From Parerythrobacter lutipelagi (GTDB taxonomy: Bacteria; Pseudomonadota; Alphaproteobacteria; Sphingomonadales; Sphingomonadaceae), in assembly GCF_005434975.1 (NCBI RefSeq), contig NZ_SKCJ01000002.1, positions 992,001 through 1,056,000 on the forward strand: a stretch of 64,000 bases of DNA. Reading direction: 5' to 3'. The position numbers and the translations under genes were made by a program. The notes beneath the pieces are model-generated. The model did not search any database. It was not told the origin of the DNA and saw only the letters and a list, made by a program, of their open reading frames with translations. This document shows, in pieces, positions 1-64,000 of the stretch (position 1 is its first letter; each line of letters begins with the position of its first letter).

Positions 1-1326
1 CTCGGTGTACAGTCCCCAGCCTTCGCCGAAGCCGGAGAAATAGACCCGTTGCCGAAACGGTGCGGCTTCGGGTTGTTCATTTGCAACCGCAGCCTGAAAA
101 CTGTGCCCTGGCGCGCATTCGTGCAGAGTCAGCGCCGGGATGTTGTACAGCGGTCGCGACGGCAGGTCGTAAGTGTTCATCTGGCAGGCATCGTATCCGC
201 CCCGTCCCGCCGTGTAGAACGGTGCTATGGCGGGATCGACTTCGCGGATCGAGAAACGGTGCCGCGGCAGGAAACCGAAATAGTCGCCCAACACGCCGTC
301 GACCCGTTTGGCCGTGTAAGCTGAGACGCCCATCAGCTCCTCTGGCGTCTTGGCCACAAACTGCGGATCGGTGCGCAGGAAGGTGACGAATTCGTCGAGT
401 GAGCCCTCGAACCCGGCCTCTTGCTTCACCTCTTCCATTTCGGCCGTGATCCGCGCGACTTCGGCAAGGCCGATCTCATGGATTTCCGGCGCGGTCAGCT
501 CGAGCGTGGTGTATTGGCGAATTTGCTGTTGGTAATATTCTGCGCCCTCGGGCATTTGCGAGGCAGCCAAAGAGGTCCGCGATTTCGGCAGATACTCGTC
601 CTGAAAAAAGGACAGCAGCCGGCGATAGGCAGGCGTTGCAAAGCGCTGGATGGCCCGCTCCCCCTCATCCTTCAATCGCGTGGCTTCGTCCTCCGCAATT
701 CGTGACGGCATAGCCTCGAACGGCCGCCAGAACGGGCTGTCTTGCGGGCTTTGGACCACATATGCCGCAATCGAAGCATCGCGACCTTCGAGGGTCACCC
801 GCGGGACGCTGAAACCTCGCGCAAGCCCCGCCCGCGCATTCTCGGTATGGTCGCTGAAATAACGCGGCACGTCGCGGATCCGAGAAATATAGGCCTCGTA
901 TTCCTCAACGGTGTTGAAGCCCCTGGCGGAGTCGAGATAACTCCAGAAATTGCTGTCGCTATCGAACGGCATTTCCCATTCGCGAAACCTTGTGTCGCCG
1001 ATCTGCTCTTCCAGCAGGGTGCGCATAACTGCTGCGTCGATGCGCGCGCTGTCGGACAGTTCATCAGTTGGCACAGCGCTCAGCCGGGCCAACAAATCAC
1101 GATAGAATTCGGCGCGCGCCTGATGTGAAGCAGGGGTCACTTTCCAAAGCCGGGTGGCCGGTTTGCGATTGCCGTTCTCATCGACTTCGCGCCCCGATTG
1201 CTCGAGCCCGAAAGCGTAATATTCGTCGCCCAGTTCGGCGATCTGTTCATCATGCGCTTCACCGGCCCACGCAGGCACGGCATACAGTGTGACCGCTGCC
1301 AGTACTGCTGTAAGGCCGATGCGCAT
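1..1326 (-). CDS. DUF885 family secreted metallohydrolase (C-terminus cut by window edge)
   Basis: The frame starts with an ATG at 1326 and runs off the left edge, giving 442 residues of a family usually near 600. Residues 1-21 form a signal peptide ending in PAWA, so the product is exported. The motif HECAPGH at about residues 402-408 fits the HExxxGH zinc site of the DUF885 family, whose members are thought to be peptidase-like hydrolases; the substrate is unknown. The ATG overlaps the grpE stop as TGATG, so it is translated as the last visible gene of the hrcA-grpE run. The family call is firm; the activity is inferred. Confidence 0.85.
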   Translation of the reverse strand, partial: MRIGLTAVLAAVTLYAVPAWAGEAHDEQIAELGDEYYAFGLEQSGREVDENGNRKPATRLWKVTPASHQARAEFYRDLLARLSAVPTDELSDSARIDAAVMRTLLEEQIGDTRFREWEMPFDSDSNFWSYLDSARGFNTVEEYEAYISRIRDVPRYFSDHTENARAGLARGFSVPRVTLEGRDASIAAYVVQSPQDSPFWRPFEAMPSRIAEDEATRLKDEGERAIQRFATPAYRRLLSFFQDEYLPKSRTSLAASQMPEGAEYYQQQIRQYTTLELTAPEIHEIGLAEVARITAEMEEVKQEAGFEGSLDEFVTFLRTDPQFVAKTPEELMGVSAYTAKRVDGVLGDYFGFLPRHRFSIREVDPAIAPFYTAGRGGYDACQMNTYDLPSRPLYNIPALTLHECAPGHSFQAAVANEQPEAAPFRQRVYFSGFGEGWGLYTE

Positions 1327-1913
1327 CAATCGGGTTTCTTTGCGACCCCGACCATCGCGGGCCGCAGCAGGCGATCACGGATCATGTATCCGGCCTGCAT
1401 TTCCTGCACGATAGTGCCGGGCTCATGCTCGTCGGTCGGGATCTCCATCATGGCCTGATGCTGGTTCGGATCAAGCGGAAGGCCCGCGGCTGCGATGCGG
1501 CTGATGCCGTGCTGGCTGAAAACCTTGTCGAGCTCTCTCTGTGTGGCTTCTATTCCGACAACCAGCCCCTTGAACTTGCTGTCTTCGCGCAGGTTTTCCG
1601 GCACAGCTTCGATGGCGCGCGCGAGATTGTCCGCCACAGACAGGATGTCTCGGGCGAATCCGGTTGCCGCATAGGTCCGCGCATCGGCGATGTCCTTCTC
1701 CGCCCGGCGCCGAACGTTTTGCGCTTCGGCCTTTGCGTACAGAGTTTCCTGCTTGGAAGTTTCCAAGTCATCACGCAGCTGCGCCAGCGCCTCCTCGACG
1801 CCGGTTTCGCTGTCCTCCGCCGCGTCGTCCTCGTCTGTGAGGAATTCCTCGGGAACGCCCTTCAGTTCTTGTTCTACGGCTTCGTCCTGCGGCCGCTTTT
1901 TGTCGTCGCTCAT
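1326..1913 (-). CDS. grpE: GrpE nucleotide exchange factor
   Basis: GrpE releases ADP from DnaK and so resets the Hsp70 chaperone cycle in the cytoplasm. The 195-residue product has an acidic, disordered N-terminus (about 1-45), a long coiled-coil helix (about 45-100) and the C-terminal beta domain with the conserved stretch ending YMIRDRLLRPAMV at about 173-187. Length is normal for the family. It lies 12 bp downstream of hrcA on the same strand, the usual hrcA-grpE pairing, while dnaK is not in the window. The stop overlaps the start of the DUF885 gene. Confidence 0.97.
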   Translation of the reverse strand: MSDDKKRPQDEAVEQELKGVPEEFLTDEDDAAEDSETGVEEALAQLRDDLETSKQETLYAKAEAQNVRRRAEKDIADARTYAATGFARDILSVADNLARAIEAVPENLREDSKFKGLVVGIEATQRELDKVFSQHGISRIAAAGLPLDPNQHQAMMEIPTDEHEPGTIVQEMQAGYMIRDRLLRPAMVGVAKKPD

Positions 1914-1925
1914 AGCTATCCGTGT

Positions 1926-2966
1926 CTATCCGATAAGTTTGCCCAATGATCGGGCTGTGAAGTCCACCATGGGGACGACGCGCGCGTAATTCAACCGCGT
2001 GGGACCGATCACCCCCAACACGCCAACCACCTTTCCCTGCCGGTCATGGTAGGGTGAAGCGATTACGGACGAGCCTGAAAGTGCGAACAATCTGTTTTCT
2101 GCGCCGATAAAAATGCGGGTCGAATCCGCGTCGCGGGCGACTTCCAGCAATTCAGCGACGGATTGCTTGTTTTCCAGATCGTCCAGCAATGAGCGCACTC
2201 TGTCGAGATCGTCGAGCGCACTTTCGTCGAGCAGATTGGCTTGACCGCGCACGATCAGCACAGGCCGCCTGGCCGCGTCCTCTGTCCAGACTGCGAGGCC
2301 CCGCTCGACCAGATCCTGACTCGCTTTGTCGAGCGCTGAACGACCTTCGGCAATCTCCTTGTGCATCGCTGCGCTGGCTTCGGTGAGAGTCCGCCCGGCG
2401 AGCCGCGCCGTGATGTAATTGCTTACCTGCTCGAGGATGTTGGCCGGCGTGTCGCCGATTTCGACCACCCGGTTCTCGATCCCTCCGTCCTCGCCCACTA
2501 GTATCGCCAGCGCCTTGCCTTGCCCAAGCGGGACAAGGGCGATCTGCGCCAGGCGCGGCTCTCGGCTCGGGATCATCACCATTCCGGCAGCACCGGAAAG
2601 GTCGGAAAGCATCGAACTGGCCGCCTCCAGCGCCTGTTCGATCGGCCCAGGTGCGGCAAGCCGTGCTTCGATCGCCTTGCGTTCTTCATGGCTTGGCTCG
2701 GCAACCTGCATCATTCCGTCGACGAACAATCGCAAGCCCGTGTCGGTCGGCATCCGTCCCGCACTGGTGTGCGGCGCGGCGAGCAGGCCGAGTCTCTCAA
2801 GATCGGCCAGAACCGACCGGATCGACGCAGGCGACAAGTCGACCCCGCCCTCGCCCGAGAGCGCCTTCGATCCGACCGGCTGCCCGCTGTCGAGATATCC
2901 CTCGACCACAAGCCGAAAGATGTCTCTTGCGCGTTCGTTAAGTTCAGTGACGGGTGGAGTGGGCAT
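1926..2966 (-). CDS. hrcA: HrcA heat-inducible transcription repressor
   Basis: HrcA represses groESL and dnaK heat-shock operons by binding the CIRCE inverted repeat and needs GroEL to fold. The 346-residue protein has the N-terminal winged helix (about 5-80, with LSPASIRSVLADLERLGLL and HTSAGRMPT), a central GAF-like domain and a C-terminal part ending with the GVLGVIGPTRLNYARVVPMV block. It starts at the ATG at 2966 and is transcribed away from rph. No CIRCE element was found in the 76-bp gap upstream, so it does not look autoregulated through that site here; its targets must lie elsewhere. Confidence 0.97.
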   Translation of the reverse strand: MPTPPVTELNERARDIFRLVVEGYLDSGQPVGSKALSGEGGVDLSPASIRSVLADLERLGLLAAPHTSAGRMPTDTGLRLFVDGMMQVAEPSHEERKAIEARLAAPGPIEQALEAASSMLSDLSGAAGMVMIPSREPRLAQIALVPLGQGKALAILVGEDGGIENRVVEIGDTPANILEQVSNYITARLAGRTLTEASAAMHKEIAEGRSALDKASQDLVERGLAVWTEDAARRPVLIVRGQANLLDESALDDLDRVRSLLDDLENKQSVAELLEVARDADSTRIFIGAENRLFALSGSSVIASPYHDRQGKVVGVLGVIGPTRLNYARVVPMVDFTARSLGKLIG

Positions 2967-3042
2967 AGCGTCAATCTAGTCATTGGCCTCAAAGCCACAA
3001 GCGCGTAACGCGGCGCCAACGATTCAGCAAAGGACAATATCC

Positions 3043-3756
3043 ATGCGACCTTCCGGCCGTTCCCCCGACGAAATGCGCGAGATTACAATCGAAACCGGCT
3101 TCACCAAACATGCCGAAGGCTCATGCCTCGTAAGCTTTGGCGATACGCGCGTGCTTTGCACTGCCAGTGTTGAGCGGAATGTACCGCCATGGATGCGCGG
3201 GAAAGGCGAAGGCTGGGTTACGGGCGAATATTCGATGCTCCCCCGCGCCACCCATACGCGGGGATCGCGTGAAGCGGCGCGCGGCAAGCAGTCGGGCCGA
3301 ACGCAGGAAATCCAGCGGCTGATCGGCCGCTCTTTGCGGGCCGTGGTCGATCTCAGAAAGCTGGGCGAACGGCAAGTCACGCTCGATTGCGATGTGATTC
3401 AGGCCGATGGCGGCACCCGCACTGCGTCCATTTCCGGCGCGTGGGTGGCCTTGCGGCTTGCAGTGAATGGCTTGCTTGCAAGCGGAGATCTGAAGGTCGA
3501 TCCGATTGCGGCTCAAGTCGCGGCGATCAGCTGCGGGATCTATAACGGCAATCCGGTGCTCGATCTGGACTATGACGAGGATTCAAATGCCGACGCCGAT
3601 GCAAATTTTGTGTTGATTTCCGGCGGACAGATCGCTGAAGTCCAAGCGACAGCCGAAGGCGCCACTTATGATGAAGAGGGCCTGCTTCGCTTGCTTCGCC
3701 TCGCCAATATCGGCTGCGACCGGATTTTCCAGGCTCAGTTGGACGCGGTAAAGTGA
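3043..3756 (+). CDS. rph: Ribonuclease PH
   Basis: RNase PH is a phosphorolytic 3'-to-5' exoribonuclease that trims tRNA precursors. The 237-residue length matches the family. Recognisable blocks are the N-terminal [12 protein letters not shown], the [21 protein letters not shown] active-site region in the first third, and the [20 protein letters not shown] block near residue 120. A frame opens upstream at 2983, but the ATG at 3043 follows an AAAGGA ribosome site and begins exactly where the family does. The stop overlaps the rdgB start as GTGA. Confidence 0.97.
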
Positions 3757-4382
3757 CCAGAAAGCTCGGCGGCGGCTCGCTGGTCATCGCCACCCATAAT
3801 TCCGGCAAGCTCAAGGAAATCGGCGCCTTGCTCGATCCCTATGGCCTGAAATGTATCAGTGCCGGATCGCTTGGTTTGCCCGAGCCCGCCGAGACCGGGA
3901 AAACCTTCGTGGAAAACGCGCTGATCAAGGCCCGTGCAGCGGCAGAAGCATCCGGGATCGTGGCGCTGGCGGACGATAGCGGCTTGTCGGTCGATGCGTT
4001 GGGCGGGCGGCCCGGCGTCTACACCGCCGATTGGGCAGAGCGCCAGTGGTTCGAAGGCGACGCCGGCCGCGACTGGTACATGGCGATGGGCAAGGTCGAA
4101 GGCATGTTGCAACAACTCGGCCCGGACATCGATCGGAGCGCAGCGTTTCACTGCGTGCTGGCGATTGCATGGCCGGATGGAGAATACGCGGCGTATGAAG
4201 GCAAATGCCCCGGTTCGCTGACATGGCCACCCCGCGGCACACTGGGATTTGGCTACGATCCGGTATTTGTTCCGCAAGGGCGCGAGCAGACTTTCGCGGA
4301 GATCGACCCGGAAGAAAAACATGCCATCAGCCACCGCGCCGATGCCTTTGCCAAGCTGGTTGCGGATCAGTTTGGTGGCTGA
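3753..4382 (+). CDS. rdgB: RdgB/HAM1 non-canonical purine NTP pyrophosphatase
   Basis: RdgB hydrolyses dITP, ITP and XTP to monophosphates and so keeps deaminated purines out of DNA. The product has 209 residues with the N-terminal [14 protein letters not shown] nucleotide-binding motif, [13 protein letters not shown] near residue 50, and [18 protein letters not shown] near residue 70, which holds the metal-binding aspartates. A C-terminal SHRADAF motif is also present. It starts with GTG at 3753, overlapping the rph stop. It abuts the convergent CAP-family gene with no gap. Confidence 0.97.
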
Positions 4383-4910
4383 TTACTTGGGGGCAATCGG
4401 CCAATCGTAAATGTTCCCGGTCGGGCGATAACGGCAGACAAGGAATTCGTCGCGATCATTGCTGGCGACCGCACACCCGACCTCTTCTGTCCACGGCCAG
4501 ACGATCTGTGTGTAGTGACCGACGTCGACCCATTTGCCCGTTCGCGAGACATCGGGAAACTTGCCCGGCTTGAAATAGCGTTTTTCGTCGACGAACCGCC
4601 CGATCATGTCGCCCGCGGTGAAAGCCCGGTCGGTACCCTGCCAAAGGTTTTCACCCTCGCCCCGCCGGGTACTGGCAGGTGAATGCTCCAAACTGCCCTT
4701 GCGCGAGAGGACGACCGCATAGGACCGTGCATCGCGTGCAAGATCGTCCGCCCAACGCAGCGGTTTCGCACCGAAATCGCGCCGTGCGTCGTTGTGCGTC
4801 TGCAGCAGTTCCCGCTCGAACGGATGCAAGGCTCCATTAGCCAGCGCGGCCGGAGCTATCACGCCAAGCGCGGCAGACCCGATTGCGAATATCTTTGCGA
4901 CCCGTCCCAT
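4383..4910 (-). CDS. CAP-domain (SCP/PR-1-like) secreted protein
   Basis: The 175-residue product has an N-terminal signal peptide (MGRVAKIFAIGSAALGVIAP, cleaved around ALA-NG at 24-26) followed by a single CAP domain. Family motifs seen are the early HNDARR, the GENLW block, GHYTQIVW, and CAVA...FLVCRY near the end. CAP proteins are extracellular or periplasmic; bacterial members have no agreed function. The open frame continues upstream to 5516, but that part is antisense to hemW and the ATG at 4910 gives the natural signal peptide. It is divergent from hemW. Confidence 0.9.
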   Translation of the reverse strand: MGRVAKIFAIGSAALGVIAPAALANGALHPFERELLQTHNDARRDFGAKPLRWADDLARDARSYAVVLSRKGSLEHSPASTRRGEGENLWQGTDRAFTAGDMIGRFVDEKRYFKPGKFPDVSRTGKWVDVGHYTQIVWPWTEEVGCAVASNDRDEFLVCRYRPTGNIYDWPIAPK

Positions 4911-4964
4911 CTGAAGCGGTTTGTGCTTGTCGCGGTTAACACTGCCTGAAACAATAGGATTACC

Positions 4965-6116
4965 ATGGCTCGCGCACTCTACATCCATTGGCCCTTCTGC
5001 CTGAAAAAATGCCCCTATTGTGATTTCAACAGTCACGTCCGGGCAGAAGTCGATCACGCCCTGTGGGAACGCGCGATGCTCGCCGACATGCGGCACGAGC
5101 ACGTGGTATCGGACAGTGGGCCGCTGACATCGATATTTTTCGGTGGCGGAACGCCTTCTCTGATGCCGCCCGGACTGGTGGCGCGATTGCTGGTCGAAGC
5201 GGAGCAACTGTGGGGTTTCGACCCTGGCATCGAGATTACGCTCGAAGCCAATCCCTCGTCGGTTGAAGCAGGCAAGTTCGCAGATCTGAACGCTGCCGGG
5301 GTGAACCGCGTTTCGCTTGGGCTGCAATCGCTCGATGACAGGACGCTGGGCTTCCTTGGGCGGTTGCATTCGGTCGAAGAGAGCCTTGAAGCGCTTGGCA
5401 TCGCGCAGCGGGTGTTCGAGCGGGTCAGTTTCGACCTGATCTACGCGCGGCCCAAACAAAGCGAGGCGCAATGGCGTGCAGAGCTTGCGCGCGCCTTGAG
5501 CTTCGGGACGCAGCATCTCTCACTCTATCAATTGACGATCGAACCGGGGACACGCTTTGCCACCGATGTTCGGCGGGGCGTATTCTCACCGCTTGAGGAT
5601 GATCCGGCGGCAGACCTGTTCGCGGTAACGCAGGAAATGACTTCGGCGGCGGGGCTCCCTGCTTACGAAATCAGCAATCACGCAGCGGCAGGGCAGGAGA
5701 GCCGCCATAATCTGACCTATTGGCGCTATCAGGATTATGCCGGGATTGGGCCGGGTGCGCATGGGCGCAGGGCGGGCTGCGCGACCCAGCGCCACAAGAA
5801 ACCGGAGAATTGGCTCTCGGCGATCGAGCAGCACCGCTGCGGCCTGTCGGAAGAGCGCCCACTCGTGCCGGCAGAGGCCGCGACCGAGGCCTTGCTTATG
5901 GGGTTGAGACTACGCGAGGGGATCGACCTGACAGCACTTGGCCAGCGATTCGATCTCCGGCGCGATGCACTGGTCGATCAGGAGCGGCTCGACTTCTATC
6001 GCAACCTCGGTTTCGTGTGGGAGCGCGGCGGAAGGATTGGCGCCACTCAAGCCGGTATGGGCGTGCTCGACGCGCTGCTGGGCGAGTTGGTCGCCAGCGA
6101 TCTGGTTGCTTCGTGA
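4965..6116 (+). CDS. hemW: HemW radical SAM heme chaperone
   Basis: HemW is a cytoplasmic radical SAM protein that binds heme and delivers it to respiratory enzymes. It was long annotated as oxygen-independent coproporphyrinogen oxidase. The 383-residue product starts MARALYIHWPFC and carries the CxxxCxxC iron-sulfur motif at C12, C16 and C19, followed by FFGGGTPSLM near residue 64. The C-terminal HemN-type domain is present. It lacks the N-terminal extension of true HemN. The position after rph-rdgB is typical for alphaproteobacteria. The stop overlaps the recombinase start as GTGA. Confidence 0.95.
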   Translation: MARALYIHWPFCLKKCPYCDFNSHVRAEVDHALWERAMLADMRHEHVVSDSGPLTSIFFGGGTPSLMPPGLVARLLVEAEQLWGFDPGIEITLEANPSSVEAGKFADLNAAGVNRVSLGLQSLDDRTLGFLGRLHSVEESLEALGIAQRVFERVSFDLIYARPKQSEAQWRAELARALSFGTQHLSLYQLTIEPGTRFATDVRRGVFSPLEDDPAADLFAVTQEMTSAAGLPAYEISNHAAAGQESRHNLTYWRYQDYAGIGPGAHGRRAGCATQRHKKPENWLSAIEQHRCGLSEERPLVPAEAATEALLMGLRLREGIDLTALGQRFDLRRDALVDQERLDFYRNLGFVWERGGRIGATQAGMGVLDALLGELVASDLVAS

Positions 6117-7009
6117 CGGAAGCGGATTTCCTTGAGGCATGGCGGGAACATCTGACCGACCACCGCCATCGATCGCCGCATACGGTGCGGGCCTACCTGT
6201 CGGCGGCATCACGCCTGCTGGCATTTCGGAAGTTCGCCAGCTGGGGCCAGATCACAGCAATCGACGGGCCCGAACTGCGCCGCTATCTCGCGCGGCGGCG
6301 CGCCGATGGTCTGGGCAACGCTTCGGTGGCGCGAGAACTTTCCGCGCTGAAGGCCTTCATTGCCTTTGCCGGGCAGCAGGCTGGACGACACGATGCCACA
6401 GCCCCGCGTCTGCGCGGTCCGCGCCTGAAGAAGGGTCTGCCCCGCCCGGTGTCACCAGACGATGCGCGCAATGTGGCCGAGATGGTATCCGCGCTTGGAC
6501 AGCAAGACTGGATCGGCGCGAGAGATCGCGCGGTTCTGTTGTTGCTGTATGGCGCCGGTTTGCGGATCGCAGAGGCCCTATCGATCAAAGGTGGAGATTT
6601 GCCACTGGGTGAAACGCTGTCCGTGATTGGCAAAGGGCGCAAGCAACGAATCGTTCCGATTCTGCCGATCATTCGCGAAGCGGTGGAAGACTATGTCGAG
6701 CGTTGCCCGTGGCCCCTGTCGAAAGACGGTCCGGTTTTCGTGGGCGTGAAAGGCGGGCCGCTCAATCCGGGGATGATCCAGAAGGCAATGGCGCAGGCAC
6801 GCAAAGCGCTGGGCTTGCCTGCAACGGCGACACCGCACGCGCTGCGGCACAGCTTTGCGACCCACCTGCTGGGTGCTGGCGCTGACTTGAGAAGCCTGCA
6901 GGAATTGCTCGGCCACGCGAGCCTTGGATCGACGCAGATATACACCAAGGTCGATACCGCAACGCTGCTGGATAGCTATCGCAACGCCCATCCGCGCGAA
7001 AAGAAATAG
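6113..7009 (+). CDS. xerC: XerC-type tyrosine recombinase
   Basis: XerC acts with XerD at dif to resolve chromosome dimers. The 298-residue protein has an N-terminal SAM-like core-binding domain (about 1-90) and a C-terminal catalytic domain. The catalytic residues visible are R151 (GAGLRIAEAL), H242 and R245 (HALRH), H268 (LLGHASLGS) and nucleophile Y277 (QIYTKV). The GTG at 6113 overlaps the hemW stop; an open frame reaches back to 5720, but that is hemW in another frame. Length and lack of nearby mobile DNA favour a housekeeping Xer protein over a phage integrase. XerC is preferred to XerD on resemblance only. Confidence 0.88.
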   Translation: MTEADFLEAWREHLTDHRHRSPHTVRAYLSAASRLLAFRKFASWGQITAIDGPELRRYLARRRADGLGNASVARELSALKAFIAFAGQQAGRHDATAPRLRGPRLKKGLPRPVSPDDARNVAEMVSALGQQDWIGARDRAVLLLLYGAGLRIAEALSIKGGDLPLGETLSVIGKGRKQRIVPILPIIREAVEDYVERCPWPLSKDGPVFVGVKGGPLNPGMIQKAMAQARKALGLPATATPHALRHSFATHLLGAGADLRSLQELLGHASLGSTQIYTKVDTATLLDSYRNAHPREKK

Positions 7010-7035
7010 CCAGAATACCAGTTCGGCCGGTCCGG

Positions 7036-8133
7036 CTAGTCGGGCACGACCCACTTGATCGATATGGCCTGGTATTTGAGTCCTTCGTAATCGCCCTCGC
7101 CTTCTGCGAAGTCGAAGCGGCCGTAACGGGCCAGCTGCAGGCAGGTGTCGTTATCCAGATAGACGTGGCCCGAAGTCTTTACGGGCCTGCATGTGGCGAC
7201 CCGGCCATTTCGATTGATCCCGATGATCACATCGGTCCTGCCGTCGAGATCCATCCTTATGGCACGACTCGGGTACTGGATGCGCGCTGCGGCAGAGGGC
7301 CTGATAGTCGCCTGATCACGGGTAAAATCGGGCAATTCGGACAGCTTGCGAGAGGCATATTTCGGAGTTCGCTTCAATGCATCGCTGCGCGGAGACGCCG
7401 TATAGAAATATTGCAGCGTGGTGTCGGCCCGGTTCACCGGAATGTCGCAGCGCATTTTCACGCTTCTCTTATCCACGCTGTCAACCTCGCGGCACGACGT
7501 GTCTCGCCATTCGTCATCGTCTTCGAACTTGTCACAAAGTACTGCCCGCTCCGGCGGAGAGATCACCATCCGGGCATCCGCAGGTCGCGCATAGCAACTG
7601 TAAACGATGCCGCTCTCGCGATCCAAGCCGCTGACAATGAAGCCGGCAGTCTCCGCGCTCCCTGCGTCGAGATCATCCAAGGCAATTGTATGAGTTGGAG
7701 CAGGCTGTGCAGCGAAGCTGATCGCAATCCGTCCATGCTGGCCCGCCAAATCATAGGAACTGAATGGCGTAACGGTGGCCGATTGCATCAAGGCGGCGCA
7801 AATAAGCTCGCGCTGTGCTGGCGACAATTCTTCCGCCATGGGGGTGCAGCGCAGCGGCTTACCCTGTTGGTCGACATACAGATCGACATCCTGCTTCATA
7901 CGCACCGGAAGTCTACCCAACGGTATGAGGGCCCTCTGGTCGGGTTCGAAAGACATGGCCGAAACGCGATGTATATCCACATCGTTCACTGGAGGCTCTG
8001 CCGGCATGTGGATTGTGCGCGTCGTAATGGCGGTGTATTCGGTCGGCTGTTTCGGGTCGTTCTGGGCAGCCGTTGGCGACGCTAAGGTGGCCGCAGCCGA
8101 TATGCTGGCGATCATGCCAATGAACAGACGCAT
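7036..8133 (-). CDS. Secreted protein with TonB-like C-terminal domain, function unknown
   Basis: The 365-residue product has a signal peptide (about 1-23, ending SPTAAQ) and a C-terminal region of about 80 residues (RIQYPSRAIRMDLDGRTDVI onward) resembling the TonB C-terminal fold: a YP start, a GxTDVxIGINxxGRV strand pair and a cysteine pair. The middle part is unassigned and contains several cysteines. There is no N-terminal anchor typical of a true TonB, so it is probably periplasmic. The ATG at 8133 is chosen over the GTG at 8136 because AGGAG lies 6 bp ahead of it. It overlaps the gshB stop as TGATG. Confidence 0.7.
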   Translation of the reverse strand: MRLFIGMIASISAAATLASPTAAQNDPKQPTEYTAITTRTIHMPAEPPVNDVDIHRVSAMSFEPDQRALIPLGRLPVRMKQDVDLYVDQQGKPLRCTPMAEELSPAQRELICAALMQSATVTPFSSYDLAGQHGRIAISFAAQPAPTHTIALDDLDAGSAETAGFIVSGLDRESGIVYSCYARPADARMVISPPERAVLCDKFEDDDEWRDTSCREVDSVDKRSVKMRCDIPVNRADTTLQYFYTASPRSDALKRTPKYASRKLSELPDFTRDQATIRPSAAARIQYPSRAIRMDLDGRTDVIIGINRNGRVATCRPVKTSGHVYLDNDTCLQLARYGRFDFAEGEGDYEGLKYQAISIKWVVPD

Positions 8134-9080
8134 CACAGTCTCCTCTCGATCGCATCCCAGATCAGCGCTGGTGTGTCCGTCCCGTTAAATTCGTCGATCG
8201 CGACGATCCCGGTTGGTGACGTCACGTTGATCTCCGTCAGCCATTTGCCGCCGATCACATCGATCCCGACAAACACCAGACCCCGCTTCTTCAGTTCCGG
8301 TCCCATTGCCGCGCAGATTTCCTCTTCGCGAGCCGTCAGCTCGGCGGCTTCTGCATATCCGCCTTGCGCAAGGTTCGACCGAAATTCGCCCTCACCGGGG
8401 AAGCGATTGATCGCCCCGCTGACTTCACCGTCGACCAGCACAATGCGCTTGTCGCCCTCGGCGACTTCGGGAAGGAATGGCTGCACCATATGCGGCTCCG
8501 GCCATGTCTGATTGAAGACTTCAGACAGGGCTGAAAGATTGGTGCCGTCGGCTTCGATCCTGAAGATCGCCTTGCCGCCATTGCCATGCAGCGGTTTCAC
8601 CACAACCGCACCATATTTTGCATGAAATGCGCGGATGTCTTCCAGCTTACGCGCGACCAGTGTTGGCGGCATGAATTGTGCATAGTCGAGCACGAACATC
8701 TTTTCCGGCGCATTGACCACTTCGCGCGGGTCGTTGACCACCAGAGTATGCCCTTTGAGCCGGTCGAGCAGCAGAGCGGCGCTGATATAGCCGAGTCCGA
8801 ACGGTGGGTCCTGCCGCATCAGGATCACATCGATATCGGCGGCGAGATCGATCTTCCTTGTCTCGCCCTGCCACTCGAAATGCGCGCCTTCTACGCGCTG
8901 GACAGTCAGCGGACGTGCCCATGCGGTGATCCGGCCGTCCTCATAGGCCAGTGTGGTAACATCGTAATGCCAGACCTTATGTCCTCTTGCTTGCGCTCCC
9001 AACATCAGCGCGAAACTCGAGTCCCCTTTAATGTTGACGCTTTCGATCGGGTCCATCTGGACAGCTACGCGCAGGCTCAT
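8133..9080 (-). CDS. gshB: Glutathione synthetase
   Basis: GshB ligates glycine to gamma-glutamylcysteine using ATP, the last step of glutathione synthesis. The 315-residue product matches the family length. It starts with the GshB-specific MSLRVAVQMDPIESVNIKGD and contains the ATP-grasp blocks VVKPLHGNGGKAIF (about residues 158-171), GDKRIVLVDGEVSGAINRFP and the C-terminal GIDVIGGKWLTEINVTSPTG with metal-binding Glu and Asn. It sits downstream of yraN and rsmI on the same strand, a common alphaproteobacterial order. Confidence 0.97.
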   Translation of the reverse strand: MSLRVAVQMDPIESVNIKGDSSFALMLGAQARGHKVWHYDVTTLAYEDGRITAWARPLTVQRVEGAHFEWQGETRKIDLAADIDVILMRQDPPFGLGYISAALLLDRLKGHTLVVNDPREVVNAPEKMFVLDYAQFMPPTLVARKLEDIRAFHAKYGAVVVKPLHGNGGKAIFRIEADGTNLSALSEVFNQTWPEPHMVQPFLPEVAEGDKRIVLVDGEVSGAINRFPGEGEFRSNLAQGGYAEAAELTAREEEICAAMGPELKKRGLVFVGIDVIGGKWLTEINVTSPTGIVAIDEFNGTDTPALIWDAIERRL

Positions 9081-9098
9081 GTTTGCTCCGGTTCCGAT

Positions 9099-9449
9099 TT
9101 AGGGCTGGTAGGCATTGGCGATGTGGCGCGGGAAACCCCCGGGTGCAAGCAGGATGACATCGATCCGCATGTCCTCCCCCGAAAGCGCATATTTGTGCGC
9201 CACGGCTTCAGCCGCTGCTGCGACGCGCCGGAGCCGGTATTCGTCGATCGCATGATCGAGGTCCTCGCTTCGCTTGCGCCATTTGACTTCGATGAAAGCA
9301 ATGAGCGCACCGCGTCTTGCCACCAGGTCGATTTCTCCCGCCGGTGTTTTTACCCGCCGGTCGAGGATCGACCATCCCTTGAGCATCAGCCATGCCGCAG
9401 CGCGCTTCTCTCCGTCGCGCCCGCTGCGTTCGGCCAGCTGCCGCTTCAT
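9099..9449 (-). CDS. YraN/UPF0102 family nuclease-fold protein
   Basis: This 116-residue protein belongs to the YraN (UPF0102) family, which has a restriction-endonuclease-like fold and no settled role. The conserved core is visible: GEKRAAAWLMLKGW, then the PD-ExK-like site GEIDLVARRG...LIAFIEVKWRK, then DHAID and RIDVILL. The start overlaps the rsmI stop as ATGA. The rsmI-yraN pairing, with an LpoA-like gene next door, is conserved across Proteobacteria. Confidence 0.93.
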   Translation of the reverse strand: MKRQLAERSGRDGEKRAAAWLMLKGWSILDRRVKTPAGEIDLVARRGALIAFIEVKWRKRSEDLDHAIDEYRLRRVAAAAEAVAHKYALSGEDMRIDVILLAPGGFPRHIANAYQP

Positions 9450-10294
9450 TTGCCGCGAAGTTCCATTGCCCGGACGTACAGCGTCTTGCGGTCGAGCCCC
9501 GTTTTGCGGGCAACTTCCGCTGCGGCCTGCGAGGTCTTGAGGGTCTCAAGAGCCTTCATTAGCAGCGCATCGGCTTCCATCTCACTCGTTTCGGCAGGTG
9601 GCGGCGGGCCCACCAGGAGGACAATTTCGCCCTTCGGCGGATGAGCGGTGTAGTGGTCCGCCAGGATTGCAGGCTCATCAGTCCGCGCCTCTTCGTGAAG
9701 CTTGGTAAGCTCTCTCGCGACCGAAACGGTGCGTTGCGGCAATTCACGCTCGATCGCATGCAGGGACTTCACCAGCCTCGGGCCGGTTTCGTAGAAGATC
9801 AGAGTTGCGTCGATGCCCGACAATTGCGCCAGCATTTCGCTGCGCGCCTTTTCCTTGGAAGGAAGAAACCCGGCAAAAAGGAACCGGTCGTTGGGCAGGC
9901 CGGAAAGCGTCAGGCCTGCGATGGCCGCGCATGCGCCGGGCAGCGTGGTGACGGGAATGTCTTGCTGTCGTGCATCGACGACCAATCGATAGCCCGGATC
10001 GCTGATTAGCGGCGTGCCCGCATCGCTGATCAAGGCCACTGCTTCGGTGCGCATGGCGTCGACCAACCTGGTCCGGGCTGAAGCATCACTATGGTCGTCA
10101 TACCGCCGCAATGGTTTCGAAATGCCGAGATGCTTCAGAAGCTTGCCGGCCACCCGTGTGTCTTCGCATGCCACCAGGTCACAATTCTTCAGAACGTCGA
10201 CCGCACGTAACGTGATGTCGCCAAGATTGCCAATCGGCGTCGCGACGATATAGAGGCCGGGTGCCAAGGTATGTTCAGATGGGTTGCGGGTCAC
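9446..10294 (-). CDS. rsmI: RsmI 16S rRNA (cytidine-1402 2'-O)-methyltransferase
   Basis: RsmI uses SAM to methylate the 2'-OH of C1402 in the ribosomal decoding centre. The 282-residue product shows the tetrapyrrole-methylase fold with LYIVATPIGNLGDITLRA near the N-terminus, CEDTRVAGKLLKHLGI, and SDAGTPLISDPGYRLV near residue 90. The C-terminal GEIVLLVGPP block follows. It starts with GTG at 10294 because no ATG lies ahead of the conserved LYIVATPIGN block. It is divergent from the LpoA-like gene; the two 5' regions are close, with the plus-strand start at about 10336. Confidence 0.96.
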   Translation of the reverse strand: MTRNPSEHTLAPGLYIVATPIGNLGDITLRAVDVLKNCDLVACEDTRVAGKLLKHLGISKPLRRYDDHSDASARTRLVDAMRTEAVALISDAGTPLISDPGYRLVVDARQQDIPVTTLPGACAAIAGLTLSGLPNDRFLFAGFLPSKEKARSEMLAQLSGIDATLIFYETGPRLVKSLHAIERELPQRTVSVARELTKLHEEARTDEPAILADHYTAHPPKGEIVLLVGPPPPAETSEMEADALLMKALETLKTSQAAAEVARKTGLDRKTLYVRAMELRGK

Positions 10295-10335
10295 TGCCTG
10301 CGTCCATGGACCAGAATATGAAGGGTCGGCAAGAA

Positions 10336-11511
10336 ATGAAGCGCTATTCCATGGATCGACGCGGCCTAACAGTCCTCGCGGCGACCATATTCCTGGCTGG
10401 GTGCCAGATCATTCCCAAGGCTCCCGCACCCACGACACCGGGGCCGACCACAACCGATCCAACGCCGGAGCCGAGCGCCACTGCGCTGCCAAGTGGTGAC
10501 AACACACGTCACAGGATCGCCCTGTTGGTACCGATGAGCGGCGATAATGGCGCGGTGGGCAATGCGATTGCCAATGCAACCATGATGGCGATTCTCGATA
10601 CCAGTGCGAGCAATCTGCGCATCACGACCTACGACACGTCGTCCGGTGCGCGTTCGGCAGCGCGCAAGGCGGTCGCCGACGGGAACAAGCTCATTCTGGG
10701 TCCATTATTGGCCGACAATGTGCCGCAGGTCCTCGCAGAGGCACGTCCGGCCGATGTCCCGATCATATCCTTTTCCAATGATGCGAGTGTCACAGGGCCA
10801 GATGTCTTCGTGATGGGGCAGATCCCTGCCCAATCAATTGCCCGCACGGTTGGCTACGCCCGCCAGAACGGCGCAGCCAATTTCGCCTCCATCGTGCCGG
10901 AGGGCGAGTACGGCCGCAGTGTCGAGGCAGCTTTCGAAACAGCGGTGGTCGGCAACGGCGGACGGGTCGTGGCAAAAGAAACCTATGACCGGAGCAACAC
11001 ATCGATCGTCAGCGCGGCGCAGAGACTGCAGCAGCGTGGCGGTTTCGATACTGTCCTGATCGCTGACGGGGCCCGCCTGACGGCTTTGGCAGCAAGCGAA
11101 CTGAAGGCGCGCGGACAAGGTCCGGCCCGGCTACTCGGAACCGAACTGCTGAGCGGTGAGGCAGGTGTGACCCGAACCACGGCGATGAGAGGCATGCTGT
11201 TCTCGGCCATTTCCGATACACGGTTCAAGCGCTTTGCCGACAGCTATCGTGAGCGTTTCGGTGATCAGCCTTATCGCATTGCAACCCTGGGATATGATAG
11301 CGTGCTCCTGACCCTCAGGGTCGCGCGCGAGTGGCGCGTCGGTCGCGATTTTCCCGTTCGCCAACTGCGTGAAGATGGCGGCTTTCTCGGCCTTGATGGC
11401 CCGTTCCGGTTCAATCGCAGCGGTGTGATCGAACGCGCCATGGAAGTGCGGGAAATCCGCGATGGCCAGGTTGTGATTGTTTCGCCTGCACCGACCGCTT
11501 TCCAGGACTGA
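10336..11511 (+). CDS. LpoA-like penicillin-binding protein activator lipoprotein
   Basis: The 391-residue product has a lipoprotein signal with lipobox FLAGC (Cys at about 23), a proline- and threonine-rich linker (about 28-53), then a periplasmic type-1 binding-protein fold starting RIALLVPMSGDNGAVGNAI. This architecture fits the LpoA/YraM family, outer-membrane lipoproteins that activate penicillin-binding proteins. The location next to rsmI and yraN agrees, as lpoA-yraN neighbour rsmI in enterobacteria. It lacks the N-terminal TPR domain of E. coli LpoA. The start at 10336 gives the shortest lipoprotein signal; 10306 and 10351 are alternatives. Confidence 0.82.
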   Translation: MKRYSMDRRGLTVLAATIFLAGCQIIPKAPAPTTPGPTTTDPTPEPSATALPSGDNTRHRIALLVPMSGDNGAVGNAIANATMMAILDTSASNLRITTYDTSSGARSAARKAVADGNKLILGPLLADNVPQVLAEARPADVPIISFSNDASVTGPDVFVMGQIPAQSIARTVGYARQNGAANFASIVPEGEYGRSVEAAFETAVVGNGGRVVAKETYDRSNTSIVSAAQRLQQRGGFDTVLIADGARLTALAASELKARGQGPARLLGTELLSGEAGVTRTTAMRGMLFSAISDTRFKRFADSYRERFGDQPYRIATLGYDSVLLTLRVAREWRVGRDFPVRQLREDGGFLGLDGPFRFNRSGVIERAMEVREIRDGQVVIVSPAPTAFQD

Positions 11512-11562
11512 AGATAAAGCACAGCTTCTGCTTGTGGCGCGGCGAATCCGCAGCCTATAGCC

Positions 11563-13545
11563 ATGCCCATGTCTGATGATCTGTTTGAAGGTACGCCCGC
11601 GTCCAGCGGCGACTATGATTCCTCGTCGATCGAGGTGCTCGAAGGCCTTGAGCCGGTGCGCCGCCGCCCCGGCATGTACATCGGCGGGACAGATGATCGC
11701 GCCCTGCACCATCTCGCTGCCGAAGTGCTCGACAACGCGATGGATGAAGCGGTGGCAGGCCACGCATCGCGCATCGAAGTTTCGTTGGAGGAAGGCAATC
11801 GCCTTTCCATAGCGGACAACGGGCGCGGGATCCCGGTTGACGAACACCCCAAGTTCCCGGGTAAATCGACGCTGGAAGTGATCCTTTCGACATTGCATTC
11901 CGGCGGCAAGTTTTCCGGCAAGGCCTATGCCACATCGGGCGGTTTGCACGGCGTCGGGGTGAGCGTGGTGAACGCGCTATCGAGCGATACGCGGGTCGAG
12001 GTTGCTCGCGACAGGAAACTATATGCGCAATCCTTCTCCAAGGGAGAGACCAGCGGCAAGCTGGAAGAGCTCGGACCGACACCGAACCGCCGCGGAACAA
12101 CGGTAAGTTTCACGCCCGACACGGAAATATTCGGTGACCGGCAGTTCAAACCGCACCGATTGTTCAAATTGGCCCGGTCGAAAGCCTATCTCTTTGCCGG
12201 AGTGGAAATCCGCTGGAAGTGTGCTGAAAGCCTGACTTCCGAAGATGTCCCGTCCGAAGCGGTATTCAAATTTCCCGGCGGCTTGGCGGATCATCTGGCG
12301 GAACAGGTCGGCGCGCGCGAATGCGTTACCGCGCAACCCTTCACCGGGACGCAGGAATTTCCCGACGAACAAGGCCGGGTGGAATGGGCAATCGCATGGC
12401 CGCTCTATTCCGACGGTTCGACCAGCTGGTATTGCAACACGGTCCCCACTCCGGATGGCGGCACGCACGAGCAAGGCGTCCGGGCCGCGCTGACCAAGGG
12501 GCTCCGCGCGTTCGGCGAGCTGACCAGCACCAAGAAGGCAAAGGACATCTCTGCCGATGATGTCATGACCGGCGCGGAAGTGATGCTCAGCGTGTTTATC
12601 CGCGATCCGCAATTCCAGTCGCAGACCAAGGACCGGCTGACCTCGCCCGAAGCTGCACGGTTGGTCGAGAATGCCGTGCGCGACCATTTCGATCACTTCC
12701 TGACCGATAATATGGAGCGGGGCAAAGCGCTGCTCGGTGAAGTGATGGAGCGGATGGATGAACGGCTCCGGCGCAAGCAGGAGCGTGAGATCAAGCGCAA
12801 GACTGCGACCAGTGCCAAGAAGCTGCGCCTGCCGGGAAAGCTCACCGATTGCAGCGGTGAGACCGACGCCGAGACCGAGCTATTCATCGTCGAAGGCGAT
12901 TCTGCTGGCGGTTCCGCCAAGCAGGCCCGCAATCGGAAAACCCAGGCTATCCTGCCGATTCGCGGCAAGATCCTCAATGTTGCCTCGGCCAGTGCCGACA
13001 AAATCCGCGCCAATGCTGAAATTGCCGATCTCGGTCTCGCGCTTGGCTGCGGCACGCGCAAGGACTGCGATCCGGAGAATTTGCGTTACGACCGTATCAT
13101 CATCATGACCGATGCGGATGTCGACGGGGCACATATCGCGACTCTGCTGATGACATTCTTCTTTCAGGAGATGACCGAGATCGTCCGCAAGGGACATCTG
13201 TTCCTCGCTCAACCGCCGCTCTATCGTCTGACGGCCGGCAAAGAGAGCCGTTACGCCGCCGATGACGCACATCGCGCGGAACTCGAAGCAACGGTCTTCA
13301 AAGGCAAGAAAGTCGAAGTCGGCCGCTTCAAGGGCCTGGGCGAGATGAACCCGTCACAGCTACGCGAAACCACCATGTCGCCCGAGACCCGCTCTCTGGT
13401 GCGGATCACCCTGCCCGCCGAATTCGAAGATCGCGCGGCGGTCAAGGAGCTGGTTGACCAGCTGATGGGCCGCAACCCGGAACATCGGTTCAATTTTATC
13501 CAGAACCGTGCCGGTGAAGTCGACCGCGATCTTATCGATGCATAA
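11563..13545 (+). CDS. parE: DNA topoisomerase IV subunit B
   Basis: ParE is the ATPase subunit of topoisomerase IV, which unlinks daughter chromosomes together with ParC. The 660-residue product has the GHKL ATPase domain (EVLDNAMDEAVAGHA, NGRGIPVDEHPK, GGLHGVGVSVVNALS), the transducer domain, and the Toprim domain with FIVEGDSAGGSA near residue 445 and TDADVDGAHIATLL near 520. It ends with the GLGEMNPSQLRETTM block. Its length and lack of the GyrB insertion favour ParE over GyrB. Starts at 11563 and 11569 are both possible. It overlaps the following small gene by 8 bp. Confidence 0.93.
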   Translation: MPMSDDLFEGTPASSGDYDSSSIEVLEGLEPVRRRPGMYIGGTDDRALHHLAAEVLDNAMDEAVAGHASRIEVSLEEGNRLSIADNGRGIPVDEHPKFPGKSTLEVILSTLHSGGKFSGKAYATSGGLHGVGVSVVNALSSDTRVEVARDRKLYAQSFSKGETSGKLEELGPTPNRRGTTVSFTPDTEIFGDRQFKPHRLFKLARSKAYLFAGVEIRWKCAESLTSEDVPSEAVFKFPGGLADHLAEQVGARECVTAQPFTGTQEFPDEQGRVEWAIAWPLYSDGSTSWYCNTVPTPDGGTHEQGVRAALTKGLRAFGELTSTKKAKDISADDVMTGAEVMLSVFIRDPQFQSQTKDRLTSPEAARLVENAVRDHFDHFLTDNMERGKALLGEVMERMDERLRRKQEREIKRKTATSAKKLRLPGKLTDCSGETDAETELFIVEGDSAGGSAKQARNRKTQAILPIRGKILNVASASADKIRANAEIADLGLALGCGTRKDCDPENLRYDRIIIMTDADVDGAHIATLLMTFFFQEMTEIVRKGHLFLAQPPLYRLTAGKESRYAADDAHRAELEATVFKGKKVEVGRFKGLGEMNPSQLRETTMSPETRSLVRITLPAEFEDRAAVKELVDQLMGRNPEHRFNFIQNRAGEVDRDLIDA

Positions 13546-13912
13546 GGATGACGCACCGCTGATCGAGCCGGAAGACGGCGACATAATGGCGGGCGACCGC
13601 CGCATCGCCCGGGCCGATACCGCGTTGCCGGACTGGTATATTTCGGATGGCGCATACCGCTCGATCCCGATTGCATGGTTTGCCGGCGCGCTGATCCTGC
13701 AAGTAATCGTACAGCCGGCCATCTTCTTCCTGCTGCTCGGCTTTTCCGGCCTTTATACCATCGCCGCGGGCTTGCTCGTCACCGGCATAATCGCGCATTT
13801 CACCTGGCGACGCGGCATGGCCGAGGCGAGCCGAACGTGGCAGGTCGCGACGGCCCTGATGCTGCTGTTTTTCCTGTCGTTGACAGTCATCACAGCTATC
13901 TCCCGCATTTGA
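13538..13912 (+). CDS. Small integral membrane protein, function unknown
   Basis: The 124-residue product begins with a hydrophilic, acidic stretch (about 1-45, containing DTALPDWYISDGAYRSIP) and then has three hydrophobic segments at about 48-65, 68-85 and 100-122. It is probably an inner-membrane protein. No domain is recognised. The ATG at 13538 lies inside the end of parE, so translation may be coupled; an internal ATG at 13589 would remove 17 residues. The codon use looks like the neighbours. Confidence 0.7.
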   Translation: MHKDDAPLIEPEDGDIMAGDRRIARADTALPDWYISDGAYRSIPIAWFAGALILQVIVQPAIFFLLLGFSGLYTIAAGLLVTGIIAHFTWRRGMAEASRTWQVATALMLLFFLSLTVITAISRI

Positions 13913-13918
13913 AACGGC

Positions 13919-13938
13919 ACGGTGCTGCCATGCACCGT
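13919..13938. other. Perfect 7-bp hairpin in the MoxR leader
   Basis: The arms ACGGTGC and GCACCGT flank a 6-nt loop. The hairpin lies 7 bp after the stop of the small membrane protein and about 60 bp before the MoxR ATPase. The sequence after it is pyrimidine-rich but has no clear T run, so it could be a weak terminator or a leader structure. Confidence 0.4.
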
Positions 13939-13998
13939 TGCTCTTGCTCTCTCGCGTTCGCTCGCTTAACGCGCACGTAAAGTTGCAGAGGAAAACCG

Positions 13999-14850
13999 AT
14001 GACCGACAAGCGCTTCACTGGCACAGATAATTACATCGCCACCGACGATCTCAAGGTCGCGGTCGATGCGGCGGTGACGCTGCGCCGCCCCCTGTTGGTC
14101 AAGGGTGAACCGGGTACAGGCAAGACCGTTCTCGCACATGAAATCGCCAAGGCTATCGGTGCTCCGCTGATCGAGTGGAACATCAAATCGACCACCAAGG
14201 CGCAACAGGGCCTTTATGAATATGATGCGGTGGCACGATTGCGTGATGGTCAGCTTGGTGACGAGCGCGTTCATGACATCTCGAACTACATCAAGAAGGG
14301 CAAACTTTGGGAGGCTTTTACCGCGCCCGAGCTTCCCGTCCTGCTGATCGACGAGATCGACAAGGCTGACATCGAGTTTCCCAATGATCTGCTGCAAGAG
14401 CTCGATCGGATGAGCTTCGACGTTTATGAAACGCATGAGACGATCACCGCGGCAGAACGCCCGATCGTGGTCATTACTTCGAACAACGAGAAGGAACTGC
14501 CCGACGCGTTTCTTCGCCGCTGTTTCTTCCACTATATCAAATTTCCCGATCGCGAGACGATGCAGGATATTATCGATGTCCACTACCCGGGCATCCAGAA
14601 GACGCTCGTCAAGAAAGCGATGGACGTGTTTTATGAACTGCGCGAAGTCCCCGGCCTGAAGAAGAAGCCGTCGACCAGCGAATTGCTCGACTGGCTGAAG
14701 CTGCTGCTCAACGAAGATATGCCGCTCGAAGTGCTGCAGGATAGCAACCCGAACAACGCCATTCCGCCGCTCCATGGTGCACTGCTCAAGAACGAGCAGG
14801 ACATCATGCTGTTCGAACGGCTCGCCTTCATGTCGCGTCGCCAGCCTTGA
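13999..14850 (+). CDS. MoxR-family AAA+ ATPase
   Basis: MoxR ATPases act as chaperone-like remodelers and usually pair with a von Willebrand A protein, as in the CbbQ/CbbO and CoxD/CoxE systems. The 283-residue product has Walker A GEPGTGKT at about 36-43, Walker B LLIDEID at about 115-121, and sensor-1 region VVITSNNEKELPDAFLRRC near residue 160. The likely partner is the CoxE-like VWA gene at 16423, on the same strand but separated by a minus-strand chemoreceptor gene. An AGAGGA ribosome site precedes the ATG. Confidence 0.9.
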   Translation: MTDKRFTGTDNYIATDDLKVAVDAAVTLRRPLLVKGEPGTGKTVLAHEIAKAIGAPLIEWNIKSTTKAQQGLYEYDAVARLRDGQLGDERVHDISNYIKKGKLWEAFTAPELPVLLIDEIDKADIEFPNDLLQELDRMSFDVYETHETITAAERPIVVITSNNEKELPDAFLRRCFFHYIKFPDRETMQDIIDVHYPGIQKTLVKKAMDVFYELREVPGLKKKPSTSELLDWLKLLLNEDMPLEVLQDSNPNNAIPPLHGALLKNEQDIMLFERLAFMSRRQP

Positions 14851-14882
14851 GCGCCCTCAGGCTTTAGGCGCGGAGCGAACGG

Positions 14883-16280
14883 TCAGAGGGTGTAAGCAAC
14901 CTCGAAATCGCCCCAGCGGCGGCCGTTGATAATGAGCGGGATGTAGACATTGCGGACGATCAGGTGCTGCTTGCCGTCGCCTTCCTGACGATAGACGGCC
15001 ATAGTGAATGGGTCCGTCGATTTCTTCGCGATCTCGTCCACGCCTTCCATGATGATCCGGCCATTGCGGCAGTATTTCGTGTCATGGGCAAGATCGCCGG
15101 TCGGTTGCCGTGAATGTTCGGAAACATGCGTGGGCAGGAAGCCGTTCATGTCTGCCTGTGAACACATCTTGATGATATCGTCGGTGGCGACAACGCGATC
15201 GAGGATCGGGCGCCAGTTGATGTCCGTCCAGTCGCTGAGCGACGTGCGGAACAGCGGCGGGTTCGATCCGGGAACCTGCCTGTAATTCTGATCGAACAAC
15301 ATGCCCATGGTGAGCTTACCGCTGGCGATCGCTTTTTCGGCAACGGCGGCAATATCGGCCGCATGCTGTTTGGCTTTTTCGACCATCATGCTGTCGTTGG
15401 GCGACAGTCCTGCCTTGACGATGCTGTCGAACATTTCGCTCGCGGTGACTTCCAGCGTTTCCATATTCTGGTGCGCGCTCTGGAGCTTTGCTTCGTTCTG
15501 CAACGCGGCCTTGTCGAAGTTTTCCAGTACATCCTGCACCCGGTGGACATGGCTGCTGATCGTGCTGGTCGAGCGGGCGATCTGGTCATTTTGCCGGTCG
15601 ACTTCCTCGACCAGCTCCGCGACCCCGCCGATCGTCTGTTCAATCTGCGCGACTGAACTCTTCGCGTTGGTCGACGCTTCAGCGCCGCTTTCGATTTGTG
15701 CGATAACCGAGTTGGCTTCGGCATCCAGCGTATCGATCGTGCGGGTGATTTCTTCGGTCGCGCGGCGGGTTTCACCGGCCAGATTCTTCACCTCATTTGC
15801 GACTACCGCAAACGTTCGGCCCGCATCACCCGCTCGCATGGCTTCGATCGTGGCGTTGAGCGCCAGGATATTGGTGGTTTCGGCGATCTGCTCGATATCG
15901 TGTGAACTCTTGCGCACCTGCTCCATCGCAGCTGCAAAGCCTGTCACATGCTGAGTCAGCGTTTCGACGAGATCGAGCAGGCCGGATATCTCCCCCAACG
16001 AGGACTGGATCAGTTCCGTACCCTGGCCAAGGCGCTCGATGGCCCGTTCGGACAGCAGGCGGGCTTCGTCACTCGCTTCGGAGACTTTTTGCTGATCTTC
16101 TTCCAGTTCAGCGACTGTGCCTTGAAGAGCGCTGTGTTCCGCGCGCAGACGCTCCGAGGTGTCGATGACCGACTGGACGATCCCGGCAGCTTCGGAACAG
16201 CCGACTGTGACCTTGCCGCAGCTCTCCGGAATCCGGTCGATTGCCTGCTGGTTGCTCGCTTCGAAAACTTCGTGCTTCAT
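14883..16280 (-). CDS. Cytosolic methyl-accepting chemotaxis-type receptor with C-terminal sensory domain
   Basis: The 465-residue protein has no transmembrane segment. A coiled-coil signalling domain covers about 30-290, with the canonical CheA/CheW-contacting tip [20 protein letters not shown] around 138-157 and flanking [15 protein letters not shown]. The last 150 residues form a separate Cache/PAS-like module ([15 protein letters not shown], then CRNGRII and the terminal [14 protein letters not shown] block), an arrangement seen in soluble alphaproteobacterial receptors. No che or flagellar genes are nearby. It lies between the MoxR ATPase and its likely VWA partner in opposite orientation. 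Confidence 0.88.
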
Positions 16281-16422
16281 TGGATTGGCCCTGCCCCCGG
16301 AAGATGTGTCCGTGCAGCTAGGAGCGTTGTGGTTACCATCGCGTTAAGCGGCTGCGTGTTTCTACCGAGGGCTGAACTACACGGGGCTGGCGCTGGAACT
16401 TGCGACGAGCTAAGCGCGTCTC

Positions 16423-17607
16423 ATGTTCTTCAATTTCGTCGACGAGCTACGTGAGGCCGGGATCGGGGCTTCCTTCAAAGAGCACCTCACCCTGCTGGAG
16501 GCGCTCGACAAGGATGTGATCGAGCAGACGCCAGAAGCGTTCTATTTCCTGTCGCGAGCCACCTTCGTCAAAGATGAAGGCATGCTCGACCGGTTCGATC
16601 AGGTGTTCCACAAGGTTTTCAAGGGCATTATGTCCGATTACGGACAGAATCCGGTCGATATTCCGGAAGACTGGCTGAAAGCAGTAGCTGAGAAGTTCCT
16701 GACCGAAGAGGAAATGGCCGCGATCGAGTCGCTCGGCGACTGGGACGAGATCATGGAGACGCTAAAGAAGCGGCTCGAGGAACAGGAAAAGCGGCACGAA
16801 GGCGGCAACAAGTGGATCGGCACCGGCGGCACCTCTCCATTCGGCCACTCGGGCTATAATCCCGAGGGTGTCCGGATTGGCGGGGAAAGCAAGCACAAGC
16901 GCGCGATCAAGGTGTGGGAAAAGCGCGAGTTCAAGAACCTCGACAACACCAAGGAACTCGGCACGCGCAACATCAAGATGGCACTGCGCCGACTGCGCCG
17001 GTTCGCTCGCGAAGGCGCGCAGGACCAACTCGATCTCGACGCTACCATTGAAGGAACCGCCAAACAGGGCTGGCTCGACATCCACATGCGTGCCGAGCGC
17101 CGTAATGCAGTCAAATTGCTGTTGTTTCTCGATGTCGGCGGATCGATGGACCCGTTCATCAAAATGGTGGAAGAACTGTTCAGTGCGGCCACGGCGGAAT
17201 TCAAGAATCTGGAATTCTTCTACTTTCACAACTGCCTGTATGAAGGCGTATGGAAGGACAACAAGCGCCGCTGGCAGGAACGGACCAAGACGTGGGACGT
17301 GCTCCACAAATACGGGCATGATTACAAGGTCGTGTTTGTTGGCGATGCAGCGATGAGCCCGTATGAAATTACTCATCCCGGCGGCAGCGTCGAACATATG
17401 AACGAGGAAGCCGGCGCAACCTGGATGCAGCGGGTGACCAACACCTATCCGGCAACGGTGTGGCTCAATCCGGTGCCCGAGAAGCAGTGGAGCTATTCCC
17501 AGTCATCGAAACTGATGAAACAGCTGGTCAATGACCGGATGTATCCGCTGACGCTCGACGGGCTCGACGACGCGATGCGCGAATTGAGCCGCAAACACGG
17601 GGCGTGA
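16423..17607 (+). CDS. CoxE-like VWA-domain protein (MoxR partner)
   Basis: The 394-residue protein matches the COG3825/CoxE type of VWA protein. The N-terminal part (about 1-130) is helical and charged, followed by a linker with KWIGTGGTSPFGHSGYNPEG. The C-terminal VWA domain has the MIDAS start DVGGSMD at D237, a relaxed form of DxSxS that is usual in this group, and VFVGDAAMSPYE downstream. Proteins of this kind bind a MoxR ATPase, and the one at 13999 is the obvious candidate. What the pair matures is unknown here; no CO dehydrogenase genes are in the window. Confidence 0.88.
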   Translation: MFFNFVDELREAGIGASFKEHLTLLEALDKDVIEQTPEAFYFLSRATFVKDEGMLDRFDQVFHKVFKGIMSDYGQNPVDIPEDWLKAVAEKFLTEEEMAAIESLGDWDEIMETLKKRLEEQEKRHEGGNKWIGTGGTSPFGHSGYNPEGVRIGGESKHKRAIKVWEKREFKNLDNTKELGTRNIKMALRRLRRFAREGAQDQLDLDATIEGTAKQGWLDIHMRAERRNAVKLLLFLDVGGSMDPFIKMVEELFSAATAEFKNLEFFYFHNCLYEGVWKDNKRRWQERTKTWDVLHKYGHDYKVVFVGDAAMSPYEITHPGGSVEHMNEEAGATWMQRVTNTYPATVWLNPVPEKQWSYSQSSKLMKQLVNDRMYPLTLDGLDDAMRELSRKHGA

Positions 17608-18437
17608 GACACTCCCGCTTCCAGCAGTTCCGCCAGCGGCTCGAAGACTTCGATCCGGGCACTGGATGGCGGCTGTGGCTTTACGAGTTTCTGCTGTTCG
17701 GTTTCAAGCAGGCGTGGGCCTGTCTGTTCGGCGGGTTGCTGCTGTTTCTGCTGCTGGCGACGCATTTCCTTTATCCCGAAGACGCCGCGCTTCACCGTTA
17801 CGATTTTCTCACTCTCGCCGCGGTTGCGATACAGGGCGGGATGCTGATGTTCCGGCTCGAGACGTGGGACGAGGCGAAGGTCATCCTCATATTCCATCTC
17901 GTGGGCACAGTGATGGAATTGTTCAAGACCGCCGCAGGGTCATGGATCTACCCGGAAGACAGCCTGCTGCATATCGGTGCGGTGCCGCTTTTCTCGGGCT
18001 TCATGTACGCTGCGGTGGGCAGCTATATCGCAAGGGTCTGGCGCATTTTCGATTTCCGTTACAGCCATTATCCGCCCAGTTGGGCAACGTGGTTGCTGGC
18101 CGCCGCGATCTATATCAATTTCTTCGCGCATCACTGGACAGTCGACATCCGGCTTGGATTGTTTGCTCTCACTGCGCTGCTTTTCTGGCGAACGAAAGTG
18201 CATTTCCGCAACTGGCGGGTGCACCGGTGGATGCCGCTGCTGCTGGGCTTTGGTCTGGTGGCTTTGTTCATCTGGTTCGCGGAGAACATCGCGACCTTTG
18301 CCAATGCATGGAATTACCCGGGCCAGGAAGACAGCTGGGAAATGGTCCATATTTCCAAGCTGGGCAGCTGGTATCTATTGATGCTGATCAGCTTTGTGCT
18401 GGTGTCGCTGGTGCAGCCAGTGCGAGAGCCCGACTAG
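17604..18437 (+). CDS. DUF817 integral membrane protein (YoaT-like)
   Basis: The 277-residue protein has about eight hydrophobic segments and the DUF817 hallmarks: FLLFGFKQAWACLFGGLLL near residue 30, RYDFLTLAAVAIQ, ETWDEAKVILIFHLVGTVME and GSWIYPE. Several conserved charged residues sit in the membrane regions. The family has no known function. It starts with GTG at 17604 overlapping the stop of the VWA gene, so it belongs to the same transcript. Its stop and the convergent oxygenase stop share the four bases CTAG. Confidence 0.88.
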   Translation: MRHSRFQQFRQRLEDFDPGTGWRLWLYEFLLFGFKQAWACLFGGLLLFLLLATHFLYPEDAALHRYDFLTLAAVAIQGGMLMFRLETWDEAKVILIFHLVGTVMELFKTAAGSWIYPEDSLLHIGAVPLFSGFMYAAVGSYIARVWRIFDFRYSHYPPSWATWLLAAAIYINFFAHHWTVDIRLGLFALTALLFWRTKVHFRNWRVHRWMPLLLGFGLVALFIWFAENIATFANAWNYPGQEDSWEMVHISKLGSWYLLMLISFVLVSLVQPVREPD

Positions 18438-19588
18438 CCGCGCGATGCCCTGGCTATGCACCCGGCGTCGACCAGCTTCATCAACAAATTCTCGATCCAG
18501 GTGCTGGACAAGAAGCTGAACTCCGCAGCGAGAGCGGATTGCGCGAACATCGGCTTGCCAACCATCCAGTCCACCACTGCCTGTTCCCGAGCAGACAAGA
18601 GCTCACTGGCTGCATAAGGTTCCAATTGGTCGGTGACAAAATATCGTGCGGACGCGAGAATTTCCGGCACGTCGAGCTTTGACCAGCTTTGGGATTTGCG
18701 CTGCTGCATTCGCGCGATTTCGCTTTTGACCGCATCGGAGCGGACGAGGTCGCGAAGTTTGTCTCCGAGAATTGCCAGCACCTCGTCCGCATCGGAATGA
18801 CTGCCGTCACGCAAATCGGGCAATTGTTGCCGGAAATCAGGATCCTCAAGCGCAATCTTTGGAAGCAGATCGAACAAGCTCGCGGCAGTCAATTGCCGCA
18901 AGGCGAAAGTCACATGAAGAGACGCGTTGCTAACGGCTGTCGGTGCGTGCGAGAATCCCTTGGGAATATACAGAACATCGCCCGGCTTGAGCACTTCGTC
19001 GAATATGGTCTCTCCCGCATCGAAGTCCTGCGCGGCCCCGCCCTGTTCACCGGCGACCGGGTTCGGGTACCGATTGGCGAAGACCTGCCAACGCTTCTCA
19101 CCTTCGCATTGCACTACCCAGACATCGCCATTGTCGAAATGGCTCGAAAGCCCGGCAATGCGTTTGAACGAGCAAAACACATGGGCGGTGGCATGGACGC
19201 AGAAGCGATTGCTGAATTGGCGGGCCAAGGATTCGACGGCAGGCACCGCTCGCTCAAGCCGCGAACCGACGAAAGTGAAGCCTTCCGCCAGATACCGATG
19301 GACCCGCGCCATATCCACGCTCTCGCTGCGAGCGGTATCACTAACGCCTTCATCAATCGCCCTGCCAAGATAATGCCGGTTCTCAAGAACTTCGCCATCA
19401 CGAACGAGCCGGATCCATTTGGCCGGCCAGTTGGACATCACTGAACTCACCTGCTCGAAACCGCTCCAGTCGACCAGAGCCTTGTTTGCGGAGCTGTCTG
19501 CCCCACGGATAAGCAAAGGTTTATCGTCGAGATACTCAGCTGCGAAATCTTCCACTGCAATGGGCGATAGGAGCGCCGCTATATCCAT
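18434..19588 (-). CDS. JmjC/cupin-4 domain oxygenase (RoxA/YcfD-like)
   Basis: The 384-residue protein fits the cupin-4 2-oxoglutarate/Fe(II) oxygenases, whose best known bacterial member hydroxylates an arginine in ribosomal protein L16. The iron triad is visible as H150 and D152 (SSHFDNGD) and H214 (PKGFSHAP). The N-terminal FAAEYLDDKPLLIRG block is typical, and a C-terminal winged-helix-like region follows. The substrate here is unknown. It is the third gene of a tightly coupled run: DOMON-like, NamZ-like, oxygenase; its ATG overlaps the NamZ stop as TGATG. Confidence 0.85.
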   Translation of the reverse strand: MDIAALLSPIAVEDFAAEYLDDKPLLIRGADSSANKALVDWSGFEQVSSVMSNWPAKWIRLVRDGEVLENRHYLGRAIDEGVSDTARSESVDMARVHRYLAEGFTFVGSRLERAVPAVESLARQFSNRFCVHATAHVFCSFKRIAGLSSHFDNGDVWVVQCEGEKRWQVFANRYPNPVAGEQGGAAQDFDAGETIFDEVLKPGDVLYIPKGFSHAPTAVSNASLHVTFALRQLTAASLFDLLPKIALEDPDFRQQLPDLRDGSHSDADEVLAILGDKLRDLVRSDAVKSEIARMQQRKSQSWSKLDVPEILASARYFVTDQLEPYAASELLSAREQAVVDWMVGKPMFAQSALAAEFSFLSSTWIENLLMKLVDAGCIARASRG

Positions 19589-20805
19589 CAGTAGAGCAGG
19601 TGTTCGCGCACCGCTGCGATCCAGCTGGCTTCATCATTGGCCGCGAGCGTATCGAGATCGTGCGGCGTTGCGGAAGGATCATCGACCCATTCGCGCAAGG
19701 AAGGCCCGCCGTTGATGACGTCGATCGCCAACACATCATCGGTGTATTCGTATTTGAAGTCCTTGCCCCGCCAGATCTGGTAGTCGGGATAGAGCCGCCG
19801 GATGGCTTTGAATGCCAGTGCCTGCATCCGCCAAGGCTTGAACGCCGCGTGCGTGTAAAACGGACCTTCCGCATGGATCATGATTGCGTTGCACAGCGCG
19901 CTTTGGTGCTTGTGAAAAGTCGGCTCGAACCAGCAATCGCGCAGTGCGCATCCGGCCAGCCATTCGGGCTGCAATCTCTCCATCTCAGCGAGGACAGCTT
20001 TTGCATCAATGTCCGGTGCGCCGAACAGCACCTCCAGCGGGCGGGTCGTTCCCCTGCCCTCGCTCAATGTAGCGCCTTCTATCATGACCGTGCCGGCATA
20101 GGCGCGGGCCATGTTGAGACTGGCGGCATTGGGTGACGGATTGATCCAGATGCGCCCCTGCTCTCCGGCGCCGGGCCAGCCGTATCCGGGCCCCGCTTCA
20201 GGCAGCCAGTCATGCATGGTGATGACACGGTAGTTTACGTCCAGATCGAACTGTTCGACGAACCAGCGCCCCATCTCGCCCATGGTCAGGCCGTGACGCA
20301 TCGGCATCGGAGCGGCACCGACAAAGCTTTCGTTGCCCGGCACCAGCAAGGTTCCTTCGACCGGTCGTCCGGCAGGATTTGGGCGGTCGAGCACCCAGAC
20401 TTCCTTGCCGTGCTTCGCAGCTTCTTCGAGCAAGTAGAGCAAGGTGGTGACGAAGGTATAGATCCGGCAACCAAGGTCTTGCAGGTCGAACAGGAAGACA
20501 TCCGCACTGGACATCATCTGTCCGGTCGGGCGGCGGACCTCACCGTAGAGGCTGAAAACCGGGATACCATAGATCGGGTCCGTCTCGTCGGACGTTTCGA
20601 CCATGTTGTCCTGCTTGTCGCCCTTAAGCCCGTGTTGCGGGCCGAATGCGCTGGATATATTGATACCCGCAGCGATGAGCGCGTCGAGGCTGTGTGTGAG
20701 GTCGCGTGTGACCGATGCCGGATGCGCGATCAGCGCCACGCGCTTGCCCTGCAGCGCCTCCTGCAAATCGGGCTCTGTCAGCAGGCGGTCGATCCCGAAT
20801 TTCAT
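19588..20805 (-). CDS. DUF1343/NamZ-family exo-beta-N-acetylmuramidase-like protein
   Basis: The 405-residue protein matches DUF1343. NamZ members from Bacillus and Tannerella remove terminal N-acetylmuramic acid from peptidoglycan fragments. Hallmarks are KRVALIAHPASVTRDL, FGPQHGLKGDKQDNM, PVFSLYGEVRRPT, FDLQDLGCRIYTFVTTL and WVLDRPNPAGRPVEG. No signal peptide is seen, unlike the secreted muramidases, so the protein may be cytoplasmic and act on recycled or soluble fragments. The ATG at 20805 has GGAAGG 8 bp upstream and is preferred over the GTG at 20811. Confidence 0.88.
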   Translation of the reverse strand: MKFGIDRLLTEPDLQEALQGKRVALIAHPASVTRDLTHSLDALIAAGINISSAFGPQHGLKGDKQDNMVETSDETDPIYGIPVFSLYGEVRRPTGQMMSSADVFLFDLQDLGCRIYTFVTTLLYLLEEAAKHGKEVWVLDRPNPAGRPVEGTLLVPGNESFVGAAPMPMRHGLTMGEMGRWFVEQFDLDVNYRVITMHDWLPEAGPGYGWPGAGEQGRIWINPSPNAASLNMARAYAGTVMIEGATLSEGRGTTRPLEVLFGAPDIDAKAVLAEMERLQPEWLAGCALRDCWFEPTFHKHQSALCNAIMIHAEGPFYTHAAFKPWRMQALAFKAIRRLYPDYQIWRGKDFKYEYTDDVLAIDVINGGPSLREWVDDPSATPHDLDTLAANDEASWIAAVREHLLY

Positions 20806-20807
20806 GC

Positions 20808-21329
20808 TCACAACCTTCCGGCCATGTGAAGCTGGCGGCAGGTTTCGCTGTGGAACTCAGCCTTGCCAGGCTGGAAGGCGAGCGCCCAGAACTGGATGTT
20901 GCCGTCCTTGTCCTCGACTATGGCATTCAGCGCTACATCGGCGGGTATGGGCAGTTGCGACGCGATATCCGCATCCAGCACGAGTTCGCCATCATCGAAG
21001 CGGCAAGCAATGGAAATCGCCTCCACCGGCGCATCGCGGCTGTTCAGGCGGAAATCGTCGAAATCATAGCACGCCCATTGGCTCGACGGGCTGAGATTGA
21101 ACTCGCGGTAATAGCTGCCTCCGGCCGGTTGCCAGAAAATTTCGAAGCAGGTCGTCTTCCAAAGATTGTCCCGCCGGGCGCTCTCGGCAGGATCAGGAAT
21201 CCTGATCGCGGAAATATTGCCTTCCATGCGGAACCGTGCGCGGCAACCACCGGATGAAGGTTCACAATGCGCGCTGACCGCCGTGATCGGACCGGCAGCA
21301 CAATCGGGATGAAGAACAAGCGAATGCAT
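20808..21329 (-). CDS. DOMON-like domain protein
   Basis: The 173-residue protein is a single beta-rich DOMON-like domain (family 9 carbohydrate-binding-module type). Visible blocks are NLWKTTCFEIFWQ, YREFNLSPSSQWACYDFDDF and the EFHSETCRQLHMAG end. It has no signal peptide. DOMON-like domains bind sugars or heme; the ligand here is unknown. The reading frame extends upstream to 21848, but the ATG at 21327-21329 (MHSLVLHPD) matches the natural domain start, and the upstream part is antisense to tyrS. It leads the NamZ-oxygenase run. Confidence 0.78.
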   Translation of the reverse strand: MHSLVLHPDCAAGPITAVSAHCEPSSGGCRARFRMEGNISAIRIPDPAESARRDNLWKTTCFEIFWQPAGGSYYREFNLSPSSQWACYDFDDFRLNSRDAPVEAISIACRFDDGELVLDADIASQLPIPADVALNAIVEDKDGNIQFWALAFQPGKAEFHSETCRQLHMAGRL

Positions 21330-21407
21330 TGCCGTGCTATTGCCCAGCCCTGCCCGCCTCGCAAGCCACTTGGAGCGAATCCCCACCGCTGCTAGAGGCC
21401 GCGCGCT

Positions 21408-22637
21408 ATGAGCCAGTTCAAATCCGATCTTCTCCGCCTGCTCGACGAGCGCGGCTATATCCATCAGCAAACCGATGCCGACGGGCTCGATGCGCTTGCT
21501 CAGAAGCAAGTGATCCCCGGCTATATCGGTTTCGACGCGACAGCGCCCTCGCTCCATGTCGGCAGCCTGGTGCAGATCATGATGCTCCGCCGTTTGCAGC
21601 AGGCCGGACACAAGCCGATTGTGGTGATGGGCGGCGGCACGACCAAGATCGGCGATCCCAGCGGCAAGGATGAAAGCCGCCAGATGCTGACGAGTGAGAT
21701 GATTGACGAGAATATCGCTGGTATTCGCACGGTGTTCGAACGACTGCTGACATTCGGTGACGGGCCGACCGATGCGGTCATGGTCAACAATGACGAATGG
21801 CTTTCCAGCCTCGGTTACATCGAGCTGCTGCGCGATGTGGGACCGCACTTCACCATCAATCGCATGCTGACATTCGACTCGGTCAAACTGCGGCTTGAGC
21901 GCGAGCAGCCGCTGACCTTCCTCGAATTCAACTACATGATCCTGCAGGCGTACGATTACCTCGAGCTCGCACGGCGCTACGACTGCCGCCTACAGATGGG
22001 CGGGAGCGATCAGTGGGGCAATATCGTAAACGGAATGGAGCTTTCGCGGCGGATGGAATCGCGCGAATTGTTCGGTTTGACAACGCCGCTTCTGACCACT
22101 GCCGACGGCGCAAAGATGGGCAAGACTGCTGCGGGTGCGGTGTGGCTGAACGAAGCGCAGCTGCCGAGTTACGACTTCTGGCAATATTGGCGCAACGCGG
22201 ATGACCGCGATGTCGGACGGTTTCTACGCTTGTTTACCGACCTGCCCCTAAGCGAAATTGCCCGTCTCGAGTCGCTCGAAGGGGCGGAGATCAATCAGGC
22301 AAAAACTGTTCTGGCCAACGAGGTCACAGTACTGGTGCGCGGCGAAGATGCGGCAAGATCAGCAGAAGCGACCGCTGCAGAGACGTTTGCCGGAGGCGGA
22401 GCGGGTGACGATCTCCCGACCCTTTCAGTGGGCCGGGAAGGCATGCGTATCGGCGCGGTATTGACCGCAATCGGTTTCACCGCGTCGAACGGGGAAGCCA
22501 AGCGCAAAATCGCAGAAGGTGCCGTGAAGCTCGACGGCGAGTCGGTTAATGACCCCGGCGTCCTGATCGAAGTCGAAGCAGGATCAGAAAAGAAGTTAAG
22601 CCTCGGCAAGAAGAAACACGGTGTTTTGACGCAATAA
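21408..22637 (+). CDS. tyrS: Tyrosyl-tRNA synthetase
   Basis: TyrS charges tRNA-Tyr. The 409-residue product has the class I catalytic core with the HIGH-like PSLHVG near residue 49 and the KMSKS-like KMGKT near 230, the tyrosine-binding [24 protein letters not shown] region, and a C-terminal S4 RNA-binding domain ([20 protein letters not shown]). It is preceded by an AGAGG site. It starts on the opposite strand from the DOMON-like gene, 78 bp away. Confidence 0.97.
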
Positions 22638-22748
22638 TCGGTAAAAAAGGGCCATTCTGTCCCGTTCTGAAACAGAAAATTTTACAAAATATCAGGCTTT
22701 GTGAGGCATTAACGATCCCAACGTTTCAACAATGAGGGGTCATGGCAA

Positions 22749-23087
22749 GTGTCAGTCCGTGCACAGCTTTCGGTAACCGATCAGCGCCGCGCCGCGCGCC
22801 ATCCGGTAGACTATCCGGTGATTGCCGAACACCATGATCGTGGCGATGTGAAAATGCACATCTCCAACATATCCGCCCATGGCTTCATGGTCGACGACGG
22901 CGAGGATTTGAGCCGCGGAGACCGGGTCATTATTCGCTTGCCGATCATCGGCCGAATTGAAGCCTATGTCATCTGGGTGCGCGAAGAGCGTGCCGGTTTC
23001 CAGTTCGAGCGGATCATCCGCCTCGACGATTTCGACCTGATGATCGATACGCTGCAACCAAATTCGAAGCTGACACGTCGGCGCTGA
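22749..23087 (+). CDS. PilZ-domain protein
   Basis: The 112-residue protein is a single PilZ domain, a c-di-GMP receptor fold. The two binding elements are visible: an arginine-rich RRAARHPVDYP near residue 13 and the NISAHGFMVDD box near residue 40, which deviates from canonical (D/N)xSxxG only slightly. It starts with GTG at 22749 after GAGGGG; the ATG at 22742 is out of frame. No partner is fused or adjacent, so the target it controls is unknown. Confidence 0.87.
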   Translation: MSVRAQLSVTDQRRAARHPVDYPVIAEHHDRGDVKMHISNISAHGFMVDDGEDLSRGDRVIIRLPIIGRIEAYVIWVREERAGFQFERIIRLDDFDLMIDTLQPNSKLTRRR

Positions 23088-23162
23088 CTTGACGAACCAA
23101 GCCGGGCTTTGCCTGCCGCATAATCGAACTACCTTTCCCTGATCACCTGCGCCTGCCATGGC

Positions 23163-24485
23163 GTGCCGGTGAGCGCGATCCAGCCAGAACCCACGCACCC
23201 GTTCCAGGTCCATAATTTTCGGGCCTACTGGCTCGCGCGCATCACCATGACGCTGGGCCAGTATGCGATGATGCTGGTTATCGGCTGGCAGACCTATGAC
23301 CTTGCAAGAACCGGCGGAATGTCGATTCAGGGGGCATCGGGCCAGCTTGCGTTGATTGGCCTGTTCCAGTTTATCCCGCTGTTTCTGCTTTCGCCGTTTA
23401 CCGGATTGGCCGCCGACCGGTTCGACCGCCGCAAACTTGCCCAAGCGACAATCGTCTTGCAGCTCTTTTGCGCCAGCGCGCTCTGCGCACTCACATGGTC
23501 GGATTCCGTCACGATCCCCTGGCTGTTCTGCATTGCGGTGCTGCTTGGCATTGTTCGCGCGTTCAATGGGCCGGCCTTGTCGGCCCTGTCGCCCAACCTC
23601 GTGCCGAAATCGATCCTGCCGACCGCCATCGCGCTCAGTTCGATTTCCTGGCAGGTCGGAATGATCGCCGGGCCAGCCATCGGGGGATACTTCCACGCCG
23701 TTGAACCGGCCCTGCCATACGCGGTTGCCACCGGCCTGTTTGTCGTTGCCATCATCGCGCTCGGGACCATCGGCAAGATCCCCCAGCCCGATATTCGCGG
23801 GTCCGCGCGGCCGATCGGCCAGATCATCGATGGATTGCGCTATGTGGTCCACAACAAGATGGTACTCGGCTCCATCACCCTCGATCTGTTCGCAGTTTTT
23901 CTGGCCGGGGCGACAGCCCTTTTCCCGGTCTATGCGCGCGACATCCTCCAAGTGGGCGAGGAAGGGCTGGCACAACTGGCAATGGCTCCTGCCATCGGGG
24001 CGACGCTGACCGGCATATGGTTCTCGTTTCGCCCGCTCGCACGCAATGTCGGTCCGGCGATGCTGACTGCGGTCGCAGTGTTCGGGCTGGCCACGATCGT
24101 GTTCGGCCTTTCCACCTCGATGCCGCTGAGCCTTACCGCGCTGTTCGTCGTGGGCGCGGCGGATATGTTCAGCGTGTATATTCGCCAGTCGCTGGTTCAG
24201 TTGCACACGCCTGATGACAAACGCGGACGGGTGTCGTCGGTCAGCCATCTGACAATCAGTGCCTCGAACGAGTTCGGCGATTTTTTCTCCGGCTCGCTCG
24301 CTTTCCTGATCGGTCCGGTGGCTGCGGTCGCCGCGGGCGGGGTTGGCGCGATCCTCACGGTTGGTCTGTGGGCGCGCATATTCCCGGTCTTGCGAACAAC
24401 CCGGACCTTTGACCCGCCCGAAGAGTTATTAGATAATGAACCGCACACCGGGCCAGACACCCGCCCAGACGGAGAGAAAGCATGA
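23163..24485 (+). CDS. MFS transporter (EntS/MFS_3-like)
   Basis: The 440-residue protein has the 12-helix layout of the major facilitator superfamily. [25 protein letters not shown] opens helix 1, and the loop 2-3 motif [18 protein letters not shown] is clear. The whole resembles the MFS_3 group that includes the enterobactin exporter EntS. No siderophore genes are nearby, so the substrate is open. It starts with GTG at 23163 (23169 is an alternative) and its stop overlaps the cysK start as ATGA. Confidence 0.87.
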
Positions 24486-25399
24486 AAGCCGCCAACATCC
24501 TCGCAACCATCGGGAATACTTCGCACGTCCGCCTGTCGCGCCTCTTCCCCGACCATGAAGTCTGGGTGAAGAACGAGCGCGAGAATCCCGGTGGATCGAT
24601 CAAGGACCGCATCGGTCTGGCGATGATAGAGGATGCGGAAAAATCCGGCGCGCTGAAAGCCGGCGGCACGATCATCGAACCAACCAGCGGTAATACCGGG
24701 ATTGGTCTCGCGATGGTTGCTGCGGTCAAGGGCTACAAGCTGATCCTCGTCATGCCTGAAAGCATGAGCATCGAGCGCCGCCGCCTGATGCTGGCCTATG
24801 GCGCGACCTTCGACCTGACGGCCAAGGAAAAGGGCATGAAAGGCGCGATTGAACGCGCGACACAGCTGGTCGAAGAAACCGAAGGTGCGTGGATGCCGAG
24901 CCAGTTCGACAACGAGGCGAACTACAAGGTTCACGTGGCGACCACCGCCAAGGAAATCCTGGCTGACTTTGCCGATGCGCCGATTGATGTGATGGTCACC
25001 GGTGTCGGCACTGGCGGCCATCTGACCGGCTGCGCTGAAGAATTGAAGCGCCACTGGTCCGCGATGAAAGCCTATGCCGTGGAACCGACGCTTTCGCCTG
25101 TCATCAGCGGCGGCCAGCCAGGACCGCATCCGATACAGGGCATTGGCGCCGGTTTCATTCCTGGCAATTTGCACACTCAGTCGATCGACGGTGCGATTCA
25201 GGTCGAGCCGGAAGACGCAAAAGAAATGGCCCGGCGATGCGCCGCCGAAGAAGGAATGCTGGTGGGCATATCGAGCGGCGCGACGCTGGCAGCAATCGCC
25301 AAGAAACTGCCTGAGCTGGACAGCGGTGCCCGCATACTCGGCTTCAATTACGACACGGGCGAGCGCTATCTTTCCGTGCCTGATTTCCTGCCGGAATAA
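24482..25399 (+). CDS. cysK: Cysteine synthase A
   Basis: CysK makes cysteine from O-acetylserine and sulfide with PLP. The 305-residue product carries the Schiff-base lysine K41 in NPGGSIKDR, the phosphate-binding TSGNTGIG near residue 72, [10 protein letters not shown] near 180 and the SSGAT block near 265. Length is right for type A. It overlaps the upstream MFS gene by 4 bp, so the two are probably co-transcribed; cysteine export or a linked stress response is possible but unproven. Confidence 0.95.
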
Positions 25400-25532
25400 T
25401 TCCACGCGCGCGATACAGATGCTGACCGGTGGTGCCGCAAGGTGCTGCCGGGCAACGCCCTCTCGTTCTATTCCATTGCAGTCCGGCAAGCCGGTGATAA
25501 GCTTGGCAAATCGGATCGCAGGGAGAGGCCAT

Positions 25533-27002
25533 ATGCGCGGAGTTTTGTTGATTGCATTGATGGCGTTGCCGTCTGCTGCTGCGGCGCAGAGCAATCAGGG
25601 GCAGGTTTCCATCACCATCTATGACGAGCAGGCGCTGGTCGAAGACACGCGCGTGCTCACCCTGCCGACCGGCGAGGTGTATCACGAATTTCGCGAAGTT
25701 TCTGCCGCGATCCGGCCAGAAACGGTTTCGCTCGAAGGTGAAGCGATTGAAATTGCCGAGCAGAACTTCGATTTTGATCTGCTGTCTCCGGCATCCCTGA
25801 TGAACGCCGCCGAAGGGGAGACGATTACCCTTATTCGCCGCAATCCGGCCACCGGGGCGGAAACGAGCGAACAGGCGAAAGTGCTCGCAGTCAACGGCGG
25901 CGTCGTGATGCAGGTCGGCGGAAAAATCGAGGTGCTGCGCGACGACGGGCAACCGGTGCGCGTGGTGTTCGACGATATCCCGGAGAACCTTCGCGCCAGC
26001 CCCACTTTGTCCGTCACCTTCGATTCCGAACGTGCCGGCTCGCGGCCGTTGCGGTTGAGTTACCTCACATCGGGATTGGGCTGGAATGCGGACTACGTGG
26101 GTGTGTTCGATGAAGAACGCCGGACGATGGACTTGCAGGGTTGGGTTACGCTGACCAACACCACTGGCACAGCCTTTCCCAATGCCGAGCTGACGCTGGC
26201 TGCGGGCGACGTGGTGAAACTCAACCAGCGGGCTGCGAACGCCAACCGCAACAACAGCTACAATCCCAACTCCAGCTACCGCGCCGGGACTGAGCGGAGC
26301 GATGCGGACGAGACTGTCGGCGATCTCTACCTCTATCCGATCGAAGGCCGCACGACCGTCGCCACGAACCAGAAGAAACAGATCAGCTTCCTCGATGCGA
26401 CCGGCGTCGCTGCAAGCCGCGCCTATCGCTACTCATGTTCGTGGATCTGCCAGGCAGAGGAGCCCGGCAGCGCAGAAAGCGTGATCGACTTCAACACTGG
26501 CCGCCGCGGGGGCTTGGGCCGCGCCCTGCCCGCCGGTATCGTGCGGGTTTACATGCGCGATACGAACGGCAAGGCGCGCTTTGTGGGTGAGAGCCGTATC
26601 CGTCACACACCGGCCGGTTCAGACATGAAGATCGTGACCGGCTATGCATTTGATGTGAAGGTCCAGCCAATCGTCGACAAGCGAGAGATGATTGCCGAAG
26701 AGGAATGGACCAGGGCTGCTGAATACCGCATCGCCAGCAACGCCGGGGCCGAAGTCATAAATGTCAGCCAGCGGCGCCAGTTCTGGCGCACAGAAATGCG
26801 CTACGTTCTCACCAATGCGCGCGATGTGCCGGTGACGGTCGAGCTGGTGCAGGACGGGCTCAACGGTTTTGCACGCGGGACGCGGATGACCGAGGAAAGC
26901 CTGCAGGGCGAGCAGCGCAGTCCGTGGCAGCGCGTGTGGCAGGTCCGAATCCCCGCCAATGGCGAGACCGAAGTCAAAGCCACTTTCCTGACCGACTTCT
27001 GA
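25533..27002 (+). CDS. DUF4139 secreted protein, first of two paralogues
   Basis: The 489-residue protein has a signal peptide (about 1-20, ending AAAAQ) followed by a DUF4139 region. Typical features are the N-terminal TIYDEQALVEDTR strand, RLSYLTSGLGWNADYVG near residue 175 and a C-terminal immunoglobulin-like part with WRTEMRYVLTNARDVPVTVEL. The family function is unknown. A ribosome site GGGAGAGG precedes the ATG at 25533; the frame opens much earlier, inside cysK, but without signal sequence. It is followed 3 bp later by a related gene. Confidence 0.87.
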   Translation: MRGVLLIALMALPSAAAAQSNQGQVSITIYDEQALVEDTRVLTLPTGEVYHEFREVSAAIRPETVSLEGEAIEIAEQNFDFDLLSPASLMNAAEGETITLIRRNPATGAETSEQAKVLAVNGGVVMQVGGKIEVLRDDGQPVRVVFDDIPENLRASPTLSVTFDSERAGSRPLRLSYLTSGLGWNADYVGVFDEERRTMDLQGWVTLTNTTGTAFPNAELTLAAGDVVKLNQRAANANRNNSYNPNSSYRAGTERSDADETVGDLYLYPIEGRTTVATNQKKQISFLDATGVAASRAYRYSCSWICQAEEPGSAESVIDFNTGRRGGLGRALPAGIVRVYMRDTNGKARFVGESRIRHTPAGSDMKIVTGYAFDVKVQPIVDKREMIAEEEWTRAAEYRIASNAGAEVINVSQRRQFWRTEMRYVLTNARDVPVTVELVQDGLNGFARGTRMTEESLQGEQRSPWQRVWQVRIPANGETEVKATFLTDF

Positions 27003-27005
27003 TCG

Positions 27006-28661
27006 ATGCACCGCTGGCTTCCAGCACTCGCCGGTCTTCTTGCGATCTTCGCGGCGCCCGCCCGCGGGGATACGCCGATTGTCGTGTCGCAAGAGGCCGA
27101 TGATGTGGCGGTGACATTCTACCGCGAGCCCGGGCGGCATTTCGACACCGCGATGGAAGTCGATTTCGATGATCCCGAGCAGATCCTCGGTGGCTACGCG
27201 ATGATTGCCGAGACCCGCACGGTGACCATCCCGCCGGGCGAAGTGACAGTGCGATTTGAAGGCGTTGCCAGCGGGATCGAGCCACAAAGCGCCATTCTGC
27301 TCAACGGCGATCTCAAGGAAAAGAACTTCGACAGCCGCCTCCTTTCACAGCGCGGGCTGATCGACGCATTCTACGGGCAGGTCGTGACCATCCTTTACAC
27401 CGATCCGGCGACCGGAGAGCGGGTCAGTGAGCCTGCCACCATAATGACATTCCCCGACGACGCGCTCGTTCTGAAAACGGCCAAGGGATACGTTTCTGCC
27501 GTTTGCGACGGGACCATCGACACCCTGCTGTTCCCGAACGTCCCTAAGGACCTGACCGCAAAGCCGACTCTGTCGATGCTCACCCGACCGGACAATCCGG
27601 GCGGGTCGATGACCGTGACGCTGGTCTACCTTGCGATGAATTTCGACTGGCAGGCCAGTTATGTCGGGACCTTTTCGCCCGATGGGCAATCGCTCAAGCT
27701 GGCAGGGTGGATGACACTGGCAAGCAAGGACCGGACGACTTTCGACGGCGCGGAAGTCAGCGCCATTGCCGGTCAGGTTTCACGCGCCACTATGACTGAG
27801 GAGGAGGAAGAAGCCTTCCTCGAAGAGCGCGAGAACGATCCCTACGGGCCTGACAATATCGAACTGGGCTACTCTTGCTGGCCGCAGGGCCGGACTGCTG
27901 TCGGGCAGGATTGGCCAGTCTTGTTTGGCCCAGGAAGCCTGCCAGAGAAGGGAAAACCGATTCAGGTCTCTTATGGCTATGGTGGCGGCTACTATGGCGA
28001 TGACCAGGATGGCGCTTATATTGTCGTGACCGGATCGCGCATCGCCCGACGGGATGATGTCGGAGATTTGAAGCTTTACACCCTTCCCTTCCGCAGCGGC
28101 GTACCCGCGCAAAGCTTGAAACAGGTGCGCTTCCTGCAAGAGACCGAGATCGAAGGTGAGACGATCTATCTTGCTGAGGTGAGCGGCGACGAAATTAACC
28201 GCGAGTTCGAACTTGCTTATCGTTTCAGGAACCGCAAGCGATCGGGCCTTGGCGAACCAATGCCCGGCGGACAAATCGCTCTTTTCCAGATGACGCAGGC
28301 CGGGCGGCAGCTGGTTGGTGAGACAAATTTCAGCGACAAGGCGGTGGACGAGGAAGTGGTGATCCGCATCCCGGACGATGACATCTTTCTCGATCTCGAT
28401 ATCGACAGCACTGACAAGGAAGGCGACGATTGGGAAGAAAAGGAACTCACGGTCGAAAACGATTTCGAGTGGCCAGTGACAGTCGAAATCGAGTTTTCCG
28501 ACAATCTTGACTACGACCGGCTTTATTCGCTTTCCGGCTTTTCGCGCCGCGTTGCCCGAAAGGACGGCAAATATGTCTGGAAGGCGACAATCCCGGCAGA
28601 GGGTGAAGCCAAAATCCGCTACCGCGTGACGGAAACCGAAGTACCCGTCTTCGATGAGTAA
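27006..28661 (+). CDS. DUF4139-like secreted protein, second paralogue
   Basis: The 551-residue protein has a signal peptide (about 1-22) and shares the layout of the gene before it: NFDWQASYVGTF, VGDLKLYTLPFRSG and a C-terminal EWPVTVEIEFSDNLDYDR strand region. It is a diverged tandem duplicate. Two features are peculiar to it: an acidic run EEEEEAFLEEREND near residue 265, and residues 339-350 reading IVVTGSRIARRD, which looks like the N-terminal segment of TonB-dependent receptors. Function is unknown; an outer-membrane or periplasmic place is likely. Confidence 0.83.
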   Translation: MHRWLPALAGLLAIFAAPARGDTPIVVSQEADDVAVTFYREPGRHFDTAMEVDFDDPEQILGGYAMIAETRTVTIPPGEVTVRFEGVASGIEPQSAILLNGDLKEKNFDSRLLSQRGLIDAFYGQVVTILYTDPATGERVSEPATIMTFPDDALVLKTAKGYVSAVCDGTIDTLLFPNVPKDLTAKPTLSMLTRPDNPGGSMTVTLVYLAMNFDWQASYVGTFSPDGQSLKLAGWMTLASKDRTTFDGAEVSAIAGQVSRATMTEEEEEAFLEERENDPYGPDNIELGYSCWPQGRTAVGQDWPVLFGPGSLPEKGKPIQVSYGYGGGYYGDDQDGAYIVVTGSRIARRDDVGDLKLYTLPFRSGVPAQSLKQVRFLQETEIEGETIYLAEVSGDEINREFELAYRFRNRKRSGLGEPMPGGQIALFQMTQAGRQLVGETNFSDKAVDEEVVIRIPDDDIFLDLDIDSTDKEGDDWEEKELTVENDFEWPVTVEIEFSDNLDYDRLYSLSGFSRRVARKDGKYVWKATIPAEGEAKIRYRVTETEVPVFDE

Positions 28662-28755
28662 ATAATCTGTCGGGAACTTCGGTCGCATCCTTACAATCGG
28701 TAAATCATCATAGTTCGTAGCTTGTATGCTCCCATCACGGGAACAGGGGGGATTA

Positions 28756-29409
28756 ATGATGTTGGGCGGACTTCTTAAAACGAGCGCGATCGTAAGTATT
28801 CTGCTGGTATCCACGCCGGTGTTGGCAGATGAAGAAGCACAATCAGACCAAATCTGTGACGCGTCCAGCCTGGATTCCAAACCGGGCCGAGATTGGGAAG
28901 CGGCGTATGGTTGGCGCTATAATACGAGTTGGGCCGACAATCAGGCAGCGAAAGACGCTGAAAATCTCGCCAATCGCCAACGCGCTTATGAAGCGCTTCT
29001 GCTCGGTCAATCACCGTGGCCGGACTGGTACCCTCCCCAGATGACCGCGCTCCAGCCCGGAACGCTTTTCCAGATGGCGATGAGCCCGACAAGCACCGAT
29101 GCCAATGGTAAGCCATTGGGGCAGCCCGATGATCGCCCCGGTGGTTTTGGCACGTTCGACATGATCACTTCGGTCGAAGATGTGCGGGAGTATCTCGCGG
29201 TCATTCGCCAGTTCAAAGAGGATGTCGACCGCATCAACACCTATCGGGTCACAGAACCGCTTCCTGTCTTGCTGGGGCCGATAGGCCCGCAGATCGATGC
29301 TGAAGCCTGCGAGCTCCTGCCGGGCCGGTATTCGCAATTCCAGATGATCGTTCCAAAGACGCAGCGCATGACCTATGTCGAATTCGTATCGTCGCGACCG
29401 GTGAACTAA
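28756..29409 (+). CDS. Secreted protein of unknown function
   Basis: The 217-residue product has a signal peptide (about 1-25, ending PVLADEE). The mature part is hydrophilic, with WEAAYGWRYNTSWADNQ near residue 47 and WPDWYPPQMTALQPG near 85, and two cysteines. No domain is recognised. An AGGGGG run precedes the ATG at 28756; ATG at 28759 is equally possible. It follows the DUF4139 pair on the same strand after 94 bp, so it may have its own promoter. Confidence 0.65.
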   Translation: MMLGGLLKTSAIVSILLVSTPVLADEEAQSDQICDASSLDSKPGRDWEAAYGWRYNTSWADNQAAKDAENLANRQRAYEALLLGQSPWPDWYPPQMTALQPGTLFQMAMSPTSTDANGKPLGQPDDRPGGFGTFDMITSVEDVREYLAVIRQFKEDVDRINTYRVTEPLPVLLGPIGPQIDAEACELLPGRYSQFQMIVPKTQRMTYVEFVSSRPVN

Positions 29410-29450
29410 GTTTGTCGGCCGCGTGATCTGCGGAGGTCATTGCCATCATA

Positions 29451-30161
29451 TTGGATCGTCTGGTTTACAACGACGGTGCGCGGGCGCTTGTGGGCCAGTT
29501 TGCTCGGCCTGCCAGCGCACCTCGCGCTGCGGTCGCAGTCTTCCCGACGATCCACAACATTACTCCTCGCATTGCAGAGAAAGCGCGGATGCTGGCCGAT
29601 GCAGGCTACCTCGCGATGGTGATGGATTTTTACGGCGAAGAGGTGACCGAGGCCAATCCCGGCGCTCCCCTCGCTGAAAAGCTCAGGGCCGATGCCGGCG
29701 ACTTCCGACAGCGCCTTCGCGCCGGGCTGGCGGCATTGCGAGGGCTGGCACCCGATCTGCCGATGTTTGCGATTGGCTTCTGCATGGGTGGGCAAGCGGT
29801 GCTCGAACTGGCGCGCGACGGCGCTGAATTGCTGGCAGTCGCGAGTTTCCACGGGCTGCTGGAAACGCAGCGCGCGGCGGAAGCCGGTGTCATCCGATCA
29901 CGCATCCTCGTCTGCCATGGAGACCGCGACCCGCTCGTGCCGCGCGATCAGGTCCGCACCTTTATGCGGGAAATGGACCACGCCGGAGCCGACTGGCACC
30001 TGCATATCTACGCCAAGGCAGTTCACGGCTTTACCGATCCGGCAAACGACGCCAAGCCGTTCGATGCAGTAGCCTACGATGCGAGTGCAGACCGTCAGAG
30101 CTGGGCGGCGATGCACGCGTTGTTCGATGAGGTGCTCTCCGTTTCGTCACCCCTGACTTGA
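29451..30161 (+). CDS. Dienelactone hydrolase family protein
   Basis: The 236-residue alpha/beta hydrolase has the family's cysteine nucleophile in GFCMGGQ (about residue 107), an aspartate in CHGDRDPLVP and the histidine in AVHGFTDP, together a Cys-Asp-His triad. It is cytoplasmic. Classical members open dienelactones in chloroaromatic breakdown, but many have other ester substrates and nothing nearby specifies one. The start is uncertain: TTG at 29451 lies 14 bp after GGAGG, and no ATG is in frame ahead of the conserved part. Confidence 0.85.
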   Translation: MDRLVYNDGARALVGQFARPASAPRAAVAVFPTIHNITPRIAEKARMLADAGYLAMVMDFYGEEVTEANPGAPLAEKLRADAGDFRQRLRAGLAALRGLAPDLPMFAIGFCMGGQAVLELARDGAELLAVASFHGLLETQRAAEAGVIRSRILVCHGDRDPLVPRDQVRTFMREMDHAGADWHLHIYAKAVHGFTDPANDAKPFDAVAYDASADRQSWAAMHALFDEVLSVSSPLT

Positions 30162-30298
30162 TCGGGGCGCCGGGGTAGCTTGGATCCTTCGTAAATGGAT
30201 TTTCCTACACGCAACCGGATCGCTAGCATCGAATGGCTCTTTGAAACCGTCGATCCGCGCACATTTCGTTCAGCTTGATTGTTGATTGCCACGAAAGC

Positions 30299-30420
30299 GT
30301 GTCACCCTGTATGATTTGGGAAATCCAAGCTTTAACAAAGGCGTGGCAAATCCAACAGGGTGACACGTGTCAACTTATTCCAACATTTTCGCTACAGCGT
30401 AACGCTGCGAATCCAACAGG
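30299..30420. repeat. Convergent intergenic repeat block with inverted repeats and palindrome
   Basis: The block holds a perfect 12-bp inverted repeat, GTGTCACCCTGT at 30299-30310 and its complement at 30355-30366. The second arm runs into a perfect palindrome TGACACGTGTCA at 30361-30372. The word AATCCAACAGG occurs at 30349-30359 and 30410-30420, and a small hairpin CAGCG-TAA-CGCTG lies at 30395-30407. It fills most of the gap between the convergent hydrolase and acyl-CoA dehydrogenase genes. It could be a bidirectional terminator or a dispersed intergenic element. Confidence 0.6.
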
Positions 30421-32226
30421 TCAGGCAGCCGTCTGGAAGGCCTCTTCGCCCAGCGCCATCATGCTGTCCGCCCCCGTTTCGAGCTTGCGGCGCAGTGCGC
30501 CGGCATCGGGAAGGAAACGGTCCATGTAATATCGAGCCGTGGCGATTTTGGCTTCGTAAAACGCCGGATCCTCCGGCGAGCCGGCCAGCGCATCCTTGGC
30601 GACTTTGGCCATCTTCAGCCAGAAGAAGCCAAGCGTCACAATACCCATGATGTGCATATAATGATGCGCGCCCGCCCCAAGATGGTTGGGGTTCTGCATT
30701 GCGTTGTTCATGAACCACATGGTTGCGGCCTGATGCTGCGCAAGTGCCTTCTCTAGTTGTTCGGCCATGGGAGCCAGCGTCTCGTCGCTCTTGGCGGCGG
30801 CAATCTCGTCACCGACCATCTTGAAGAAAGCCTGGATCGCTGCGCCACCCTTGCTGGCCAGCTTGCGGCCGCACAGGTCCATCGCCTGCACGCCGTTGGT
30901 GCCTTCGTAGATCATCGCGATGCGGGCATCGCGCACGAATTGGCTCATGCCCCATTCCTCGACATAGCCATGGCCGCCGAAGACCTGCTGCATGTTGGTT
31001 GCGACGTCATAGCCCTTGTCGGTGCCGTAACCCTTGATGACCGGGGTCAGCAATCCGATCATCTGATCCGCAGCGGCGCGTTCCTCTTCGGTTTCGGCCT
31101 TGTGGGTCAGGTCAACCTGCAGAGCGCCCCACAGGCACAAGGCACGCATGCCTTCGCTGAAGGCTTTCCCGTCCATCAGCATCCGGCGAACGTCGGGGTG
31201 GACGAAGATCGGGTCGGCCTTGGCCTCTGGCTCTGCCGGACCGGTGAGCGCCCTGCCCTGACGGCGGTCGAGCGCATAGGCGACCGCGTTCTGGTAGGCG
31301 ACTTCGGCCTGGGCATAGCCCTGGATGCCGACGCCGAGGCGCGCGGCGTTCATCATGATGAACATAGCGGCAAGACCCTTGTTTTCCTCGCCGACCATCC
31401 AGCCTTTTGCGCCGTCATAGTTGAGCACGCAGGTCGAATTTGCATGGATGCCCATCTTGTGTTCGATCGAGCCGCACGTAACCGGGTTCCGGTCACCCAA
31501 TGATCCGTCATCATTGACCAGGACCTTCGGCACAACGAACAGCGAAATGCCCTTGGTGCTGTCAGGCGCGCCCGGCGTCTTTGCCAGCACCAGATGAATG
31601 ATGTTGTCGGTCAGGTCATGCTCGCCCGCCGAGATGAAAATCTTGGTGCCGGTGATGGAATAGCTGCCGTCGCCGTTCGGCTCTGCCTTGGTGCGGATCA
31701 TGCCCAGATCGGTGCCGCAATGCGGCTCGGTCAGATTCATCGTGCCGAGCCATTCACCGGCAATCATGTTCGGCAGGTACTTTTCCTTCTGCTCCTGCGA
31801 GCCCTTGGCGATCAGCGCGGAAATCGCGCCGGTCGTAAGACCGGGGTACATCGCGAAAGCCTGATTGGAGGTTGCCATGAATTCCTCGATCACAAAGCCA
31901 AGGACATGCGGCATGCCTTGTCCGCCGAACTCCTCCGGCGAAGAGATCGTGCCCCACCCGCTCTCGCGATACTGCCCGAAGGCTTCCTTGAAGCCCTTCG
32001 GCGTGGTGACGCTGCCATCTTCGTGGCGCGTGCAGCCTTCCTCGTCACCCGACTTGTTGAGCGGTGCAAGAACCTCGGAGCAGAATTTGCCCGCTTCATT
32101 GATCACAGTGTCGATCATGTCGGGCGTGGCATGTTCGAAGCCCGGGAGATTTCCGTAGCTCGGAAGGTCGAGCAGTTCGTTTACTACGAAGCGGGTGTCA
32201 CGCGTGGGGGCTGTGTAGATGGGCAT
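30421..32226 (-). CDS. Acyl-CoA dehydrogenase (long DmdC/FadE-like type)
   Basis: The 601-residue flavoprotein oxidises an acyl-CoA thioester at the alpha-beta bond. Visible blocks are GWGTISSPEEFGGQGMP, the FAD-contacting MNLTEPHCGTDLG, and the active-site YEGTNGVQAMDL, where the glutamate acts as base. The C-terminal extension of about 130 residues is typical of the group that includes 3-methylmercaptopropionyl-CoA dehydrogenase DmdC. The true substrate cannot be told. It lies 30 bp downstream of a MerR regulator whose operator resembles that of LiuR, suggesting branched-chain or fatty acid catabolism. Confidence 0.92.
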   Translation of the reverse strand: MPIYTAPTRDTRFVVNELLDLPSYGNLPGFEHATPDMIDTVINEAGKFCSEVLAPLNKSGDEEGCTRHEDGSVTTPKGFKEAFGQYRESGWGTISSPEEFGGQGMPHVLGFVIEEFMATSNQAFAMYPGLTTGAISALIAKGSQEQKEKYLPNMIAGEWLGTMNLTEPHCGTDLGMIRTKAEPNGDGSYSITGTKIFISAGEHDLTDNIIHLVLAKTPGAPDSTKGISLFVVPKVLVNDDGSLGDRNPVTCGSIEHKMGIHANSTCVLNYDGAKGWMVGEENKGLAAMFIMMNAARLGVGIQGYAQAEVAYQNAVAYALDRRQGRALTGPAEPEAKADPIFVHPDVRRMLMDGKAFSEGMRALCLWGALQVDLTHKAETEEERAAADQMIGLLTPVIKGYGTDKGYDVATNMQQVFGGHGYVEEWGMSQFVRDARIAMIYEGTNGVQAMDLCGRKLASKGGAAIQAFFKMVGDEIAAAKSDETLAPMAEQLEKALAQHQAATMWFMNNAMQNPNHLGAGAHHYMHIMGIVTLGFFWLKMAKVAKDALAGSPEDPAFYEAKIATARYYMDRFLPDAGALRRKLETGADSMMALGEEAFQTAA

Positions 32227-32256
32227 GGTGCGTCCTTGAGTTGGGCGTTTGTTTGT

Positions 32257-32700
32257 TCAGTTGCTCAGATCGATCTGCTCGACCTGTTTAACGAACTCGG
32301 TGAGATCCTTGATCGAAGAATCGATGTCGGCCCGTTGCCGTTTGAGTTTGGCGATATGTGTTCTGCATTTCTCGACTGTGACGCGCCGTTGTTCGACCCG
32401 GCCATCGCCAAGATCGTAGAGGTCGATCATCTCGCGAATTTCCGTCAGGCTGAAGCCAACGTTCTTCGCCCGCATGATCCACGCCAGACGGGCACGATCA
32501 CGTTTTGAATAGACCCGCGTCAGGCCGATACGCGCAGGAGCGATCAGGCCTTCGTCTTCGTAGAAACGCAAAGCGCGAGCCGTGCAGTCGAACTCCTCGG
32601 TGAGATCCGAGATGGTAAATTGTTCGCGTGCGAGTTTGTCAGGTCGTTCGAGGTGCGCACCGCCATGGGATTGCGAATCTTTTTCCGTAATTGTCGCCAT
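32257..32700 (-). CDS. MerR-family regulator (LiuR/AtuR-like)
   Basis: The 147-residue protein has the MerR winged helix at about 27-95 (FTISDLTEEFDCTARALRFY, then YSKRDRARLAWIMRAK) and a C-terminal coiled coil at about 98-145. It has no metal-binding cysteines, as in the LiuR/AtuR branch that controls leucine, terpenoid and fatty acid catabolism. It heads a short operon with the acyl-CoA dehydrogenase. A candidate operator lies 21 bp upstream, overlapping the end of hisI, which points to autoregulation. Confidence 0.86.
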   Translation of the reverse strand: MATITEKDSQSHGGAHLERPDKLAREQFTISDLTEEFDCTARALRFYEDEGLIAPARIGLTRVYSKRDRARLAWIMRAKNVGFSLTEIREMIDLYDLGDGRVEQRRVTVEKCRTHIAKLKRQRADIDSSIKDLTEFVKQVEQIDLSN

Positions 32701-32720
32701 AGCCTCAACGATAGCTCCCC

Positions 32721-32736
32721 TTTACGTAAGCGTCAA
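32721..32736. promoter_or_regulatory. Candidate LiuR-type operator
   Basis: The 16-bp sequence TTTACGTAAGCGTCAA is an imperfect inverted repeat with half-sites TTTACG and CGTCAA. It resembles the motif reported for LiuR-type MerR regulators. It sits just ahead of the MerR gene start at 32700 and overlaps the hisI stop codon. Assignment is by resemblance only. Confidence 0.55.
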
Positions 32737-33116
32737 TTATTGACGCGGCGCAAGGTTCCGTTCTCGAGGACGCGGTAGAAACAGCTCTGGGCCCCGGTAT
32801 GGCAGCTAGGTCCCGCTGGAATAACTCGTAAAATCAGTGTGTCCTGATCGCAATCGACGGCGATGTCCTGTACTGAAAGTGTGTTTCCCGATGTCTCGCC
32901 CTTCTTCCACAAACTATGGCGTGATCTGGAATAGAAGTGCGCGAAACCGGTCGAAAGCGTCAGTTCGAGCGCATCTCGATTCATATATGCCACCATCAGC
33001 ACATCCTTCGATGCGTGGTCGATCACTACCGCGCAGAGCAGACCGCTGGAATCAAACTTGGGGGCGAAGGTTGTCCCCTCTTCTCGTTCGGTTGGAGAGA
33101 TTATTCCTTGCGACAT
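32733..33116 (-). CDS. hisI: Phosphoribosyl-AMP cyclohydrolase
   Basis: HisI opens the purine ring of phosphoribosyl-AMP, the third step of histidine synthesis. The 127-residue product is the single-domain form, not fused to HisE. The zinc and active-site motifs are VDCDQDT (C89) and the [10 protein letters not shown] block with C105 and C112; [16 protein letters not shown] and [17 protein letters not shown] are the usual substrate-binding blocks. No other his genes are nearby. It lies upstream of the MerR gene on the same strand. Confidence 0.96.
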
Positions 33117-33469
33117 TTACTGGAGGCCTTTTGTGGAATTGCGATTGCATGAAGTTTGGTTTGTTGCACGATAACCACAATGATGTCCCAAAAACTACCA
33201 CCTTGCCCATTCCCGCTATGAGTTTCGTGTCGTTGGTGGAAAAACGCACCTGTGGCTCGCGAGGGCCAAGAACCTAAGCAAGGTGCAAGCAGCGCCAAGT
33301 TCAGGGGGTTAAGGCAGCAGCGGCTGGCAACAGCAGCGCGCCGAAGACGTTGAGGGATAGGACTGCGGTAGCCAAAAAGGGGGTGGCTGCCGAGCCGCAA
33401 GGTGGTCCGAATACATTCGTCACGTGGCGCCCGGGATCGCAAGATCCCGGGCGTTTCACCATCACCAGT
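33117..33469. other. 353-bp gap without a recognised gene; GC-rich hairpin
   Basis: No convincing gene is seen on either strand; the open frames here are short and lack ribosome sites or recognisable domains. A very stable hairpin lies at 33428-33453, with 11-bp perfect arms CGCCCGGGATC and GATCCCGGGCG around the tetraloop GCAA. It has only a weak T3 tail on the plus strand and none on the minus strand. It may terminate the comF-family transcript or belong to an unannotated RNA. The promoter of hisI should also be in this gap. Confidence 0.5.
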
Positions 33470-34219
33470 TCAAGAGACAGCTTCGTTGAGCACGCGCGCG
33501 ACGCAAGCAATTGTCACTCGGTCAGCTCCGGCACGCTTCAACACTTTGACACAGGCGGCGCTGGTCGATCCGCTTGTCAGCACGTCATCGACCAGTATCA
33601 CGTGTCGACCCCGCAATTCATCTCTGCGCCTCGGATTCAATACGATGGCGCCGGAAAGCACGCGGGCTCTGGCTGTCTTGCCAAGACCGCCAAGAGCTGG
33701 AGTCCGCTTCTTCCGAAGCAAACCATCGACCAGCAACTCACCGCCGTTCAAATCCGCCAGTTCGCGAGCCAGCAGTGCTGACTGGTTGAAGCCGCGTTGC
33801 CACAGGCGAGACCAATGAAGCGGGACCGGCACGAATAATTTGGTCTCGTCGGTCTGAGGCAAGCGCGCGAGGATCAATCGGGCGAGCATTGACGACATGG
33901 CGATCTTGCGGCCGTGCTTGAACCGCAGGATCAGCTGGCGTGATGCGTCGTTGTAGAGGGTACCTGCCGATATTCCGTCATGCTCCGGCGGAGATCTGAG
34001 GCACTCGGCACACTCTGCGGTCTCGCTGGTGAGCTCCGCTGGCAGGGGGCGGCTGCAGGATGCGCAGGATGGCTCGCCAGGGATGACGAGCTCGCTCCAG
34101 CACGTCATGCACAGTCCGGTCTGGTCCGCGATGGAGCTGCCGCACAGCGGACAGCGCGGCGGATAGATCAGGTCCACGACAGGACGAAATACGTCGGACA
34201 GGAAAGCGACCGCGGCCAT
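33470..34219 (-). CDS. ComF-family phosphoribosyltransferase-like protein
   Basis: The 249-residue protein has the ComF layout: an N-terminal zinc ribbon with CPLCG, CMTCW, CASC and CAEC motifs (about residues 23-75), and a C-terminal phosphoribosyltransferase domain with VILVDDVLTSGST as the PRPP loop. ComF supports DNA uptake in naturally competent bacteria, but most homologues sit in species where that was never shown. The ATG at 34219 follows AGGAG with a 6-bp gap; the longer start at 34243 lacks a ribosome site. It is divergent from the methyltransferase gene. Confidence 0.9.
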   Translation of the reverse strand: MAAVAFLSDVFRPVVDLIYPPRCPLCGSSIADQTGLCMTCWSELVIPGEPSCASCSRPLPAELTSETAECAECLRSPPEHDGISAGTLYNDASRQLILRFKHGRKIAMSSMLARLILARLPQTDETKLFVPVPLHWSRLWQRGFNQSALLARELADLNGGELLVDGLLRKKRTPALGGLGKTARARVLSGAIVLNPRRRDELRGRHVILVDDVLTSGSTSAACVKVLKRAGADRVTIACVARVLNEAVS

Positions 34220-34272
34220 GAGAAGCTCCTGCACGGCTTGCATCCGTGCGGCAAGCCCGCCACTTGCGCCAC

Positions 34273-35037
34273 ATGGCTGAGCGCACCATCCCCACCATCT
34301 TCTCTCCTGCCCGCCGAGGATCTGTTGCTGCGAGGGCTGCAAAGCTTTCGTACGAAGCATTCCTGATCGATCATATGGCGGCAGAAATCATCGACCGACT
34401 GAAATTCGTGCGGCACAGGCCCAGTCGTGCTCTGCTGTTGGGTAACGCTTCACCCACGCTGGCCGATCATCTGCAGCATTCGGGATGCGAAGCGATTCCC
34501 GATCCCGGGATCGATGAAGAGAAGCCCTATCACGCTTCGCTGGTCGATGCTGGCTTCGATCTCATTTGCAGCCTCAACTCGCTCGATACGTTGAACGACT
34601 TGCCCGGCGCGCTAATCCATATGCACAGCGCACTTGCGCCTAGAGGTTTCGCGGTCGCGACTTTTGTCGGAGCGCCTAGCCTGCCCGAACTCAGGCAAGC
34701 GATGCTAGCCGCCGATGGCGACCGGCCTGCGGCGCGGATGCATCCATCCGTCGATGTACGAGCCGCTGCGGAGCTGATCCAGCGGGCCGGTTGGCACAGC
34801 CCTGTGGTCGACAGCCATACGCTACGCGTGTCCTACACCTCTCTCGACCGGCTCGTCAGCGATCTCCGCTTGAACGGAATGACATCGCGGCTAGCATCGA
34901 TTGCTCCGCCGCTCACCCGGCATGGGCTGGACCAGGCGCGGGCGGCATTCCTGCACCGAGCTGGCGAGGATGGCCGCGTCGTTGAAACCTTTGAAATACT
35001 GACTCTTTCCGGGTGGCGCAAACGGCCGATCAGCTGA
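34273..35037 (+). CDS. BioC/NDUFAF5-like SAM-dependent methyltransferase
   Basis: The 254-residue protein resembles the methyltransferase-fold proteins near BioC and NDUFAF5. It begins IPTIFSPARRGSVAARAAK, as that group does, followed by RALLLGNASPTLADHL (motif I region, with the usual glycine motif degraded) and FDLICSLNSLDTLNDLPGAL. NDUFAF5 modifies a complex I subunit; whether this homologue does so is unknown. The start at 34273 fits the family; GTG at 34246 is possible. Its 3' end overlaps the convergent ppdK by 8 bp. Confidence 0.8.
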   Translation: MAERTIPTIFSPARRGSVAARAAKLSYEAFLIDHMAAEIIDRLKFVRHRPSRALLLGNASPTLADHLQHSGCEAIPDPGIDEEKPYHASLVDAGFDLICSLNSLDTLNDLPGALIHMHSALAPRGFAVATFVGAPSLPELRQAMLAADGDRPAARMHPSVDVRAAAELIQRAGWHSPVVDSHTLRVSYTSLDRLVSDLRLNGMTSRLASIAPPLTRHGLDQARAAFLHRAGEDGRVVETFEILTLSGWRKRPIS

Positions 35038-37705
35038 GCGCAGCCTGCGCGGCAGCCAAGCGTGCAATCGGCACGCGATAGGGCGAAGCGCTCACGTAAT
35101 CGAGTCCGGTCTGCTCACAAAAGGCAATACTGGCGGGGTCTCCACCATGCTCGCCACAAATCCCGAGCTTGATGTCGGGCCGGGTTGCCCTGCCCCGCTC
35201 CGCCGCCATCTGGACCAGCTGGCCGACGCCTTCGATATCGAGGCTGACAAACGGATCGCGCGCGAAAATTCCCTTGTCGACATAGGGCGCCAGGAAGCGG
35301 GCGCTGTCATCCCGGCTAACACCCAGAGTGGTCTGCGTCAGATCATTGGTCCCGAACGAGAAGAACGCGCCCTCTTGCGCGATTTCTCCTGCCATCAGCG
35401 CAGCACGGGGAAGTTCGATCATCGTGCCGACCAGATACTCGACCGGACAGCCACTTTCTTCGAAAACCTGCTGTGCAACACGATCAATCAGGGCCTTGAG
35501 CAGCTCCAGCTCGCGCCTCGTCGCGACCAGCGGAATCATGATCTCGGGAACCGGCGTTTCCGCTCCATCCTGTGCGACGGCACAGGCCGCTTCGAAGATC
35601 GCGCGCGCCTGCATTTCATAGATTTCGGGATAGGTGATTCCGAGACGGCACCCGCGATGACCGAGCATCGGGTTGAATTCGTGAAGCTCGCTTGCCCGCC
35701 GCTTGAGGTGATCGACCCCGTATCCGGTTGCCTGAGCGAGATCGGCGAACTCGGCTTCGGAATGCGGCAGGAATTCATGCAGCGGTGGATCAAGCAGACG
35801 GATGGTACATGGCAACCCTGCCATGACTTCGAAAATCGCTTTGAAGTCGGCGCGCTGCTCAGGGAGCAATTTGTCCAACGCCGTGCGGCGGCCCTTCTCG
35901 TCCTCGGCCAGGATCATCTCGCGCACCGCGCTGATGCGGCTTGCGTCGAAAAACATATGCTCGGTGCGGCAAAGGCCAATGCCCTCTGCCCCGAATTGAC
36001 GCGCCATCCTGCAATCAGCCGGAGTTTCCGCGTTGGTGCGGACGCCCATCCGGCGGTACCGGTCTGCCCATTCCATCAATACGCCGAAGTCACCGGCCAG
36101 CTCCGGCTCTATAGTACGCACTTCGCCCGCCATGACCTGCCCGTTGGCCCCGTCGAGGGTGAGCGTGTCCCCCTCGTTGAATTCGCGATTGCCGATCCGC
36201 AAAGAGCGCGAGGCGAGGTCGATCGACACCTGCGATGCGCCTGAAACGCAGGGGCGGCCCATCCCGCGCGCAACCACGGCCGCGTGTGACGTCATGCCGC
36301 CTCTGGCCGTCAGGATACCGGTGGCCGCGTGCATGCCGTGAATGTCCTCGGGCGAGGTTTCCACCCGGACAAGGATCACCTTGTCTCCCCGTCCTGACCA
36401 TTGTTCGGCGGTCTCGGAATCGAGCGCGATCTTGCCGCTTGCCGCGCCCGGAGATGCGGGCAGCCCGGTGGTGAGCACATCGCGCGGCGCTTCGGGATCG
36501 AGCGTCGGATGGAGCAATTGGTCGAGCGCCATTGGATCGACCCGGAGGATCGCGGTCTTCTCGTCAATCAGGCCTTCATCCGCCATGTCCACGGCCATCT
36601 TGAGCGCCGCCTTGGCCGTGCGCTTGCCGGACCGGGTCTGGAGCATCCACAGCACACCGTCCTGCACCGTGAACTCGATGTCCTGCATGTCCCTGTAGTG
36701 CTTCTCCAGCAGGTCGAACACGCTGGCCAACTCGGCATAGGCTTCGGGCATGGCCTCTTCCATGCTGAGCGGTTTTGCTCCCGCCGCTTCGCGCGCTGCC
36801 TTGGTCAGATATTGCGGCGTGCGGATGCCCGCTACCACGTCCTCACCCTGCGCATTGATCAGATATTCGCCGTAATAGGCTTTCTCGCCGGTCGCCGGGT
36901 CGCGGGTAAAGGCGACACCGGTCGCGCTGGTCTCGCCCATATTGCCGAACACCATCGCCTGGACGTTGACCGCCGTTCCCATGTCGTGGGCGATATCGTT
37001 CAGGCGGCGGTAGACCTTGGCCCGGTCGCTGTCCCAACTGTCGAACACGGCGGCGATGGCGCCCCACAGCTGCGCTTGCACATCCTGCGGGAAAGGTGCG
37101 CCCTGTTCCTGCTCGACGATGGACTTGAATTCGGCAACCAGCGCCTGCCAGTCTTCGGACTCCATCTCGGTATCGTTGTAGAAGCCCTTGTCTTCCTTGG
37201 CTATTTCCAGTGCTTCCTCGAACAATCCGTGATCGAGGCCGAGGACAACGTCGGAATACATCTGGATGAAACGGCGATAGCTGTCCCAGGCAAAGCGCGC
37301 ATCACCCGATGTTGCAGCAAGGCCCTGCACCGTCTGGTCATTGAGGCCGAGATTGAGGACCGTGTCCATCATGCCAGGCATTGAAACCGCCGCGCCGGAG
37401 CGGACCGATACCAGCAGCGGATCATCGGGATCGCCAAGCTTCTTGCCCACGGTGCGCTCGATATGCTCGACGGACTCGGCCACCGCGCTGCGCAAACCGT
37501 CTGAAAAGTCGGAGCCACCTGCCAGATAAGACAGGCATTCTTCAGTGGCGATGGTGAAGCCGGGCGGTACCGGCAAGCCGATTTGCGCCATTTCCGCAAG
37601 GTTGGCGCCCTTGCCGCCGGTGACGGTCTTGTCTTTCTGGCGCGGGTCCGAATGGTCCTGCCCAAGAGCCGGGGAACCGCCGAAATTGTAGACCGTCTTG
37701 TTCAT
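35030..37705 (-). CDS. ppdK: Pyruvate, phosphate dikinase
   Basis: PpdK interconverts pyruvate, ATP and phosphate with phosphoenolpyruvate, AMP and pyrophosphate. The 891-residue product has the N-terminal ATP-grasp domain (GGKGANLAEMAQIGLPVPPGF), the phosphohistidine domain with GGMTSHAAVVARGMG, and the C-terminal PEP-binding barrel ending with GICGEHGGDP. Length is typical. The open frame extends to 37777, but ATG at 37705 follows AGGGA and matches the family start (MNKTVYNFGG). Upstream at 37730-37747 is a tandem repeat of TGTTGACAC. Confidence 0.96.
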   Translation of the reverse strand: MNKTVYNFGGSPALGQDHSDPRQKDKTVTGGKGANLAEMAQIGLPVPPGFTIATEECLSYLAGGSDFSDGLRSAVAESVEHIERTVGKKLGDPDDPLLVSVRSGAAVSMPGMMDTVLNLGLNDQTVQGLAATSGDARFAWDSYRRFIQMYSDVVLGLDHGLFEEALEIAKEDKGFYNDTEMESEDWQALVAEFKSIVEQEQGAPFPQDVQAQLWGAIAAVFDSWDSDRAKVYRRLNDIAHDMGTAVNVQAMVFGNMGETSATGVAFTRDPATGEKAYYGEYLINAQGEDVVAGIRTPQYLTKAAREAAGAKPLSMEEAMPEAYAELASVFDLLEKHYRDMQDIEFTVQDGVLWMLQTRSGKRTAKAALKMAVDMADEGLIDEKTAILRVDPMALDQLLHPTLDPEAPRDVLTTGLPASPGAASGKIALDSETAEQWSGRGDKVILVRVETSPEDIHGMHAATGILTARGGMTSHAAVVARGMGRPCVSGASQVSIDLASRSLRIGNREFNEGDTLTLDGANGQVMAGEVRTIEPELAGDFGVLMEWADRYRRMGVRTNAETPADCRMARQFGAEGIGLCRTEHMFFDASRISAVREMILAEDEKGRRTALDKLLPEQRADFKAIFEVMAGLPCTIRLLDPPLHEFLPHSEAEFADLAQATGYGVDHLKRRASELHEFNPMLGHRGCRLGITYPEIYEMQARAIFEAACAVAQDGAETPVPEIMIPLVATRRELELLKALIDRVAQQVFEESGCPVEYLVGTMIELPRAALMAGEIAQEGAFFSFGTNDLTQTTLGVSRDDSARFLAPYVDKGIFARDPFVSLDIEGVGQLVQMAAERGRATRPDIKLGICGEHGGDPASIAFCEQTGLDYVSASPYRVPIARLAAAQAALS

Positions 37706-37729
37706 TGGAATCCCTGGTTTTCTGTCGGG

Positions 37730-37747
37730 TGTTGACACTGTTGACAC
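37730..37747. repeat. Tandem 9-bp direct repeat upstream of ppdK
   Basis: Two adjacent copies of TGTTGACAC lie 25 bp upstream of the ppdK start, between glyS and ppdK. The core GTTGACAC also occurs (as GTGTCAAC) in the palindrome-bearing block at 30366-30373. It could be an operator or a short dispersed word. Confidence 0.45.
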
Positions 37748-37799
37748 AGTCCCCGCGATTTTCGACGATTGCGACACTCTGCGCTAGGCAACTGTCACC

Positions 37800-40037
37800 T
37801 TACCCCTCAATGCGGGAGAAATCGGCGACATTGTGCACTGCAGCACGAAAGCGTGCAAGCAGATCGAGCCGGGCGTGGCGTTTGTTTTCTTCATCGGCGT
37901 TTACCGTCACTTCCTCGAAAAAGGCATCGATCGGCGCGCGGAGCGAGGCGAGTGCGGACATGGCAGCGGCGAAATCTTCTGCTTCGATGGCATTGGCCGC
38001 TTTCGGTTCCGCCGCATCGAGCGCGTCGATCAGCGCCTTTTCCGCAGCTTCGGGCGTGTAGGACAGCGTTTTCTGCGTGCGATCCTCGGTGGCAGCGGCA
38101 TAGACCGCGCGCATATCGGGATCGTCGACGTTTTCCATCGGGTCCTCGTCGCCGGTGTGGGCTGGCTCGCTGCCCCAATCCTCCTTCTTGAGGATATTGG
38201 CCGCGCGCTTGTAACCGGCGAGCAGGTTGGCGCCGTCTTCGGTGCCCATGAAGGACTGGAGGGCCTTCACGCGTGAAAGCAGGCGGACGAGATCGTCCTC
38301 CCCGCCGAGGCCGAAGACAGCGTCGATCAGGTCGTGGCGAACGCCCGCCTCGCGCTGCTGGACCTTGAGGCGGTCGGCGAAGAACTCGAGTAGACTATCA
38401 GACGTCTCTTCCCGACGATTGCGGCGTATGTCCAACTTTTCGCTGTCGCTCAGCGGCCTGAACGCCCCGTCATCTTCCGATATTGCGATGGGAGTCCCGC
38501 CCAGGAATTCGTCGGGGTGGCTGTTGGTTATTGCGTCACGCAATCGCAACCGCAGTCCGTTCTCCTGGATGAGTGAAATCGCTCCGAGGACCGCTCGCCT
38601 CAAAGCGAAAGGATCCTTTGAGCCAGTGGGCTTCGCATCAATGGCGAAAAAGGAGATAAGAGTATCCAGTTTATCCGCCAAACTCACCGCCACCGTTACC
38701 GGCGCGGTCGGCACCTCGTCGCCCTGCCCGGCCGGCTTGTAGTGATCGCGTATGGCGTCGGCGACTTCGACGGGCAGGCCCTCGGCGCGGGCGTAGTAGC
38801 CGCCCATCAGGCCCTGCAATTCGGGAAACTCGCCGACCATTTCGGTGACGAGATCGGCCTTGCACAGCTGCGCGGCCTGTTCGGCCATATCCGGGTCGGC
38901 GTCCTTGACGATACCTTCCTCGACCAGCCAGCGGGCCAGCTTCGCCACGCGCTCGACCTTGTCGGCCACCGTGCCCAGCTTCTCGTGGAAGGTAATCCGC
39001 TCCAGGCCCTTGGCATGATCGGCCAGCGTATGCTTGCGGTCAACGTCCCAGAAGAAGCGCGCATCGGAAAGCCGCGCCGCGAGAACCTTGCGGTTGCCAT
39101 CGACGATCGCGCTGCCGCAGTCCGTGCTCTCGATATTGGCGGTGCAGACGAAGGCGTTCGCCAGTTTGCCGTCACTGTCTTCGCACACGAAATATTTCTG
39201 GTTCACCCGTGCGGTGAGCTGGATCACTTCGGGCGGCACATCGAGATAGTCGCGCTCGAACCGGCCGAGCAGCGGCACCGGCCATTCGGTCAGCCCCGCG
39301 TTCTCGACCACCAGGCCTTCATCTTCGACCAGCGTCAGTCCGGCGGTTCGCGCGGCTTCGCTCGCGAGCTGGCGGATCGTGTCCTGCCGTTCCTCGTGAT
39401 CGACGACGACATGGCCAGCGCGCAGCTTCATCGCGTAATCCTCGGCATTGCCGATGGTGATGTCGCCGGAATGGTGGAACCGGTGGCCCAGCGTAACCGC
39501 GCCGGAGGTTACTCCGTGCACTTCGCATTCGACCACATCATTGCCGAGCAGCGCGACGATCCCCGACAGCGGGCGCACCCAGCGCAGACTTTCGGTCGAC
39601 AGCGACGCTTCGCCCCAGCGCATCGACTTGGGCCAGCTGAAATCGCGAATGATTGCCGGAATGGCGTCAGCCAGCAGTTCGCGGACTGCCCGCCCAGGCT
39701 TCTCGATGACCGCGAAATAGGTCGCGCGGCCTTTGACGTCGCGGACTTCGAGCTGATCGCGCGTGACGCCATTTTTGCGGCAGAACCCGTCGATGGCCTG
39801 ATCCGGCGCGCCCTCGGGCGGTCCTTTCGCCTCTTCACTGACGGCTTTCGTGGCGTCAGGCAGATCGCGTGCGATCAGCGCCAGGCGGCGCGGCGTCGAC
39901 CAGACGGTGACGTCTCCGGTTTCGACGCCGGCGGCATCCATCTCGCGGCGAAACAGCTTTTCGAGTTCAGCCCGCGCTCCGACCTGCATGCGGGCGGGAA
40001 TTTCTTCGGAGCGGAGTTCGAGGAGGAAATCGCTCAT
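37800..40037 (-). CDS. glyS: Glycyl-tRNA synthetase beta subunit
   Basis: GlyS pairs with GlyQ to charge tRNA-Gly in bacteria with the split enzyme. The 745-residue product starts [17 protein letters not shown], contains the HD-like central domain ([22 protein letters not shown]) and ends in an anticodon-binding helical domain. It is longer than the common size of about 690: an acidic stretch at about residues 618-655 (from KKEDWGSEP) looks like an insertion into the C-terminal domain. The ATG overlaps the glyQ stop as ATGA, so the subunits are coupled. Confidence 0.95.
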
Positions 40038-40957
40038 GCCGACCACTCCGGATATTTTTCCGCCCAGCCGGGCGCTTCCTTCGCCATATGCGCTTCGCAT
40101 GAACCGCGAGCGAGATCACGAACGCGGCCCATGTAGCTGGCGCGTTCCTGCACGCTGATCACGCCGCGCGCCTGCAGCAGATTGAAGATGTGGCTGGCCT
40201 CGACCGCTTGTTCGTAAGCGGCGATAGGAACCTGATTTTCAAGTGCATTCTTGCACTCGGCCTCGGCCTTGTTGAACAGGTCGAACAGCGCGTCGGTGTC
40301 TGCAACCTCGAAGTTCCATTTCGACATCTGTTTCTCGTTTTCGAGAAACACGTCGCCATAGGAAACTCCGGCGGAGTTGAACTGGAGGTCATACACGCTG
40401 TCGACCCCCTGGATGTACATCGCAAGGCGCTCCAGCCCGTAGGTCAGCTCACCCGCCACCGGCTTGCAGTCGAACCCGCCCATTTGCTGAAAATAGGTGA
40501 ACTGAGTGACTTCCATCCCGTCGCACCAGACCTCCCACCCCAGGCCCCAGGCGCCCAGCGTCGGGCTCTCCCAGTCATCCTCGACAAAGCGGATATCGTG
40601 TTTCAGCGGGTCGATTCCGATCACCCGCAGGCTTTCCAGATAGAGGTCCTGGATGTTCGCCGGGCTCGGCTTCAGGATCACCTGATACTGGTAATAGTGC
40701 TGCAGCCGGTTCGGGTTTTCGCCATAGCGCCCGTCGGTAGGGCGGCGGCACGGCTGCACGAAGGCGGCGTTCCAAGGCTCCGGACCAAGCGCCCGCAAGG
40801 TGGTTGCGGTGTGAAATGTGCCCGCGCCCATACGCATGTCGTATGGCTGGAGGATGAGACACCCGTTCGCGCTCCAGAAATCGTGGAGGGCGAGGATCAT
40901 GTCCTGGAATGATCTCGCCGGTTCTCGGGCCGGAATGGTAGGAGCAATATTCGCCAT
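40034..40957 (-). CDS. glyQ: Glycyl-tRNA synthetase alpha subunit
   Basis: GlyQ carries the class II catalytic core of the split glycyl-tRNA synthetase. The 307-residue product shows [18 protein letters not shown], the motif 2 region [19 protein letters not shown], and [17 protein letters not shown] with the [12 protein letters not shown] motif 3. Length is typical. The frame extends back to 41227, but the ATG at 40957 gives the family start (MANIAPT). The gap upstream holds several repeats that also serve the divergent XRE cassette. Confidence 0.96.
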
Positions 40958-41085
40958 GCGCGGGGCTTTGGCGCAAGCCCCCAAACGCGTCAATGCCGCA
41001 GCGCAGCATGGCGCGGTGGGATATGATGTCATAAGGGACATGATGACAGGTTTTCCCGATAAAATGTAAGGTAGTGTTGACATGA

Positions 41086-41129
41086 TCAGGACAATGCTAC
41101 ATTTAGTCAGGACAACCTGACATAATGTC
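41086..41129. promoter_or_regulatory. Operator-like repeats ahead of the XRE cassette
   Basis: TCAGGACAA is repeated at 41086-41094 and 41107-41115, exactly 21 bp apart (two helical turns). The second copy lies in a perfect inverted repeat GTCAGG-ACAA-CCTGAC (41106-41121), which runs into GACAT-A-ATGTC (41119-41129). A TTGACA at 41078-41083 could be a -35 element. The array lies 26 bp upstream of the first gene of the cassette and is likely the binding region of its XRE regulator. Confidence 0.5.
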
Positions 41130-41154
41130 GGGTTCTTATTACAGGAATTCAAAC

Positions 41155-41313
41155 ATGTTTTCGATCCCGATTCCCGCAGATGTTTCGCTCCGTGACAAAG
41201 CTCCTGCGATCCTTGCCAATGCAACATTTCTATTCGCTGGATTTGGTGTAGCCAGTTTCGTCCTCGAGATATTGAAGGTGATCGATATCGTCAAAACGAT
41301 CGCTGCCGGATGA
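41155..41313 (+). CDS. 52-residue single-pass membrane peptide
   Basis: The product starts [20 protein letters not shown] and has one hydrophobic helix at about 22-45 ([20 protein letters not shown]). No homologue is recognised. Its stop overlaps the start of the XRE gene as ATGA, and the conserved coupling supports it being real. A longer reading from 41125 exists but would cover the repeat region. It may be a partner of the XRE regulator or of the four-helix protein that follows. Confidence 0.6.
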
Positions 41314-41504
41314 AGAACCGTCTCAAGGTGCTGCGGGCGGAACGTGATTGGAGCCAGGCGGAATTAGCCGGCAACCTCGACGTTTCGCGCCAAGCTGTGA
41401 ACGCTATCGAGACCGGCAAACACGATCCGTCGCTCCCGCTCGCTTTCCGTATTTCACGTCTATTCAACTTGCCGATCGAGGAGATTTTCGATGACGAACA
41501 GTAA
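41310..41504 (+). CDS. Small XRE/Cro-type regulator
   Basis: The 64-residue protein is a single helix-turn-helix domain: LRAERDWSQAELAGNLDVSR, QAVNAIETGKHDPS and LAFRISRLFNLPIEEIF are the usual five helices of the short YozG-type group. These small regulators often sit next to a membrane protein gene, as here. It overlaps the peptide gene by 4 bp and the next gene by 14 bp. The repeats at 41086-41129 are its probable operator. Confidence 0.88.
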   Translation: MKNRLKVLRAERDWSQAELAGNLDVSRQAVNAIETGKHDPSLPLAFRISRLFNLPIEEIFDDEQ

Positions 41505-41925
41505 ACCATCGAAGAAAGCAGAAAGCGGCGAGCAGAAGCTGGTACGCCGCAGGCGGGCATTTTTCCTCTTTGTCATATTCGGCCTGGTCGTCGCGGCCGG
41601 CGCGGGTTTCGCTAGCGGCTTAGTCACCGCCAAGGTGGAACAGGGGCTGATCCCTGAATGGGCGGTCTATACAGTGCTGGCAGCTACTGCCGCCGGGTTC
41701 ATCTGGTTCGGTTACCGCTATTATCACCGGATTGACGAGCTCGATCTGATGGACAATTTGTGGGCAAACACTGTTGGTATCTATGTTTATGTCATAATTA
41801 CCTTCGTGTGGATGGCTCTGGATCAAGCTGGCATCGCGCCGCCGCCTCAACATCTGCCCATTCTGATCAGCACCATCGCGGCATCTGGGCTAGCCTACCT
41901 GACACGCAGAATTGGTGTGCGTTAA
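41491..41925 (+). CDS. Four-helix membrane protein of the XRE cassette
   Basis: The 144-residue protein has a basic N-terminus (about 1-22, with VRRRR) and four hydrophobic segments at about 23-46, 59-80, 93-114 and 120-140. A GYRYYHRIDELDLMDNLWAN loop joins helices 2 and 3. It resembles the class of membrane proteins coded beside YozG-type regulators, but no defined family is recognised. It overlaps the XRE gene by 14 bp. Function unknown; a signal-sensing partner for the regulator is a guess. Confidence 0.7.
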   Translation: MTNSKPSKKAESGEQKLVRRRRAFFLFVIFGLVVAAGAGFASGLVTAKVEQGLIPEWAVYTVLAATAAGFIWFGYRYYHRIDELDLMDNLWANTVGIYVYVIITFVWMALDQAGIAPPPQHLPILISTIAASGLAYLTRRIGVR

Positions 41926-41973
41926 TCGTTTCACTCTACCAACGGCGCCGCATTCTGATTTAGAGATAGCAGA

Positions 41974-43038
41974 ATGAAACACCTCAGCATGAACCTTGCG
42001 CTTTTGACTGCGTCGATCGGCCTCGTCTTTGCCGGCTCAGCCTATGCCCAGCCGGTCGACGACCAGTATGCGGCAGAAGCCGAAGCTGCCGAAGAAGTGG
42101 CAATTGCAACCATAGCCGAGGTCGAGGCAGCGCTTGCCGAAGCAGCAATTCCGGCCGGTGCGAAGCAGGATTATCAGCCCAACCCGGCAATCTGGCGCCT
42201 GTCTGACGAGGACACGACCATTTACCTGTTCGGAACCGTCCACATCCTTCCTCCGGGGCTGGAGTGGCGCACGCCGCAACTGGAAGCCATAGTCGAGCAA
42301 GTGGATGAGCTTGTGCTGGAAACATCCGACAAGGATGCGCAAACACAAATGGTCGAATCCATGTCGAAAGTGGTCGATGCCATGGTTGACCGGGTGCCGA
42401 CTTCGAAGAAAATGTCTCCGCAAAACGGGAAGAAGTGGCTCAAGCTCGGGATCATGACCGGCAACGAGCCTGAAGTGTTCGACAATATGCCGCTGATCAT
42501 GTCGATGCTGGGCGTCGGCATGAGCATGAGCCTCATGGAGGGCTCGATGGATGAATTTGGGGTCGAGACCGTTCTTTCCGCACAGTTCGAAGAGCTTGGC
42601 AAACCCGTCGGCTCGATCGAAAACGCGGCCGAGGTCATGTTCGCTTTGATGGATATCGACGAAGACATCATGATTACCGCTCTGGAGAAGGATCTCGATG
42701 CGTGGGACGGCAAAGCTTTGGAGACACTCTCGTTCGAATCCTCTGACGGTGCCGCTGAGCTTGCAGAGCCTGCCGGTTACGCTGCCTTCGAAATGGAACA
42801 CTCGTGGGCAAAGGGAGAAGTCGTGCTGGAGGCAATGTTCGATGACAGCCCGCTCGGTCTCGCGATGAACAAGGTTTTGCTGGAAGACCGGAACCGGGCA
42901 TGGGCGCAGTGGCTGGACAATCGGCTCGAGAAACCCGGCAAGATACTGCTTGCTGTCGGCGCAGGTCATTTTGAAGGGCCGGATTCTGTGCTGCTGATGC
43001 TCGAAGAGCGCGGACTGGCAGCCGAGCGGATCAACTAG
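41974..43038 (+). CDS. TraB/GumN family secreted protein, copy 1
   Basis: The 354-residue protein has a signal peptide (about 1-25) and an alanine- and glutamate-rich linker (about 30-60), then a TraB/GumN domain: NPAIWRLSDEDTTIYLFGTVHILP with the conserved GxxH, and VGAGHFEGPDSVLLMLEERG near the end. The family is thought to be a metal-dependent protease-like fold related to TIKI and EreA. The substrate is unknown. It heads a tandem array of three related genes. Confidence 0.87.
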   Translation: MKHLSMNLALLTASIGLVFAGSAYAQPVDDQYAAEAEAAEEVAIATIAEVEAALAEAAIPAGAKQDYQPNPAIWRLSDEDTTIYLFGTVHILPPGLEWRTPQLEAIVEQVDELVLETSDKDAQTQMVESMSKVVDAMVDRVPTSKKMSPQNGKKWLKLGIMTGNEPEVFDNMPLIMSMLGVGMSMSLMEGSMDEFGVETVLSAQFEELGKPVGSIENAAEVMFALMDIDEDIMITALEKDLDAWDGKALETLSFESSDGAAELAEPAGYAAFEMEHSWAKGEVVLEAMFDDSPLGLAMNKVLLEDRNRAWAQWLDNRLEKPGKILLAVGAGHFEGPDSVLLMLEERGLAAERIN

Positions 43039-43106
43039 CCTCTTGCACAGATGTATTTTTGCGCGTTCACGATCCGACAAGGGAATACCGGGTAGCGAGA
43101 CTGCTT

Positions 43107-44042
43107 ATGCAAACCTTCATCAAGACTTTCGCTGCCGCCTGCTCGGCCTCGCTCGTGCTCGCCGGATCAGCTGCTGCACAACAGCAAAAACCTACCCCGG
43201 TCCTGACAGAACAGGTTTCGGCCGCAGATGTGGAGATGGCCGGCCCTGCCCTGTGGAAGGTCGCGGACGAGGACACCACCATCTTCCTGTTCGGGACCGT
43301 CCATGCGCTCCCTTCGGGTCTCGAATGGTACACCGGACCGGTTCGCGAAGCGTTCGAAGCTTCCGAAATGCTGGTGACGGAAATTCCGATGCAGCCGCAG
43401 GACGAGGCCAAAATGCAGATTGTGGCGCTGACCGCTGGCATGTTGCCGGAAGGGACGGCGCTGCGTTCGCTCCTTGATCAGGATCAGCGCGAGACCTTTG
43501 ACGCAGCGATGACCCGTGTCGGCATGCCGGTGACCGGCTTCGACCGGTTCGAGCCATGGATGGCCGGGCTTACCCTGACGCTCTTGCCGCTGATGCAGCA
43601 GGGTTACTCACCCGATCAAGGGGTCGAGAAGCAGCTTATCGCGCTCGCCGGGCCGGACATGCAGTTTGGTGCACTGGAAACGATCGAATTCCAGATCGGC
43701 ATCTTCGACAGCATGCCGCAGGAAGACCAGATCGAATTTCTCATTACGAGCGCGGAGCAGGTCGATGACACCAAGTCCGTGGTCGACGCGATGGTTGCCG
43801 AGTGGATCGAGGGCGATCCGGACGGTTTGGCCGATGTGATGAACGAGGGGCTGGAGTCCGATCCCGGGCTGGCAGATGCCTTGCTCTATTCGCGCAACGC
43901 AAATTGGGCGGAATGGATCGACCAGCGCCTCGACCAGCCGGGTTCGATCTTCATAGCCGTCGGAGCAGGCCATCTTGCCGGCGAGAAAAGCGTGCAGGAT
44001 TTGCTGGACCGGCGAGGCATCGTGGCTACCCGGGTCCAGTGA
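43107..44042 (+). CDS. TraB/GumN family secreted protein, copy 2
   Basis: The 311-residue protein has a signal peptide (about 1-25, ending SAAAQ) and a TraB/GumN domain: LWKVADEDTTIFLFGTVHALP and, near the end, VGAGHLAGEKSVQDLLDRRG. It lacks the long linker of copy 1. The ATG at 43107 gives the signal peptide; the frame opens at 43059. The gene stops inside the start of copy 3 (GTGA). Confidence 0.87.
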   Translation: MQTFIKTFAAACSASLVLAGSAAAQQQKPTPVLTEQVSAADVEMAGPALWKVADEDTTIFLFGTVHALPSGLEWYTGPVREAFEASEMLVTEIPMQPQDEAKMQIVALTAGMLPEGTALRSLLDQDQRETFDAAMTRVGMPVTGFDRFEPWMAGLTLTLLPLMQQGYSPDQGVEKQLIALAGPDMQFGALETIEFQIGIFDSMPQEDQIEFLITSAEQVDDTKSVVDAMVAEWIEGDPDGLADVMNEGLESDPGLADALLYSRNANWAEWIDQRLDQPGSIFIAVGAGHLAGEKSVQDLLDRRGIVATRVQ

Positions 44043-44926
44043 AACGCTTTTACGCATTTGTGCTGGGAATAGTGGCGGCGGCGCTCGCGTCATGCGGAGA
44101 ACCTCCGGCGCCTGAAGAATTTTCGGGCGATGCATCACCGGCAATCTGGGAAATCACCTCGGCCAATGGTCAGGTAGAAGGCTGGCTGTTCGGGACCATC
44201 CATGCCCTGCCCGACGGTGTCGCTTGGCGGACAACTGTTCTGGATGCGGCCTTGGACGACGCCGATATTTTGGTGGTCGAGGTGAAGGACATCGATGAAC
44301 CTGGCGCAATTTCTTCGGTCTATAACCGTCTCTCCCGTTCGTCTGATCTGAAGCCGCTGTTCCAGCGCGTACGGCGCTCGGACCGCGCGGCGCTATCCGA
44401 GCTGCTTGGTGAAGCAGGCTATTCGGAAGACGATTTCACAGAGCTGGAAACCTGGGCGGTTGCGTTGACGGTTGCGCAGCTGACCGACACCGGTGAAACC
44501 GAAAATGGCGTGGACCGCGCCTTACTGAGATCGTTCGATCACGGCCCGATCCGCGAACTCGAGACAATCGAAAGCCAGCTATCGATCTTCGACAGTCTGT
44601 CTCAGGAAGACCAGGACGATTTGCTGGCCAGCATTCTCCATCAGGCGGACAAACTCGAAACCCGCCCATTCCAGCTCGGCGGCTTGTGGTATCGCGGTGA
44701 CGTCGAACAGATCGACACGAGAACGCGCGAGGCGCTGCTGAGTGACGAGGAACTGCTCAAGGCGCTGCTCATAGACCGGAATACCGCGTGGGTGCCGCAG
44801 ATCACGGCCATGCTGGCTGACCAGCCGCAGCCCTTTATCGCAGTCGGAACGGCCCATCTGGCTGGCGAGCATGGCCTGCCCGCACTGCTTGCCGCGCAGG
44901 GCTACAGAACACGCCGTATCCAGTAG
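44039..44926 (+). CDS. TraB/GumN family lipoprotein, copy 3
   Basis: The 295-residue protein has a lipoprotein signal with lipobox LASC (Cys at about 19) rather than a plain signal peptide. The TraB/GumN domain follows: WLFGTIHALPDGVAWR with the GxxH histidine and VGTAHLAGEHGLPALLAAQG at the end. It begins with GTG at 44039 overlapping copy 2. The different anchor suggests a split of location: two soluble copies and one in the membrane. A terminator follows. Confidence 0.86.
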   Translation: MKRFYAFVLGIVAAALASCGEPPAPEEFSGDASPAIWEITSANGQVEGWLFGTIHALPDGVAWRTTVLDAALDDADILVVEVKDIDEPGAISSVYNRLSRSSDLKPLFQRVRRSDRAALSELLGEAGYSEDDFTELETWAVALTVAQLTDTGETENGVDRALLRSFDHGPIRELETIESQLSIFDSLSQEDQDDLLASILHQADKLETRPFQLGGLWYRGDVEQIDTRTREALLSDEELLKALLIDRNTAWVPQITAMLADQPQPFIAVGTAHLAGEHGLPALLAAQGYRTRRIQ

Positions 44927-44929
44927 TCC

Positions 44930-44956
44930 GCAAGCGAAGCTGAACGCTTGCTTTTT
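44930..44956 (+). terminator. Rho-independent terminator after the TraB/GumN array
   Basis: Perfect 7-bp arms GCAAGCG and CGCTTGC with an 8-nt loop are followed directly by TTTTT. It lies 4 bp after the stop of the third TraB/GumN gene and separates that unit from rplY. Confidence 0.85.
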
Positions 44957-45057
44957 CGCCCTGCCCGTCTATAGGCGCGCCTTTCCTGGCCGTGGTCATC
45001 CCTGGAGGCGTGGCAGGAAAAATGTACGAACCAAAGCATTTTGAAAGGTAAGCGATT

Positions 45058-45753
45058 ATGAGCGATGCTCTGACCCTGCCGGCCGAGACGCGCGAACGGG
45101 CGGGCAAGGGAGCCTCCCGTGCACTGCGTCGCGAAGGCCGCGTTCCCGCTGTGATTTATGGCGGCAAGGAAGAACCCACACCGATCCACATCGAGGAAAA
45201 GGAACTGGTCCGTCAGCTGATGACCGGTCACTTCATGAACTCGATCGTCGAGATCACACTCGGTGGCGATTCATTCCGTTGCCTGCCCAAGGACGTTTCG
45301 CTTCACCCGGTTAGCGACCGCCCGATCCACGCAGATTTCCTGCGCATGGTCAAAGGCGCCAAGATCGAAGTCGACGTACCCGTGGTCTTCATCAATGAAG
45401 AAGCATCGCCTGGCCTCAAGAAGGGCGGCGTTCTCAACGTGGTCCGTCACGAGCTCCAGCTTGTGTGTGATAACGACAAGATCCCGAGTGAGATCGAAAT
45501 CGATGTCACCGGCAAGGAAGTCGGCGACTCGATCCACATCAGCGAGCTTACCCTTCCCGCTGGCAGTGCAAGCGCAATCACCGATCGCGACTTCACCATT
45601 GCCACGCTCGTTGCCCCGTCCGCGCTCAAGAAGTCGGAAGACGAAGGCGGAGACGGTCAGACTGGCGAAGGCATGGAAGCCGGCGAAACCGCTGCGACCG
45701 AACAGGGTCCGGACGCCGACGCTGCACAGGAACAGGAAGACAAGAGCGAATAA
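45058..45753 (+). CDS. rplY: 50S ribosomal protein L25 (Ctc type)
   Basis: This is the long, Ctc-type L25 that binds 5S rRNA. The 231-residue product has the N-terminal RNA-binding domain (about 1-92) with [24 protein letters not shown], then the beta-rich C-terminal domain, and a tail of about 35 residues rich in Glu, Asp and Gln (from EDEGGDG). It is next to pth, the usual rplY-pth pair. A GAAAGG site precedes the ATG. Confidence 0.96.
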
Positions 45754-45781
45754 GCTCGACAGTCCTTTCGCAATCACCAAG

Positions 45782-45813
45782 ACGCCGGGCTCTTCACGGA
45801 GCTCGGCGTTTTG
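45782..45813 (+). terminator. Rho-independent terminator between rplY and pth
   Basis: An 11-bp stem with one G-U pair (ACGCCG... paired with ...CGGCGT) closes a 6-nt loop and is followed by TTTTG. It lies 29 bp after the rplY stop, so pth is likely expressed from partial readthrough or its own promoter. Confidence 0.75.
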
Positions 45814-45847
45814 CATTTTCGGAGGCTCTCGCTAGAGGGCACGCACT

Positions 45848-46417
45848 ATGCAAATCTGGGCAGGTCTAGGAAATCCGGGTCCGCAATATGCGATGCACCG
45901 GCACAATGTTGGCTTCATGGTGGTCGATGTCATTGCCGACATCCACGGATTCGGCCCCGTGCAGAGAAAATTCCAGGGATGGATTCAGGAAGGCCGGATA
46001 GGCAGCGAGAAGATCATCCTGCTCAAGCCGGCCACCTTTATGAATGAAAGTGGTCGTTCGGTCGGGGAAGCGCTGCGGTTCTACAAACTTGGGCCGGAAG
46101 CGCTGACAGTGTTCCATGACGAACTGGATCTTGCGCCGTTCAAGGTGAAGGTGAAGCAAGGCGGCGGGCATGCTGGGCACAATGGCCTGCGTTCGATAAC
46201 GCAGCACCTTGGCCCGGACTATCGCCGGGTGCGGATCGGAATAGGCCATCCGGGCCACAAAGAGCGTGTCCACGGTTATGTGCTGGGCAATTACGCCAAA
46301 GCCGAACAGGATGATCTTATCCAGATGCTCGGCGCGATTGGTTCAGAGTGCGATTGGCTCGCGAAAAGTGATGATGCCCGCTTCATGAGCGATGTATCCT
46401 TGCGAATGCAGGACTGA
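45848..46417 (+). CDS. pth: Peptidyl-tRNA hydrolase
   Basis: Pth frees stalled peptides from tRNA. The 189-residue product has IWAGLGNPGPQYAMHRHNVGFMVVD at the N-terminus with the catalytic His in HNVG, LLKPATFMNESGRSV near residue 60, the FHDELDLAPFKVKVKQGGGHAGHNGLRSI block near 95 with the catalytic Asp, and RVRIGIGHPG. The next open frame (a decayed kinase gene) begins 6 bp downstream. Confidence 0.97.
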   Translation: MQIWAGLGNPGPQYAMHRHNVGFMVVDVIADIHGFGPVQRKFQGWIQEGRIGSEKIILLKPATFMNESGRSVGEALRFYKLGPEALTVFHDELDLAPFKVKVKQGGGHAGHNGLRSITQHLGPDYRRVRIGIGHPGHKERVHGYVLGNYAKAEQDDLIQMLGAIGSECDWLAKSDDARFMSDVSLRMQD

Positions 46418-46423
46418 AGCCCG

Positions 46424-46719
46424 ATGGAGCCCCGTCTCGCCCGCGCCGACACGGTTATCTATCTCGACTATCCGATCACCCTTGCCTTTGGCGTGCGCTT
46501 AACCGCGTATGGCATTACCACGGCCAATCGCGACCCGACATGACATCAGGATGCCCGGAGCGCTTTGACCCGGCGTTCTTTTATTGCATCGCGCGCTGCA
46601 ATGCCGGTCCTCGTTTGCGAACCGGACGCTTGCTGGAAGGCGCAGCTTGCGACATCATACGTTTCCGCGCGCCCGCAGAGCTGGACGGCTGGCTAGAAAA
46701 ACTGGAGGACAATAGATGA
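46424..46719 (+). pseudogene. Decayed P-loop kinase (topology-modulation-protein-like) gene
   Basis: Two adjacent frames carry pieces of one family. The first (46424-46543) reads MEPRLARADTVIYLDYP and ends early. The second frame continues with RPDMTSGCPERFDPAFFY and RFRAPAELDGWL up to a stop at 46719. In the topology-modulation/adenylate-kinase-like family these blocks belong to the middle and end of a single protein. The N-terminal P-loop is missing, so the gene lost its start and acquired a frameshift. The stop overlaps the SDR start as ATGA, showing it was once an operon member. Confidence 0.75.
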
Positions 46720-47708
46720 CCCGCGTCACTCGCCGTACCCTGCTCGCCGGCGCATCCGCCACAGGGGCGCTGGCTGCCACCGCAGGCTTGGCTCAGTCCG
46801 ATATTTTGGCGCAGGAGATCGATCTGACTGGGAAGTCGATCCTGATCACCGGATGCTCCTCCGGCTTCGGCCGACTGAGTGCCATTCATCTCGCCGCCCT
46901 GGGCGCACGCGTGTTTGCCACCATGCGGAACCTGCCTCGCGCAGAAGCCGCCGAGCTGGAGCAACATGCGAGCGAGCATGGCCACGATATCATCGTGCTC
47001 GAGATCGACGTGACCGACGATGCGTCGGTTGCGGAAGGGGTCGCGCGGGCGGAGCAGATCAACGGCGGCCCGATCGATGTGCTGATCAACAACGCCGGGA
47101 TCGGCATCACCTCTCCTGTCGAAGTGCAGGACATGGAAGCCACGCGCCTCATTTTCGAGACGAATGTCTTTGGTTGCCACCGCATGGCGCGCGCGGTCTT
47201 GCCGGGTATGCGCGCACAAAAGTCCGGCATGATTTTTCAGATTTCGAGCCAGCTTGGCCGCGTCATCGTCCCCTACTCAGGGCATTATTCCGCAACCAAA
47301 TTCGCGCTGGAAGCAATGGGGGAGCAGCTGGCATACGAACTTGTGCCGCATGGTATCGACGTGACGATTATCGAGCCGGGCGGCTATCCCACCAAGGTGT
47401 GGGTCAATCGCAACCGGTATACCGAAGAGCTCAGGAAACGTGCGAGCGCGATCCACCTTGCGGGTTATCCCGAGGCAGTCGCGCGGATGGGCGCAGAAGA
47501 TGGTTCGGGACGGTCTGCAGACCCGATGGATATTCCGCGTGCCATTGCCCGTCTTCTTTCCATGCCGCCCGGCACCCGCCCACTGCGCGTGCCGGTCCAT
47601 CCTGGCAACAAGCCGCAGATCCCGATCAATGAAGCAACAGCGCGCGTGCAGGTCGATTGGCTGGGTGAGACCGGGTATGGCCCGTTGATTAAGGCCGTAC
47701 ACAGTTGA
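46716..47708 (+). CDS. SDR-family oxidoreductase with Tat-like signal
   Basis: The 330-residue protein is a classical short-chain dehydrogenase: TGCSSGFG as the NAD(P) glycine motif (about residues 46-53), NNAG, the catalytic Ser in ISSQLG and YSATK with Tyr and Lys. Before it is an N-terminal stretch RVTRRTLLAGASATGALAA with twin arginines and a hydrophobic run, a Tat-type export signal, which is unusual for a cofactor-binding SDR but fits folded export. Its ribosome site GGAGG lies inside the pseudogene. Substrate unknown. Confidence 0.87.
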   Translation: MTRVTRRTLLAGASATGALAATAGLAQSDILAQEIDLTGKSILITGCSSGFGRLSAIHLAALGARVFATMRNLPRAEAAELEQHASEHGHDIIVLEIDVTDDASVAEGVARAEQINGGPIDVLINNAGIGITSPVEVQDMEATRLIFETNVFGCHRMARAVLPGMRAQKSGMIFQISSQLGRVIVPYSGHYSATKFALEAMGEQLAYELVPHGIDVTIIEPGGYPTKVWVNRNRYTEELRKRASAIHLAGYPEAVARMGAEDGSGRSADPMDIPRAIARLLSMPPGTRPLRVPVHPGNKPQIPINEATARVQVDWLGETGYGPLIKAVHS

Positions 47709-47789
47709 AGCAAAGCGCTGTCGGATAAATTGACAAGCTGCGCCTCGGGCGCGGAGCGTTAACCTTCGTATCCGGCGGAATTCCTCAAC

Positions 47790-47804
47790 TGGCACGTTGC
47801 TTGC
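47790..47804 (+). promoter_or_regulatory. Sigma-54 promoter of the PEP-CTERM gene
   Basis: The sequence TGGCACGTTGCTTGC matches the RpoN consensus TGGCAC-N5-TTGC exactly, with GG and GC separated by 10 bp. It lies 48 bp upstream of the PEP-CTERM gene start at 47853. A transcription start near 47816 is expected, leaving a leader of about 37 nt. Confidence 0.85.
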
Positions 47805-47852
47805 GTACTATGGTCTAAACCATGCTGAAATGCCATTTAGGGGCAAAAGACC

Positions 47853-48566
47853 ATGCTTAAACGTGCCGCATTGACCACTCTCGCTGCGATGGCCGCAGTG
47901 TTCGCTTCACCGGCGGCGGCTGAACCGATCATGCTCGACGCGGGCAATATCGGCGACAGCTTCACCATCGACTATGACGGCTTCGCTGACGGTCAGACGA
48001 TAGACGGTCTTTCGGCAACAACTGTCTACACACTGACCGGCATCAACGGCGACACATACGAGTTCGATTACGCTGTCACCAACACAACCAGCGGTTCGGG
48101 GATCGATTCGCGTATCTCTAGCTTTGCCTTCAACACCGATCCGGACATCTCCAGCGCCAGTTCCACGGGAACGTTCAATTTCGTGCTCAGCGACTCGAAC
48201 TATCCGAATGGCATTGGTTCGGTCGATGTGTGCTTTAAGGCGGCTCGCACCAATTCCTGCGCCGGCAACCGCGGCGGCCTGATGGCTGGCGAAACCGGCA
48301 CCGGTTCACTTAGCCTCCAGTTCGCCTCGTCACCGACGTCGATTACACTGGACGACTTCTTCGTCCGCTATCAGTCGATCACCGGCGTCAATGGCATCAC
48401 GTCAGCCAGCGGCAAGCAGACTAGCACCTCGACGAGCAGTTCGAGCGGCGGCACGCCAGTTCCAGCTCCGGGTATCCTCGGCATCTTTGCTCTCGCACTG
48501 GTCGGGCTCGGCTTCATGCGCCGCCGTCGTCGGTTCGAGCCAGCGCTGGCACCAGCGACCGCCTGA
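47853..48566 (+). CDS. PEP-CTERM sorting-signal protein (cistern-like family)
   Basis: The 237-residue protein has a signal peptide (about 1-23, ending AAAEP) and a serine- and threonine-rich mature part. The C-terminus carries the sorting signal: VPAPG, a hydrophobic helix (ILGIFALALVGLGFM) and the basic run RRRRR. This is the tag processed by exosortase in cells that export exopolysaccharide. The mature part has two cysteines (VCFKAARTNSCAGN), as in the cistern-type family. Transcription should be from the sigma-54 promoter upstream; a strong terminator follows. Confidence 0.88.
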   Translation: MLKRAALTTLAAMAAVFASPAAAEPIMLDAGNIGDSFTIDYDGFADGQTIDGLSATTVYTLTGINGDTYEFDYAVTNTTSGSGIDSRISSFAFNTDPDISSASSTGTFNFVLSDSNYPNGIGSVDVCFKAARTNSCAGNRGGLMAGETGTGSLSLQFASSPTSITLDDFFVRYQSITGVNGITSASGKQTSTSTSSSSGGTPVPAPGILGIFALALVGLGFMRRRRRFEPALAPATA

Positions 48567-48591
48567 TCCGCGCGGCAGCATCTGAGCAAAT

Positions 48592-48624
48592 AAACCCCCG
48601 CCCATCCGGCGGGGGTTTTGTTTT
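48592..48624 (+). terminator. Rho-independent terminator after the PEP-CTERM gene
   Basis: A perfect stem of eight GC pairs (CCCCCGCC with GGCGGGGG) extended by A-T pairs, with a 5-nt loop and then TTTTGTTTT. The T runs favour the plus strand; the flanking A-rich side could also serve the convergent TPR gene. Confidence 0.88.
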
Positions 48625-48645
48625 GCCTGAAAGGTCTAAACTGAC

Positions 48646-50172
48646 CTAGCTGCGCTCAGCAGCCGTCAAGCGGCGAGCAATGCCAGTGTTGTCCGGTTCA
48701 AGCTGGCTGGCCTTGCGCAAGAGAGCGGTTCCCCGCCCCTTGTCCCTGCCGGTTTCCACCAACAACCACCCTGCGGTGTCCATCACCGACGGATTGTCCG
48801 CTGCAAGTTTGAGAGCTTCAAGAGCGAAATCCAGCGCGGCATCTTTCTCGCCCAGCTGGCTTTTTGCATAGGCAAGATTGTTCAGGACCATTGGATTTGG
48901 CTTGCGGCTGCGCTGGTTGATAGCTTCATAGCTTTCAACCGCTTTCTTCCACTGTTGATTGCGCAATGCGCTGTCCGCCTTTGCTAACTCGCCGCCAAGC
49001 CACTCCGGGGCCGGCATGCGCGCGCGCGCAGCATATCTGCTGGCAGAGGGATCGCCGGCGTTTCGCGCAGCCTTCGTTGCCACATCGAGTTCCTGCGGGC
49101 TCGCGTCGGGCCGCTCGGCAATCGGACGGATGGTCTTGAGTGCGTTGGCACTGTCGCCGCTCGCCAATTGCGCTTCTGCCAGCAACGAACGGGATGAACG
49201 CATGCCCGGATTTCGATCTACCAACGGGCTAAGCAACATGCGCGCCTGCTCCACCTGGCCGAGACGCAACAGCGCCGTGGCATAAGTCAATTGCATGGCA
49301 GGGCTCGCGCGAACCGCTGCTTCCTGACTTTGCAACAATGATCGTGCTGCCTCCCACTTTCCTTGCTCCACCGCCAGGCGTGCCTTCAAATGCACTACGC
49401 GAATATTATCGGGAGCGGCGCTGGCAGCGCGATCGAGCAACTCACCGGCCTCATCGAGCCGCCCGAGATCGCCCAGGACAGCTGCGCGCCCGATCATCGC
49501 GGCGAGGTTCTCCGGATAGGTTTCATTGGCTTTCTCGTAATGCTCCAGCGCCTGCGGAAGACGGTTGCGGGCGATGTTCACTTCGCCCGACACAAGCAGC
49601 GCATCGAGCAGCGTAGGATTACTTTTCAAAGCCGATTGAGCGCGTTCGCGTGCCGCCGAAAGATTGCCCTGCGCCAGTTCGAACCGCGCGAATGTCGCTT
49701 GCAGGTCGGCCTTTTCGCCTGTTGCGTTTTCGCCTTTCTGGAGCGCTTCAAGCGCCAGGTCCGGCTGATCCTTGCCCATCATGGCGAGGGCTTTGACCCG
49801 GTATGCGTTGGCAGTTTCAATGCCTTCCAGCTTGGTCAGCGCGGGATCGAAGCGGCCGCGCAGAATATCCGCTTCGGCTGCCAGTATGACCAACTCCGGA
49901 CGGACCGCCCACTGCGATTGCAGTTTCTCCAGCGCTTGCATTGCGCCTTCCCCGTCGCCCAAAGCAATTTGCGTTCGCGCAAGCAGCTCCAGCATCGCCG
50001 CATCACCCGGTAGATCCTGCAGTGCGGATTCCAGATCCAGCCTGGCATCGGAATAAGCGTGGGCCGCATAGTTTTCCTGCGCGCGGGCGAACTTCTCCGC
50101 CGGTTCAAGCCCGCAAGATGCCAATGCAGTGCCGGCCAAAGCGACGAGTGCGAAATGTTTGAACTTTTTCAT
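48646..50172 (-). CDS. TPR-repeat lipoprotein (PrsT-like)
   Basis: The 508-residue protein has a lipoprotein signal with lipobox LASC (Cys at about 20) and tandem TPR-like helical repeats over most of its length, such as LLELLARTQIALGDGEGAMQALEKL and LNNLAYAKSQLGEKDAALDFALEALKLA near the end. It resembles the TPR lipoprotein PrsT of PEP-CTERM/exosortase systems but is shorter than the usual 900 residues. The convergent PEP-CTERM gene next door fits that idea, yet TPR lipoproteins also act in other envelope systems. Confidence 0.75.
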   Translation of the reverse strand: MKKFKHFALVALAGTALASCGLEPAEKFARAQENYAAHAYSDARLDLESALQDLPGDAAMLELLARTQIALGDGEGAMQALEKLQSQWAVRPELVILAAEADILRGRFDPALTKLEGIETANAYRVKALAMMGKDQPDLALEALQKGENATGEKADLQATFARFELAQGNLSAARERAQSALKSNPTLLDALLVSGEVNIARNRLPQALEHYEKANETYPENLAAMIGRAAVLGDLGRLDEAGELLDRAASAAPDNIRVVHLKARLAVEQGKWEAARSLLQSQEAAVRASPAMQLTYATALLRLGQVEQARMLLSPLVDRNPGMRSSRSLLAEAQLASGDSANALKTIRPIAERPDASPQELDVATKAARNAGDPSASRYAARARMPAPEWLGGELAKADSALRNQQWKKAVESYEAINQRSRKPNPMVLNNLAYAKSQLGEKDAALDFALEALKLAADNPSVMDTAGWLLVETGRDKGRGTALLRKASQLEPDNTGIARRLTAAERS

Positions 50173-50214
50173 GCGGAGACAATTAAAGCGAAGCGATAAA
50201 AAAACGGTGAAGCT

Positions 50215-50244
50215 GGCCTTTATCTGTGTCCGGCGCTAAAGGCC
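50215..50244. other. Perfect 8-bp inverted repeat upstream of ychF
   Basis: GGCCTTTA at 50215-50222 is mirrored by TAAAGGCC at 50237-50244, leaving a 14-nt loop. It lies in the divergent gap between the TPR lipoprotein and ychF, 30 bp ahead of the ychF start. It may be an operator or leader hairpin. Confidence 0.4.
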
Positions 50245-50273
50245 GCCGCCAGTCCCAATATCCGGAGTTTTCG

Positions 50274-51374
50274 ATGGGTTTCCGTTGCGGAATCGTCGGG
50301 CTGCCCAATGTCGGCAAGTCCACCCTGTTCAACGCGTTGACTGAAACGCAAAAAGCCGAAGCGGCCAATTATCCGTTTTGCACGATCGAGCCGAATGTCG
50401 GCCAGGTGTCTGTGCCGGATGAAAGGCTCGACCAGATTGCCGCGATCGCCGGGTCCGCGAAGGTCGTGCCGACCCAGCTCGCATTCGTCGATATTGCCGG
50501 ACTCGTGAAGGGCGCGAGCCAAGGCGAAGGGTTAGGTAATCAGTTCCTCGGCAATATCCGTGAAGTCGATGCCATCGTCCATGTGCTTCGCTGTTTCGAA
50601 GATGACGATATTCAGCACGTTTCCAATCGGGTCGATCCCCTGGCCGATGCCGATGTAGTCGAGACCGAGTTGATGCTGTCGGATATCGAGAGCCTGGAAA
50701 AGCGTGTCGAGAATGCGAAGCGGCGCGCCACGGCGGGCGACAAAGAGGCCAAGGCACTCGCCAGCGTGCTCGGGCAAGCGCTTGAACTGCTCAAGGACGG
50801 AAAGCCTGCCCGGCTGACAGAACCGAAGGACGATGTTGAAGCCGCACTGTTCGAGCAGGCGCAATTGCTCACAGCCAAGCCGGTGCTCTATGTGTGCAAT
50901 GTATCGGAAGAAGACGCTGCTGCCGGCAATAGCCTGTCAGCAGAGGTGTTTGCCAAAGCCGAACGCGAGGGTGCGCAAGCCGTCGTGGTGTCAGCGGCAA
51001 TTGAAGCCGACCTCGTGGGAATTCCGCAGGAAGACCGGGCCGAATTTCTCGCAGATCTCGGGCTTGAAGAAAGCGGGCTGGCTCGGGTGATCAAGGCAGG
51101 ATACGCTTTGCTCGGGCTCAAGACATTCTTCACCGCCGGGCCGAAAGAAACGCGCGCATGGACCTATCCCGATGGCGCAAAGGCACCGCAAGCAGCGGGT
51201 GAAATCCATACCGATTTCGAGCGGGGCTTCATCCGTGCCGAAACCATCGCGTTCGACGATTACATTGCGCTAAAGGGTGAAGCCGGCGCGCGCGATGCCG
51301 GCAAGCTGCGTCAGGAAGGCAAAGAATATATTGTGCAGGATGGCGACGTGTTGCTGTTCAAATTCAACGTTTAG
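50274..51374 (+). CDS. ychF: YchF/OLA1 redox-regulated ATPase
   Basis: YchF is a universal, ribosome-associated P-loop protein that prefers ATP over GTP. The 366-residue product has GLPNVGKST (about residues 8-16), the G3 region FVDIAGLVKGASQGEGLGN, and CNVSEED in place of the GTP-specifying NKxD, as is normal for the family. A coiled-coil region and the C-terminal TGS domain (DGDVLLFKFNV end) follow. The ATG at 50274 follows CCGGAG; the frame opens at 50226 but begins before the family start. Confidence 0.96.
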   Translation: MGFRCGIVGLPNVGKSTLFNALTETQKAEAANYPFCTIEPNVGQVSVPDERLDQIAAIAGSAKVVPTQLAFVDIAGLVKGASQGEGLGNQFLGNIREVDAIVHVLRCFEDDDIQHVSNRVDPLADADVVETELMLSDIESLEKRVENAKRRATAGDKEAKALASVLGQALELLKDGKPARLTEPKDDVEAALFEQAQLLTAKPVLYVCNVSEEDAAAGNSLSAEVFAKAEREGAQAVVVSAAIEADLVGIPQEDRAEFLADLGLEESGLARVIKAGYALLGLKTFFTAGPKETRAWTYPDGAKAPQAAGEIHTDFERGFIRAETIAFDDYIALKGEAGARDAGKLRQEGKEYIVQDGDVLLFKFNV

Positions 51375-51434
51375 GGACCGATTTCGCGCCCCGCTCGTTG
51401 CAGCCCCGAAGGAAGTTTCAAACGGGGTTTGGTC

Positions 51435-52235
51435 ATGGTCGACAAGTCGGAAAAATTCAACTGGCTGGTTCGCCTCGGCTATTTCAGCAGGGCGCTTCTC
51501 TACACGGTGCTCGGTCTTATCGCGCTGACCAGCGCGGGCGAGATCAGCAAGGGAACTGACGGCATTTTTCGCGCGATCGAAGGTTTTCCGGCGGGCACGG
51601 CCATTCTCTGGCTGATGGTCCTCGGGATGCTCGGCTACGCGCTATTCCGCTTTTGCTCGCCGCTGTTTGATATTGAAAACGAGGGCAGCGACGCGCTTGG
51701 CTGGGGCAAAAGGCTGGGCCATGCCGGTAGCGCGGTCGGCCACCTTGCCCTCGCCTACTCGGCATATAAATTCGCCACCGACAAATCATCCGGTTCCGGC
51801 GGAGGCGCGCAGGAAGCAGCGGCAGGTGTCCTGTCGTTCGAACTGGGTGGTATCGTGCTCGGCATCCTCGGGATTGCCTTCTTCCTTGCGGCTGCAAATC
51901 AGGGCAAGAAAGCCTACACCGCCAGCTTCATGAACCGCATCGCGGGCGATGCGCCGAGCCAGACGAAGCTTGCAGGCCGGATCGGTTACGCTGCGCGTGC
52001 AGTCGTCTTTCTGGTCATCGGGTGGTCAGTGTTCAGCGCGGGATTCCTCTCGGGTGGTTCGGAGCAAATCAAGACCCTGGGTGATGCAGTCGCTTCGCTG
52101 GCCGGTGAAGGGATTATCTTCACACTGACCGCGCTCGGCTTGCTGATTTTCGGGCTCTTCAGCTTCGTCCTTGCGCGTTATCGGATCATTCCCGATCTTG
52201 GTGACGATGGGCGGATCCCCTCGTTCCGCGCATGA
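51435..52235 (+). CDS. DUF1206 integral membrane protein
   Basis: The 266-residue protein has three repeats of a two-helix unit, the hallmark of DUF1206: WLVRLGYFSRALLYTVLGLIAL near residue 10, KRLGHAGSAVGHLALAYSAYK near 90 and LAGRIGYAARAVVFLVIGWSVF near 175. About six transmembrane helices are visible. Function is unknown. The ATG at 51435 is preferred over TTG at 51429. The gene ends 38 bp before the glutaredoxin fusion gene. Confidence 0.87.
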   Translation: MVDKSEKFNWLVRLGYFSRALLYTVLGLIALTSAGEISKGTDGIFRAIEGFPAGTAILWLMVLGMLGYALFRFCSPLFDIENEGSDALGWGKRLGHAGSAVGHLALAYSAYKFATDKSSGSGGGAQEAAAGVLSFELGGIVLGILGIAFFLAAANQGKKAYTASFMNRIAGDAPSQTKLAGRIGYAARAVVFLVIGWSVFSAGFLSGGSEQIKTLGDAVASLAGEGIIFTLTALGLLIFGLFSFVLARYRIIPDLGDDGRIPSFRA

Positions 52236-52244
52236 GCTCTTGCA

Positions 52245-52263
52245 TATACCCCCCAGGGGTATA
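52245..52263. promoter_or_regulatory. CsoR-type operator ahead of the glutaredoxin-MauE gene
   Basis: The sequence is a perfect palindrome TATACCCC-CCA-GGGGTATA (8-bp arms, 3-bp centre). Sites of the form ATACCCC...GGGGTAT are bound by CsoR/FrmR/CstR-family regulators of copper, formaldehyde or persulfide. It ends 10 bp before the ATG at 52274. A TATAAA at 52260-52265 could be the -10 element, which would give a nearly leaderless mRNA. No regulator of this family is in the window. Confidence 0.7.
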
Positions 52264-52273
52264 AATTGCATCC

Positions 52274-53014
52274 ATGGCAAAAAGCGCGAAACTCTATCGA
52301 ATGAAGATGGACAAGCATGTCTGTCCGTACGGCATCAAGTCCAAGTGGCTGCTGGAACGACAGGGCTACTCTGTCGATGATCACCCTCTGACTACGCGCG
52401 AAGAGACTGATGCGTTCAAGGCTGAACACGGGGTTTCGACTACGCCGCAAACGTTCATAGAGGGCGAGCGTATTGGCGGTTACACCGATCTGCGCGCGCA
52501 TTTCGGCAACCCGGTGCGCGATCCCGACGCGACCAGTTACAAGCCGGTGCTTGCCGTGTTTGCGGTGGGTCTGGCGATTGCGCTTTCGCTCAGCCAGTTT
52601 ACTTACGAAACGCCCTTCACTATCCGCACGATTGAATGGTTCATCGCGTTTTCCATGGCGATGCTCGCCATGCTCAAGCTGCAGGATGTCGAGAAGTTCT
52701 CTTCGATGTTCGTCGGATATGATCTGCTCGGGAAGCGGTTCGTTCCCTACGCCTATGCCTACCCATTTCTCGAAGCGCTGGCTGCGGTCCTGATGGCGGG
52801 ACGCGTCTTGCCCTGGATTTCGATCCCGGTTGCTTTGACGATCGGCACGATCGGCGCAGTTTCCGTATTCTACGCAGTCTATGTTCAGAAGCGCGAGATC
52901 AAATGTGCCTGCGTTGGCGGCAGTGCAAGCGTTCCGCTCGGCTTTGTATCGTTGAGTGAAAACCTTGCGATGATCGGGATGGCGGCGTGGATGCTGGTGC
53001 AGCCCGTCTTGTAG
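52274..53014 (+). CDS. Glutaredoxin-MauE fusion membrane protein
   Basis: The 246-residue protein joins an N-terminal glutaredoxin domain (about 1-80; CPYG at residues 17-20, a monothiol form, then VSTTPQTFIEGERIGGY) with a four-helix MauE/DoxX-like membrane domain (about 92-245). The second part carries a CACVGG motif in the loop before its last helix. Such proteins are expected to pass reducing power or thiols across the membrane. The CsoR-type operator immediately upstream suggests induction by metal, aldehyde or persulfide. No clear ribosome site precedes the ATG. Confidence 0.87.
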   Translation: MAKSAKLYRMKMDKHVCPYGIKSKWLLERQGYSVDDHPLTTREETDAFKAEHGVSTTPQTFIEGERIGGYTDLRAHFGNPVRDPDATSYKPVLAVFAVGLAIALSLSQFTYETPFTIRTIEWFIAFSMAMLAMLKLQDVEKFSSMFVGYDLLGKRFVPYAYAYPFLEALAAVLMAGRVLPWISIPVALTIGTIGAVSVFYAVYVQKREIKCACVGGSASVPLGFVSLSENLAMIGMAAWMLVQPVL

Positions 53015-53017
53015 CGG

Positions 53018-53500
53018 TCAAGCGCCGCACTCCAGCACGCCGGTCGCAGTGTAGATTGTTCGGTCGCGCTCGTCGCTGATGCTGATCGCGCCGTCGTAAT
53101 GAACCAATTCCGGTGCGATGACTTTTTCGCTCTCGCGGTCGATGGAAATTCGCACTGCGTTCTCCAATCCATCGTAGTGGGCATGGGCACCGAACTGCAG
53201 ATCTTCCGAGCCCACATCGGACGCGGCGCGCACGAACTTGTCGCCCTGCTTGAAGATTGCCTCGTTCCGATTGCCGATCAGCAGCATCGGGCCGCCTTCA
53301 TCGCGCATGAAGCTGCAGCCTGCGCCAAGCATCCCCGCGGCTTCGACATCCGCGCGCGAGATTTCCTGCAATTCAATGGCGACTGCTGGACCCAGAGCAA
53401 GCTCGTTCATCCGGTCCACATCGACAGGCACGTCCCGTTCGTTCTCGGCAGAACAGGCGATCACGCCAAAGACCAAAGGGATCGGAATCAATGCCCGCAT
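53018..53500 (-). CDS. Small lipoprotein of unknown function
   Basis: The 160-residue product starts MRALIPIPLVFGVIACSAEN, a lipoprotein signal with Cys at about 16. The mature part holds VEAAGMLGAGCSFMRDEGGPMLLIGNRN and many acidic residues. No domain is recognised. The ATG at 53500 overlaps the mutL stop as TGATG, so it is translated after mutL. The frame extends to 53572 within mutL without a signal. It converges with the fusion gene, 3 bp apart. Confidence 0.7.
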   Translation of the reverse strand: MRALIPIPLVFGVIACSAENERDVPVDVDRMNELALGPAVAIELQEISRADVEAAGMLGAGCSFMRDEGGPMLLIGNRNEAIFKQGDKFVRAASDVGSEDLQFGAHAHYDGLENAVRISIDRESEKVIAPELVHYDGAISISDERDRTIYTATGVLECGA

Positions 53501-55293
53501 CAGTGCCTCCCGAACAGCTTTTCGACGTCGTCCATCGACAGCTTCACCCAGGTCGGGCGTCCGTGATTGCATTGACCGGAACGCGGGGTTCTTTCCATCT
53601 CGCGCAGTAGCGCGTTCATTTCTGCGACGTTTAGCGTGCGCCCTGCCCGGACCGATCCGTGGCAGGCCATGGTGGCGAGAACAAGGTCGAGCTTCTCTCC
53701 GAGGAGGATTGTCTCACCATGCTTGGCGATATCATCGGCCAAATCTCGCAGCAGAGCGTGAGCGTTGGACTTGCCCAGCGAATGCGGGACGGCGCGGACG
53801 AGCATCGCGTCTGCCCCAAACCGCTCGATCACCAGGCCCAGCTCGGCCAGCTTGGGTATCGCGTCTTCAAGCCGGTCGCAATCGCCCTCGTCCATCTCCA
53901 CAACCTCGGGCATTAGCAGCGCCTGGCTCCGTTTGATCGCGTCTTCCGCCCCTGCTGCGCGCAGTCGTTCGAGCACAAGTCGTTCATGCGCGGCATGTTG
54001 GTCGACGATGACGAGTCCGTCCTCGGCTTCAGCAACAACATAGGTCCTGGCGATCTGTCCACGCGCCACACCAAGCGGATATCTGGCGACCGGTTCTTCC
54101 GCGATTTCCGCCCTGCCCTGTGGCTCGGCCAACACTTCCCCGGTATCGGAGCGATAGGCGGTGGCGGTGTCCGACACGCGCTGCTGCGTGGCTGACCAGT
54201 CTCCCCCGTCAAAGATCGAGCGCAGCGCTGGAGCTGGCTCTTCGCGCATTGGTTCTGTTTGCCAGCGTCCCATTGCCCCGGCATCCGGGCCCTGTACACT
54301 GCGCCGGTCGCCGGTCGACAGCGCTTGGCGCAAGCCCGAGACAATAAATCCGCGCACCGCCGCCGCTTCGCGAAAACGGACTTCGGTCTTCGCCGGGTGC
54401 ACATTCACGTCGACATCTTCAGCGGGCAATTCGAGAAACAGCGCCAGCACGGCGTGCCGGTCCCGCGCGAGCATATCGGCATAGGCGCCGCGCACCGCGC
54501 CGGTCAGCAGGCGGTCTTTTACCGGCCGTCCATTGACGAACAGATACTGGTGATCGGCGACCCCGCGGTTGTAGGTCGGCAAGCCGGCGACGCCAGTCAG
54601 GTGCATGGCGCCGCGCTCGAAGTCGATCGATACTGCGTTATCCGCCAGTTCGCGCGCGACGATTGCTGCGACCCTGGTCTCGACTGATTGATCCGGCTGA
54701 ACATTCAGCGCCCGTCGGCCAGCGTGTTCCAGCGTGAATGCAATATCGGGGCGCGCCATGGCCAGACGGCGAACCACATCCAGCGATGCACCATATTCGC
54801 TGCGCGGTGTGCGCAGGAATTTGCGCCGGGCAGGTATCTTGGCAAACACCTCTTCGACACGCACTCTGGTGCCCGGCGGCAATGCAGCCGGCTCATCGAT
54901 TTCAAGCGATCCATGGTCGACCACCTTGCGCCAACCCTGCTCCTCGCCGCGCACCCGGCTTTCCACTGTAAAGCGGGAAACGCTGGCAATCGACGGAAGT
55001 GCCTCCCCGCGAAATCCCAGCGTCGAAACCTGCTCGATCGCATCGTCGGGCAATTTGGAGGTCGCGTGCCGTTCGAGCGCAAGCGCCATCTCCCCTGAAG
55101 ACATGCCGCATCCGTCGTCGGTCACTTCAAGCCGGGTCAGCCCACCATCGACCAGCGATACCGAGATCCGTTTGGCGCCTGCATCGATTGCATTCTCAAT
55201 CAATTCCTTCAACGCGGCCGCAGGACGTTCGACCACTTCACCGGCAGCAATCCGGTTGACAAGATTTTCAGGAAGGCGGCGGATGATCGGCAT
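53500..55293 (-). CDS. mutL: DNA mismatch repair protein MutL
   Basis: MutL links mismatch recognition by MutS to strand incision. The 597-residue product has the GHKL ATPase motifs ENAIDAG, DDGCG and GFRGEALPSI. Its C-terminal half has DQHAAHERLVLE, the DQHA(X)2E(X)4E endonuclease motif, and QCNHGRPTWV near the end, so this is an endonuclease-type MutL, as expected in bacteria without MutH. The start at 55293 fits the family. It overlaps the downstream lipoprotein gene. Confidence 0.96.
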   Translation of the reverse strand: MPIIRRLPENLVNRIAAGEVVERPAAALKELIENAIDAGAKRISVSLVDGGLTRLEVTDDGCGMSSGEMALALERHATSKLPDDAIEQVSTLGFRGEALPSIASVSRFTVESRVRGEEQGWRKVVDHGSLEIDEPAALPPGTRVRVEEVFAKIPARRKFLRTPRSEYGASLDVVRRLAMARPDIAFTLEHAGRRALNVQPDQSVETRVAAIVARELADNAVSIDFERGAMHLTGVAGLPTYNRGVADHQYLFVNGRPVKDRLLTGAVRGAYADMLARDRHAVLALFLELPAEDVDVNVHPAKTEVRFREAAAVRGFIVSGLRQALSTGDRRSVQGPDAGAMGRWQTEPMREEPAPALRSIFDGGDWSATQQRVSDTATAYRSDTGEVLAEPQGRAEIAEEPVARYPLGVARGQIARTYVVAEAEDGLVIVDQHAAHERLVLERLRAAGAEDAIKRSQALLMPEVVEMDEGDCDRLEDAIPKLAELGLVIERFGADAMLVRAVPHSLGKSNAHALLRDLADDIAKHGETILLGEKLDLVLATMACHGSVRAGRTLNVAEMNALLREMERTPRSGQCNHGRPTWVKLSMDDVEKLFGRH

Positions 55294-55481
55294 GGAAAAA
55301 ACAGACTAGCGACGAAGCGCAATGGATTCGAGGCCGGTCGTGCAAATTTTCCGCAAATCCGGTGATAAATTTTTGGCGTTTTTCCGCGCCTTTGAGTAAG
55401 GGAGCGACACCTCTGACAAAACTGGGTCGTATCTATCGCAGATTCGTGCGGTAAGGCTCGCAAAACATACGGAATCGCTGA

Positions 55482-56528
<1,047 letters not shown>

Positions 56529-56547
56529 TCCGGGAGGGAGGCTGAAC

Positions 56548-57444
56548 ATGGCGCCGACATCATCCCGGCGCTCGAGCAATTCTCGCCGGGTCCAGTATTC
56601 CGTTTTCACAGGTTACGTGCTGGCCACGATTGGCGCCGTTACCGGTGCCGTTTTGCTTGGCCTTTCGCTGTACAATCCTGACACGATGAGCGGGACACGC
56701 ACGGTCGCGAGCGATGTTGTCGGGCCTGTCGGTGAAGCATCGGCCGAAGGGCGGATTGCTGGTCAGGGTTTTTTCGAGAGTATCGGCGGATATTTTCGGG
56801 CCGGACAACAGAACGCAGATCTCAAGAGAGAAGTGGAACTTGCGCGCATCCGCCTCGCAGAAGCTGAGGACGTGAAGGCCGAGAATGCGCGGCTCAAGGC
56901 ATTGCTCTGTCTGTCAGACAGCGAAGTCGAGCCGGTGGCCGTTACGCGCCTCATCGGTTCAACGGCTTCCAGCACACGCAGGTTCGGTTATATCGGCGCT
57001 GGCCGATCGAAAGGGATCACGGTCGGCATGCCGGTTCGCAGCCCGCGCGGTGTCGTCGGCAGGGTACTGGAAGTCGGCTCGTCCACCTCAAGGATCCTGC
57101 TGTTGACCGACAGTCAGAGTGTGCTGCCTGTTCGTCTGGCGAGCGCCGACCGGGAGGCAACGGCTTTCGCCGAAGGCCGCGGAGACGGACGAATCCAGAT
57201 CCGGCTGATCAACCTTGGCATCAATCCGCTGCGAGAGGGGGATGTCCTCGTGACAAGCGGTGCCGGGGGCTATTACCATCCTGGAATTGCCGTCGCCATT
57301 GTCAGTAAGGTTACCAGTGATGGCGCCCTTGCGCGCCCGATTAGCGATCCTGCCGCCACGGGTTACGTATCGGTCGAGCCAATTTGGCAGCCCGAAGCGG
57401 TCGACAGCGCCGCGCAACCGGTCGAACAAAGCATTTCCAACTAA
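56548..57444 (+). CDS. mreC: MreC rod-shape-determining protein
   Basis: MreC links MreB to the wall synthases on the periplasmic side. The 298-residue product has a short cytoplasmic start, one membrane helix (about 27-48), a coiled coil (about 85-115) and the beta-rich domain with GVVGRVLEVGSSTSRILLLTD near residue 168 and VTSGAGGYYHPGIAVAIVSKV near 232. Length is typical. It is 19 bp after mreB with GGGAGG ahead of the ATG. Its stop overlaps mreD as TAATG. Confidence 0.95.
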   Translation: MAPTSSRRSSNSRRVQYSVFTGYVLATIGAVTGAVLLGLSLYNPDTMSGTRTVASDVVGPVGEASAEGRIAGQGFFESIGGYFRAGQQNADLKREVELARIRLAEAEDVKAENARLKALLCLSDSEVEPVAVTRLIGSTASSTRRFGYIGAGRSKGITVGMPVRSPRGVVGRVLEVGSSTSRILLLTDSQSVLPVRLASADREATAFAEGRGDGRIQIRLINLGINPLREGDVLVTSGAGGYYHPGIAVAIVSKVTSDGALARPISDPAATGYVSVEPIWQPEAVDSAAQPVEQSISN

Positions 57445-57998
57445 TGGAACGGGTCGACCGGAACTCACGCCGAGATGCTTACGGAAGCCGGATCAATCGG
57501 ACTCCGTCGACGACTCTGGTGTTTCTGGTACCGATCATTTCGACCATGCTCGCATCGTTGGTCCCGGTCTTCTTCATTAGCGGTGCGTTGCCATACATCC
57601 CTCCGCTTGGCTTCATGGTCCTGATGTCGTGGTGTTTCGTGCGACCAGGCATATTTCCGGTCTGGATCGGCTTCCCGCTCGGCTTGTTCGATGACCTGTT
57701 CAGCGGTCAGCCATTCGGGTCCGCTATTTTGCTATGGTCCGTGGCGATGATAGCGATCGAGATCATAGAAGCGCGCTTTCCATGGCGCAATTTCCTGCAG
57801 GATTGGCTGACTTTGACCGGGTTTCTAGCGGTCTACATATTTGCGACGGCAATCCTTTCAGGAACTGATCTGGATTGGCCGGTGCTTCTGGCTCTTTTGC
57901 CGCAAATCCTGATTTCAATCATCCTGTTACCTGTGCTCGCGCGTATGGTCGCCCGCCTGGACAGGCTGCGCCTTACTCGCTTCAGAACGGTGCGCTGA
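57444..57998 (+). CDS. mreD: MreD rod-shape-determining protein
   Basis: MreD is the small integral membrane component of the elongasome. The 184-residue product has five to six hydrophobic helices, with RPGIFPVWIGFPLGLFDDLF near residue 65, the conserved GLxxD segment of the family. The ATG at 57444 overlaps mreC; the frame opens at 57384 inside mreC. The stop overlaps mrdA as TGATG. Confidence 0.9.
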   Translation: MERVDRNSRRDAYGSRINRTPSTTLVFLVPIISTMLASLVPVFFISGALPYIPPLGFMVLMSWCFVRPGIFPVWIGFPLGLFDDLFSGQPFGSAILLWSVAMIAIEIIEARFPWRNFLQDWLTLTGFLAVYIFATAILSGTDLDWPVLLALLPQILISIILLPVLARMVARLDRLRLTRFRTVR

Positions 57999-60049
57999 TG
58001 GCCCGCCGCAAGAAGCCCGCGCCTCCGGTCAATCTTTCGATCTTGCAGAACCGTTTTGCGCGCCGCAGCTTTGTCGTCGGCGCCGTCGGGGCCGGCGTCG
58101 GCACTCTTCTGGCGGCGCGCATGGCTTATATCGCGATCGCGGAGAACGAGAAGTACGAGACTGAATCCGAGAGCAATCGAGTCAATCTTTCGCTGATCCC
58201 GCCTCGTCGCGGTTGGATTCTCGACCGCAATGGCGCTCCGCTCGCTTCGAATCGGGCCGATTTCCGGGTCGACATCATTCCCGAGCGGATGGCCAATCCG
58301 GACAGGACGATTGATCAGCTGGGGAGCATTCTGACGCTCGACGCGGCGAAAGTGCAGGACCTCAAAGACAAGGTTGCATCGACGCGCGGGTTCCAGCCAC
58401 TGGAAGTGGCGACCGGTCTCGATTTCGAGGAATTTGCGGCGATCAGCTTGCGGGTGCCGGAAATGCCCGGCGTCATTCCGCAGCGGGGATTTTCGCGGTT
58501 TTACCCGACGGGCCCGACTGTCGGGCACTTGATTGGCTATGTCGGTCCTGCCTCGGCCGAAGAATACGAACTCGACCGCAATCCGCTTCTCGTCACACCC
58601 GGTTACAAGATCGGCAAAGACGGGCTGGAGAAGCAGTTCGAGCAGCGTCTGCGCGGTGTACCGGGTGCCCGCCGGGTCGAGGTAACCGCGTCTGGACGGA
58701 TTGTCCGCGATCTGGATACGCGCGAGGATATTCAGGGCGAAGCGGTCAAATTGACCATCGATGGCCCGCTCCAGGATTATGCCGCCCGCCGTATCGGGCT
58801 CGAATCCGGTTCGGTTGTCGTGATGGATTGCGAGACCGGTGATGTGCTGTGCATGGCCTCGATGCCGAGTTTCGATCCTAACAGCTTCTCAGACGGGATT
58901 GGCCGCGTGGAATACGCGATGCTGCGCGATGACGAGCGCGTGCCGCTGCGCAACAAGGTTCTGAAAGGTCTCTACCCACCGGGCTCTACTGTGAAACCGA
59001 TGGTTTCGATGGCTTTCCTCGAACAGGGGATCGATCCGGAAGAAACCGTTTTTTGCGGTGGCGGCTTGCGCGTCGGCAATCGGGTCTTCGGGTGCTGGAA
59101 TCGCCGCGGTCATGGCGCGGTGAATATGGCCAAGGGCATTTACCAGAGCTGCGATGTCTATTTCTATTCGATGGCACAGCGCGTTGGCATGGACCCGATT
59201 GCAGCCATGGCCCGGCGCTGCGGTATGGGACAGGAATTCCCGCTTCCCGTGATCAGCCAATTCTATGGCACGGTCCCGGATCCGGCATGGAAGCTGCAGA
59301 AATACGGTCGTGACTGGGCCGCCTTCGATACTGTCAACGCAACCATCGGCCAAGGATATATGCTGGCCAACCCGTTGCAGCTTGCGGTGATGTCAGCCCG
59401 AATCGCGACCGGTCAGCAAGTCATGCCGCGGTTGCTTGCCAGACCCCAGAAGCCCGATTTCCGGAAGTTTGATTTTCCCACCGAGCAGAAGGCATACATT
59501 CGCCAGGCCATGAGCGATGTGGTCAACGGGCCGGGAACCGCCGGACGCGGGCGATTGCCGTTCGATGATATTAAGATCGCCGGCAAGACCGGAACCGCGC
59601 AGGTTGTCTCGCTGTCCAAATCGGACGGACGCACCGGTCCGTGGAAGTATCGCGACCACGGTTTGTTCATCTTCTTCGCCCCGTTCGACAAGCCGAAATA
59701 CGCTGGCGCAGTGGTTATCGAGCATGGCGGTGGCTCCGGCGCAGCGTACCCCGTCGCGCGCGACGTCACGACATTTTTGTTCGATGCGCAGAAAGGTCTC
59801 GACGCACTCAAAGCGTTGGAAGAGCAATGGGGCGGAAACGCGCGGGAACGTCTCGACCGAAAGTATCTTGCCTATGCGGCGGCCGCAGGAGAAGAAGTGC
59901 CGCCTGTGCCGAAACGCGAGTCCGAGATATTCGACCGGGTCGATGCGGAAGCCCGCGCGGAAGCCGAAGCGCCCGCAACCGAAGCGAGCGATGCCGCAGA
60001 AAACCGGTCGCAAAACGTTGATTCCTCTCCGGTTGATCAACAGCCGTGA
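57998..60049 (+). CDS. mrdA: Penicillin-binding protein 2 (elongasome transpeptidase)
   Basis: PBP2 cross-links new peptidoglycan along the side wall. The 683-residue product has one N-terminal membrane helix (about 25-48), a pedestal domain starting PRRGWILDRNG, and the transpeptidase domain with the catalytic STVK at S330, the SCD (SxD/N) motif at about residue 385 and KTGTAQ at K530. A C-terminal tail of about 60 residues is rich in Glu, Ala and Arg. Its start overlaps mreD and its stop overlaps rodA. Confidence 0.96.
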   Translation: MARRKKPAPPVNLSILQNRFARRSFVVGAVGAGVGTLLAARMAYIAIAENEKYETESESNRVNLSLIPPRRGWILDRNGAPLASNRADFRVDIIPERMANPDRTIDQLGSILTLDAAKVQDLKDKVASTRGFQPLEVATGLDFEEFAAISLRVPEMPGVIPQRGFSRFYPTGPTVGHLIGYVGPASAEEYELDRNPLLVTPGYKIGKDGLEKQFEQRLRGVPGARRVEVTASGRIVRDLDTREDIQGEAVKLTIDGPLQDYAARRIGLESGSVVVMDCETGDVLCMASMPSFDPNSFSDGIGRVEYAMLRDDERVPLRNKVLKGLYPPGSTVKPMVSMAFLEQGIDPEETVFCGGGLRVGNRVFGCWNRRGHGAVNMAKGIYQSCDVYFYSMAQRVGMDPIAAMARRCGMGQEFPLPVISQFYGTVPDPAWKLQKYGRDWAAFDTVNATIGQGYMLANPLQLAVMSARIATGQQVMPRLLARPQKPDFRKFDFPTEQKAYIRQAMSDVVNGPGTAGRGRLPFDDIKIAGKTGTAQVVSLSKSDGRTGPWKYRDHGLFIFFAPFDKPKYAGAVVIEHGGGSGAAYPVARDVTTFLFDAQKGLDALKALEEQWGGNARERLDRKYLAYAAAAGEEVPPVPKRESEIFDRVDAEARAEAEAPATEASDAAENRSQNVDSSPVDQQP

Positions 60050-61158
60050 ACTCGCTCGTCCCAGCTCCCATCGCACGGCAGCCGTGGCAGATGTTGATCC
60101 CGCTGTTTCTGCTCGTCGGGTTCGGCGCCGCAGTGCTCTTCTCCGCAGCGGGCGGCAATATGCAGCCATTCGCGGCCTCGCACCTGATGCGCTTCGGCGT
60201 GTTTCTGTTAATGGCATTCGCGATGGTCCCGTTCGGGCGGCCCGTCGTACAGTTCATGGCCTATCCGGTTTACGGGCTTGTACTCATCTTGCTGATCGCC
60301 GTCGAAGCGATTGGCGCTATGGGCGGCGGCAGCCAGCGCTGGCTCGAGCTTGGCTTCATTCGGATCCAGCCTTCGGAATTGATGAAGCCGGCCATCGTGC
60401 TGGCGTTGGCGCATTTCTACCAGTCGCTTCCGGCGGGCATGATCAACTCGTGGCGAGCAATCGTGCCTGCGGGCGGCTTGTTGCTGCTTCCCATGGGTTT
60501 GGTCCTGCTCCAGCCGGATTTGGGTACTTCGCTTGCGATTGCCTTCGGCGGGGTCGTGGTCATGTTTCTGGCCGGCTTGCCGATGCGCTGGTTCGTCGCG
60601 GGCGGTGCGGCTGCGGCAGTTGCCGTCCCGCTGGCGTTCTTTTTTGGCCTGAAGGAATACCAGCAACGCCGGGTTACGACCTTTCTTGATCCGGAAAGCG
60701 ATCCGCTCGGTTCCGGCTATCATATAACCCAATCGAAGATCGCGATCGGTTCTGGCGGGATCAATGGCAAGGGCTTCAACGAAGGGTCGCAAAGCCATCT
60801 CAATTACCTGCCAGAACCGCATACCGATTTTGTCTTCGCCACCATGGCGGAGGAATGGGGCCTGTTGGGCGGGCTCTTCGTGCTGGTTGTTTTCGGCATG
60901 ATCCTTGGCTGGGGGCTACGAGTGGCATCTGCCTCCAATGACCGCTTCTCGCGGCTGCTGGCGGCCGGCATGGTCGCGACAATCTTCTTCTATGTCGCCA
61001 TCAATCTGATGATGGTGATGGGGCTCGCGCCGGTTGTCGGCATCCCGCTGCCGTTCATGAGCCATGGCGGATCGTCGATGATGACCAACATGATCTGTAT
61101 CGGCACGTTGATGATGGTGAACCGCTGGAACCGCCAGAAACGTGGCATTGTAGGCTGA
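60046..61158 (+). CDS. rodA: RodA peptidoglycan polymerase
   Basis: RodA is the SEDS-family glycosyltransferase that works with PBP2. The 370-residue product has about ten membrane helices. Hallmarks are GGGSQRWLELGFIRIQPSELMKPAIVLALA near residue 86 and GSGGINGKGFNEGSQSHLNYLPEPHTDFVFATMAEEWG near residue 235, which includes the catalytic aspartate region. A C-terminal PLPFMSHGGSSMM block is also present. It starts with GTG at 60046 overlapping mrdA. Confidence 0.96.
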   Translation: MNSLVPAPIARQPWQMLIPLFLLVGFGAAVLFSAAGGNMQPFAASHLMRFGVFLLMAFAMVPFGRPVVQFMAYPVYGLVLILLIAVEAIGAMGGGSQRWLELGFIRIQPSELMKPAIVLALAHFYQSLPAGMINSWRAIVPAGGLLLLPMGLVLLQPDLGTSLAIAFGGVVVMFLAGLPMRWFVAGGAAAAVAVPLAFFFGLKEYQQRRVTTFLDPESDPLGSGYHITQSKIAIGSGGINGKGFNEGSQSHLNYLPEPHTDFVFATMAEEWGLLGGLFVLVVFGMILGWGLRVASASNDRFSRLLAAGMVATIFFYVAINLMMVMGLAPVVGIPLPFMSHGGSSMMTNMICIGTLMMVNRWNRQKRGIVG

Positions 61159-61232
61159 TGAGCTTTCCCTGAATGCTGTCCCGAACTGCGCTCGGCCCCA
61201 TTGTCCGGGCAATGGGGGCTAGGGAGAAGCAA

Positions 61233-62150
61233 GTGCGCTATCTAATCGGATCAACGGGTCTCGTTGTCGCCTGTATCATATGGATTTCCCCTGTTGTTGC
61301 TCCGGACACATTGGCCGGCACGGCACGTGCGGAGGTTCCGAGGGAGGAAATTAACGAAATCATCGCAGCGATTGACCGGGTCGTGAAATACAGCCCGAAT
61401 TACGGGCGACTGCTGAGTTCCGGCACCCCGAACATGGATCAGGCCCGGGCAGACCTTGAGGCATTCCGCTCCGAAATGCAGGCGGAGATTACGCAAGACT
61501 TGATAGCAAAGGCGAACGACCCCTCGGAGCGCAGACTGGTTAGCCTGAAAGCAAGCGCGAACCGTTTTGCGGAAGGCTATCAGAGAGATCTAGCCGCCGC
61601 TGATCTGGACCGGGCAAAGGAATATGGCCGCTCCGGCCCGATCTTTATGCGGTACATGTCATTTGTTGCAGCCCGGGAGAAGCTGGCTCTTCTGCGGAAA
61701 GTCTACGGAGACACACCGGAAATCGCAGCCGCGACCGCTGCTTCGGACAGCGCTTTTGCCAAGCTTGGCGATTTCGCGGCGGTCGAGAGCCAAGCTGCCG
61801 ATGTGACACAAGCCCGAATAGCGCGGAACCGGTTGGAACCGGCGATACGATCCGACGCAGCGCTGGGGCAACAATTCGCCCGGGCCTTTGAAAACAGCTT
61901 CTTGAATACAGAGAAGGCCAAGGTGCTGAAAGTTAATTTGATTTCGAGCGGTTGGTCGGTCGAACGCAATGAGATTACGGGGATCATCCTCCTGCGGTAT
62001 CAATATGCCTCACTCGGTCTGAAAGGGTCCGACGGAACTTGCTATTCGGCTCAGGCCCGGTTTGAACAGAAGCATCAGGGCGGCGGCTCCTACGGGTCGA
62101 CATACTACCGCTCCGGCGGCCCTGCCGAGATGCTGTGCGAAAATATCTGA
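61233..62150 (+). CDS. Exported protein of unknown function
   Basis: The 305-residue product has a signal-like N-terminus (VRYLIGSTGLVVACIIWISP) followed by a helical part (about 40-210) and a C-terminal region with CYSAQARFEQKHQGGG. Cys residues near the end may form a disulfide. No domain is recognised. The GTG at 61233 follows AGGGAG with a 6-bp gap; an ATG at 61212 and the frame start at 61173 are alternatives. It lies after rodA, and a hairpin follows it. Confidence 0.65.
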   Translation: MRYLIGSTGLVVACIIWISPVVAPDTLAGTARAEVPREEINEIIAAIDRVVKYSPNYGRLLSSGTPNMDQARADLEAFRSEMQAEITQDLIAKANDPSERRLVSLKASANRFAEGYQRDLAAADLDRAKEYGRSGPIFMRYMSFVAAREKLALLRKVYGDTPEIAAATAASDSAFAKLGDFAAVESQAADVTQARIARNRLEPAIRSDAALGQQFARAFENSFLNTEKAKVLKVNLISSGWSVERNEITGIILLRYQYASLGLKGSDGTCYSAQARFEQKHQGGGSYGSTYYRSGGPAEMLCENI

Positions 62151-62187
62151 AGGCGCGAAATGCCCTGACGGTCGTAACGGGCAAATA

Positions 62188-62212
62188 GACCCTTCTCATG
62201 ACGAGAAGGGTC
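62188..62212. other. Perfect 10-bp hairpin before tRNA-Lys
   Basis: Arms GACCCTTCTC and GAGAAGGGTC close a 5-nt loop. It lies 38 bp after the exported-protein stop and 56 bp before the tRNA. There is no T run, so it may end the upstream transcript in a Rho-independent manner only weakly, or insulate the tRNA. Confidence 0.5.
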
Positions 62213-62268
62213 GCTATATGCAGCGCCTTCCGAACGCCTCGCGATTCGGGTGCGCTGTTTTCCAGTGC

Positions 62269-62344
<76 letters not shown>

Positions 62345-62403
62345 CCCTTCCCCATTCCTGCAATACCCGCTAACCGCGCCGCAATTGATTTGCGGAGTGA
62401 TTG

Positions 62404-62826
62404 ATGGCGCGTTTTCTGATTGTCGAAGCCCGGTTCTACGACCACCTCAACGATATGCTGATCGCCGGAGCGCGCAGCGCGCTTGAAGCTGCGGGGCACG
62501 AGGTCGAGGTTCTCACTGTGCCGGGTGCGCTGGAGATACCCGGTGCGATTGCCACGGTTGTGGAGAGCGGCAGATTCGACGGGTTCGTTGCGATAGGAGT
62601 CGTGATTCGCGGCGAGACCTACCATTTCGAGATCGTGGCCGGTGAGAGCGCGCGCGGTATCCTGGCGCTGACGATGGATGGTATTGCGATCGGGAACGGT
62701 ATCCTGACGGTCGAGAATGAGGAGCAGGCAATCGTTCGTGCTGACCCCAAACAGAAGAACAAGGGCGGTGAAGCGGCTCAGGCTGCGGTCGCCCTGCTCG
62801 ATTTGCAGTCGCGTTATTCCGGCTAG
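62404..62826 (+). CDS. ribH: 6,7-dimethyl-8-ribityllumazine synthase
   Basis: RibH makes the riboflavin precursor lumazine from the ribityl-pyrimidine and dihydroxybutanone phosphate. The 140-residue product has [20 protein letters not shown] near the start, [11 protein letters not shown] with the substrate-binding GALEIP, and [21 protein letters not shown] near residue 65. It has the short form. The ATG at 62404 is preferred over TTG at 62401. The stop shares CTAG with the convergent gene. No other riboflavin genes are nearby. Confidence 0.93.
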
Positions 62827-63908
62827 GGTGCGGGATCGCTCAGACCTGAAAGGTTGAGCGGTGTGTACTCGCCGATGGCGAGTTGCTCGAACACGCCGAT
62901 CCCTTGTTGACCATCCGGTCCGGTGACGCGGCAGACCATCTGCACATGGAGGTTATCAGGCCTCAGCGGGTCGACCGAATTCAGTTCGATGTCCTCGCGC
63001 TCCACTTCGAGCGTGCCGTGGTCGAGTCCATGGTTCCATCTGGGTGAAGTGTAGCCAAGCCCGCGCATCTGGAAGCGCCCGATCGGCTCGAATGCGAATT
63101 GCTCGTCGCCGATAGTCAGAACTGCCCCGCCGCCCGGCCAACGCGTGCCAGCCTCCAGCGGCGCAACCATGGCTGCATCGTGCACATCAGTGAAGGCTTC
63201 CGGACCGTTTCCATCAGGTGCAATCACAGCGCGTGTGTTCCAGGCAGTGCCATCAGCATGAGCGTTGAGGTGGAAGAACAGGCTGCGATCAGGCAAATTT
63301 ACCGGGGTCCATTGCCAAAAGAATTGCGGCACGGCCGAGCCACCTGATAATTGCGGATCGGCTGCTCCGACCGGGCGGACACCCCAGCTACGATCGCGCG
63401 TTCCCGAAGTCCCCGCAACGACATCCCGGCGCTGCCCGTCGATCTCGATCCAGCCCTGGTAATGCCCGTTCTGGGTCATGCGGGTGTAGTCCATCACCGT
63501 GCGCGGACCGAGACGCCACGTGAAACGCGGCTCCTCGATCGGGAACGCCCGTCCGGTGAAGGTCAGGTCTGCCGCAAGCCCCTCGCCTTCGACCACGACA
63601 CGCAGCTTGTGCAGCGCTTCGACCACTTCGATGCGTATCGGACCGCAAGAAAGGTCCATCCTCTCCATGCCGAGTTTTCGACTGGCGTGAACGCAATGCT
63701 GGGTCCCGTCGCGGACTACGCAGAAATGGGCATCCGCAACATCGAGGTGCGGATAGACACCGAATGCGACAGCGAAAAAATCCTCTCCGTCAGGGCCGTA
63801 GCCGTTGAAGAAATAGCGATCGTAGAAATTTCTATCCGTACCCGCGAAGGCAACCGGCTCCGGTGTCTGGTGGAGCGGATAATCGTCACCCCTGCTAATC
63901 GCCATCAT
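62823..63908 (-). CDS. Lipocalin-like DUF7064/DUF7065-type protein
   Basis: The 361-residue cytoplasmic-looking protein has two beta-rich halves. Blocks such as [13 protein letters not shown] near residue 170 and [23 protein letters not shown] near 34 resemble the calycin-like proteins now split into DUF7064 and DUF7065, and distantly the hydroxyneurosporene synthase CrtC fold. Enzyme activity is not known. AGGAG precedes the ATG at 63908, which overlaps the stop of the next gene. Family call is by resemblance only. Confidence 0.65.
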
Positions 63909-64000
63909 GCTCTCTCCTTCAATGCGTTGAGGCTGCCATGCTCAAGTGCAAGGCTGCAGGCCCCGCGCGCCATCGAGAGGAAGTTCGCATCCCCCCGTTC
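63905..64000 (-). CDS. C-terminal end of an unidentified gene (cut by window edge)
   Basis: Only 31 codons are visible, ending SLNALKERA, with a stop that overlaps the next gene as ATGA. The sequence (ERGDANFLSMARGACSLA) is consistent with the end of an aminoglycoside-phosphotransferase-like protein, a frequent neighbour of DUF7064/DUF7065 genes, but too little is visible to be sure. Confidence 0.5.
   Translation of the reverse strand, partial: ERGDANFLSMARGACSLALEHGSLNALKERA

Follow-up and report, generated by a model that had tools for sequence, protein, structure and literature searches.

The window analysed here, a stretch of 64,000 nucleotides from Parerythrobacter lutipelagi, contains a gene, called grx-mauE in the following, whose product joins a glutaredoxin domain to a membrane domain of the MauE family, and immediately before this gene lies an inverted repeat of the CsoR type, with a DUF1206 gene ending just upstream on the same strand. 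The features of the locus are collected in Table 1.

Table 1. Features at the grx-mauE locus (positions of the window)
Feature	Position	Strand	Remark
DUF1206 gene	51429..52235	+	9 bp between its stop codon and the palindrome; often the neighbour in relatives too
Possible -35 element TTGCAT	52240..52245	+	weak; TTGA in 24/27 operator-bearing orthologues
CsoR-type operator TATACCCC-CCA-GGGGTATA	52245..52263	.	8-bp arms, 3-bp spacer, 19 bp in total
Possible -10 element TATAAA	52260..52265	+	putative; overlaps the right arm of the palindrome
grx-mauE, glutaredoxin fused to five-helix MauE membrane domain	52274..53014	+	246 aa
Glutaredoxin domain	52313..52474	+	residues 14-67; CPYG with Cys17 as the sole active-site Cys
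MauE domain	52619..52999	+	residues 116-242 (Pfam)
CACVGG loop (Cys211, Cys213)	52904..52921	+	precedes the final membrane helix; predicted to face the cytoplasm, as does the glutaredoxin domain

The first-pass annotation had described a perfect palindrome 10 bp before the ATG, and this is what we find, the arms being exact over 8 bp and the ATG lying at 52274. No other match to the palindrome occurs in the window even with up to three mismatches, where shuffled sequences predict 0.02, and in the whole genome the pattern ATACCCC-N3-GGGGTAT has two exact sites against 0.013 expected from base composition. A chance palindrome was rejected on these two expectations (0.02 in the window, 0.013 in the genome) and on the position of the second copy, which is at csoR. 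The TATAAA within the right edge of the palindrome overlaps the right arm just as had been claimed; TTGCAT and TATAAA are separated by 14 nt, and when 51300-53100 was scanned for consensus sigma-70 promoters (spacer 16-18 nt), none was found. This TATAAA would place the start of transcription at or next to the ATG, so that a leaderless mRNA is likely. Since there is no consensus promoter, we infer this start, on the basis of the spacing of 11-12 nt between operator and start codon in 27/27 operator-bearing orthologues.

As for the protein, both halves of the proposed glutaredoxin-MauE fusion were matched in Pfam, namely PF00462 Glutaredoxin with E 4.5e-5 and 24.0 bits against a cut-off of 22.9, and PF07291 MauE with E 5.7e-14 and 53 bits against a cut-off of 27 over 127 residues; the two motifs named in advance, CPYG and CACVGG, were located at residues 17-20 and 211-216. 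Cys17, Cys211 and Cys213 are the invariant cysteines in 36 aligned sequences. Dithiol CPYC glutaredoxins make up class I and CGFS glutaredoxins class II, while the active site CPYG belongs to neither, being a CPYC-like variant with a single thiol; the TP and GG motifs of the domain are presumably those of glutathione-binding glutaredoxins. The MauE family takes its name from a role in methylamine dehydrogenase maturation. The AlphaFold2 model (mean pLDDT 89.7) shows the N-terminal domain followed by five long helices, the Cys-x-Cys loop lying between the fourth and the fifth of them, and provided that the glutaredoxin domain is cytosolic, the number of helices and the positive charges in front of CACVGG (KRE) would put the loop in the cytosol too. 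The glutaredoxin domain superposes on Francisella Grx1 3msz with a fold Z of 11.6 and an rmsd of 1.6 over 74 residues, and the matches listed from the fold search with the whole model are Grx/GST-type hits covering the N-terminal part. Thiol oxidoreductases of the VKOR/DsbB type have a redox pair of Cys in a bundle of four helices. For the MauE part alone the best Foldseek match (6wv8, E 0.22) is weak, VKOR-like and within the noise for helical bundles, and so is the superposition on VKOR 6wv4, with a Z of 8.0 over 120 residues at 4.6 A. A thiol-relay role, as first suggested, seems plausible.

A search of the genome (3.10 Mb in two contigs) for regulators of the CsoR/FrmR/CstR family found exactly one PF02583 gene, at C1:137.9 kb, with E 2.4e-27 and 96.8 bits against a cut-off of 22.8. 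The search for the same palindrome elsewhere gave one further copy, at C1:137858-137874, which lies between this csoR and a divergent pair of genes, a multicopper oxidase (TIGR01480 copper_res_A, 693 bits against a cut-off of 479) followed by a CopB gene (PF05275); the relaxed pattern ATACCC-N(3-8)-GGGTAT returns the same two places only, csoR/multicopper oxidase and grx-mauE. The assignment of the palindrome to the CsoR type is thus well borne out, as the only other copy in the genome is held by the promoter of the sole PF02583 regulator. Aligned with the CsoRs of known structure, the protein shares Tyr-Cys, His and Cys with 4m1p and 2hh7 and the Glu with 2hh7; it has the Cys-His-Cys ligands together with the second-shell Tyr (A) and Glu (B), which is the Cu(I) fingerprint. 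The available text of PMC4235346 states that the pattern of Cys/His ligands is by itself not predictive of the metal and that a Tyr at this position of the family does predict Cu(I) selectivity. The label RicR was rejected because the copper-sensing NCBIfam model of that name (NF052430), the best of three models matched, scores 78.9 bits, below its curated cut-off of 175. Compared with the CsoR Cu(I) repressors 4m1p, 4adz and 2hh7 (the last from M. tuberculosis), the protein is of the same family (phmmer E 2.4e-17 to 4m1p), has the same Tyr-Cys/His/Cys set and likewise has an inverted-repeat operator at its own promoter; it differs in that a multicopper oxidase-copB pair is transcribed divergently from its gene and in that the sole other operator copy stands at a Grx-MauE gene. 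Three inducers had originally been proposed, copper, persulfide and aldehyde. The Cu(I) fingerprint and the multicopper oxidase/CopB partner at the other site narrow the choice to copper, with aldehyde falling away for want of Pro2 and persulfide left as the weaker candidate, both of which are weighed below. As the palindrome matches the site of the only copper-sensor-type repressor in the genome, grx-mauE is probably switched on by copper.

Conservation was followed in the best 80 of 415 orthologous loci, taken from named genomes, an operator being called at up to one mismatch. The palindrome recurs at 27 of these 80, so that the reading lacks neither an encoded regulator, with one PF02583 gene in the genome, nor conservation in related genomes. 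The distance from operator to start codon is 11 nt in 22 of the 27 and 12 nt in the other 5, where for three of them (L009, L023, L033) the ATG at 11 nt was chosen as start codon on inspection; the sequence in between varies and its length barely does. At a fixed place upstream, column counts give TTGA in 24/27, where the window has TTGC. Such fixed spacing, together with the TTGA, is what a repressor site within the core promoter of a leaderless transcript would look like. PF02583 is encoded by 26 of the 27 operator-bearing genomes. At L040 the operator stands at grx-mauE (gap 2, one mismatch) in a genome with no PF02583 match, and it may be a relic, a chance match or the result of missing sequence.

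The csoR regions of 20 of these 26 genomes were compared. In 19 of the 20 a site with at most one mismatch lies upstream of csoR (L150 is the csoR without a site), 17 of the 20 have a divergent multicopper oxidase, and YC, H and C are kept in all 20 csoR products. Moreover, in 119 genomes of the same family ATACCC-N5-GGGTAT has 51 exact sites in 38 genomes, while the reversed control pattern gives 11 matches in all; of the 51 sites, 38 precede a PF02583 gene by at most 200 bp, 5 are upstream of grx-mauE and 8 are elsewhere, some of these 8 being likely due to chance in view of the 11 control matches. PF02583 is found in 36/38 of the site-bearing genomes against 59/119 overall. Two of the 8 were looked at, both perfect palindromes of the CsoR type: one precedes another multicopper oxidase (L124 position 2139, in G006), and the other lies between unassigned ORFs (L125 position 2082, in G077).

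The CsoR-type operator is absent from 53 of the 80 orthologues, which fall into 18 with a different operator and 35 with neither. In the 18, the place of the CsoR site is taken by TCCGTAC-N4-GTACGGA with up to one mismatch, which we call the MerR-type operator; a call at four mismatches gives 21, and at the stricter threshold L043, L063 and L070 belong to the neither-operator class. A divergent gene of the MerR family is present at 18/18 such loci (L071 being cut by the contig end) and at 0/62 of the others. In a second set of 49 loci, which represent 46 distinct places, 8 of them common to the 80, an adjacent MerR-family gene is found at 15/15 loci with the MerR-type operator at up to one mismatch (one of them, L102, is also among the 80) and at 0/34 of the rest. 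Ten genomes of the 18 were searched for further copies, and in 10/10 the MerR-type operator occurs once, at grx-mauE. PF02583 matches occur in 5/18 genomes of this class and none of them reaches 82 bits, while in each of the 26 CsoR-class genomes the best one exceeds 90 bits; the Fisher p, uncorrected for phylogeny, is 1e-11 for strong PF02583 matches and 1e-6 for any. Of the 27 CsoR-class loci, 26 have DUF1206 and 26 have mutL in the fetched flanks; the corresponding numbers are 11 and 14 for the 18 MerR-class loci, and 23 and 22 for the 35 loci with neither operator. Since these flanks are common to both operator classes, grx-mauE would in many lineages have kept its place while coming under another regulator. 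In P. lutipelagi itself a MerR-type site was rejected, the best match having 2 mismatches in 14 fixed bases; at up to three mismatches there are 35 matches against 123 for the reversed control.

The MerR-like regulators at these orthologues have a DNA-reading segment resembling that of MerR and an operator of the TCCGTAC-N4-GTACGGA type, and their metal loop is Cys-x7-Cys, as it is in CueR. MerR binds mercury through Cys82, Cys117 and Cys126, while CueR has a Cys-x7-Cys loop, Ser77 and no third Cys. In all 16 aligned regulators (of 18) Cys-x7-Cys is kept and the place of MerR Cys82 holds Arg, which sets them apart from the mercury activators of the MerR kind, two Cys being kept; the loop is a CueR-type feature, but Arg stands in place of the Ser. 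The CueR model gives three of these proteins 71.2, 78.2 and 87.3 bits against a cut-off of 147.4, and none of the three reaches the cut-off of any named sensor class. Copper oxidase and CopB genes are in the fetched flanks of 2/18 loci of the class (L084, L088), and our guess would be that the effector is Cu(I). At the loci with the MerR-type operator, L049, L068, L084 and L088 among them, this regulator group lies just upstream of grx-mauE.

The genomes of the 35 loci with neither operator encode PF02583 in 29 cases, which means that having csoR need not entail control of grx-mauE, and together with the 53 orthologues lacking the operator this makes CsoR control lineage-specific. Two of these loci, L082 and L085, adjoin csoR and copper genes, while many of the rest lie behind DUF1206, from which transcription may run on into grx-mauE.

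A linkage with copper genes is seen around the relatives' gene copies. In the 119 genomes 67 full-length copies of grx-mauE were counted, nine Grx-only partial matches being left out and two of the 67 (G066, G045) having a stop inside the match; 21/67 are within 6 kb of csoR, and 11 of these within 100 bp. For example at L085 the order is csoR, grx-mauE, DUF305, a small ORF and a Cu-type ATPase, beside a divergent multicopper oxidase and CopB; at L127 and L129 the two genes overlap at the end of csoR, with the multicopper oxidase divergent across the palindrome at L127. Within the fetched flanks of the 27 operator-bearing loci, no copper oxidase, CopB, DUF411, Cu ATPase or csoR was found (0/27), so that at these 27 the link to copper is carried solely by the operator; the gene stands alone there in a housekeeping neighbourhood, as it does in the window. 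The genome of P. lutipelagi has a second grx-mauE at C2:1337864 (7844-8605 of locus L122), 61% identical to the first, with neither a CsoR-type nor a MerR-type operator (L176), whose neighbours are an ECF sigma factor, Metal_resist, DUF411, an amino-acid permease, an ion channel and DUF305. In the same region (L122, G000:C2:1330000-1346000) rhodanese/metallo-beta-lactamase, DoxX and Blh-like genes lie at 10870-13720, the rhodanese/beta-lactamase-fold gene about 2 kb and the DoxX and Blh-like genes 4 to 5 kb from the second copy; copper-linked genes and genes of a sulfur-transfer type are side by side there.

Altogether, we propose that grx-mauE is under Cu(I)-responsive control by CsoR, and give this reading a probability of about 0.78. 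Without excess copper CsoR would occupy the core promoter of grx-mauE and block RNA polymerase; binding of Cu(I) by its Cys-His-Cys ligands would then release it, and a leaderless grx-mauE mRNA would be made. The product would be a membrane-anchored enzyme facing the cytosol and acting on glutathione and thiols, with the monothiol glutaredoxin Cys17 and the Cys-x-Cys of MauE, and it may counter the copper toxicity of cytosol and membrane, either thiol oxidation and glutathionylation or by the handling of Cu(I)-thiolates; in this division of work the multicopper oxidase and CopB would act outside and Grx-MauE inside. The regulatory part appears strong by comparative sequence, where the operator, the single regulator, the pattern of two sites, the partial conservation and the copper linkage can be read directly; the binding of CsoR, the inducer and the start of transcription at grx-mauE are presumed from them.

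The chemistry of the protein is the least certain part. Our best guess, by analogy with PrxGrx of Bordetella, which copper controls (PMC7794356), is a glutathione-linked protection of thiols at the membrane under copper, and a redox role of any such kind stands at about even odds. As the main alternative, compatible with CsoR control, it is also possible, if rather doubtful, that Grx-MauE is mainly a membrane protein which binds or hands on Cu(I) and is no redox enzyme: Cys17, Cys211 and Cys213 are invariant, copper-linked genes lie beside the grx-mauE of relatives, and the Cys-x-Cys is on the predicted cytosolic face, but the glutaredoxin domain retains its TP and GG motifs and the best fold matches of the membrane domain, weak as they are, are VKOR thiol oxidoreductases.

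An improbable reading, which leaves the operator and changes the inducer, is that the regulator is a CstR-like sensor of persulfide or sulfide and that grx-mauE handles glutathione persulfide. In CstR the positions X and Z are Cys and the His/Tyr/Glu network for Cu(I) is missing; in the regulator of P. lutipelagi both Cys are there, but the network is kept. For the persulfide reading there are the two Cys, which CstR likewise has at X and Z according to the available excerpt of PMC5146963, and the main hint towards sulfur comes from the rhodanese/beta-lactamase-fold, DoxX and Blh-like genes near the second grx-mauE. It is due to these sulfur-transfer-type genes by the paralogous copy that persulfide is kept as a candidate, though a weaker one, since the Tyr-His-Glu network is tied to Cu(I) selectivity, the other operator copy precedes the copper multicopper oxidase and CopB, and 17/20 of the related csoR loci have a multicopper oxidase in divergent orientation.

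It is very improbable that the palindrome is a transcript hairpin or an accident and that grx-mauE is read through from DUF1206. The DUF1206 gene does end just upstream on the same strand, and among the best 80 of 415 orthologues 35 have neither operator, 23 of these 35 with DUF1206 in the fetched flanks; against this stand the 0.013 exact sites expected per genome with the same site at csoR, the 11-12 bp to the start codon in 27/27, and PF02583 in 26/27 operator genomes, though it is also in 29/35 of the neither-operator genomes.

FrmR operators are of a similar CCCC/GGGG type. That the regulator is FrmR-like and grx-mauE answers to formaldehyde is scarcely credible even so, for while FrmR is of the same protein family and appears among the weaker NCBIfam matches, its model gives 32.5 bits where the cut-off is 133, inspection by eye of the ORFs at the csoR/multicopper oxidase locus showed none resembling frmA, and the Pro2 that FrmR needs with Cys35 according to the available text of PMC5146963 is absent from a protein which, from its predicted start codon, begins M-D-R and has the Cys, leaving an aldehyde inducer unsupported.

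Returning to copper-responsive control by CsoR, a close comparison is copZ-prxgrx-gorB of Bordetella pertussis (PMC7794356), where a glutaredoxin-containing fusion is also under a copper sensor and copper is coupled to thiol and oxidant defence; it differs in that the partner domain is a peroxiredoxin and the sensor CueR, and the available text of that source mentions no membrane domain. The product matches PF07291 like other membrane proteins of the MauE/DoxX type, and differs from them by the fused cytosolic glutaredoxin and the link to copper genes. DoxX genes sit in copper-related bufferin clusters according to the available part of PMC12452194, in which the words MauE and glutaredoxin are absent, and the available part of PMC10304878 deals with glutathione in copper resistance. 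The literature matches listed on MauE in connection with copper or glutaredoxin, on CsoR in connection with Sphingomonadales or glutaredoxin, and on the operator sequence include no description of grx-mauE.

From this an uncharacterised fusion protein gains a specific candidate function that can be tested, the defence against copper on the thiol side of cytosol and membrane, and a two-site CsoR regulon is pointed to in an alphaproteobacterium. Moreover, the apparent exchange of CsoR for a dedicated regulator of the MerR family at one syntenic gene is a natural case of regulatory replacement, and if the effector of the MerR-like proteins were Cu(I) as well, they would be a new type of sensor, in which a MerR-like operator is read via a two-cysteine loop. 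A tentative wider proposal, with a little less than an even chance, is that grx-mauE encodes an undescribed membrane enzyme of copper stress, GSH-driven, with three thiols and facing the cytosol, whose control has been swapped in place between CsoR and a dedicated single-target activator of the MerR family with a MerR-like DNA-reading head and a CueR-like two-cysteine loop, so that two unrelated soft-metal sensors would have been recruited to one gene.

The fusion was found in 16/289 genomes drawn across the class, 3 of the 16 being from the same family as the window, and outside this family it is sporadic. In one genome of another family (L175) csoR is the divergent neighbour of grx-mauE and a palindrome of the CsoR type is found some 120 bp upstream of the latter gene, which is a separate arrangement of what appears to be the same CsoR/grx-mauE wiring.
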